DNA of 29,032 nucleotides, taken from IMG/VR virus record IMGVR_UViG_3300020472_000123, positions 1-29,032 of that record, one strand, 5' to 3'. The notes below the pieces were generated by a model that saw only the letters and a list, made by a program, of their open reading frames with translations, did not search any database and was not told the origin of the DNA. The position numbers were made by a program, and so were the translations under genes. Each line of letters starts with the position of its first letter. Within the stretch, counting starts at the first letter, position 1. The DNA is from a virus. Positions 1-29,032 of the stretch are shown piece by piece.

Positions 1-417
1 CCTGGCGAACTGCATGTACAGGTACATAGAAGATTCATTAATGATTTCTCTACTGCATGTTATGTTATTACAAGACACCATGCTGAGAAACTAATTAAAC
101 TTCATTGTAGAGGAGACAAATATAAGTTAGACAACGGTGTGAAACCAAGACCAGTTGCAGATGATTTGATTTATAATTCTGGTGCCTCATATGCATGTCC
201 TATCTTATTGTATAAGATTGAACTGGGTTCATCCATCCATGAAGAACACGTTGAGATTTTCCACAGAGGAAGTCATGATGGTCTTAGGGAACTCTGGACA
301 ACAAGAGGTTCGGATATCACGATAGACATCATCACAGACTTCGATCCTTACCTTGGTCGGATCGCAGGTGGCGACCCAAGAAACAGGGGATCGGAACCAC
401 AACAACAAAACGCTTGA
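1..417 (+). CDS. Glycosyltransferase family 25-like protein, C-terminal part (5' truncated by window)
   Basis: The frame is open from base 1 and stops at 415-417, so 138 residues of a protein that begins upstream are visible. The segment FSTACYVITRHHAEKLI resembles the 'aYiis..gA.kLl' part of LPS-type GT25 glycosyltransferases. It is followed by PVADDLIY, where these enzymes carry an Asp-containing metal/substrate loop, and by SSIHEEHVEIFHRGS, like their C-terminal substrate segment. GT25-like enzymes are known from cyanophage genomes, where they may modify surface glycans. The last 30 or so residues are polar and Gln-rich. A sigma70-type -35 hexamer overlaps the stop codon, so the gene ends exactly where the next unit starts. 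The family call is moderate because the N-terminal half is missing. Confidence 0.5.
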   Translation, partial: PGELHVQVHRRFINDFSTACYVITRHHAEKLIKLHCRGDKYKLDNGVKPRPVADDLIYNSGASYACPILLYKIELGSSIHEEHVEIFHRGSHDGLRELWTTRGSDITIDIITDFDPYLGRIAGGDPRNRGSEPQQQNA

Positions 418-447
418 CAAACCCTCAAGTTTAAGGTATTATAAATA
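414..447 (+). promoter_or_regulatory. Overlapping sigma70-like and T4-type late promoters
   Basis: TTGACA (414-419) is separated by 17 bp from TATTAT (437-442), which makes a near-consensus host-type promoter. The perfect T4 late promoter octamer TATAAATA lies at 440-447 and shares bases with that -10 box. Either would start RNA near 449-454. The next gene could therefore be read early by host sigma and late by gp55/gp33-programmed polymerase. Confidence 0.65.
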
Positions 448-457
448 CCATCGTAAC

Positions 458-471
458 TGGCACATGTGCCA
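458..471. promoter_or_regulatory. 14-bp perfect palindrome just after the start of transcription
   Basis: TGGCACATGTGCCA is fully self-complementary and sits 10-20 bp downstream of the predicted start site. In DNA it would suit a dimeric repressor operator; in RNA it would be a loop-less stem or a dimerisation site. No protein that binds it can be named from the sequence. Confidence 0.4.
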
Positions 472-509
472 ATTATACAAAACTTTACAACGGGCCCGAA
501 AGATCGTAC

Positions 510-567
510 CCCTGCGTAGATGCTAAAAGAACTCTGTCGGGAGTTCTATCATCCGCAGGGATTTTTT
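510..567 (+). terminator. Long two-part hairpin with U-run: terminator, attenuator or sRNA 3' end
   Basis: CCCTGCG (510-516) pairs with CGCAGGG (554-560). GATG (519-522) pairs with CATC (550-553) after a TA bulge. An apical stem AGAACTC (528-534) pairs with GAGTTCT (541-547) around TGTCGG. A run of six T follows at 562-567. This is a strong intrinsic terminator shape, but it lies between a good promoter and the porin-like gene at 593. It would either release an RNA of about 115 nt or attenuate the downstream gene. Confidence 0.7.
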
Positions 568-592
568 CTTGCGAGACACTTAAAACAAAAAA

Positions 593-976
593 ATGTTCAA
601 ACCTCTTATAGCAGCTGCTGCAGCTGCACCTCTCTTCGCTGGCGCTGCTTTCGCAGGTCCATACGTTAACGTTGAAGCTAACGCATCGTATCCAGACGGA
701 GATTATACAACAGCAACAACCGATATTCATATCGGCTACGAAGGATCCACAGAAGATGGTAAGCTTGCTTACTATGTACAAGGTGGGCCTGGTTTCGTTC
801 ACACTGAGTCTTCTGACGACACTGAAACAGAACTTTCTGGTAAAGTTGGTGTTTCTGTTGCCGCTACTGAAGATCTTTCAATCTACGGTGAGCTTTCTGG
901 AATCTCTAATGAAGATTCAAGTGGAGACAGCATCGTTGATTTCGGTGGAAAACTCGGAGCTAAGTTCGTATTCTGA
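593..976 (+). CDS. Porin-like secreted beta-barrel protein
   Basis: The 127-residue product begins with a clear Sec signal peptide: MFK, an Ala-rich hydrophobic core, and a likely cleavage AFA|GPYVN near residue 21. The mature part alternates polar and hydrophobic residues in short Gly- and Asp/Thr-rich strands and ends in a terminal Phe (GAKFVF), as outer-membrane barrel proteins do. It is much shorter than a full porin and could form a small barrel or assemble as an oligomer. It stands alone between two terminator-like hairpins, behind the dual promoter at 414-447. No good Shine-Dalgarno sequence precedes the ATG. Small porin-like proteins occur in other cyanophages; whether this one is in the virion or in the host envelope cannot be seen. 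Confidence 0.6.
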   Translation: MFKPLIAAAAAAPLFAGAAFAGPYVNVEANASYPDGDYTTATTDIHIGYEGSTEDGKLAYYVQGGPGFVHTESSDDTETELSGKVGVSVAATEDLSIYGELSGISNEDSSGDSIVDFGGKLGAKFVF

Positions 977-1005
977 TCTGCAGCAGATTAGTATATAAAC
1001 ACATG

Positions 1006-1035
1006 AGACCCTCTGCATTGCAGGGGGTCTTTTTT
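1006..1035 (+). terminator. Rho-independent terminator after the porin-like gene
   Basis: An 11-bp stem (1006-1016 with 1020-1030, one G-T pair) closes a 3-nt ATT loop and is followed by T1030-T1035. It ends the porin-like transcription unit. Confidence 0.85.
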
Positions 1036-1045
1036 ATGTTATAAT
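1018..1045 (+). promoter_or_regulatory. Possible sigma70 promoter giving a near-leaderless mRNA
   Basis: TTGCAG (1018-1023), 16 bp, TATAAT (1040-1045). The start point would fall at about 1052, next to the ATG at 1053. The -35 box lies inside the preceding terminator hairpin. The -10 box is perfect; the -35 match is weaker. Confidence 0.4.
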
Positions 1046-1052
1046 TAGTAGT

Positions 1053-1586
1053 ATGAAAAACCCCATTCCTATATTCTCTGCACCTTTCTTTATCGAACCC
1101 GTTGATCTGGACAAGATAAAGATGGCAGATGATGCTGATTATCATAAGTCATACCTGAGTCACATCCCAACTACTATGGGTACAGATTCTTTTATGGAAG
1201 ACTCTTACCATTATGTTCATGGTGTTATAGAGGAGTGTATAGGGCAGTTTCTAGACAGACCTTTTTATATTGGTCAAGTCTGGAGGAATAAATATACAAA
1301 GAGTGATTGGCAGGATCCTCATATACATTCTGGCGCCCAATGGAGTTTCATAATCTATGAATCTGTTGAACATTCTAGAACTGTGTTTATGAATCCTGCA
1401 CGGAAAGTTATAATGAATCAGTGGGGTATGTACGTTGATTCAATCATGACAGATTTCTTTCCTCAGATAGAACCAGGCCACATTTGTATTTTCCCTGCAT
1501 GGGTAGAACATTTTGTGACTAGTGGTGGAGAGGGAGTATCGATTGCAGGTAACTGCTACTTACAACAACCACCAGAGGGCCCTTAG
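1053..1586 (+). CDS. Putative 2OG-Fe(II) oxygenase-like / cupin-fold protein
   Basis: The 177-residue protein has the layout of the phage '2OG-FeII_Oxy_5' type proteins. A metal-ligand-like motif DPHIHSGAQWSF (His90, His92) is followed about 55 residues later by ICIFPAWVEHFVTSGG, where His153 would be the distal ligand, and by the strand GVSIAGNCY. Such enzymes hydroxylate unknown targets using 2-oxoglutarate and iron and are frequent in cyanophages. The usual C-terminal Arg that binds 2-oxoglutarate is not obvious, so another cupin activity is possible. There is no Shine-Dalgarno; the TATAAT box lies only 8 nt upstream of the ATG. Two clearer oxygenases of this class flank thyX at 17700 and 19048. 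Confidence 0.6.
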   Translation: MKNPIPIFSAPFFIEPVDLDKIKMADDADYHKSYLSHIPTTMGTDSFMEDSYHYVHGVIEECIGQFLDRPFYIGQVWRNKYTKSDWQDPHIHSGAQWSFIIYESVEHSRTVFMNPARKVIMNQWGMYVDSIMTDFFPQIEPGHICIFPAWVEHFVTSGGEGVSIAGNCYLQQPPEGP

Positions 1587-1651
1587 TGAAGTCATCATTT
1601 GATAACATAAAGGGAATCTTAAAAGAGTAAATACTTACTTAGTACAGTTCA

Positions 1652-1858
1652 ATGAGCTTCGATCATATCCGATCTTGGTACGAACTAGAAGAAATCACCG
1701 AACGACAAGAACGAATGATTACTATCTACGAAAAAGAGATCAACCAATTAGAACAAGAAAAAGCACAACTTAAGGAAGAGATATCTATCCTTAAGGCCAA
1801 ATTAGAAAATGCATATGCGAGCGAGGATACCAATGATATTTCCAGACCGATACGCTAG
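1652..1858 (+). CDS. Small coiled-coil protein of unknown function
   Basis: The product has 68 residues. Residues about 10-53 are almost all charged or Leu/Ile in heptad spacing (YEKEINQLEQEKAQLKEEIS), which predicts one long coiled coil. I do not recognise a family. It follows a 65-nt gap without a clear promoter, and its last 26 bases overlap the next gene in another frame, which suggests co-translation. It could be a dimeric adaptor or a small structural protein. Confidence 0.6.
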   Translation: MSFDHIRSWYELEEITERQERMITIYEKEINQLEQEKAQLKEEISILKAKLENAYASEDTNDISRPIR

Positions 1859-2057
1859 TTGTCCGTGGCCCGATTCGAGGTATAGAACCTACATGAATGG
1901 AAGATTAAAAAAAGTAGACATGCACGCCCGTCTTATAAGAATTAAGAAAGGGATTGATAATAGAAGTTGGTATCCCGAATGGGATGACAAGGAAAGGTGG
2001 GCAGCTCAAAGAGCTCTCAACAATGCCTTAGAGATTTTAGATGAGTTCGATTACTGA
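1833..2057 (+). CDS. Conserved cyanophage small protein, unknown function
   Basis: The product has 74 residues and starts MIFPDRYASCPWPDSRYRTY. The ATG at 1833 is chosen over in-frame ATGs at 1809 and 1815 because GAGGA lies about 5 nt before it. The protein is rich in Trp, Arg and Asp and has a helical C-terminal half (WAAQRALNNALEILDEF). It has no signal peptide or membrane segment. I recall similar short proteins from T4-like cyanophages but know no function. It ends 22 nt before a terminator, closing the two-gene unit that began at 1652. Confidence 0.65.
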   Translation: MIFPDRYASCPWPDSRYRTYMNGRLKKVDMHARLIRIKKGIDNRSWYPEWDDKERWAAQRALNNALEILDEFDY

Positions 2058-2079
2058 ACGAAAATTAGCTTTTAGTTTC

Positions 2080-2113
2080 AAAAAAGCTCGGAAAAAAACT
2101 CCGAGCTTTTTTT
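2080..2113. terminator. Terminator, repeat copy 1
   Basis: AGCTCGGA (2085-2092) pairs with TCCGAGCT (2100-2107) around AAAAAAC, flanked by an A-run (2080-2084) and a T-run (2107-2113), so it could work on both strands. Bases 2091-2118 recur with one mismatch at 6313-6340. Confidence 0.85.
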
Positions 2114-2118
2114 GTGCC
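2091..2118 (+). repeat. Dispersed terminator repeat, copy 1 (partner 6313-6340)
   Basis: GAAAAAAACTCCGAGC, seven further T and a G-T-GCC tail match the other copy at 27 of 28 positions. Similarity continues past the core (CAG, G, TCG). The two copies bound the hli-psbN-psbA cassette. Confidence 0.75.
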
Positions 2119-2202
2119 CCAGAGATCGATTAGGATTTTTAATACAAATAATAAGTATTACTTAGTGAAGTTAGGATCAGGTAACACAGTAGGTAATTAT
2201 AC

Positions 2203-2232
2203 TTGACAGAAAGTTTATGTTTACTATATAAT
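2203..2232 (+). promoter_or_regulatory. Sigma70-like promoter of the hli operon
   Basis: TTGACA (2203-2208), an 18-bp spacer and TATAAT (2227-2232) match the host housekeeping consensus. RNA would start near 2239, giving a leader of about 20 nt to the ATG at 2261. Confidence 0.75.
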
Positions 2233-2260
2233 ATTGTTACGTTACTTAACAAAAGTAAAC

Positions 2261-2473
2261 ATGACTTCATCTACCGCTTCAACGAAGCGATACATCACCA
2301 CCGAAGATGGTGGTCGTCAGAATATGTTCGCAGCAGAGCCTCAAATTGAGGTAATGGATGTGAACTATTGGGAGAATGCCGAGCAAACTAATGGTCGCCT
2401 AGCGATGATTGGATTCTTTGCTCTTGTACATAACTACATCCTATTCGGTGCAGTTATTCCAGGCATCTTCTAA
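2261..2473 (+). CDS. hli: High-light-inducible protein (Hli/Scp)
   Basis: The 70-residue, single-helix chlorophyll-binding protein carries the Hli signature NAEQTNGRLAMIGFFAL near residues 39-55, followed by a hydrophobic helix ending in the common GAVIPGIF tail. Hli proteins sit in the thylakoid membrane and protect photosystem II by quenching or holding chlorophyll. Phage copies are thought to help maintain photosynthesis during infection. The ATG at 2261 is preferred over an in-frame TTG at 2234, which would lie at the transcription start. It is first in a three-gene hli operon behind a strong promoter. Confidence 0.93.
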   Translation: MTSSTASTKRYITTEDGGRQNMFAAEPQIEVMDVNYWENAEQTNGRLAMIGFFALVHNYILFGAVIPGIF

Positions 2474-2509
2474 GACCCATAGGTCTTTACACCACTCGTA
2501 TTAACGAGT
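2472..2509 (+). other. Two small hairpins between hli genes
   Basis: AAGACC-CATA-GGTCTT (2472-2487) starts at the hli stop codon, and ACTCG-TATTAA-CGAGT (2494-2509) follows. Neither has a proper T-run, so they may be RNA stabilising or processing sites rather than terminators. Confidence 0.4.
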
Positions 2510-2547
2510 CACTTTTAACCCTATTAAATCCAAAAAGGAGAAAAACA

Positions 2548-2655
2548 ATGACACCAGAAGCAGAAAAGTTTAATGGCTGGATGGCCATGATCGGATTCGT
2601 TGCCGCTTTCGGAGCGTATGCAACAACAGGCCAAATCATTCCAGGCTTATTCTAA
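2548..2655 (+). CDS. hli: Minimal high-light-inducible protein (35 aa)
   Basis: The product has only 35 residues and is essentially the Hli helix alone: EAEKFNGWMAMIGFVAAFGA, then a tail ending in IPGLF like the first hli gene. The core pattern E..NG..AMIGF is kept, though Trp-Met replaces the usual Arg-x after Asn-Gly, so one chlorophyll ligand is altered. AAGGAG at 2535-2540 is a strong ribosome site 7 nt before the ATG. It overlaps the next gene by one base (TAATG). Confidence 0.85.
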   Translation: MTPEAEKFNGWMAMIGFVAAFGAYATTGQIIPGLF

Positions 2656-2765
2656 TGGATACTACAAATAACTTAGAGATTTGGGTCAGAGCCCAAGGTA
2701 GATTTGCAATGATGGCTTTCTGGGCCCTCATAGGTGCTTACACATACGTTAAGTACTTCGCTTAA
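2655..2765 (+). CDS. Hli-like single-helix protein (36 aa)
   Basis: The product has 36 residues. IWVRAQGRFAMMAFWALIGA keeps the Hli pattern G-R-x-AM, with Gln in place of the usual Asn, followed by a membrane helix and a short Lys-Tyr-rich end. It starts on the TAATG overlap with the preceding minimal hli and is translated from the same message. It is probably a diverged third Hli protein, possibly binding pigment as a heteromer with the other two. The missing Asn weakens the call. Confidence 0.65.
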   Translation: MDTTNNLEIWVRAQGRFAMMAFWALIGAYTYVKYFA

Positions 2766-2817
2766 ATCTTTACAAAACTAAATAGTTACTCGTAATTTAT
2801 CCTTAAAGGAACACAAA

Positions 2818-3015
2818 ATGGGCGACTTAGTAGCCGCATCAGACAGTATATCACCACTAATGGCAGTCCTCTGGGTTTTCTATCCCATGACTGCTTTAGT
2901 TTTAATTGAACTTCTTCTACGTGCGTTCAATAATGACGATGATGATGATACAAATGGTGGAAAAGGCATAAGGGTCGGTCAGATGCAACCAGTTCCTGTC
3001 CCATCAGGTGCTTGA
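2818..3015 (+). CDS. Small membrane protein with acidic tail, photosynthesis cassette
   Basis: The 65-residue protein has one membrane helix at about residues 14-36 (MAVLWVFYPMTALVLIELLL), then a run of five Asp after NN and a Gly/Pro-rich C-terminus (GQMQPVPVPSGA). AAAGGA precedes the ATG. CTAAATA at 2778-2784 lies 34 nt upstream and could be a weak late promoter. Its place between hli and psbN/psbA hints at a thylakoid role, but I do not recognise the family. The next promoter's -35 box overlaps its stop codon. Confidence 0.6.
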   Translation: MGDLVAASDSISPLMAVLWVFYPMTALVLIELLLRAFNNDDDDDTNGGKGIRVGQMQPVPVPSGA

Positions 3016-3040
3016 CTAAGAGTACAAATACCTATATAAT
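3012..3040 (+). promoter_or_regulatory. Sigma70-like promoter of the psbN-like operon
   Basis: TTGACT (3012-3017), 17-bp spacer, TATAAT (3035-3040). The -35 hexamer covers the stop codon of the preceding gene. The predicted start is about 3047. Confidence 0.65.
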
Positions 3041-3065
3041 CTTGTAGAGTATTTTTACCTAGTCA

Positions 3066-3140
3066 ATGTACCAGTTATTATTTGCATCATCTGTAGGCGC
3101 ATACGTTTATTTCAATGCAGGTCAGTACTTTCTTCAGTAG
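3066..3140 (+). CDS. 24-aa hydrophobic peptide, unknown function
   Basis: The ORF encodes MYQLLFASSVGAYVYFNAGQ plus four residues, a single short hydrophobic helix like the low-mass subunits of photosystems. It is the first ORF after the promoter at 3012-3040 and overlaps the next ORF by 26 bases. No Shine-Dalgarno is visible. I include it because it fills the gap, is hydrophobic throughout and sits in the photosynthesis cassette. It may be a chance ORF. Confidence 0.4.
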   Translation: MYQLLFASSVGAYVYFNAGQYFLQ

Positions 3141-3237
3141 TTTAATAGTATCTACTCCAGCAGGCGCTCATGGTCTGCTTGAGTTTGGATTCTTTGTAGC
3201 AGTCGGCATGACCGCTGGGAGATTTGGATTAATATGA
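3115..3237 (+). CDS. 40-aa membrane peptide upstream of PsbN-like gene
   Basis: The ORF starts ATGCAGGTC inside the preceding small ORF and runs to TGA at 3235-3237, overlapping the PsbN-like start (ATGA) by 4 bases. The C-terminal half (EFGFFVAVGMTAGRFGLI) is a likely membrane helix. The stop-start coupling to the next gene supports real translation, but the family is unknown to me. Confidence 0.5.
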   Translation: MQVSTFFSSLIVSTPAGAHGLLEFGFFVAVGMTAGRFGLI

Positions 3238-3383
3238 TAATGGTAATACTTATTGTTGCTTTACTCTTCCTTCTAGTAGGTCTAGGGGTATGGCAGACAT
3301 TCGGATCTGGTAAGACAGACTTAAAGGATCCTATTGATGAACATTCTAAAATGCATGAACTGGGGATAGCCCACAAACACTAA
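3234..3383 (+). CDS. PsbN-like photosystem II biogenesis protein
   Basis: The product has 49 residues. Residues 2-18 form a membrane helix (IMVILIVALLFLLVGLG), followed by GVWQTFGSGKTDLKDPIDEH. Cyanobacterial PsbN has one N-terminal helix and then a G-[VI]-Y-x-x-FG-x5-L-x-DP-F-x-x-HE pattern. The phage protein fits that pattern without gaps (Trp for Tyr, Ile for Phe) and adds an 11-residue His-containing tail. PsbN is not a photosystem subunit; it is needed for assembly and repair of the photosystem II reaction centre. That matches a gene lying 350 bases upstream of psbA. It overlaps the preceding ORF (ATGA) and the next gene (TAATG). Confidence 0.65.
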   Translation: MIMVILIVALLFLLVGLGVWQTFGSGKTDLKDPIDEHSKMHELGIAHKH

Positions 3384-3580
3384 TGACAATAGAAGTAATA
3401 AACAAAGTCGAAGACCAAGTAAGTTTAAGACAAAGAGCATTAACAATACTATTCAAGAAGTTCGGGAATCATCAGAGTATTTACGACTGTGCTGATGAAT
3501 GGGTGTCAAAGCAGGTCACCACTAATGGGATTGTAGATTACTACAAGGCATATTTCCTTCCCAAACTTGACAAAACTTAA
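3383..3580 (+). CDS. Small soluble protein between psbN-like gene and psbA
   Basis: The product has 65 residues and begins MTIEVINKVEDQVSLRQRAL. It is predicted mostly helical, with no signal or membrane segment. It shares TAATG with the PsbN-like gene, so it is the last gene of that operon. The psbA promoter is embedded in its final codons. No family recognised. Confidence 0.6.
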   Translation: MTIEVINKVEDQVSLRQRALTILFKKFGNHQSIYDCADEWVSKQVTTNGIVDYYKAYFLPKLDKT

Positions 3581-3595
3581 CAGAGCATATATAAT
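3567..3595 (+). promoter_or_regulatory. psbA promoter (sigma70 consensus)
   Basis: TTGACA (3567-3572), 17 bp, TATAAT (3590-3595): a perfect consensus in both boxes. The predicted start is about 3602. It overlaps the 3' end of the preceding gene. Confidence 0.85.
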
Positions 3596-3597
3596 AT

Positions 3598-3738
3598 GTC
3601 AGGTCATCTCTGACTGCGGTATGCCCCTTGTAGGTTCAGGCATAGCGGCGATAGGAACCTAATTACTTACCCCCTAACCGAGATCATGGGGTTACAATAT
3701 CTCTCATCTTACAAGTAAAAATCGCACTCTTAATTCAG
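3598..3738 (+). promoter_or_regulatory. Structured 5' leader of psbA
   Basis: About 137 nt separate the predicted start from the ATG. Three hairpins are visible: GTCAG/CTGAC (3598-3602 with 3610-3614), TAGGTTC/GAACCTA (3631-3637 with 3655-3661) and ACCCC/GGGGT (3669-3673 with 3688-3692). None has a T-run, so control would act on translation or RNA stability rather than termination. No strong Shine-Dalgarno is seen before the ATG. Confidence 0.5.
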
Positions 3739-4821
3739 ATGACAACTCTACAACGTAGAGAGCAGTCACCATTGCAGAATTGGAGCGAGTTTTGTGAGTG
3801 GGTAACATCAACCGAGAATAGAATCTATGTCGGTTGGTTCGGAGTCTTAATGATTCCATGTTTACTTGCTGCTACCACTTGTTTCATAGTTGCTTTCATA
3901 GCTGCCCCTCCTGTCGATATCGACGGAATCAGAGAGCCCGTTGCTGGCTCCTTAATGTACGGTAACAACATCATTTCTGGTGCTGTTGTTCCTTCAAGTA
4001 ACGCAATCGGATTACACTTCTATCCTATATGGGAAGCTGCTAATCTAGATGAATGGTTATACAACGGTGGACCATACCAGTTGGTAGTCTTCCACTTCCT
4101 TATCGGAATCTCTGCCTATATGGGTAGACAGTGGGAATTATCATACAGACTTGGTATGAGACCTTGGATCTGTGTTGCATACTCTGCTCCAGTATCCGCT
4201 GCTTTCGCAGTCTTCTTAGTATATCCTTTCGGACAAGGATCGTTCTCAGATGGTATGCCTTTAGGTATATCTGGTACGTTTAACTTCATGTTCGTGTTCC
4301 AAGCAGAACATAACATCCTAATGCATCCATTCCATATGGCTGGTGTAGCAGGTATGTTCGGTGGTGCTTTGTTCTCCGCCATGCATGGTTCACTCGTTAC
4401 CTCTTCTCTAATCAGAGAAACAACAGAGAATGAGTCACAAAACTATGGTTACAAATTTGGACAAGAAGAAGAGACCTACAACATCGTTGCTGCCCACGGA
4501 TACTTCGGAAGACTCATCTTCCAGTACGCCTCGTTTAACAACAGTCGTAGTCTTCATTTCTTTCTTGCTGTGTTCCCTGTGGTTTGCATCTGGCTTACCT
4601 CAATGGGTATATGCACCATGGCCTTCAACCTGAATGGATTTAACTTTAACCAGAGTATCATTGATGCTAACGGTAAGGTTGTTCCTACTTGGGGTGACGT
4701 TCTTAACAGAGCAAACCTAGGTATGGAAGTAATGCACGAGCGTAATGCTCACAACTTCCCTCTTGACTTGGCATCTGCTGAGGTAACAGAGGTTGCACTA
4801 CTTGCTCCTTCAATTGGTTGA
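3739..4821 (+). CDS. psbA: Photosystem II D1 protein
   Basis: The 360-residue, full-length D1 has five membrane helices. Numbering runs one ahead of the usual D1 scheme. TyrZ is Tyr162. The pheophytin-contact position '130' is Gln131 ([16 protein letters not shown]), the form typical of low-light D1:1. The Mn-cluster ligands His, Glu, His, Asp and Ala near the C-terminus are all present ([13 protein letters not shown], with Ala345 as the processing site). The tail after it, [15 protein letters not shown], would be removed by the CtpA protease. D1 turns over quickly in light, and phage psbA replaces host D1 during infection. The gene has its own promoter, a structured leader and a terminator, and no intron. 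Confidence 0.99.
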
Positions 4822-4847
4822 TATAATCGATACAATCTGATATACTT

Positions 4848-4874
4848 AAGGGAACCTTCGGGTTCCCTTTTTTT
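4848..4874 (+). terminator. Rho-independent terminator of psbA
   Basis: GGGAACC (4850-4856), a stable TTCG tetraloop, GGTTCCC (4861-4867) and seven T. It insulates psbA from the small genes downstream. Confidence 0.95.
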
Positions 4875-4902
4875 ATGCTAAATATAATTTTAGGTAGAAA
4901 CC

Positions 4903-5058
4903 ATGTGGAATTTTAATCCTAAACTCTTGTTCGACAAAGCAGTCGATCTAGATAAAAAGATCTTAGATAAGATAGAGAAGAAGTTTAATCTATCTCCATA
5001 CCAGAGTAAGTGTGCAAATGCTGCTATTGGATTTGTGATCGGAGCAATTCTGTTATAA
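4903..5058 (+). CDS. 51-aa protein with C-terminal membrane helix
   Basis: The product begins MWNFNPKLLFDKAVDLDKKI, is Lys/Asp-rich to residue 32, and ends in a hydrophobic segment (CANAAIGFVIGAILL) that could anchor it in a membrane. It shares TAATG with the next gene. CTAAATA (4878-4884) overlapping TATAAT (4883-4888) lies 18 nt upstream and could start a short message after the psbA terminator. Function unknown. Confidence 0.6.
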   Translation: MWNFNPKLLFDKAVDLDKKILDKIEKKFNLSPYQSKCANAAIGFVIGAILL

Positions 5059-5315
5059 TGAATACTGATCCTAGTACATGGGATGATTCTAATTGGAGAG
5101 AGGAGTATAAAAGTCATAAACTTTTGTCCAAATTTCAATTAGAAATATTGGAGAATGGGCCGAGAAGTCTTTCTCAGTCATGGATTCTTGGTGCAATGCA
5201 TGGAGATTGGAGAAAGATGAAAGGATATAAGTATCCTGATCCTCCTGACTGTCAATCATCCTTTAAGCAATTCAATGAAATCGTAAAAGAACACTTCGAG
5301 CACGAGAAAGAATGA
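5058..5315 (+). CDS. Conserved cyanophage protein, unknown function
   Basis: The product has 85 residues and starts MNTDPSTWDDSNWREEYKSH. The ATG on the TAATG overlap is chosen over an in-frame GTG at 5010, which lies inside the preceding gene. The protein is charged, with conserved-looking Trp residues (SWILGAMHGDWRKMKGY) and a helical C-terminus. It overlaps the glutaredoxin gene by 4 bases (ATGA). No domain recognised. Confidence 0.6.
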   Translation: MNTDPSTWDDSNWREEYKSHKLLSKFQLEILENGPRSLSQSWILGAMHGDWRKMKGYKYPDPPDCQSSFKQFNEIVKEHFEHEKE

Positions 5316-5548
5316 ATTTCACCGTTTACTCAAAAGATGGCTGTACGCATTGCGAAAAGGTCATTTCTGTGTTACAATTAGCACAACTACGGTATGTTGA
5401 GTATAAATTAGACAAAGACTTCACTAAAGAGGCCTTTATTGGACAGTTTGGTGAGGAATGTACATTTCCTCAAGTATCTGTAGATGCGACAACCATTGGT
5501 GGTTGTGCTGAAACTGTTAAATACCTTCAACTACACCAACTTGTATAA
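5312..5548 (+). CDS. nrdC: Glutaredoxin (CTHC active site)
   Basis: The product has 78 residues with a thioredoxin fold. The redox pair is Cys11-Thr-His-Cys14 in SKDGCTHCEKV. The cis-Pro loop is TFPQVSVD and the glutathione/C-terminal motif is IGGCAET. Phage glutaredoxins usually reduce ribonucleotide reductase, linking this gene to dNTP supply. It overlaps the preceding gene by ATGA. A second glutaredoxin with CPMC is at 16019. A role in redox repair near photosystem genes is also possible. Confidence 0.88.
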   Translation: MNFTVYSKDGCTHCEKVISVLQLAQLRYVEYKLDKDFTKEAFIGQFGEECTFPQVSVDATTIGGCAETVKYLQLHQLV

Positions 5549-5550
5549 CT

Positions 5551-5772
5551 ATGTTACATATGAGAGAACAATTATTATCGGCTGTGAAAGCTCACGCTCA
5601 AGGTGAGATCGCCAAACACAAAGCAAATGTTAATGTTTATCTAGAACATCCTGCAGGGATTGGAGAACATTCAGACATTACAGAGGCAATCCAAGTAGAA
5701 TTGGATAAGATTGCTCGTTACCATGATCAAGTTGAAGTTATTGACAAGTATTTTAAACAACCATCTAATTAA
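5551..5772 (+). CDS. Conserved cyanophage small helical protein
   Basis: The product has 73 residues; the start may be ATG 5551 or ATG 5560. The sequence REQLLSAVKAHAQGEIAKHK then NVNVYLEHPAGIGEHSD and an ITEAIQVELDKIARYHDQVE helix predicts a two-helix soluble protein. I recall very similar short proteins in many T4-like cyanophages, without known function. It lies 2 nt after the glutaredoxin gene in the same operon. Confidence 0.65.
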   Translation: MLHMREQLLSAVKAHAQGEIAKHKANVNVYLEHPAGIGEHSDITEAIQVELDKIARYHDQVEVIDKYFKQPSN

Positions 5773-5773
5773 A

Positions 5774-5944
5774 ATGGAAGAGAATTGTTTTTGGGGCGAA
5801 CCTACTCCCACTGATCTGTGGGATGATATGGACAAACTCAATGAATTATACGAAGAACTTGAGTGGGATCATACCGATTTCCTAGAGTTTGCTGTCGAGG
5901 GCAATCATATAACTATTAGAAACAAATCACGAGAAGGACGTTAG
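5774..5944 (+). CDS. 56-aa acidic protein, unknown function
   Basis: Starts at ATG 5774, one nt after the previous stop (MEENCFWGEPTPTDLWDDMD). It is strongly acidic, rich in Trp/Asp/Glu, with a basic end (RNKSREGR). An acidic phage protein of this size could mimic DNA or bind a host protein, but nothing in the sequence proves it. It sits one nt before the next gene's ATG. Confidence 0.55.
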   Translation: MEENCFWGEPTPTDLWDDMDKLNELYEELEWDHTDFLEFAVEGNHITIRNKSREGR

Positions 5945-5945
5945 T

Positions 5946-6284
5946 ATGGAAGACAAAATTGATTTAATTCTTCTAAAACTTAAATCATTAGAAGCTAAGG
6001 TTACTGATATACAAAAGACTGTTGAGTCTCATAGGATAGAACATGGATTCCAGAAGATGCAAGATGGTGGAATCAATGCTAACTTTGACAATGGTGAGAA
6101 TAATTCACAGGGATGGCCACAGCCTGGATCGCCGCCAGGTATGGGTGGTTTAGGACAAGGGTATCAAACTCCAGGCATGGGAGCACCACCACAAAATAAT
6201 CCTCGTGGTTATCCTCAACCTCAAGGTCATCCGCCTGGGTTTGGGCCAGGTCAGAATGATCCAAGTCGCCCACCTGGCATGTGA
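5946..6284 (+). CDS. Coiled-coil protein with Gly/Pro-rich tail
   Basis: The product has 112 residues. Residues 1-35 form a coiled coil (IDLILLKLKSLEAKVTDIQK). After that the protein is low-complexity, rich in Pro, Gly, Gln and Asn, with repeated PGM, PPG, GYP and GHPPG motifs, ending PSRPPGM. An oligomerising stalk plus a disordered sticky tail fits a virion decoration, scaffold or phase-separating protein. GAAGGA about 7 nt before the ATG is a good ribosome site. A terminator repeat follows immediately. Confidence 0.6.
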   Translation: MEDKIDLILLKLKSLEAKVTDIQKTVESHRIEHGFQKMQDGGINANFDNGENNSQGWPQPGSPPGMGGLGQGYQTPGMGAPPQNNPRGYPQPQGHPPGFGPGQNDPSRPPGM

Positions 6285-6288
6285 AAAC

Positions 6289-6337
6289 GCTTTTTTGTTC
6301 TGAGAAAGCGCTGAAAAAAACTCCGAGCTTTTTTTGA
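6289..6337 (+). terminator. Terminator, repeat copy 2 with altered 5' arm
   Basis: The 3' arm and T-run (TCCGAGC plus T-run, 6322-6335) are the same as at 2100-2113, but the 5' arm reads AGCGCTGA, leaving two mismatches in the stem. A separate hairpin CGCTTT/AAAGCG lies just upstream (6288-6310). Termination is probably weaker than at copy 1. Confidence 0.55.
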
Positions 6338-6340
6338 GCC
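6313..6340 (+). repeat. Dispersed terminator repeat, copy 2 (partner 2091-2118)
   Basis: 27 of 28 bases match copy 1 in the same orientation. It lies 16 nt upstream of the halogenase-like gene and marks the right edge of the photosynthesis cassette. Confidence 0.75.
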
Positions 6341-6355
6341 ACAGGGTCGCTTATT

Positions 6356-7609
6356 ATGAAAGTAGCTATTGTTGGTGGAGGTACAGGTGGAGTAACTTGT
6401 GCCATGGCACTGGTTTCCAGATCACATGAATGGATTAAGGTTGATATAATACATGATCCAACTGTACCTATATTTGGTGTAGGTGAATCATTAGGACATG
6501 ATTTCGTACAGTTAATACGTGGAGCAACCCAATTTTCCTTTCCGTTTGATTTAGAGAAATTAAACGCAAAGATAAAACAGGGTATTATGTTTGTTGACTG
6601 GCAACAGTCACAGAACTATCCTGATTCTACTAATGGGTACATGACCTTATCATGTCAAGCCCTTCATGCAGATACGTTTGCATTGAGGGATTTTGTTTTG
6701 CCTAGAATGGCACATTATTGGTCTCACAAGTTTAAAGAGATTCACGGTCATGTAGACAGAATTTGGCAAGACGAATATAAGGCATATATCCAATTAGGCG
6801 AAAAAGCGCTAGAATACGATTTTGTCATTGATGCTCGAGGAATCCCAAAATCGGTAGATGACACTTTTGAGTATGTTGACAGTATTCCAGTAGATTCCGC
6901 TGTTTTGAATATGTGTCCTCATCCTGGCGATTGGGATTTTACCTATTCTCTTGCAACTCCCGATGGATGGATGTTTGGAGTTCCTGTTCATCATAGGAGT
7001 AATTGGGGATATCTCTTTAATCGGAGTATTACTACAGATGAGGAGGCAATCACAAACTCACATGAGTTTCTACATACTCATAGAATCCCCAAAGCCCATA
7101 TAAACTATGATGTTCTTAAGGAGAACGTTCATGTGTTAAAATGGGAAAATTACCATTCTAAGAAGATTGCTGATCGTAGAATTCTTAGACAGGGTAATAT
7201 GTTATTTAATTATGAACCTCTTCACGGATATGCAGTTCCTCTGTATACTGTTATGGCAACACAGTTCTTAGATTACTTTGTTCGTGAGTTAGGAGAAGAT
7301 CAGTTAAATTACAATTATAGAGAGTATATTGATTCATTCAGAGATCTTATTGCTTTCCATTATCATAAAGGAAGCGTTTATGACACTCCTTTTTGGAAAA
7401 ATGCAAAGGAAATCTCTAATAAGAAATTAGAGGGTTCGGAGTGGATGAAGATTTGTATGAATAAACAGTTTAGTCTTGAGGGCGCTGTTCAACTAGACGA
7501 TGCTTGGACAACTTCACCAATTGCTCACCCAATGTTTATATGGGAGATAGATCAGGCGTTTAAGTTTGGATATTTTGACCATTTACCACAACACCATTTA
7601 GTAACATGA
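6356..7609 (+). CDS. Flavin-dependent (tryptophan) halogenase-like protein
   Basis: The product has 417 residues. An N-terminal Rossmann dinucleotide motif (IVGGGTGG, residues 5-12) is followed by GVGES (41-45), the usual halogenase 'GVGE[AS]T' site, and KIKQGIMFVDW (72-82). In the last motif Lys74 matches the lysine that carries hypohalite in PrnA-type enzymes. The second halogenase motif WxWxIP is degenerate (WMFGVP, 205-210), so the substrate or even the reaction may differ. The protein is shorter than the roughly 530-residue bacterial enzymes. It overlaps the carbamoyltransferase gene by ATGA, so the two are translated together. Related gene pairs occur in other marine T4-like phages; the product is unknown. 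Confidence 0.75.
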   Translation: MKVAIVGGGTGGVTCAMALVSRSHEWIKVDIIHDPTVPIFGVGESLGHDFVQLIRGATQFSFPFDLEKLNAKIKQGIMFVDWQQSQNYPDSTNGYMTLSCQALHADTFALRDFVLPRMAHYWSHKFKEIHGHVDRIWQDEYKAYIQLGEKALEYDFVIDARGIPKSVDDTFEYVDSIPVDSAVLNMCPHPGDWDFTYSLATPDGWMFGVPVHHRSNWGYLFNRSITTDEEAITNSHEFLHTHRIPKAHINYDVLKENVHVLKWENYHSKKIADRRILRQGNMLFNYEPLHGYAVPLYTVMATQFLDYFVRELGEDQLNYNYREYIDSFRDLIAFHYHKGSVYDTPFWKNAKEISNKKLEGSEWMKICMNKQFSLEGAVQLDDAWTTSPIAHPMFIWEIDQAFKFGYFDHLPQHHLVT

Positions 7610-9141
7610 AATTATTAGCACTTCGTTTAGATTCCCACGATTCAAATGTAACTTACTTTGATGGTGAAAGGATAAGATATAGGTCTTTTGAGAGAGATCT
7701 TCAAATTAAACATTTTGGGTTTGAAGGTCTTTATGGTTGGACAAAGATAATCAAGGAATGGAATATAGTACCTCAAGAGGTAGATGCTGTAGGTATCGTT
7801 ATGGACTCTCATGTTCATAATGAGGTGGAATACGATCCACAGAAACAAACAGAATCAGTCGAAATTCCTGTTTTTAGAGATTTGGGGTTTAATTGTGTTA
7901 TTCATAGAATTGACCATCATTATGCTCATGCGTTAAGTTTTTGGCCTTTAGAAGTTGAACCAAATCTCCATTTTGTGTTTGATGGGTTTGGTGATGATTG
8001 GATGTATAGAAGTGTGTGGAGAGATGGAAAACTGATTGATTATGGTAAGTCAAATGCTCAAGATATCTTCAATTCAGCTAGTCTTGGGTTTATAATGTCA
8101 CATTTGGGTATGATTATCCAATTGCAAGGTAATTATCTTGACTATGCTGGTAAAATAATGGCAATGAAGGCATATGGTCAGGAAAGTCCAGATGTAGTTC
8201 CAGTAGACCATATTGATAAATTGGATCAATTATGGGATTTTAGTAAATTAGAACCTAATGCTCAGGATATGCAATATATCCTTGATTATGTTCATACTGC
8301 TCATGGACATACAGAACAGTTATTTTTAAAGCATTTTCAAGAATTTGCTCAGGATGGCGATATTATTGGTTACTCTGGTGGTATCGCACAGAATACTATT
8401 ATTAATAAGGTACTGAAAGATAATTTCCCTAATCTTGTTATACCACCACATGCGAATGATCAGGGTTTAAGTCTTGGTGTTATTGAATATCTAAGAAGAA
8501 CTTATAATGTGGATCCATTTGATACTACTGGATTTCCATTCTGGCAGGAGGATGATTCACCTAGACCTACTGAGAAGACCATATGGTCTAGTCACATGCC
8601 TAGACCTTCTGAGAAGACCATTAAAGACACTGCTGAACTACTTGCACAAGGAAAGATTGTTGGGTGGTATCAGGGTCATGGCGAGATAGGCCCAAGAGCA
8701 TTAGGGAATAGAAGTATACTAATGAATCCTTTTGACCCTCATGGGAAGGAGTATATAAACAACAAAGTAAAACATAGAGAACCCTTTAGACCTTTTGGTG
8801 CGTCTGTATTGGAAGAAAAGGTATCTCAGTACTTCTATTGGAATGGCCCTTCACCTCATATGTTATATGTTGCTGATGTCTTAGAACCAGAGAAGTTTCC
8901 TTCAATTACTCATGAAGATGGTACTTGTAGGATGAATACAGTATCTAAAGAACATGAAGATTATTATGCGTTGTTGGAGGAATATGAAAGATTGACAGGA
9001 GTACCGATACTACTTAATACTTCTCTCAATGATAGCGGAAAACCCATTGCTAATAGTTTATGTGATGCTTTGGGGATCTATTATAAGAGCGATTTGGATG
9101 TTTTAGTACATGGTGATACAGTAAAGGTTAAAACATTATAA
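7606..9141 (+). CDS. NodU/CmcH-type carbamoyltransferase
   Basis: The 511-residue protein has the two-domain layout of O-carbamoyltransferases. The N-terminal kinase-like domain carries DHHYAHALSFWP, FDGFGDDW and SGGIAQN. The C-terminal YrdC-like domain carries GWYQGHGEIGPRALGNRSI, KHREPFRPFGASVL and LLNTSLNDSGKPI. The family makes carbamoyl-AMP from carbamoyl phosphate and moves the carbamoyl group to a hydroxyl of a sugar or antibiotic. The phage could decorate a glycan, nucleotide or small molecule together with the halogenase-like partner. An in-frame 39-nt tandem duplication (8560-8621) lengthens the linker between domains. It starts on the ATGA overlap and is followed by the riboswitch promoter. 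Confidence 0.88.
   Translation: MKLLALRLDSHDSNVTYFDGERIRYRSFERDLQIKHFGFEGLYGWTKIIKEWNIVPQEVDAVGIVMDSHVHNEVEYDPQKQTESVEIPVFRDLGFNCVIHRIDHHYAHALSFWPLEVEPNLHFVFDGFGDDWMYRSVWRDGKLIDYGKSNAQDIFNSASLGFIMSHLGMIIQLQGNYLDYAGKIMAMKAYGQESPDVVPVDHIDKLDQLWDFSKLEPNAQDMQYILDYVHTAHGHTEQLFLKHFQEFAQDGDIIGYSGGIAQNTIINKVLKDNFPNLVIPPHANDQGLSLGVIEYLRRTYNVDPFDTTGFPFWQEDDSPRPTEKTIWSSHMPRPSEKTIKDTAELLAQGKIVGWYQGHGEIGPRALGNRSILMNPFDPHGKEYINNKVKHREPFRPFGASVLEEKVSQYFYWNGPSPHMLYVADVLEPEKFPSITHEDGTCRMNTVSKEHEDYYALLEEYERLTGVPILLNTSLNDSGKPIANSLCDALGIYYKSDLDVLVHGDTVKVKTL
8560..8621 (+). repeat. In-frame 39-nt tandem duplication within the carbamoyltransferase gene
   Basis: Bases 8560-8582 and 8599-8621 agree at 22 of 23 positions and are offset by 39 nt (13 codons), giving PRPTEKTI and PRPSEKTI in the protein. 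Between them, AGACCATATGGTCT (8576-8589) is a perfect 14-bp palindrome. The repeats sit in the interdomain linker, so the reading frame and motifs are kept. Confidence 0.8.
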
Positions 9142-9167
9142 AATTGTATCAAAACGAACACAACTAG

Positions 9168-9196
9168 TTGCATATATACTATACATGTGTTAATAT
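9168..9196 (+). promoter_or_regulatory. Promoter of the riboswitch locus
   Basis: TTGCAT (9168-9173), 17 bp, TAATAT (9191-9196). The start would be at about 9203, exactly the first base of the first aptamer (ATCGTTCA). That coincidence strengthens an otherwise moderate match. Confidence 0.55.
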
Positions 9197-9202
9197 GCAC
9201 AT

Positions 9203-9248
9203 ATCGTTCAGTCCACTAGGACCGCAAGTAAGCCGACTCGGAACGGAA
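9203..9248 (+). ncRNA. Glutamine-riboswitch-like aptamer 1 (glnA / Downstream-peptide RNA family)
   Basis: The element has the compact three-stem junction of these RNAs. P1 is CGTTC (9205-9209) with GAACG (9241-9245). P2 is GTCC-ACTA-GGAC (9211-9222). The conserved joining strand is CGCAAGTAAG (9223-9232). P3 is CCG-ACT-CGG (9233-9241), sharing one G with P1. The core CGTTCA and GCAAGTA are the family hallmarks. These aptamers bind L-glutamine and control nitrogen genes or short peptides in cyanobacteria and are reported from marine phage-like DNA. It is complete and directly abuts a second copy. Confidence 0.75.
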
Positions 9249-9434
9249 TATCGTTCATCCCATGATCCCCTTTCTATTAGCTACTTCTTTAACCTGCTCT
9301 GAGGCCTATACCCTCGTCGATAAGATGAGTGAATATAGAGTCGAAGAGGAGACTAGATCAGAAATGATCGAGATTGTTAAAGAGGAGACGGAAGGATGTC
9401 TTTGGGACGCAAAAGCCGACTAAAGGAACGGAAT
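9249..9434 (+). ncRNA. Glutamine-riboswitch-like aptamer 2, split by an ORF in the P2 loop
   Basis: The 5' half ATATCGTTCATCCC (9248-9261) matches aptamer 1 at 12 of 14 positions. The 3' half (9404-9434) contains GGGACGCAAAAGCCGACT, then GGAACGGAAT, near-identical to 9219-9249. P1 would be CGTTC/GAACG and P2 TCCC/GGGA. Instead of a 4-nt P2 loop there are 142 nt, starting with the ATG (9262) of a 53-codon ORF. The stop TAA (9421-9423) falls in the P3 loop. P3 is weaker than in copy 1 (CC/GG). Translation and aptamer folding would exclude each other. Confidence 0.6.
9262..9423 (+). CDS. 53-aa protein encoded inside the second aptamer
   Basis: The ORF begins MIPFLLATSLTCSEAYTLVD and ends in CLWDAKAD. 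It has a short hydrophobic N-terminus with Cys12, a charged helical middle (EEETRSEMIEIVKEETE), and a second Cys47 near the end. That pattern suggests an exported or disulfide-containing small protein. I recall similar cyanophage peptides with a CxWDAxAD end. There is no Shine-Dalgarno at normal spacing. Its ATG directly follows the 5' strand of P2 and its stop lies in the 3' half of the same aptamer, so initiation may depend on RNA fold and therefore on glutamine. Confidence 0.65.
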   Translation: MIPFLLATSLTCSEAYTLVDKMSEYRVEEETRSEMIEIVKEETEGCLWDAKAD

Positions 9435-9466
9435 TAAAACCCCCAACTACTTTAGGAGTTAATCCA

Positions 9467-9589
9467 ATGGCACAAGTCACATACCGTGGTGTTAAGTACA
9501 ACACCAATGATCGCAAGCAAGAATCCTGCAATAAGTCAGAAATGACTTATCGTGGCGTTAAGTTCCAAAAAGAACTTTGCAATGCTTGA
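9467..9589 (+). CDS. Two-repeat YRGVK peptide (DUF4278-like), riboswitch target
   Basis: The product has 40 residues and carries two copies of one motif: QVTYRGVKYNT (residues 3-13) and EMTYRGVKFQK (25-35). Each copy has a Cys a short way after it. Cyanobacterial DUF4278 proteins carry a single TYRGV-Y/F motif and often lie behind glutamine or Downstream-peptide riboswitches, so context and sequence agree. ATG 9467 is preferred over an in-frame TTG at 9374 because AGGAG (9453-9457) lies 9 nt upstream. A weak AACT/AGTT hairpin could cover that site. The role is unknown, probably nitrogen-related regulation by protein binding. Confidence 0.75.
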   Translation: MAQVTYRGVKYNTNDRKQESCNKSEMTYRGVKFQKELCNA

Positions 9590-9612
9590 TCGAAATCTTG
9601 CATACTAAGATG

Positions 9613-9640
9613 GGGGACTCCTAACCGAGTCCCCTTTTTT
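9613..9640 (+). terminator. Rho-independent terminator of the riboswitch unit
   Basis: GGGGACTC (9613-9620), loop CTAACC, GAGTCCCC (9627-9634), then six T. Confidence 0.95.
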
Positions 9641-9687
9641 ATTCTATATAATGTGAATGGGTTTTTCCTATGAAAACAGGAGAAGTT

Positions 9688-9855
9688 ATGGGACATCCTT
9701 TATGGATGTTACCAGTTATGATGTTAGGAGTATTATTGATGATTGAAGGATTACATACTATGGCACATTTACATCAAGAGATTGATGTTCATGGAATCTG
9801 TAGACAAAATAAAGAATACATAGAGATGAGGGAACAGGAGGAAGACGATTGGTAG
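9688..9855 (+). CDS. Small membrane protein
   Basis: ATG 9688 has AGGAG five nt upstream, whereas in-frame ATG 9670 has no ribosome site, so 9688 is chosen (55 aa). It starts MGHPLWMLPVMMLGVLLMIE, a Met/Leu-rich membrane helix to about residue 24, then a His-containing stretch (HTMAHLHQEIDVHG) that could bind metal or heme, and an acidic tail. Its final codons hold the ribosome site of the next gene. Function unknown. Confidence 0.6.
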   Translation: MGHPLWMLPVMMLGVLLMIEGLHTMAHLHQEIDVHGICRQNKEYIEMREQEEDDW

Positions 9856-10013
9856 AATTGTTACAATTAATGGAAGCAGGATTAGCATTTACGGCAGTGA
9901 CCATAACGGTTGCCGCTGCTCCTGTTGCAATTATAACTGGCACCCCTTTACCAGATATCACTCCTATGGTAGAATCTATGGTAAATAAAGAAACACCCGA
10001 ACTAAAACAATGA
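9849..10013 (+). CDS. Small membrane protein, TTG start
   Basis: TTG at 9849 is preferred because GGAGG lies 7 nt upstream (9838-9842); the in-frame ATG at 9870 has none. The 54-residue product starts MVELLQLMEAGLAFTAVTIT and has a hydrophobic segment rich in Ala, Val and Thr at about residues 10-30, then a polar Pro/Glu-containing tail. It overlaps the preceding gene by 7 bases and the next by ATGA. Function unknown. Confidence 0.55.
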   Translation: MVELLQLMEAGLAFTAVTITVAAAPVAIITGTPLPDITPMVESMVNKETPELKQ

Positions 10014-10621
10014 CAACATCTTTTCCACAGGACGATGCTCATGATCCAGAAACAGGTAAGTATATCAAGCCTGAGGATAGAGTGAAAGCCGCAGCAGATC
10101 AATTCACAATAACAACTGAAGAAGATTCACCAGTTTATAATGTACCACCAGAAACTCAGTACAATCCAGATCTAGATCCAAGAGTACATCCAGAATTAGC
10201 GACTAATTATACTTACACTGGTGAAGAAAATATTACTGTTGGAATTGATACTAGTGCTAATGTAATAATAACAGAAGATATTAATCTTGATTATAGTGTT
10301 GATACTACTGGATTTGGTAATACAGCTTATGATGATCCTGCTTACTATGCAAGTGCAGTTGATTATAGTGTAGCTGGAATGTCAACCGCTAGTTACAATC
10401 CATCACCAGCATCACATGAACATCAACATGAAATAAAGGAGACATTAGATCGTATCCTTGATCAACAAGTCCACCTACAACATCATGTACATGAACTAAT
10501 GATAAAGGTAGATGAAATTAGTCAGAAGGTAGAACACTTACTTGAACATGCCCATCAACCATTGACAGGAACTGTCCAAATCGATTGCCCTACAAAGGTT
10601 GGCGCTGGCTACACGGTATAA
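10010..10621 (+). CDS. Asp/Thr/Tyr-rich protein with C-terminal coiled coil
   Basis: The product has 203 residues. Residues 1-130 are polar and low in complexity, rich in Asp, Thr, Tyr, Asn and Pro. Residues about 136-183 form a His-rich amphipathic helix (HQHEIKETLDRILDQQVHLQ and on) that predicts a coiled coil, ending in a short Gly-rich tail. The layout resembles virion accessory or fibre-attachment proteins, but no family is recognised. The start is on the ATGA overlap. A perfect late promoter lies just downstream of the gene, not upstream. Confidence 0.6.
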   Translation: MTTSFPQDDAHDPETGKYIKPEDRVKAAADQFTITTEEDSPVYNVPPETQYNPDLDPRVHPELATNYTYTGEENITVGIDTSANVIITEDINLDYSVDTTGFGNTAYDDPAYYASAVDYSVAGMSTASYNPSPASHEHQHEIKETLDRILDQQVHLQHHVHELMIKVDEISQKVEHLLEHAHQPLTGTVQIDCPTKVGAGYTV

Positions 10622-10671
10622 ATTCCTAATTAAATTTTGTAAACGTATTATCTTATTTGAGGATACCAACA

Positions 10672-10679
10672 TATAAATA
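10672..10679 (+). promoter_or_regulatory. T4-type late promoter TATAAATA
   Basis: An exact match to the T4 late promoter octamer in a 132-nt intergenic gap, 75 nt upstream of the ATG at 10754. No sigma70 -35 box is nearby. Confidence 0.75.
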
Positions 10680-10753
10680 CTGGTAGAATAAAGGCAAACA
10701 AGATGACCTGAAACTTCAAGTACATTATGTTTAGTTGTTTAGGAGGAGACAGT

Positions 10754-10918
10754 ATGAAAAACCTTATGTCACATAATCAAATGGCAGAATGGGTACATCA
10801 CGAAAAGAATCTTGAATTTAATCAAGACGATTTAATAGACGATTACTTCGACTGTTTAATAGATTGTGATGACAATGCGACAAGTTGTAAACAAGTATGT
10901 AGCCAAATTTTAAAGTAA
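10754..10918 (+). CDS. 54-aa acidic Cys-rich protein
   Basis: ATG 10754 is chosen because AGGAGG lies 8 nt upstream; an in-frame ATG at 10727 has no site. It is acidic (NQDDLIDDYFDCLIDCDD) with four Cys arranged CxxxC and CxxxC in the last 20 residues, which could form a helical hairpin held by disulfides or bind metal. It is a single gene between a late promoter and a strong terminator, so it is likely a late, possibly virion, protein. Confidence 0.65.
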   Translation: MKNLMSHNQMAEWVHHEKNLEFNQDDLIDDYFDCLIDCDDNATSCKQVCSQILK

Positions 10919-10940
10919 AGTTTCAAACCAAATGTTTTAG

Positions 10941-10968
10941 AACCCCCCGAAAGGGGGTTTCTTTTTTT
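10941..10968 (+). terminator. Rho-independent terminator
   Basis: AACCCCC (10941-10947), loop CGAAA, GGGGGTT (10953-10959), then a T-run at 10962-10968. Confidence 0.95.
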
Positions 10969-10970
10969 CT

Positions 10971-11126
10971 ATGAGCATAATAATATACCAAGAACATTGT
11001 GAGTTTTTGGAGAAACAGAATGAAGAACTCCAAAAGGAGGTTCTGTTCCTCAAAGAACTATTGGAATATAAAACGCTAGGATTGCCCTTGACGGATAAGT
11101 CTCTTAGTGGTAAAATAGATTTGTAA
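10971..11126 (+). CDS. 51-aa coiled-coil peptide
   Basis: Starts immediately after the terminator T-run, with no visible ribosome site: MSIIIYQEHCEFLEKQNEEL, then a Leu/Glu/Lys heptad helix to about residue 33 and a polar tail. It resembles the coiled-coil protein at 1652 in style but not in sequence. Its last third contains a possible promoter for the next gene. Function unknown; possibly expressed only by readthrough. Confidence 0.5.
   Translation: MSIIIYQEHCEFLEKQNEELQKEVLFLKELLEYKTLGLPLTDKSLSGKIDL
11088..11116 (+). promoter_or_regulatory. Possible sigma70 promoter inside the preceding ORF
   Basis: TTGACG (11088-11093), 17 bp, TAAAAT (11111-11116); each box differs from consensus by one base. 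RNA would start near 11123, 15 nt before the ATG at 11138. Confidence 0.45.
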
Positions 11127-11137
11127 ATTCTAGATCC

Positions 11138-11230
11138 ATGCCATTTTTCGCTTTAATTCCTGCCGCACTGGCAGTCTATTCTGCTTGGGTTATAATTAAG
11201 TATGACCCCAACTCTCGTTTTAACATATGA
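11138..11230 (+). CDS. 30-aa membrane peptide
   Basis: The product begins MPFFALIPAALAVYSAWVII and ends KYDPNSRFNI: one membrane helix and a short polar end, the size of a photosystem or holin-like micropeptide. It overlaps the next gene by 4 bases (ATGA), which supports translation. No family known to me. Confidence 0.5.
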   Translation: MPFFALIPAALAVYSAWVIIKYDPNSRFNI

Positions 11231-11421
11231 CGGAAGATGAAAGAGCCCAGATGTTCTTGGATGAAGTCTTAGAACAAGGTGGCCTACCTCCTGCAAAGAT
11301 TAAACCCTCCTTTGAAGGATGTTATAATTACAAAAAGCTTAAGAAAGAGGGTTTAGTTGATGAAAAGTCAGAGGATGGTGATCCAAAGACTGCTTATGAC
11401 CAGATTCCCCCTAGATATTGA
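11227..11421 (+). CDS. Small soluble protein, unknown function
   Basis: The product has 64 residues, starting MTEDERAQMFLDEVLEQGGL. It is charged and Pro-containing, has no membrane segment, and ends IPPRY. It is coupled to the preceding micropeptide by ATGA. No domain recognised. Confidence 0.6.
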   Translation: MTEDERAQMFLDEVLEQGGLPPAKIKPSFEGCYNYKKLKKEGLVDEKSEDGDPKTAYDQIPPRY

Positions 11422-11444
11422 GGAATCTAACCTAAATATAGATT

Positions 11445-11783
11445 ATGAGTCCAGACAGACATGACATACCCATTATAGGGGATTTCTATACCAAAGCAGA
11501 AGTAGATCAAATGATCGCTAATGCTTTAGAAGAAGCTCGTGCTATTGATGAGAAATCAATGGCTGACCATAACTTTAAGGCCACTATAATTAGTATGATT
11601 CTTGGATTTATCTGTCTTGCATTATTTGTGGACGGATTATTAAGGATTTTAGGCATCATTCCACCATTTATGGACTTAGATGTAAACGTCATTGACGATA
11701 TTACAGAGTCGGTTAAGGAAGATCTGATGCCCATGATTCAGGATACAGCAATGAAAGCACGGGGTTATATACCTAGAATCTAA
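11445..11783 (+). CDS. Single-pass membrane protein with N-terminal helix
   Basis: The product has 112 residues. The N-terminal part (FYTKAEVDQMIANALEEARA) looks like the 'YTK.EVD..I...' helix that phage structural and tail-associated proteins use to oligomerise. A membrane helix spans about residues 46-73, then an acidic region and a basic end. CTAAATA (11432-11438) lies 6 nt before the ATG, too close for a promoter of this gene. It shares TAATG with the next gene. Confidence 0.6.
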   Translation: MSPDRHDIPIIGDFYTKAEVDQMIANALEEARAIDEKSMADHNFKATIISMILGFICLALFVDGLLRILGIIPPFMDLDVNVIDDITESVKEDLMPMIQDTAMKARGYIPRI

Positions 11784-12028
11784 TGAACGACTTCGCATTT
11801 TTGCTATATTTCGTGTTGTTCGCAGGAACAGCAGGAGCGACATTTGCATTTATGTGGAAAGTTATGACTTCTACACTAGAAGATGTAAACAGACGGCCTC
11901 CACCAAGAAGAGATACCCTTCACCCAGAAATGAGGGATATCAAGAATGGAGAACAATTACTTGTCTTTAGACCCGAACCAGATGATGATGAGGATGATGA
12001 AGACGAGGTTTTTATTATACGCAAATAA
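11783..12028 (+). CDS. Single-pass membrane protein with acidic tail
   Basis: The product has 81 residues. Residues 4-27 are a membrane helix (FAFLLYFVLFAGTAGATFAF), followed by a basic Pro/Arg region (NRRPPPRRDTL) and a run of Asp/Glu (EPDDDEDDEDE). The charge pattern suggests the tail is in the cytoplasm. It is coupled to the preceding gene by TAATG. Function unknown. Confidence 0.6.
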   Translation: MNDFAFLLYFVLFAGTAGATFAFMWKVMTSTLEDVNRRPPPRRDTLHPEMRDIKNGEQLLVFRPEPDDDEDDEDEVFIIRK

Positions 12029-12031
12029 ATC

Positions 12032-12106
12032 ATGTGGTATATTATTTTTTGGACAGCACTTACAATGTTCGTATTAGTTCAAACAGGAGTATTTAAAAAG
12101 AAATGA
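12032..12106 (+). CDS. 24-aa membrane peptide
   Basis: MWYIIFWTALTMFVLVQTGV followed by FKKK: one hydrophobic helix with a positive end. It overlaps the next gene by ATGA. It is short, but it fills the gap exactly and is hydrophobic throughout. Confidence 0.5.
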   Translation: MWYIIFWTALTMFVLVQTGVFKKK

Positions 12107-12387
12107 TTTTTCTAATCTCGATAATGTCATTTGCAAACTTTGTATTCTATCCTCTGGTGATAGGCGCAATTATTGCTGTGATAATAGAACAGATACTTAG
12201 AGCCAGAGGTGATGAGGATGTTCCCAAAGATGTGAAGAATGTCTTTGTTGCTATGGGTATCCGAAAGTATTTGATTAGACAAGCATGGATATTTAATATC
12301 ATTTGGTTTGTAGGATACTTTATTCTTATGTTTACAGTAGGTAGACAACAACCAGCAGCAATGCCCGATATGTTATGGCAAGGATAA
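12103..12387 (+). CDS. Two-helix membrane protein
   Basis: The product has 94 residues with hydrophobic helices at about 4-29 and 61-80 separated by a charged loop (RARGDEDVPKDVKNVFVAMG). The layout is that of a small hairpin membrane protein, as in some holins, but there is no lysis gene nearby to support that role. It is the last of a run of small membrane-protein genes starting at 11138. Confidence 0.6.
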   Translation: MIFLISIMSFANFVFYPLVIGAIIAVIIEQILRARGDEDVPKDVKNVFVAMGIRKYLIRQAWIFNIIWFVGYFILMFTVGRQQPAAMPDMLWQG

Positions 12388-12388
12388 A

Positions 12389-12688
12389 ATGAGTAAAATT
12401 GATACACAGGGAATGGGTGGCCCAGTTGATCCAAATTATGTCCCTGACGGTAAAGCACAAGAACATAAACCTGCTGAGGTTAGACCTCGTAGGTTATTTA
12501 CCGAGACTTATGCTAAGGAGATGAAAATCCTTATTAATGAAGTATTAGACGAACGAGAATATAAAAAGAGGATGACAGGCCCGTATGATGTTGGCGGATA
12601 TGAATTGCCTCCATCATACTTTGACACGGAACACTTTAAGTATCGTGTTGGAGAGGAAGAACCACCTTATCACGATTGGAGTCTATGA
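12389..12688 (+). CDS. Conserved soluble protein upstream of deformylase
   Basis: The product has 99 residues, beginning MSKIDTQGMGGPVDPNYVPD, with a helical middle (TYAKEMKILINEVLDEREYK) and an aromatic/Pro-rich acidic C-terminus. No motif recognised. It overlaps the deformylase gene by ATGA, so the two are translationally coupled. Confidence 0.6.
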   Translation: MSKIDTQGMGGPVDPNYVPDGKAQEHKPAEVRPRRLFTETYAKEMKILINEVLDEREYKKRMTGPYDVGGYELPPSYFDTEHFKYRVGEEEPPYHDWSL

Positions 12689-13143
12689 AGATTAAAAGAA
12701 TAGGAGACAGATGTTTAAGACTTACTTCTGAGGAAGTGGTATTTGAGAAGAATGAGATACATAAATTATTCACGGATATGTGTGAGGCCATGTATGAAGA
12801 AGATGGTATTGGTCTTGCAGCACCTCAGATAGGGATTAATAAGAGAGTTATAATTGTAGATGAGACAACAGAAGAACATGGCAGATATACTCATTTAATG
12901 GTAAATCCCAAAATCACTTGGAAAAGTGAGGAAGAGGTATTATTTGATGAGGGATGCCTAAGTGTACCAGACCAAAATGGAGAGGTGTCACGACCTAAAG
13001 AAATTAGGGTAACCTTCCAGAATAAGGATGGTAAATATAAGAAATGGAAACTTGATGGTTTGGCAGCGAGAGTTGTACAACATGAAGTGGATCATTTGGA
13101 TGGTATACTATTTGTCGATTACCTAAAGGAGAGCGATGTTTAA
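12685..13143 (+). CDS. def: Peptide deformylase
   Basis: The product has 152 residues with all three family motifs: GIGLAAPQIG (41-50), EGCLSVP (89-95, Cys91 metal ligand) and QHEVDHLDG (132-140, His133 and His137 metal ligands, Glu134 catalytic). It removes the N-formyl group from new proteins. Cyanophage deformylases are thought to favour D1, so this gene supports the psbA cargo. It lacks the C-terminal extension of many host enzymes. ATG 12685 on the ATGA overlap is chosen over an upstream in-frame start at 12676. It overlaps the next gene by 8 bases. Confidence 0.96.
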   Translation: MKIKRIGDRCLRLTSEEVVFEKNEIHKLFTDMCEAMYEEDGIGLAAPQIGINKRVIIVDETTEEHGRYTHLMVNPKITWKSEEEVLFDEGCLSVPDQNGEVSRPKEIRVTFQNKDGKYKKWKLDGLAARVVQHEVDHLDGILFVDYLKESDV

Positions 13144-13351
13144 CTTTAAAAAGCTCAAAGAAAAAAGAATGGAACGATATGAGAAGTATCGTGAGAAGTG
13201 GAGGGAAGAGATAAAATCTATTGTCAGAGAGGCTATGGATGAGTGGACAGCAGACTGTGAATATTTGACTAAATCAACAGATAAGGATGGACGTTATTAC
13301 TGTTCTAAATCTGATTGTGAGGGAGTAAGGTTTAATGATAAGGAAGATTAA
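13136..13351 (+). CDS. Small Lys/Glu-rich protein with Cys pair
   Basis: The product has 71 residues. The N-terminal half is a highly charged helix (LKEKRMERYEKYREKWREEI). The C-terminal half holds Cys at CEYL and at YYCSKSDCEG, a possible small metal or disulfide site. It begins inside the deformylase gene and overlaps the next ORF by 17 bases. Function unknown. Confidence 0.55.
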   Translation: MFNFKKLKEKRMERYEKYREKWREEIKSIVREAMDEWTADCEYLTKSTDKDGRYYCSKSDCEGVRFNDKED

Positions 13352-13487
13352 GGGCCTTATTATACGGGCTCTAAATAAATTGATTCCTGATCCTAAAAAA
13401 CAGGAATTAAATAATACTGCATTTAAATGGAATAATGAATATTCTTTCCATCCCGCTGGACAAAAGGACGAAGATGCAGTAAAATGA
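13335..13487 (+). CDS. 50-aa basic protein
   Basis: Starts at ATG 13335 with AAGG 7 nt upstream; the product begins MIRKIKGLIIRALNKLIPDP, an amphipathic basic helix, then a polar Asn-rich stretch ending KDEDAVK. It fills the gap before ho1 and overlaps the preceding gene by 17 bases. It could lie on a membrane surface through the basic helix. Function unknown. Confidence 0.5.
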   Translation: MIRKIKGLIIRALNKLIPDPKKQELNNTAFKWNNEYSFHPAGQKDEDAVK

Positions 13488-13505
13488 TCAGGTAACCTTA
13501 AAAAT

Positions 13506-14192
13506 ATGGATTTCTCAAAGCAAATCAAAGAAGGTACAAAGAAGTCTCATACTATGGCTGAGAATACGGGATTCGTTAAGAATTTCCTTGCAGGCATGGT
13601 TAATGAGGAGAATTACAGGGGACTAATTGCTAATTTCTACTTTGTGTATAGAGCACTGGAAGAGGAAGTTGCCAAGAAGAAAGATAACCCTGTACTTGGC
13701 CCTATAGCGTTCGATGAATTAAAACGATGCTCTTCCTTAGCAAAGGATTGTGAGTATTTCTATGGTTCTCAATGGAGAGATGTTATCGCTCCAACAGACG
13801 GATGCCAAAATTACATTAATCGTATTAGGGAAGTTGACCCAGAACTATTAGTGGGACATCACTATACACGTTACCTTGGTGACTTGTCTGGTGGTCAGAT
13901 ACTCAAAAACATAGCAGAGAAGGCTCTTAATCTTCAGGATGGGGGTCTTGCTTTTTATGAATTTGACGAGATTCCAGATGGTAAGGAATTTAAGATTAAA
14001 TACCGTGCCGCACTGGATAATCTACCCATTGATGAATCTCAGAAAGATGCAATTATCGAAGAGGCAAATGTTGCCTTTAAGTTAAACATGCAGATGTTTG
14101 AAGAGATTGAGGGTAGTAGTCTTAAAGGATTTATTAAACTCCTTTGGGGATTTCTTAAATCAAAAATTAATAATTGGAGACGAGGTGAATGA
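13506..14192 (+). CDS. ho1: Heme oxygenase
   Basis: The product has 228 residues. The proximal heme ligand is His15 (TKKSHTMAEN), and the distal-helix motif YLGDLSGGQ is at 123-131. The length matches cyanobacterial HO1. It opens heme to biliverdin IXalpha, CO and iron using ferredoxin. Biliverdin is the precursor of phycobilins, made by PebS or PcyA; neither gene is in this window. The phage gene could feed light-harvesting pigment synthesis or recycle iron. It starts 18 nt after the preceding ORF and overlaps the next gene by ATGA. Confidence 0.95.
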   Translation: MDFSKQIKEGTKKSHTMAENTGFVKNFLAGMVNEENYRGLIANFYFVYRALEEEVAKKKDNPVLGPIAFDELKRCSSLAKDCEYFYGSQWRDVIAPTDGCQNYINRIREVDPELLVGHHYTRYLGDLSGGQILKNIAEKALNLQDGGLAFYEFDEIPDGKEFKIKYRAALDNLPIDESQKDAIIEEANVAFKLNMQMFEEIEGSSLKGFIKLLWGFLKSKINNWRRGE

Positions 14193-14479
14193 CTTGGTTT
14201 TTAATTATTCTCAGTAACCTATTTTTATATGCTGCTCTAAGAATTCATTTGGTTAGGAAATTCCGAACCAGTTATTCCATTTATCTAAAGGATGGAGATG
14301 GTAACAGACAAACTCTGACTGCCACTATTACGCATCTTTTAGAATCAGATGAGATACATGATAAAAAGATCATGTACCTTGCTCAGGAAATGGAAAAACA
14401 ATGGATGAATATTGAACAGATTGCATTGGTTACAGGTGCAGAGAAATACTGTACTGAAAAGCCCCAAAAAACACCATGA
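14189..14479 (+). CDS. Membrane-anchored small protein
   Basis: The product has 96 residues: an N-terminal membrane helix (WFLIILSNLFLYAALRIHLV), then a soluble domain with a charged helix (KKIMYLAQEMEKQWMNIEQI) and a single Cys near the end. It is coupled to ho1 by ATGA and to the next gene by ATGA, so ho1 and these small genes form one operon. Function unknown. Confidence 0.6.
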   Translation: MTWFLIILSNLFLYAALRIHLVRKFRTSYSIYLKDGDGNRQTLTATITHLLESDEIHDKKIMYLAQEMEKQWMNIEQIALVTGAEKYCTEKPQKTP

Positions 14480-14703
14480 AAGATCAAGGATCAATAGATG
14501 TTGATGAGACTAAGATTGAGAAGTACAGGAGGGCATTAGACATCTTTATAGAGTCTGTGCAAAAGCCTGATAATCAACTTAGATCTTGCGCTCATAACCA
14601 AAAGTGTTATAATGAGTTGATGGAAGTTAGAGAGACGGTATTAGTCTATCTACAGAAAGATTTGAGGATCAGAGGGTTCCACAATCAGGGCCCTATGTCG
14701 TGA
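14476..14703 (+). CDS. Small soluble helical protein
   Basis: The product has 75 residues with a helical body (KIEKYRRALDIFIESVQKP) and Cys in RSCAHNQKCYNE. It is coupled upstream by ATGA and downstream by a GTGA overlap. No family recognised. Confidence 0.55.
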   Translation: MKDQGSIDVDETKIEKYRRALDIFIESVQKPDNQLRSCAHNQKCYNELMEVRETVLVYLQKDLRIRGFHNQGPMS

Positions 14704-14864
14704 ACCTATTAGAAAAACAAATCTTAGTGGTACGAAAGTTAAGAGAATCTATGCCTTTACAGGACAAAGCGTACTTTTACCTATCCCCTATGTTAAATAC
14801 TAAGGTTCACAAGAAAACGGAGAAGTTACAGGGTGCAAGACGAGTTACAGAGAAAGGATCTTAG
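14700..14864 (+). CDS. 54-aa basic protein, GTG start
   Basis: GTG at 14700 overlaps the preceding stop (GTGA). The product reads MNLLEKQILVVRKLRESMPL and continues as a Lys/Arg-rich peptide. It overlaps the next ORF in another frame by 32 bases. Coupling supports it, but there is no recognisable family. Confidence 0.5.
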   Translation: MNLLEKQILVVRKLRESMPLQDKAYFYLSPMLNTKVHKKTEKLQGARRVTEKGS

Positions 14865-14991
14865 AAAGACAGCGAAAAGGTTAATTAAACAAGCAAAGAA
14901 GAATCCACAACTTTGGACGGATTCGGATGTGATGTACGCTAAAATGATCAAACGACAAAACAAAAAACAAAAACATGAAGATCTTCCTTGA
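14833..14991 (+). CDS. 52-aa very basic protein upstream of talC, GTG start
   Basis: GTG at 14833, in frame to TGA 14989-14991. The product contains QRKDLRKTAKRLIKQAKKNP then QLWTDSDVMYAKMIKRQN, strongly basic, likely helical and possibly nucleic-acid binding. I recall near-identical small proteins in other T4-like cyanophages. It overlaps talC by 17 bases, so ribosomes may couple the two. Confidence 0.6.
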   Translation: MQDELQRKDLRKTAKRLIKQAKKNPQLWTDSDVMYAKMIKRQNKKQKHEDLP

Positions 14992-15622
14992 TACCGCCGA
15001 TTTTGACCTGATTAATGAAAGAGTTCAGACAGGTCTTATAGATGGCGTTACAACAAATCCCACACTCATATTGAAGAGTGGTGGAGACCCAGTAGAGACA
15101 ATTAAAAAGATCTCTGGTGAGTTTCCTTATTTTGAATCTATATCTGCAGAGGTAGTTGCAGAGACTGCTCCTGAGATGATGGAACAGGCACAAGCATTTA
15201 AAGGACTGAATAATGTTACTATTAAAGTACCATTGACTCAAGAAGGTCTGAAAGCTTGTAAGATGTTAACAACAGATGGATTCACAGTTAATGTAACATT
15301 ATGTTTCTCAGTTGCACAGGCAGTTCTTGCTGCAAAGGCTGATGCCACCTACATTTCACCATTTGTAGGTAGGGTTGATGATAACTCTTTCGATGGAGTG
15401 GGATTAGTTAAGGATATTTCATCTCTATATAAAGAACACTTGTCAAGAACTCAAGTATTGGCTGCCTCTTTGAGGAATGTAGCTGATGTTGCCAAGTGTT
15501 TTTCTGTCGGAGCAGAGGTGGTAACTATGCCTCCTTCAATCTTTGACAAGATGTATAACCATATTTTGACTGATAAGGGCTTAGAATTATTCCAGAATGA
15601 TTGGAATTCGATCAATGGATGA
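14975..15622 (+). CDS. talC: Transaldolase, TalC type
   Basis: The 215-residue enzyme has the short TalC/F6P-aldolase-like form. Conserved points are DTAD (6-9), DGVTTNPT (23-30), the Schiff-base Lys84 in IKVPLT, and SPFVGRVDD. It interconverts fructose-6-phosphate plus erythrose-4-phosphate with sedoheptulose-7-phosphate plus glyceraldehyde-3-phosphate. In infected cyanobacteria it is thought to push carbon through the pentose phosphate pathway for NADPH and ribose. That agrees with the dNTP genes in this window. It overlaps the next gene by 8 bases. Confidence 0.97.
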   Translation: MKIFLDTADFDLINERVQTGLIDGVTTNPTLILKSGGDPVETIKKISGEFPYFESISAEVVAETAPEMMEQAQAFKGLNNVTIKVPLTQEGLKACKMLTTDGFTVNVTLCFSVAQAVLAAKADATYISPFVGRVDDNSFDGVGLVKDISSLYKEHLSRTQVLAASLRNVADVAKCFSVGAEVVTMPPSIFDKMYNHILTDKGLELFQNDWNSING

Positions 15623-15812
15623 CTGGAGATACAGTGAAGAACGTATGAAAATACGTCAAGAATCTTTTTTAGCACTTAAACTTTATAATGATTTAGATCA
15701 TGTCAGGTTCCTCTATGAATTTTGCCAAATCTGGGTATCGCAGGGTAAAAAAGACACCAGAGGAATTGAAGAGCATTTTCTTAGATACTGCGAAAACGCT
15801 AAAAATCCGTGA
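15615..15812 (+). CDS. Conserved cyanophage small protein downstream of talC
   Basis: ATG 15615 lies in the talC stop region (ATGGATGA). The 65-residue product begins MDDWRYSEERMKIRQESFLA and continues with aromatic-rich helices (DLDHVRFLYEFCQIWVSQ). I recall close relatives after talC or elsewhere in T4-like cyanophages. The last ~100 bases are also open in the frame of the next gene. Function unknown. Confidence 0.65.
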   Translation: MDDWRYSEERMKIRQESFLALKLYNDLDHVRFLYEFCQIWVSQGKKDTRGIEEHFLRYCENAKNP

Positions 15813-16014
15813 AAATTCAATAGTAAGAGTTCCCGACGGCGGAGGTTCATATACCGAAGGTCGGGTTCTTTTTATAGGTGATGAAGATCAGAAAAGAAGT
15901 TTGGACAACAGAAGACATGAAGTTTATTTCACGGTTTGTTTTAATGAAGAATCCCTTTCTGCCCTCTTGGTGTTTAAACATCAATGGCATTCAGTGGAAA
16001 TAGTTAAGTATTAG
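15715..16014 (+). CDS. Small protein with beta-rich domain, start uncertain
   Basis: The C-terminal part is convincing: SIVRVPDGGGSYTEGRVLFI, then GDEDQKRSLDNRRHEVYFTV and FKHQWHSVEIVKY read like a compact SH3-like barrel. The start is unclear. ATGs at 15700 and 15715 lie deep inside the preceding gene, and TTG 15766, preceded by GAGGA, would give a shorter overlap. I list ATG 15715 (99 aa). If it is right, nearly 100 bases code in two frames. Function unknown. Confidence 0.5.
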   Translation: MNFAKSGYRRVKKTPEELKSIFLDTAKTLKIRENSIVRVPDGGGSYTEGRVLFIGDEDQKRSLDNRRHEVYFTVCFNEESLSALLVFKHQWHSVEIVKY

Positions 16015-16018
16015 GATT

Positions 16019-16252
16019 ATGTTTATTATCTACGGAAAAGAGGATTGCCCCATGTGCTTCAAGATCAAAACTGTTCTTGAACTATTAGGAAAAGATTATG
16101 AGTATAAAGAACTTGATGTTGATTATACTTCAGAAGAATTTGAGGAAAAGTTTCCAAACACTCTTGCCCTACCTCAAATCATCTTTAATGGCAAACATCT
16201 AGGAGATGCTAATCAAACCTTAAGATATTTAAAAGAACATAGGGTGATTTGA
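16019..16252 (+). CDS. Glutaredoxin (CPMC active site)
   Basis: The product has 77 residues with the active site Cys10-Pro-Met-Cys13 (YGKEDCPMCFKI), the cis-Pro loop ALPQIIFNGKHLG and the C-terminal GDANQTLRYL helix. It is a second, clearly different glutaredoxin from the CTHC protein at 5312. It may reduce ribonucleotide reductase or another thiol enzyme. It follows the preceding gene by 4 nt. Confidence 0.9.
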   Translation: MFIIYGKEDCPMCFKIKTVLELLGKDYEYKELDVDYTSEEFEEKFPNTLALPQIIFNGKHLGDANQTLRYLKEHRVI

Positions 16253-16253
16253 T

Positions 16254-16415
16254 ATGTTACCTCCAGACATGGACATAAATAAGGGCGTTGAACTATTACT
16301 AAAGGGAGAACAAAAACCGAAACCATCACCTAAAAATCTACTCGATTTAAGATTTACTCTATTCGGTAAAGAATTTAGTCTATCATTCGACATTAAAGAC
16401 AAAACCAGTAATTAA
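16254..16415 (+). CDS. 53-aa protein, unknown function
   Basis: ATG 16254 is one nt after the glutaredoxin stop. The product begins MLPPDMDINKGVELLLKGEQ, then a Lys/Pro linker (KPKPSPK) and an amphipathic beta-like end (DLRFTLFGKEFSLSFDIKDK). It is in the same operon as the glutaredoxin. No domain recognised. Confidence 0.55.
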   Translation: MLPPDMDINKGVELLLKGEQKPKPSPKNLLDLRFTLFGKEFSLSFDIKDKTSN

Positions 16416-16431
16416 TCTTGGGAGAAAACCA

Positions 16432-16659
16432 ATGGAAGCTTCAATTCTTGTTGTAATGACCATGTTATGCGTGACATTTCTGTTTATTGGTGGTATAATT
16501 GGCTGGTTAGCCCAACAAAATAATTATCTCGGATTACAACAACAGGCAGTGTACACACACCCAGAGATGTTTGACGAGAATGGGAATATACTTCCCGATG
16601 AAATCGTAGCCGTGAGGTTTGAAAACAATGACGACAGCGAAGAAGACGACGAAGAGTAA
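16432..16659 (+). CDS. Conserved cyanophage single-pass membrane protein
   Basis: The product has 75 residues with a membrane helix at about 5-27 (ILVVMTMLCVTFLFIGGIIG), then HPEMFDENGNILPDEIVAVR and an acidic end (DDSEEDDEE). The HPEMFDENGN-PDE-VAVRFEN stretch is one I recall from many cyanophages. GGGAG lies upstream of the ATG. It overlaps the next gene by 32 bases in another frame. Function unknown. Confidence 0.7.
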   Translation: MEASILVVMTMLCVTFLFIGGIIGWLAQQNNYLGLQQQAVYTHPEMFDENGNILPDEIVAVRFENNDDSEEDDEE

Positions 16660-17218
16660 ATCTACGTCAACTACTAGGAAACCTAGGACTCGCAAAACTA
16701 CAGCAACTAAAACCCCTGTGACTAAACCAAGGACGGTGACAGTTAAGAAAAAAGAACTGCCACCTAATCCTTTGGTACATGAACTATTAGAAGCTGTTGA
16801 TTCCGAAAGAGTTAAGACCAAGAAGGTCGATCTACTCCGTACTCATGGAGAAGATTCTTTCAAAATGTTAATGATTTGGAATTTTGATCCAAGTGTAGTT
16901 TCTGTACTACCAGAAGGTACTGTTCCATATCAACCTGTAGATACTGCTGAATTGGCAGATCCAAGTAAAGGACTTCCATCAAGAACTACTATTCGTAATT
17001 GCGGTAATCAATTTTATCGTTTTGTGAAAGGTGGTGATGACCAACTCAATAAGATAAAGAGAGAAACTATCTTTATTAATTTGTTAGAGACTCTTCCTCA
17101 AGCAGAGGCTGAGATTCTTATTCTTGCAAAGGATAAGGCTTTGGGAACCAAGTATGGTATTACTCAGGATCTAGTTACTGCAGCCTGGCCAGAAATTACA
17201 TGGGGGAACCGCAGTTGA
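16628..17218 (+). CDS. DUF6433-like phage protein
   Basis: ATG 16628 gives 196 residues. The first 40 or so are a Lys/Thr/Arg tail (RKPRTRKTTATKTPVTKP), probably disordered and nucleic-acid binding. The rest, with LVHELLEAVDSERVKTKKVD, SVLPEGTVPYQP, YRFVKGGDDQLNKIKRETIF and INLLETLPQAEAEILILAKD, fits the T4-like phage family DUF6433 in pattern and order. The role is unknown. An in-frame TTG at 16619 is a less likely start. It overlaps the next gene by 19 bases. Confidence 0.6.
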   Translation: MTTAKKTTKSKSTSTTRKPRTRKTTATKTPVTKPRTVTVKKKELPPNPLVHELLEAVDSERVKTKKVDLLRTHGEDSFKMLMIWNFDPSVVSVLPEGTVPYQPVDTAELADPSKGLPSRTTIRNCGNQFYRFVKGGDDQLNKIKRETIFINLLETLPQAEAEILILAKDKALGTKYGITQDLVTAAWPEITWGNRS

Positions 17219-17526
17219 AAATTATTCATGAAGATTGCGATCCCAAACTAGCAGAAAACAAGAAACTTCCTTATACAGCATATCTCGTAGAGTATGTTAA
17301 GGAAGTGGAAACTGATGGTAAGAAGTCAGATAAAACCTGTTATGACATTACTTTATGTCAGAAACAGGTGGATATGTTTGATCATTACTATGATAAGTAT
17401 AAGAAAGGTTTGAAGAAGTGGACGCAAACTGAAGGGCAAATGAACCCTAAACTCTGGAGAGATAGTATGCTCAAACCAGAACCAGAGAAGAAACCCAAAA
17501 AACCACAGAAGAAGAAAAATGGATGA
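17200..17526 (+). CDS. Lys-rich small protein
   Basis: The product has 108 residues. It begins MGEPQLKIIHEDCDPKLAEN, is charged and mixed alpha/beta, and ends in a Lys/Pro tail (PEKKPKKPQKKKNG). ATG 17200 lies inside the DUF6433-like gene; a TTG at 17215 is an alternative start. It overlaps the next gene by 8 bases. No family recognised. Confidence 0.6.
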   Translation: MGEPQLKIIHEDCDPKLAENKKLPYTAYLVEYVKEVETDGKKSDKTCYDITLCQKQVDMFDHYYDKYKKGLKKWTQTEGQMNPKLWRDSMLKPEPEKKPKKPQKKKNG

Positions 17527-17722
17527 AGTGAGACAGGACAATCCTACTAGTACAGGTAAGGTTGAAATGAATGCTGAGGAGTATGCAAAACTCATCAAGA
17601 AGTATAAGAAGACGAAGAAGTATATGAAGTCTAATTTATTTGCTGTAAAAACTATGGATGGCACAGAGAAATATGTGTCAAACTTACTGAAGGAAGCTGA
17701 TGAAGCAACTGAAGGTTTATGA
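17519..17722 (+). CDS. Small Lys-rich helical protein
   Basis: The product has 67 residues: MDEVRQDNPTSTGKVEMNAE, then a Lys/Tyr-rich helix (YAKLIKKYKKTKKYMKSN) and a short acidic end. It is linked by overlaps to the genes on both sides (8 and 23 bases). Function unknown. Confidence 0.55.
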   Translation: MDEVRQDNPTSTGKVEMNAEEYAKLIKKYKKTKKYMKSNLFAVKTMDGTEKYVSNLLKEADEATEGL

Positions 17723-18185
17723 TGATTTTCTAAATCCAGAAGATTACGAAAACCTTCGTAAACTTATGATGGATGATTCCCTACTTAACTGGAACTTTTC
17801 TGATGGCATAAACATGCCTGGAGATGGAAAGTACCAGTTTTGTCATATTTTCTATCATCAATATCAACCTAGAAGTGAATACTGGGGTGGTCTTATCCCT
17901 ATGATAGAAAGGATAGACCCATCAGCAATTGTTAGGATTAAGGCTAATCTAAATATGAGAACACCTGAAATCGAAGAGTATGAATTGCATACTGATGTTG
18001 ACGATGCTATCACTTCCATCTATTATGTGAATACCAATAATGGTTACACTAGATTTGAAGATGGTACAAAGGTTGACAGTATAGCCAATCGTATGTTAGT
18101 ATTTGATTCTAATCTGAAACATGCAGGCACATCATGTACCGATGAACTTCGTAGGTGTGTAATCAATTTCAATTATTACGTTTAA
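17700..18185 (+). CDS. 2OG-Fe(II) oxygenase
   Basis: The 161-residue protein has the double-stranded beta-helix pattern of 2-oxoglutarate dioxygenases. The metal triad is His97-x-Asp99 (ELHTDVDDAI) and His141 (LKHAGTS), with Arg151/152 placed to bind 2-oxoglutarate (DELRRCVINFNY). It hydroxylates an unknown substrate; in cyanophages such enzymes are common and unassigned. It is a paralogue of the protein at 19048 (both have GYT/GFT-x-FEDGTK-DS), and the pair flanks thyX. The start overlaps the preceding gene by 23 bases. Confidence 0.8.
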   Translation: MKQLKVYDDFLNPEDYENLRKLMMDDSLLNWNFSDGINMPGDGKYQFCHIFYHQYQPRSEYWGGLIPMIERIDPSAIVRIKANLNMRTPEIEEYELHTDVDDAITSIYYVNTNNGYTRFEDGTKVDSIANRMLVFDSNLKHAGTSCTDELRRCVINFNYYV

Positions 18186-18186
18186 A

Positions 18187-18348
18187 ATGCCCGAACCCGA
18201 TAGAGAAAGATTAAAACTAATCTATAAGAACTTAAGGTCTCTTGTAGATGCACTGGAATCCGAGATTTACTCAAATACAGATTCTTATACTATCAGATCC
18301 AAAGAAAAAGAAAAAGTTACTTATGGCGATCAGATAGAAGAACTATGA
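18187..18348 (+). CDS. Conserved small protein upstream of thyX
   Basis: ATG 18187, one nt after the oxygenase stop. The 53-residue product begins [20 protein letters not shown], a single amphipathic helix continuing through [10 protein letters not shown], then a polar tail. I recall the [13 protein letters not shown] start from other cyanophages. It overlaps thyX by ATGA. Function unknown. Confidence 0.65.
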
Positions 18349-19058
18349 ACGTACAACTAGTTAATGTCACTCCTGATGCGGAGAAGACTATGGCATATAT
18401 TGCCAGAGTATCTAATCCCAATAATCAGGACAATGAAAAGTTTGCAGGACTTTTAAATTATTGTATCAATCATAATCATTGGTCAGTTTTTGAACAGTCC
18501 TCTATGACACTGGAGATCGAGACTACTCGTGCCATTGCTGCACAGGTATTACGTCACAGGTCTTTTACTTTCCAAGAATTTAGTCAGAGATATGCTGATA
18601 GTTCAGCATTGGGTAAAATCCCATTGCCTGATCTTAGGAGACAGGATACAAAGAATCGTCAAAACTCGACAGACGATTTGGATCCTTTTATTAGACAGAC
18701 TATCGAAAAACAAATAGTAACTTTGTTTAGTTCCTGTGAGGCATTATATGAACAGATGCTTAAGTCTGGTGTTGCAAAGGAATGTGCTAGGATGGTTCTA
18801 CCTCTCGCCACACCGACTAGAATATACATGACTGGTTCATGTCGTTCTTGGATCCATTATATCTCTCTGAGGACTGCCAACGGTACTCAGAAGGAACATA
18901 TGGATATTGCGAATGCTTGTAAAGATGTCTTCGTTGGTCAGTTTCCTGTTGTCTCTGAAGCCCTTGGATGGGAAAGAGATCTTGTTCAAGACTTAGTTGA
19001 GAACGTAAAAGAGGCTGCTGAGAAGGTAAAACAAGTTATGGAATCTGATGAAACCTGA
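18345..19058 (+). CDS. thyX: FAD-dependent thymidylate synthase
   Basis: The product has 237 residues. The ThyX signature [14 protein letters not shown] (residues 70-83) fits RHRxxSxxExSxRY with Thr in the first Ser position. Later [15 protein letters not shown] and the C-terminal helices also fit. It makes dTMP from dUMP with methylene-tetrahydrofolate, FAD and NADPH, supplying thymidine for this AT-rich genome. It is coupled by ATGA to the small gene before it and overlaps the oxygenase after it by 11 bases. Confidence 0.96.
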
Positions 19059-19548
19059 GATAATTGATAATTTTTTAGATCATCGAGAGTTTGATTATGT
19101 TAAAAATGCTTTCAGTAATCTAGAATACAGTCCTATCCCAGGCGCTTCTGGAGAGGAAACAGAAATTCCTCATTGGAATTATTATTCTGTTAAAACGATC
19201 TATCTAAATGACGAACCAGTTGATGAGGCTTGGGGTGTCATTAGAGACGTTTTTCTTCCTAAATTTCATTTAGCATGTCAGTATAAAACTATGCTTAGGG
19301 TTAAAGTAAACTTTTATCCTTATTGTGAAACTTTTCACAAGCATCCCTATCATACTGACCAAGATTTCAGTCATCAGGGCGCTATTTTTGCATTGAATAC
19401 CTGTAACGGCTTTACAGAATTTGAAGATGGTACTAAAATAGATAGTGTTGAGAATAGATTATTTTTATTCGATCCTAGTGTTAAACATCGTTCCACTAAT
19501 ACTACGGATGCTATGGGACGATTTAATATCAACTTTAATTTTTTCTAA
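19048..19548 (+). CDS. 2OG-Fe(II) oxygenase, second copy
   Basis: The product has 166 residues with His102-x-Asp104 (YHTDQDF), His147 (VKHRSTN) and Arg158 ([11 protein letters not shown]) as metal and cosubstrate ligands, plus the shared [20 protein letters not shown] segment. It is homologous to the protein at 17700 but has diverged in the N-terminal half, so substrates may differ. It starts inside the end of thyX. Its target is unknown. Confidence 0.8.
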
Positions 19549-19549
19549 T

Positions 19550-19813
19550 ATGGCTACTTATCCAGTAATACATAAAGAGACAGGAGAACAGAAAGAAGTA
19601 CAGATGAGCATTACTGAGTGGTCTCAGTGGTGTAAAGACAATCCTGATTGGCATAGAGATTGGTCAGATCCATCTACAATGCCAGGGGTAGGAGAAGTTG
19701 GAGAATGGAGAGATAAATTGAATAATAAACATCCAGGCTGGAAAGAGATTACAGACAAAGCTCAAAGGTCTGGGGGAATTCAAGGACGTTTAGCAAATCG
19801 AGGTGTCACCTAA
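19550..19813 (+). CDS. FmdB-like small phage protein without zinc ribbon
   Basis: ATG 19550 gives 87 residues: MATYPVIHKETGEQKEVQMS, ITEWSQWCKDNPDWHRDWSD and VGEWRDKLNNKHPGWKEITD. The order 'Y.V.n.eTGE..e..ms..E...w...NP', then 'kpGWkEi..K' followed by a Gly-rich end, resembles T4-like phage proteins that align with the FmdB regulatory family, but the zinc Cys pairs are absent. It sits between the oxygenase (1-nt gap) and phoH (1-nt gap). Role unknown. Confidence 0.55.
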   Translation: MATYPVIHKETGEQKEVQMSITEWSQWCKDNPDWHRDWSDPSTMPGVGEVGEWRDKLNNKHPGWKEITDKAQRSGGIQGRLANRGVT

Positions 19814-19814
19814 C

Positions 19815-20576
19815 ATGCCAAGAAAGAAAAGAAGTAACTCCAATGATCCAATTGGAGTAGGTATGACTGCGAAACAGATGAGACGCAAGAAACCTATCAA
19901 TAATGGCATGTTGGTAGAGGTAGAACCGATAACGGACAATCAAAAGATTCTTTTTGACCATTATGCAAAAGGTAAGAATATTTTTGCTTATGGTGCAGCG
20001 GGTACAGGTAAGACTTTTATTAGTCTCTATCTTGCCCTAAAAGATGTTCTTGATGATACAACACCTTTTGATAAAATATACATCGTAAGGTCTCTAGTAT
20101 CTACAAGAGAAATTGGTTTTCTTCCTGGCGATCATGAAGATAAATCATTCCTTTACCAGATTCCCTATAAGAATATGGTAAAGTACATGTTTGAAATGCC
20201 TTCTGATAGTGATTTCGAGATGCTCTATGGCAATCTGAAAACACAGGAGACAATTTCATTCTGGAGTACTTCATTTATCCGTGGAACAACACTTGATAAT
20301 TGCATTGTCCTAGTTGATGAGATGCAAAACTTGAATTTTCACGAACTTGATAGTATAATAACAAGAGTTGGAGATAACTGTAAAATAATGTTTTGCGGTG
20401 ACTCTACTCAAACAGATCTTACAAAATCATATGAGAAGAATGGCATCTTAGATTTTAAACGTATCATTGAGATCATGGAAGATGATTTCGGTGTTGTTGA
20501 ATTCGGTATAGATGATATTGTTCGCTCTGGTCTAGTAAGAAACTATTTGGTTACTAAACTTGCACTTTCTTTATGA
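19815..20576 (+). CDS. phoH: PhoH-like P-loop ATPase
   Basis: The product has 253 residues. Walker A is GAAGTGKT (60-67) and Walker B is VLVDEMQN (165-172). IVRSLVSTREIGFLPGD and FCGDSTQTDL are typical PhoH helicase-like motifs. A basic N-terminal extension of about 40 residues precedes the ATPase. PhoH is widespread in marine phages, and its role, RNA- or DNA-linked, is unsettled. ATG 19815 is chosen over a GTG at 19803. It overlaps the nuclease gene by ATGA, which suggests joint action on nucleic acid. Confidence 0.93.
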   Translation: MPRKKRSNSNDPIGVGMTAKQMRRKKPINNGMLVEVEPITDNQKILFDHYAKGKNIFAYGAAGTGKTFISLYLALKDVLDDTTPFDKIYIVRSLVSTREIGFLPGDHEDKSFLYQIPYKNMVKYMFEMPSDSDFEMLYGNLKTQETISFWSTSFIRGTTLDNCIVLVDEMQNLNFHELDSIITRVGDNCKIMFCGDSTQTDLTKSYEKNGILDFKRIIEIMEDDFGVVEFGIDDIVRSGLVRNYLVTKLALSL

Positions 20577-21262
20577 CGTTTACTCATTTGAATAAACTTG
20601 GTGATTTTGAGTTAGAAGCCAATACTATAGATGGGGTGAGATATTATGATCTTCCAAATGGTAAGAAAGCCCCTTCTATCACCTCGGTAACTAGTTTTTA
20701 TAATCGCCAAATCTTTATAAACTGGCGTAAGAAAGTTGGTGAAGAGACTGCCAATAAGATTACGAAAGTATCTACCGATAGAGGTACAAGATTTCACGAT
20801 CTAGTGGAAAAATACCTGTTGAATCAGGATATTGATACCATAGATGGTGTACTTCCGACAACTAAAGCGTTGTTTATTGCGGCTAAAGATTCTTTAGACA
20901 ATATAAATAATATACATGCTCTAGAAAAACCATTGTATTCTGAATACTTTGGAATTGCAGGAAGAGTAGACTGTATTGCAGAGTATAATGGCGAGTTAGC
21001 CATAATAGACTTCAAAACATCTAAGAAAATCAAACCTGAGAAATGGTTGGAAAACTATTTCGTCCAAGAAACCGCATACGCCTGTATGTACTATGAAATG
21101 ACAGGCACAGCGGTAGAGAAGATCGTGACTTTAATGGTCGCTGATAATGGAGATGTTAAAGTTTATGAAAAACGCAACAAAGGTGAGTATATTAAACTTC
21201 TTACCAAGTATATCAAAGAATTCGTCACCCACAAACTTAGTGAGTATGGAGAAAGAAGTTAA
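20573..21262 (+). CDS. PD-(D/E)XK exonuclease, RecB/MGME1-like
   Basis: The 229-residue protein has all motifs of the RecB-type nuclease fold in order: GTRFHDLVEKYL (His75), ALEKPLY (Glu118), AGRVDCIAEYNG (Asp133), LAIIDFKTSKK (Asp146, Lys148) and YFVQETAYA (Gln165, Tyr169). This resembles the mitochondrial exonuclease MGME1 and the T4-like cyanophage exonuclease. It likely trims single-stranded ends during replication, recombination or host DNA breakdown. It is coupled to phoH by ATGA and overlaps gp33 by 16 bases. Confidence 0.85.
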   Translation: MTFTHLNKLGDFELEANTIDGVRYYDLPNGKKAPSITSVTSFYNRQIFINWRKKVGEETANKITKVSTDRGTRFHDLVEKYLLNQDIDTIDGVLPTTKALFIAAKDSLDNINNIHALEKPLYSEYFGIAGRVDCIAEYNGELAIIDFKTSKKIKPEKWLENYFVQETAYACMYYEMTGTAVEKIVTLMVADNGDVKVYEKRNKGEYIKLLTKYIKEFVTHKLSEYGERS

Positions 21263-21500
21263 CGAGTTATTGCAAGAGAAATTTCTCTGTCAGAATAAAT
21301 TTACAAGTGATATTGAACAACTTGTACTTAGGTCTGAACTCAATTATATTGAGGCAATTATTAGTTACTGCGAAGAAAAAAACATTGAATTTGAGTCTGT
21401 AGGGAAATTAATTTCCAAACCTCTTAAAGACAAGTTAAAAGCAGAAGCTACAGAATTAAACTACCTTAAGAGAACTACAAGATCTAAACTACCGATATGA
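21247..21500 (+). CDS. 33: Late transcription coactivator gp33
   Basis: ATG 21247 gives 84 residues. The body (LNYIEAIISYCEEKNIEFES, then VGKLISKPLKDKLKAEATEL and NYL) matches the cyanophage gp33 pattern, in which a helix pair ends in 'KLeaEA..LN.L'. In T4, gp33 binds the polymerase flap and links the sliding clamp to gp55 at late promoters, which fits the TATAAATA sites in this window. T4 also places gene 33 just upstream of 32. It overlaps the nuclease gene by 16 bases and the next by ATGA. Confidence 0.8.
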
Positions 21501-21781
21501 TTTTTTGGATTGGTTTCACTCTCATGTTTTTTAATGAGGGTTTTGTTATGATGAGACACGTATCACCGTGGTTCGCCAAAAGACGAGATGGTTTCATCAA
21601 AAGATTTGGTGATAACATGTGGTATAGACTTCATGGTACTTTAGATTGGTTATGGATATCATTCGTAACCTGTGGTTTAATTGTCAACCCTAATAGGGTA
21701 TTACATATAATAGTGTTAGCTATTTTCTGGGGTCTTTCCTTCGGAATATTCTACCTCCCAAGGTGGATAAAAAAACGCTAA
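21497..21781 (+). CDS. Multi-pass small membrane protein
   Basis: The product has 94 residues with hydrophobic segments at about 2-12, 47-64 and 68-88 and basic, Trp-rich loops (SPWFAKRRDGFIKRFGDN; LPRWIKKR). It is translationally coupled to gp33 by ATGA. No family recognised; a membrane protein between gp33 and gp32 is not part of the T4 set. Confidence 0.6.
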   Translation: MIFWIGFTLMFFNEGFVMMRHVSPWFAKRRDGFIKRFGDNMWYRLHGTLDWLWISFVTCGLIVNPNRVLHIIVLAIFWGLSFGIFYLPRWIKKR

Positions 21782-21786
21782 ACCCT

Positions 21787-21794
21787 TATAAATA
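21787..21794 (+). promoter_or_regulatory. T4-type late promoter TATAAATA
   Basis: An exact octamer 6 nt after the preceding stop codon and 22 nt upstream of the ATG at 21816. Confidence 0.7.
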
Positions 21795-21815
21795 CTAGTA
21801 GGTCAGAGTCTTAAC

Positions 21816-22163
21816 ATGAGTGGATTTTTCAAGTCTCCTGTAGTTCGTGCTGCTATGGCAGAGATACAGGAATTACAAGAAGACATTATGAGTGGAATTG
21901 TTTCCTCTGGATTCAAAGAATCCCCTAGCAGTGCTGCTGGAAGGAAACATATTACTAATATGAAAAAACTTCTCGATAAACAGAGAAACTTTATGTTTCG
22001 TCTGAAGTTGGAGAAGGATGACCCTGATGCTCTTGAGATGAGAGAACAGATCTTAGAATCTGCAAAGTTTCTAGGTCTACAACCTGGCCAAGATATCAAT
22101 TCATTTTTTGATGTCATGAGTCAAACCTTGGATAAGTTAGAAAATAACTTGCCTAAGGACTGA
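21816..22163 (+). CDS. DUF1825-like protein upstream of gp32
   Basis: The product has 115 residues: MSGFFKSPVVRAAMAEIQEL, then LQEDIM, AGRKHITNMKKLLDKQRNFM, FRLKLEKDDPDALEMREQIL and GLQPGQDINSFFDVM. The order FF-S-x-V, a 'GkK.fI..M..Ll..qr.FM.R..L..D..A..M..Qi' centre and a 'fG..p..m...m...L..m' end is that of DUF1825, a protein found in cyanobacteria and their phages. It is probably host-derived, all-helical and of unknown role. It has its own late promoter and precedes gene 32. Confidence 0.6.
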   Translation: MSGFFKSPVVRAAMAEIQELQEDIMSGIVSSGFKESPSSAAGRKHITNMKKLLDKQRNFMFRLKLEKDDPDALEMREQILESAKFLGLQPGQDINSFFDVMSQTLDKLENNLPKD

Positions 22164-22177
22164 TTATTCGGTATAAT
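22149..22177 (+). promoter_or_regulatory. Sigma70-like promoter of gene 32
   Basis: TTGCCT (22149-22154), 17 bp, TATAAT (22172-22177). The start would be about 22184, 35 nt before the ATG. An early or middle promoter fits a replication protein. Confidence 0.6.
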
Positions 22178-22218
22178 ACAAACAATCCCAACAAATACAA
22201 AAATACGGAGAATACTAA

Positions 22219-23136
22219 ATGTCATTTGCTGCATTAAAGAAACAATCTAAGGCAGGGTCTCTCACAGAGAGATTAATGAAGAAAGTTGAGAAACTCAACG
22301 AAAAAGGTGGTAAGAATGTTGATGAACGTCTTTGGAAACCAGCTGTAGATAAGGCAGGTAACGGATACGCAGTTATTCGATTCCTTCCTGCACATGCTAA
22401 TTGTGAACTTCCTTGGTCACAAGTTTGGAGTCATGCCTTTCAAGGGCCTGGTGGTTGGTATATAGAAAACTCTTTGACTACACTTGGTAAAGATGATCCT
22501 GTTGGTGAACTTAACAGGAGTCTATGGAATAGTGGTAGAGAGTCTGATAAGGATATTGCACGTAAGCAGAAGCGTAAGCTTTCTTACTATGCAAACGTTT
22601 ATGTTGTGAAGGATTCAAGTAATCCTGAGAATGAAGGAGGAGTATTCCTCTATAAGTTCGGTAAGAAGATCTTTGATAAGATCACTGCTTCTATGCAACC
22701 AGAGTTTGAGGATGAAGAACCAATTAATCCTTTTGATTTCTGGAAAGGTGCTAACTTCAAGTTGAAGATTAAACAGGTTGCAGGATTCTGGAACTATGAT
22801 AGTTCAGAGTTCGGTAAGGTTGAGGCACTATTAGATGATGATGCGAAGCTAGAGGAGATCTACAATAAGATCTACGACCTCAGTGAGTTCACCGCTGAAG
22901 ATCAGTTCAAACCATATGAGGCTCTGAAGACTCGTCTTGACACAGTTCTTGGTTCTAAACTACCAACTGGTTCATTACGTTATCAGGATCCAGAGGTTGC
23001 TGATGAGGACAACCATCGTGAGGTGGCGGCTCCTGTTGATGAGGAGTTAGAAAAGATCGCTGCTGCGGCAACGAATCAAACAACGGAAGAAGAAGATGAC
23101 GCATTGAGTTATTTTCAACAACTAGCAGAGTCATAG
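22219..23136 (+). CDS. 32: Single-stranded DNA-binding protein gp32
   Basis: The product has 305 residues. The N-terminal basic domain (MSFAALKKQSKAGSLTERLM) mediates cooperativity. The OB-fold core carries GNGYAVIRFLPAHANCELPW, SHAFQGPGGWYIENSLTTLG, KLSYYANVYVVKDSSNPENE, GGVFLYKFGKKIFDKI and AGFWNYDSSEF, and the C-terminal tail is acidic (TEEEDDALSYFQQLAES). T4 gp32 binds zinc with His and three Cys; here the segment after WYIE is ENSLTTLGKDDPVGELN, without those Cys, so the zinc site is lost. GGAG precedes the ATG. The gene ends before a two-way terminator. Confidence 0.95.
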   Translation: MSFAALKKQSKAGSLTERLMKKVEKLNEKGGKNVDERLWKPAVDKAGNGYAVIRFLPAHANCELPWSQVWSHAFQGPGGWYIENSLTTLGKDDPVGELNRSLWNSGRESDKDIARKQKRKLSYYANVYVVKDSSNPENEGGVFLYKFGKKIFDKITASMQPEFEDEEPINPFDFWKGANFKLKIKQVAGFWNYDSSEFGKVEALLDDDAKLEEIYNKIYDLSEFTAEDQFKPYEALKTRLDTVLGSKLPTGSLRYQDPEVADEDNHREVAAPVDEELEKIAAAATNQTTEEEDDALSYFQQLAES

Positions 23137-23156
23137 ATTACTGTTAATTCCTAAAA

Positions 23157-23184
23157 GAAAAGGGGTCGTAAGACCCCTTTTTTT
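23157..23184. terminator. Bidirectional terminator between genes 32 and 53
   Basis: AGGGGTC (23161-23167), loop GTAA, GACCCCT (23172-23178), flanked by an A-run and a T-run, so it works for both converging genes. The T-run ends at the stop codon of the minus-strand gene. Confidence 0.93.
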
Positions 23185-23938
23185 ATTGCCCACTTAGTCT
23201 TGGGTTATATGCAACTTTAGATGTTCTGGAAAGATAATCAGAAGATTTTTTATATTTCATTATTCTAGTCATATCACTTACAACAATATCTAAGAAGTCA
23301 TCTTTAAGTATTTTTATTCTTCTCTTAGAATCGTTTAGTTCTTCTTCATACTGATAGTTAGTAATCGGGAATACGTTACTATGAGTAATTACATTACCAT
23401 TACTATCTTTAACTGTACCTGCAGCATCTACTGAGGACATTTCATTTAGTTGAATTGTTCCACTTATGGAAACTTCTGTTTGCCTATTTTTATTTCTTTC
23501 TAGATAACTGGAATCAAAGTTAGAGTCTACTACTAGACCTTCTGGTATTACTACTCTACTAAAGTCATCTAAAAATAATTCAGTAAGATAGTGGTGAACT
23601 TCTTCTAATTTTTGTTCACTACCATATTTGGCTAATACAAATTTTCTAAAGTCAACATCAGTAAGAGGCCATTGGTCTTGTATTTTAGTAATATTATTTG
23701 TAATAAGGACAACCCAATCAAAACGAGGATCTCCATATGCTCTTTCTGCAACTTCTTCTGGCCTTTCATTGCCTAAGATCATATAATCTTCAAAGTGACT
23801 GACAACACTCATCATGTCATCACGAATTTTAGGTCTTCGGAAGATATTCTTTACAGGAATATACTCATCGTTGGCTGACCTATCGGTCATCCTAGAGACG
23901 TACATTAAATCTGGGAAGTATGAGAAATAACCTTGCAT
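23183..23938 (-). CDS. 53: Baseplate wedge subunit gp53
   Basis: The product has 251 residues. The N-terminal part contains the gp53 hallmarks PEEVAERAYGDPRFDWVVLI, NNITKIQDQWPLTDVDFRKF and a region before the C-terminus that packs on neighbouring wedge proteins (EEELNDSKRRIKILKDDFLD). In T4, gp53 completes the baseplate wedge and joins wedges around the hub. It is last in the minus-strand operon 4-unknown-48-53 and starts 1 nt after the stop of gene 48. Confidence 0.9.
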   Translation of the reverse strand: MQGYFSYFPDLMYVSRMTDRSANDEYIPVKNIFRRPKIRDDMMSVVSHFEDYMILGNERPEEVAERAYGDPRFDWVVLITNNITKIQDQWPLTDVDFRKFVLAKYGSEQKLEEVHHYLTELFLDDFSRVVIPEGLVVDSNFDSSYLERNKNRQTEVSISGTIQLNEMSSVDAAGTVKDSNGNVITHSNVFPITNYQYEEELNDSKRRIKILKDDFLDIVVSDMTRIMKYKKSSDYLSRTSKVAYNPRLSGQ

Positions 23939-23939
23939 T

Positions 23940-25658
23940 TTAGTAACCTACGTCTGATGTGGTTTGATCATATTGTTTGATCAATGCGATAGGCATTAAA
24001 TCTCCCACATCATCTGGATTTTGTGGGTTATGCTGTCTACCTTCAGCAATATCTTCACTGTAATCTGTGTTGTAGATTGGTTCTAGTTCTTGGAATGATA
24101 GGTTCAATTGAACAGAGATAGGCATACCTCCATCATATGACATCCATTTTCCTTCAGGCGTATAGTTAATATCACATTGAGTCAATGCACATGGTTTGAA
24201 TTTGTTTACACCAAGGATATTTTTGTTTCCTTCGGTTACATAACGTATTCTGAATATGTTTGGTGTTCCTAGGAAGAATGAAGGGGCGCCTGCCTTACCT
24301 GATTCGCCTGAATTAATTTTCTTTAGTTTTCTGGGTGCAGACCATTGTTTAAATGCACGAAGAATCATTCTTACATTATGAGCTTCCAAAGGGTTTCTTG
24401 GACTCATTAAGTATTGGAATTGGAAAGATCTGAGTCCTACTCCAGTGAATAAAAGTTCGGTGTTTGAGTTTGCTACAACACCTACACTTCTTTTTAGTAT
24501 ATCTTCTGGACTAACTTGGGTTCCCATATTTTCAGCCAACTGACTTATATGGTTTGCCATCATGTCAGTTCTACCACTTTGTTGTGATACTCTATCAAAT
24601 TGCTGACTGAGTTTTCTCATAGATCCACCAAATCCAAAGAAATCACCAGTAAACATACTAGTCCATGCTCTCTTACTTGATGATTGGATCGCACCCATAG
24701 CCTGAGTATTCATTTCTTCCTCAGCCCATTTCCTTGAGTTTGAGTCCATCATATTGTTGGGCATAGGTAGTTTTATACCTGCACCTAATTTCTTTTTGAA
24801 TGGTGTACCCCTTGTAACACCTCTTCCTCCAGAACCACTACTACCACCACTAAGAGCTCCTGCATATGGGGCTTGATAACTATAACATTGGAAGAATGTA
24901 TGATCCATATTATTGGACATATCCATAGGATATTTCACAATCTTCTTAAACATTATATCATCAGAATTCTCCATTCCTTTGGCTAATCTTCCAAATTGTT
25001 CTTGGCCACCACTACCACTTCCGCCAGGAGTTAGAATATCAAGTTTCTTCATTTCAAAGTCAAATGCCCCTTTAGCAACTTTACTAAATCCAGATTTTAC
25101 TGTCTTCCAAAACATATTTCTTTCTTCGGCATTATTGCTTTCTGCTACCTTTCCATCAAGAACTTGGTTTGATTTCCAACTACCATAGTCACTATAAGTT
25201 GTTTCTATTGCATCAGTAGAATTGGGTTCATTTAGATAAGCAGGAGTTGGTTGTCCTGTAGCTTTATTGTGTCGTTTTACACCATTTTTTATTTGTATAT
25301 CATGCGTTGCTTGTTTTTCTGGACTCAAGTATTCTGGGTTTGGTGCTCCGTTAACAGTTTCTGGAGTTACTTCACTCTGATCAAATTTTCCATTTTTGTA
25401 TAATGGGTTTCTATTTGGTTTTTCTTGCCCCAAATCATCAACGGGTTTGACTGTTGTATCTCCTCCTGCCTTATGGAATGTCTTATATTTTTCTACTTGA
25501 CCGTTTTCTTTACCTTGTTTTATTTCATCGCCAATAAAAATCTCGTCTCCACTCTGCGACTCTACCTGTAATGCCTGGAGATATCCTTTTTTGAACGTCA
25601 TACGATTGCCCGTAATATTGACGTTATATTGTTGTGAGATGGTTTGGTCGGTTGCCAT
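23940..25658 (-). CDS. 48: Baseplate tail-tube cap gp48
   Basis: The product has 572 residues, much longer than T4 gp48 (about 360). The C-terminal third has the tube-like fold expected: LRSFQFQYLMSPRNPLEAHN, VRMILRAFKQWSAPRKLKK, RIRYVTEGNK, FKPCALTQCDINYTPEGKW and ISVQLNLSFQELEPIY. The first 250 residues are polar and variable, followed by a Gly/Ser linker (GALSGGSSGSGGRG). gp48 caps the baseplate hub and seeds the tail tube together with gp54. It overlaps the preceding minus-strand gene by one base. Confidence 0.82.
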   Translation of the reverse strand: MATDQTISQQYNVNITGNRMTFKKGYLQALQVESQSGDEIFIGDEIKQGKENGQVEKYKTFHKAGGDTTVKPVDDLGQEKPNRNPLYKNGKFDQSEVTPETVNGAPNPEYLSPEKQATHDIQIKNGVKRHNKATGQPTPAYLNEPNSTDAIETTYSDYGSWKSNQVLDGKVAESNNAEERNMFWKTVKSGFSKVAKGAFDFEMKKLDILTPGGSGSGGQEQFGRLAKGMENSDDIMFKKIVKYPMDMSNNMDHTFFQCYSYQAPYAGALSGGSSGSGGRGVTRGTPFKKKLGAGIKLPMPNNMMDSNSRKWAEEEMNTQAMGAIQSSSKRAWTSMFTGDFFGFGGSMRKLSQQFDRVSQQSGRTDMMANHISQLAENMGTQVSPEDILKRSVGVVANSNTELLFTGVGLRSFQFQYLMSPRNPLEAHNVRMILRAFKQWSAPRKLKKINSGESGKAGAPSFFLGTPNIFRIRYVTEGNKNILGVNKFKPCALTQCDINYTPEGKWMSYDGGMPISVQLNLSFQELEPIYNTDYSEDIAEGRQHNPQNPDDVGDLMPIALIKQYDQTTSDVGY

Positions 25659-26146
25659 TATTGACGCCAGTTGAAGGCTTTATGTTTGGGGTATTTTCTA
25701 CCACTTTTATGTATAAATTTTTCAGTAGGCAAAAGGGATATCCCTGCCCAATCTTCATCATTAGGTACTCTATACTGATTCCCTATACCAGAATAGTGAT
25801 ACTTATGTATACTATTTTTAGGTACAGTTGTACCTTTATTTAGTAAGCCATTTGCAACAGAATCTCTATAATCGGGATTTATATAATGTAAGTTGCATCC
25901 TAACCACCCATCAACATCCATTCTTAGTACAACTGCTAATGGTTGAACATCCCAGAATTCGTATCTGTCTGGGTGTGTTACACCATATGAAAAGAAGTAC
26001 ATACCATGCATTTCAAATCCCTGTGTGTCACTGAGACTTGTATTATGCTCTTGTACTTCAGATAAGGCACCTTCCAATTCGGAGACATACCAGTCTCCAC
26101 TTCGGAATTTCTTGCCTGCTTTTTCTTTAATTTCTGCTGCAATCAT
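25658..26146 (-). CDS. T4-like conserved virion-region protein
   Basis: The product has 162 residues. The central part (RYEFWDVQPLAVVLRMDVDG then WLGCNLHYINPDYRD) corresponds to a 'pyyD.fPl.....d...GfLGlNfHYLpp..R' motif that I recall from an unassigned protein in T4-like phage structural clusters. Its end reads LLPTEKFIHKSGRKYPKHKA. It lies between gene 4 (ATGA overlap) and gene 48, where T4 keeps small head/tail-joining genes, so a neck, head-completion or baseplate role is likely but unproven. Confidence 0.6.
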   Translation of the reverse strand: MIAAEIKEKAGKKFRSGDWYVSELEGALSEVQEHNTSLSDTQGFEMHGMYFFSYGVTHPDRYEFWDVQPLAVVLRMDVDGWLGCNLHYINPDYRDSVANGLLNKGTTVPKNSIHKYHYSGIGNQYRVPNDEDWAGISLLPTEKFIHKSGRKYPKHKAFNWRQ

Positions 26147-26583
26147 GCGATTCCTAGTTCTTTTTCGGTCATGATTCTGAATTCATACTTTCTATCAGCA
26201 CAGTAGGACTCTGCTGCTTTCCACTTCGCTTGATTAACGACGTATGTTTGTACTTCATATGCCCATGATTTAGTTCTCTTTTTGGGGTTTTTCTTGGGCA
26301 TCTTAAGTTGTTTTGCTGGTTTAACTTCAATCACTACGTTTCTTGTTTTCCCCAGTGCATCTCTATATTTAATAAAAAAGTCTGGGAAGTATCTGTGTAC
26401 TTTATTATCTAAGGGACTTTTATATGGTATCCAAAATTCTTCAGACTGCCATTGACTTATATTTTCTGTTAGATCACAGTATTCCATGAACTTTCTCTCC
26501 CAAAGTGATCTATAAATGATCTGTGTTGGGTCACCTTTATACTTTTTAGGTCGTTTTGGTCTAAATTTCCCTTTATAAGCCAT
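26143..26583 (-). CDS. 4: Head completion protein gp4
   Basis: The product has 146 residues. The start MAYKGKFRPKRPKKYKGDPT is very basic. The core SLWERKFMEYCD, RYFPDFFIKY and NVVIEVKPAKQ has the E...PD..EVK arrangement of PD-(D/E)XK (TnsA-like) nucleases, as expected for gp50/gp4, which acts on packaged DNA before tail attachment. It is the first gene of the minus-strand operon. CTAAATA on the minus strand (26626-26620), 37 nt upstream, may be its late promoter. Confidence 0.85.
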   Translation of the reverse strand: MAYKGKFRPKRPKKYKGDPTQIIYRSLWERKFMEYCDLTENISQWQSEEFWIPYKSPLDNKVHRYFPDFFIKYRDALGKTRNVVIEVKPAKQLKMPKKNPKKRTKSWAYEVQTYVVNQAKWKAAESYCADRKYEFRIMTEKELGIA

Positions 26584-26619
26584 GAAAACTCATATACATA
26601 GTATGTTAAGTCATAGTTT

Positions 26620-26626
26620 TATTTAG
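26620..26626 (-). promoter_or_regulatory. Possible late-promoter variant CTAAATA for the gene 4 operon
   Basis: On the minus strand the bases read CTAAATA, two mismatches from the late octamer when read as CTAAATAA. It is placed 37 nt before the gene 4 ATG, in the only gap between the two divergent operons. Confidence 0.4.
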
Positions 26627-27676
26627 ATGGCAACGCAACAATCACGTTATTTTAATCAAAGTGATTTAGTGGCCAGAACCACAAGTTCTGATCTAGAGCC
26701 TGGGTTTGAGAACGTATTGGAAGATAATTATGTAGAAGCACCTGATAAATTTGTTTCGTTATTCTATAATAAGGATTCCTACAGGGAAATGCAGAGTTTT
26801 CAGGAAGCTCTGGGTGCTCCTGCGTTATCTAACTTCTTTAAGGTAACAATGGATATTGGTACTGAACCACCAGAAGCTATAAGACAGTTTCCTGGCGATT
26901 CAGCAGGACAATCAATTACTTCTTCAGATAGAAAAGCAAAAGGTTTGAACCAATGGTTGACTAGTGCTGGAGTATTGGGGGCAAATGATCCCAAACAAAG
27001 GTATGAGTTGTTATGTAATCAGGCTATGTTGCCTGGAACATCTATGTCTGTTTCTCAGGAAATAGGTAGTAGACAGGGAATTACAGAAAGATTTGCAACA
27101 CAGAGACAGTATACTGATATTTCTATAGGTTTTTATGTATCTTCTGATTATAAGATTCTGAGACTATTTCAAGAGTGGATGAATTATATGAATCCATTAT
27201 ATGTCAGTCAACAGGGAGTAACACCTGACATAGCATTTCCTGGCGGTTATCCAAATAATGATGAGAGTTATGCATATCACAGGTTTAGATATCCTTACCA
27301 ATACAAAAAGAATCTTGCAGTTACTAAGTTTGAAAAGAATCTAGGAACTGGTGTTGATGGTGGTAGATATAATATTTCTTCTGTAGGAAGAGCAGGAGAA
27401 TCTTATAAACCTGATGCCATTACTTATGTTTTTGTAAATGCATTTCCTACATCTATACAGGATATTCCTTTAAATTATCAGGCTGGACAAATTTTGGAAT
27501 GTCAAGTAGAATTTACCTATGATAGGTATTATATTGTTAATCATCTTGGCGATGCTGCTAAACCTCCAAATAATCAGGGAGGACAGTTAAGTCAGGGTTC
27601 GGATAGACAAGGATTACCTAACATGCAAGGAAATTCCAGCAAAGGAAGATTTCTACAAAGATTAAACGCCTCGTAA
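26627..27676 (+). CDS. 54: Baseplate tail-tube initiator gp54
   Basis: The product has 349 residues. The conserved block LPGTSMSVSQEIGSRQGITE, RFATQRQYTDISIGFYVSSD, LFQEWMNYMNPLYV, YHRFRYPYQYKKNLAVTKFE, VFVNAFPTSIQDIPLNYQAG and ECQVEFTYDRYYIV is the tail-tube-like fold of gp54, which sits on gp48 and starts tube assembly. The C-terminus is Gln/Gly-rich. It opens the plus-strand baseplate operon, divergent from gene 4, with a gap of only 43 nt and no obvious promoter of its own. Confidence 0.85.
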   Translation: MATQQSRYFNQSDLVARTTSSDLEPGFENVLEDNYVEAPDKFVSLFYNKDSYREMQSFQEALGAPALSNFFKVTMDIGTEPPEAIRQFPGDSAGQSITSSDRKAKGLNQWLTSAGVLGANDPKQRYELLCNQAMLPGTSMSVSQEIGSRQGITERFATQRQYTDISIGFYVSSDYKILRLFQEWMNYMNPLYVSQQGVTPDIAFPGGYPNNDESYAYHRFRYPYQYKKNLAVTKFEKNLGTGVDGGRYNISSVGRAGESYKPDAITYVFVNAFPTSIQDIPLNYQAGQILECQVEFTYDRYYIVNHLGDAAKPPNNQGGQLSQGSDRQGLPNMQGNSSKGRFLQRLNAS

Positions 27677-27682
27677 ACCGCT

Positions 27683-27689
27683 CTAAATA
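27683..27689 (+). promoter_or_regulatory. Possible late-promoter variant CTAAATA upstream of gene 26
   Basis: TCTAAATA (27682-27689) differs from TATAAATA at one position and lies 21 nt before the ATG at 27711. Confidence 0.45.
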
Positions 27690-27710
27690 ATAACGATTAA
27701 ATACTAAATC

Positions 27711-28430
27711 ATGCCTTTACCAAAAATCCATACGGCTGAGTATGAGTTGAAATTACCTTCAAATGGAAAAACTATAAAGTATAGACCATTTCTAGTAAAA
27801 GAAGAAAAGATTCTTATACTTGCGCTTGAGACCGAAGATCAAAAACAAATAACCAATGCTGTTAAACAAGTTCTAAAGAACTGTGTTATCACTAAGGGTA
27901 TTAAAGTTGAAACTCTACCAAGTTTTGACATAGAGTATCTCTTTTTGAATATTCGTGGCAAATCTGTGGGTGAAACAATTGATCTACTTGTTACATGTGG
28001 TGATGATGGCGAAACAGAAGTCGCTGTTGGTGTTGCTATTGACGATATACAAGTAACAACAAATAAGGATCACACTCCAGACGTACAATTAGATGATGAT
28101 TATAGTGTGAGAATGAAGTATCCTTCAATGAGTCAATTCATAGAGACTAACTTTAATCAAGAAGGTGAGGATGCAGTTGATCAGTCATTTGAAATCATTG
28201 CTTCATGTATTGACAGTGTTTACAATGCGGAAGATGTCTTTGCAGCTTCTGAGTGTACTAAGAAAGAATTGAAAGAATGGGTGGAGTCTCTTACCTCTGC
28301 ACAGTTCCAAAAGATTGAAGGATTTTTTGAGACAATGCCTAAGTTAACTCATACTCTTGAGGTTACTAATCCCAAAACTAAGAAAAAGAATACCATTGTA
28401 CTGGAGGGGCTAACAGATTTTTTCGGTTAA
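27711..28430 (+). CDS. 26: Baseplate hub subunit gp26
   Basis: The product has 239 residues. The start MPLPKIHTAEYELKLPSNGK, then YRPFLVKEEKILILALETED and QITNAVKQVLKNCVI, followed by PSFDIEYLFLNIRGKSVGE, is the pattern of T4 gp26-family hub proteins. The C-terminal half holds SVRMKYPSMSQFI and an acidic helical region. In T4, gp26 takes part in hub assembly with gp51. It follows gp54 by 34 nt and precedes the gp51-like gene by 2 nt. Confidence 0.85.
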   Translation: MPLPKIHTAEYELKLPSNGKTIKYRPFLVKEEKILILALETEDQKQITNAVKQVLKNCVITKGIKVETLPSFDIEYLFLNIRGKSVGETIDLLVTCGDDGETEVAVGVAIDDIQVTTNKDHTPDVQLDDDYSVRMKYPSMSQFIETNFNQEGEDAVDQSFEIIASCIDSVYNAEDVFAASECTKKELKEWVESLTSAQFQKIEGFFETMPKLTHTLEVTNPKTKKKNTIVLEGLTDFFG

Positions 28431-28432
28431 GT

Positions 28433-28621
28433 ATGTCTCACATTGATCTTGAGACATACTTCAGAATTAATTTTGCTCTCATGCAGTACCATAAATATTC
28501 ATTATGGGATATAGAAAATATGCCTCCGTGGGAACGAGACATCTATGTTGGACTCCTTAGATTGCATATTGAGGAAGAAAACCTAAAACAAAAGCAACGA
28601 GAAGCAAAGCTTAATGGCTAA
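28433..28621 (+). CDS. 51: Baseplate hub assembly protein gp51-like
   Basis: The product has 62 residues: MSHIDLETYFRINFALMQYH, KYSLWDIENMPPWERDIYVG, LLRLHIEEEN and a charged end. The short 'fal.QyhkysL.diE.M.pWErdiYv.LL...i.eE' helix pattern is the form cyanophages carry after gene 26, where T4 has the hub assembly catalyst gp51. It also resembles tail-assembly chaperones. It overlaps the next gene by 8 bases. Confidence 0.65.
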   Translation: MSHIDLETYFRINFALMQYHKYSLWDIENMPPWERDIYVGLLRLHIEEENLKQKQREAKLNG

Positions 28622-29032
28622 ATTTTCATCTAAAATGTTTAAAGCACCCAAAGTTGGGAAGGGTGTGTCTAGCGTTAAGAAGAAGAGTAGCCTCCTTGGG
28701 AAGAAAGGGAGTAGGAAGAGCGTATATGGTGGTGTAGGTGGAGCCCCAAAGGGTTCGATAAAAGGTAAGAATATATTAAAGGGAACTGGTAAGAAGATAG
28801 GGCCTATCAGACCAGATCTTAAACAGGGTGGTATAAGGAAGATTAATAAACTTGTAGAGACAAAAGTTCAGGGCCTTGTTCCAAAACTATCACAAAAGAT
28901 TGAAGCCAAAGTAGATTCCTTTGATCCTAGCAAGTTCATGGGTAAGATCTTTGATGGTGGATTGGATTCACTGAGAGGATTTGGATCTAGTCTTGATGGA
29001 ATGAAAGGATCTATGCAGGGTGCAGTAGATTT
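28614..29032 (+). CDS. Gly/Lys-rich virion-region protein, 3' truncated by window
   Basis: ATG 28614; 139 residues are visible before the window ends. It begins MAKFSSKMFKAPKVGKGVSS and is very basic and Gly/Ser-rich for 70 residues. It then becomes more helical (KINKLVETKVQGLVPKLSQK, IEAKVDSFDPSKFMGKIFDG). Its position after genes 26 and 51 suggests a hub or tail protein, and the repetitive basic start could be disordered. No family assigned from the visible part. Confidence 0.6.
   Translation, partial: MAKFSSKMFKAPKVGKGVSSVKKKSSLLGKKGSRKSVYGGVGGAPKGSIKGKNILKGTGKKIGPIRPDLKQGGIRKINKLVETKVQGLVPKLSQKIEAKVDSFDPSKFMGKIFDGGLDSLRGFGSSLDGMKGSMQGAVD

Follow-up and report, generated by a model that had tools for sequence, protein, structure and literature searches.

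Organisation of the locus

The window, i.e. the whole stretch of DNA analysed here, is an IMG/VR virus record of 29,032 bases which carries what we take to be genes of a cyanomyovirus, psbA and talC among them (names assigned from the translations). The locus of interest contains two copies of a riboswitch-like aptamer, a small open reading frame (ORF) nested in the second copy and a short downstream gene. Its features are listed below (R1 is a covariance model described further on; SD, Shine-Dalgarno).

9168-9196, + strand: degenerate promoter TTGCAT-17-TAATAT, just 5' of copy 1, proposed on the basis of relatives
9203-9249, + strand: aptamer copy 1, compact (RF01739, 30.5 bits; model R1, 22.7 bits)
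9250-9262, + strand: aptamer copy 2, 5' half, with P1 strand CGUUC (9252-9256) and P2 strand UCCCA (9258-9262)
9262-9423, + strand: nested ORF of 53 codons in the P2 loop of copy 2 (phrog_504, E 3.2e-13)
9403-9431, + strand: aptamer copy 2, 3' half (model R1, 23.1 bits; covariation; binding residues as in PMC6698751)
9420-9425, + strand: CUAAAG, aptamer core and stop codon, proposed anti-SD strand (R/Y covariation across loci)
9450-9458, + strand: CUUUAGGAG, anti-SD partner (9450-9455) and SD sequence AGGAG (9454-9458) of the DUF4278 gene
9467-9589, + strand: DUF4278 gene (MAQVTYRGVKY..., 40 aa), proposed regulated gene (PF14105, 28.2 bits, cut-off 25.3)
9612-9643, + strand: intrinsic terminator 3' of the DUF4278 gene (9-bp stem, then a T run)

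Copy 1 is built from P1 (9205-9209/9241-9245), a P2 with a 4-nt loop and the core CGCAAGUAAG. In copy 2, P1 pairs 9252-9256 with 9426-9430 and P2 pairs 9258-9262 with 9403-9407; the 3' half consists of the P2 strand UGGGA (9403-9407), CGC (9408-9410), a linker bearing the stop codon, the P1 strand GAACG (9426-9430) and G9431, which forms a long-range pair with C9410. The 5' half of copy 2, announced by the original prediction at 9248-9261 with 12 of 14 bases identical to copy 1, is indeed present, but it lies at 9250-9262 and 11 of the 14 bases match.

The 53-codon ORF that had been noticed in the P2 loop of copy 2 was recovered at 9262-9423. The A of its AUG (9262) doubles as the last paired base of the 5' P2 strand; the frame then continues across the 3' P2 strand and ends within the aptamer core, at the stop UAA (9421-9423), so that start and stop both fall within the aptamer boundaries. 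This stop had been assigned to the loop of P3; it actually comes directly after the supposed P3, within the linker that leads to P1, and precedes the 3' strand of P1.

A promoter scan of the window returned none above threshold; at the same place, relatives carry TTGACT-17-TATAAT. An inverted repeat of the GGTCTATAATAGACC type encloses the -10 region directly 5' of the aptamer, in the window (9185-9202) as at about 100 loci; TTGACT precedes this region by 17 nt and a late-promoter-like CTAAATA motif stands between the two. The repeat is a possible operator or 5' hairpin. Separately, the gene at 7606-9141 contains a short in-frame tandem repeat (PRPTEKTI / PRPSEKTI, 8563-8622).

Survey of related loci

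IMG/VR was scanned with the 3' half alone, requiring no 5' half, ORF or stop codon. The scan set comprised at least 134 non-duplicate places, including the window itself plus 18 loci of annotated phages; one (L109) was a chance match and was removed, leaving at least 133 true loci. Among the 133 loci listed, 103 have the ORF-in-P2 layout, composed of CGTTCA (CGTTGA in three), the P2 strand, ATG and the ORF, and 30 are ordinary compact aptamers, hairpins with an 11-26-nt insert that is often UUCG-like. The layout thus recurs in other cyanophages, where the original prediction had proposed looking for it, and these include the isolates P-SSM7, P-SSM4, P-HM2, P-RSM4, ACG-2014g and S-SSM6b, for which the public annotation uses the same AUG. 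In eight of nine genomes there is a single type-1 aptamer. Moreover, a Synechococcus-phage version has matches in 370 GenBank phage records. Transcript data for P-HM2 genes are not mentioned in the main text of one paper.

The position of the ORF relative to the RNA is precise. In 95 of the 100 ORF-class loci listed, the core GACURAAGGAACGG supplies the stop codon as its URA, and in 90 of 100 the contiguous P2 includes one or more bases of the AUG (all three in 32). The exceptions retain the RNA core: in three loci (L023, L086, L103) the ORF ends with UAG inside the 3' P2 strand, in L069 it ends earlier and in L078 it reads through.

Among 386 cyanobacterial genomes, a strict pattern found no ORF-bearing glnA (type 1) aptamers with 95-156-nt loops, and P2 loops of the hosts vary freely up to 116 nt without the ORF layout. 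Three bacterial glnA aptamers (L202, with a 116-nt P2 insert, L231 and L244) have unusually long P2 inserts (81-116 nt). A glnA-type 3' half was also seen in contigs labelled as marine Alpha- and Gammaproteobacteria (SAR116, SAR86; L144, L149, L159, L172 and others), whereas a review describes glutamine riboswitches as restricted to cyanobacteria. In addition, a manA RNA (RF01745, 162-188 bits) adjoins the tandem locus in several relatives (L003 2158-2355, L007 1018-1203, L008 1994-2179, L014 and L017).

Covariance-model scores and putative ligand

The original prediction had pointed to the Rfam models RF01704 and RF01739 as a check, and these went part of the way. Copy 1 scored 30.5 bits with RF01739 (E = 0.0064 over the window) and 20.9 bits with RF01704, under the respective gathering scores of 35 and 33, and copy 2 had no match to either model in the window. 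Some relatives exceed the gathering score of RF01739 (L064, 41.4 bits; L068, 39.6 bits; L018, L004 and L005) or that of RF01704 (L008 and L018). Model R1, constructed from compact, ORF-free relatives only, recognised copy 1 (E = 6.6e-5) as well as the 3' half of copy 2 (match 9397-9431, E = 5.2e-5), which bears out the proposal of two head-to-tail glutamine-riboswitch-like aptamers. No covariance model, from Rfam or custom, bridges the insert of copy 2. R1 finds the 3' half alone, the 140-nt insert being beyond its reach; that the two halves pair is therefore a conclusion from comparative evidence. These results also show why standard covariance-model scans overlook ORF-split aptamers.

The residues described as contacting glutamine in the glutamine-II and glutamine-I aptamers (C1, G2, G18, C19, C39, G40 and G41; PMC6698751) are all present in both copies of our alignment. 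The core departs from RF01739 in having GCAAGUAAG or GCAAAAG in place of GGAAGUAGG, and the two parts of loop E do not come together in either copy, since copy 1 has AGUA without GAA and copy 2 has RAA without AGUA. Glutamine is therefore no more than a likely ligand.

RNA structure of the split aptamer

The strands of P2, although separated by 140-190 nt, covary (UCCCA/UGGGA, UCCUUA/UAAGGA, UCCUCA/UGAGGA, UCUAUG/CAUAGA, UUCUUA/UGAGAA). On average 6.29 contiguous base pairs form, a value that drops to 4.94 when the 3' halves are shuffled and that none of 2000 shuffles reached. Across 67 distinct sequences, five of the six P2 pairs changed on both sides and 91% of cells were paired; the covariation value was 0.203 versus 0.090, with 0/500 shuffles reaching the observed value and every slid control lower. 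In the same sequences, P1 is 100% paired. Both P1 and the aptamer core are invariant, and because of this invariance neither contributes covariation support. P3 is weak and is absent in variants shorter by 3 nt. RNAalifold applied to 11 close relatives returned conserved pairs in P1 and P2 only, and none in the ORF interior.

The mean probability of P2 formation is 0.75 for native sequences and 0.47 for versions in which synonymous codons of the ORF body were shuffled. The folding energy of the window ORF has a striking z of -4.2. Against synonymous shuffles, the nested ORFs have a z of -2.58 and ordinary phage genes (60 stretches of the window) a mean z of -1.33; ordinary genes of the phage already fold better than their shuffles, and we therefore count ORF folding as mild support.

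The comparative data indicate that the two halves of copy 2 form one aptamer, whose P2 covaries across the ORF. Chance similarity of the halves is excluded by the 103 ORF-type and 30 compact arrangements among the loci listed, and by the covariation. Copy 2 could otherwise be imagined as a dead remnant split by the ORF, leaving copy 1 to work alone, a reading that would explain why the Rfam models miss copy 2 in the window. It conflicts with the covariation of P2 across the ORF, on which we reject it, and with the invariance of the core in the 67 distinct sequences; it is very improbable. The 3' half, whose conservation the original prediction had named as the test of this reading, is matched by a covariance model and kept by every relative, including those whose ORF ends upstream of it. 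Indeed, the RNA is kept where coding has no need of it, both in compact UUCG-type copies and in loci whose ORFs end before the core (L023, L086, L103, L069).

Nested ORFs and their predicted proteins

The ORF family of copy 2 has a dN/dS of about 0.27, with changes at codon positions 1:2:3 of 703:294:1068 (excess at the third). By this substitution pattern, the nested ORF is a selected protein-coding gene. In the window it matches phrog_504, a family of unknown function, and proteins of this type have two invariant cysteines and a predicted helical hairpin. Their tail WDAKAD, encoded by the aptamer core, is predicted to be disordered, as expected if the RNA dictates the sequence of the tail.

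Copy 1 also bears an ORF in at least 37 loci (e.g. L003 1546-1793, L007 about 1290-1527, L132 about 7255-7490, and at least 34 further loci). These ORFs, of about 66 codons, are of the phrog_6471 type and have a dN/dS of 0.19; their product is a predicted helical hairpin without significant match in the PDB. Their AUG is in or beside P2, and in some cases lies deep inside a P2 helix of 10 bp; as stop they use a codon of the 3' P2 strand or of GCAAGUAAG, or one located a few bases before it. P2 of copy 1 likewise covaries in ORF-bearing loci (5.30 versus 3.96 when shuffled, 0/2000). Profile comparison aligned the two nested families over both cysteines (probability 79%, E 1.6e-5), as distant relatives. 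This kinship hints at a duplication of the aptamer-plus-gene unit, which may have been copied as a cassette.

Among the loci listed, the states of copy 1/copy 2 were ORF/ORF (30), ORF/compact (8), compact/ORF (46) and compact/compact (16). As all four combinations exist, the ORF is optional for DUF4278 control. This, together with host P2 loops that reach 116 nt without the ORF layout, would suit another arrangement, in which P2 is a permissive site where a promoter-proximal gene is translated constantly, while P2 is kept for the DUF4278 switch and the two do not communicate. A gene merely housed there could end in the loop, but 95 of the 100 ORF-class loci listed have ORFs that pass P2 into the core and 90 of 100 have an AUG overlapping P2; moreover, a translating ribosome must open the aptamer, which makes full independence physically unlikely. 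We regard such an arrangement as unlikely, though worth keeping in mind.

The DUF4278 gene and a proposed anti-SD pairing

The downstream gene recognised by its YRGVK motif belongs to DUF4278, which fits the glutamine control that had been supposed: this family is under glutamine-riboswitch control in cyanobacteria, with the riboswitches acting as ON switches (PMC6316151). A YRG-type gene is found downstream in all 126 testable relatives among the loci listed.

The core CU-R-AAG is complementary to CUU-Y-AG, which overlaps the SD sequence of the DUF4278 gene. Among the loci listed, the R/Y pairs are A:U in 46, G:C in 37, G:U in 38 and A:C in none, an association with a Fisher probability of 3e-10 on raw data and 2e-8 on unique leaders, in a statistic that ignores phylogeny. 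The R/Y covariation is best read as a putative anti-SD expression platform built from the stop codon, and it ties the choice of nested stop (UAA or UGA) to the DUF4278 leader.

The location of the stop codon in this covarying strand is what translational coupling would predict: a ribosome terminating at UAA 9421-9423 would cover CUAAAG, free the SD sequence (9454-9458) and turn DUF4278 on. There is a precedent in another riboswitch system, where PPE2 expression depends on an upstream ORF (PMC11260477). However, the anti-SD pairing is present equally in compact copies without an ORF and so did not arise for coupling, and the R/Y association is silent on ribosomes. Coupling of this kind seems to us improbable, more so than a gene simply housed in P2.

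Proposed mechanism and significance

We therefore favour the following reading as fairly probable: DUF4278 of T4-like cyanophages is controlled by a tandem glutamine-type riboswitch whose P2 stem-loop serves as a slot for a small gene, and aptamer folding competes with nested translation. The glutamine-dependent steps are transposed from the ON-switch behaviour of known glutamine riboswitches. Without glutamine, the core CURAAG would pair with CUUYAG at the ribosome-binding site and DUF4278 would be off; P1 and P2 would be open and the nested AUG usable, mostly while the RNA is being transcribed and still lacks its 3' half. The nested ORFs have poor SD sequences (best match of 3-4 nt), so initiation may depend on nascent RNA lacking the 3' half. 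With glutamine, P1, P2 and the core would close, burying the nested AUG at the end of P2, and CURAAG would be withdrawn, allowing DUF4278 to be translated. A ribosome on the nested ORF would melt the aptamer and finish on its core, from which we infer that aptamer folding and nested translation exclude each other. The layout probably makes sensing and translation compete; nevertheless, P2 together with its coding stem may be closed whether or not ligand is bound, and glutamine would then have no switching effect on the nested ORF.

In its fullest form, the competition model describes protein-coding aptamers in which the gene is a limb of the sensor: glutamine would hide the nested start and expose the next gene, and one RNA would give a glutamine-set choice between two phage proteins, or three when both aptamers are loaded. 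We advance this version as a tentative idea, somewhat less probable than not.

Several consequences follow from the locus. One conserved RNA stretch is both a putative ligand-binding fold and a gene, and its bases are shared by P2 pairing, the start codon, codon usage, the stop codon and the anti-SD strand. The natural variants at one locus (compact, ORF-bearing, early-stop and read-through) make the competition between folding and translation testable. The arrangement also accounts for short cyanophage genes with oddly conserved ends.

Comparison with known systems

The phage element resembles group I and II introns that carry ORFs in peripheral loops: in both, the two sequences flanking a loop-borne protein gene come together as the core of a functional RNA. 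It differs in lacking splicing and endonuclease, in being a putative metabolite sensor and in encoding a small helical protein.

Like the type 1 glutamine riboswitch (glnA, RF01739), the phage aptamers have the strand order CGUUCA-P2-core-GGAACG, a downstream DUF4278 gene and the known tandem occurrence; unlike it, their core is CGC...GAACGG instead of CGG...GAACGC, P3 is shortened or missing and a protein gene is found in the P2 loop. With type 2 (Downstream-peptide, RF01704) they share the CGC/GAACGG long-range pair of the crystal structure (PMC6698751) and the short downstream DUF4278 genes known from marine picocyanobacteria (PMC6316151). The P2/PK enclosing helix of type 2 has no match seen in the phage aptamers, and the peptide gene of type 2 is 3' of the aptamer, whereas the phage gene is inside. 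The available text of two reports describes cyanophage and methylophage glutamine riboswitches without mention of a nested gene (PMC9964418, PMC9004378).

The original prediction held that no described riboswitch carries a gene inside its ligand-binding domain. This is contradicted by the metE B12 riboswitch of M. tuberculosis, in which a translated ORF, uMetE2, lies within the aptamer extension P9-P10 and its translation is thought to exclude ligand-induced folding (PMC11260477). Phrase searches of the literature, with subscription papers mostly outside their coverage, returned no closer case. An ORF inside an aptamer is thus already known, and the phage case is a further variant rather than the first. 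The two systems differ in that uMetE2 has 15 codons, a UUG start and limited conservation, whereas the phage ORFs have 49-69 codons, fall into two cysteine-bearing families and are under purifying selection. Furthermore, unlike uMetE2, the phage ORFs have a start and a stop made of aptamer bases, occur at about 100 loci and can be present in both tandem aptamers.
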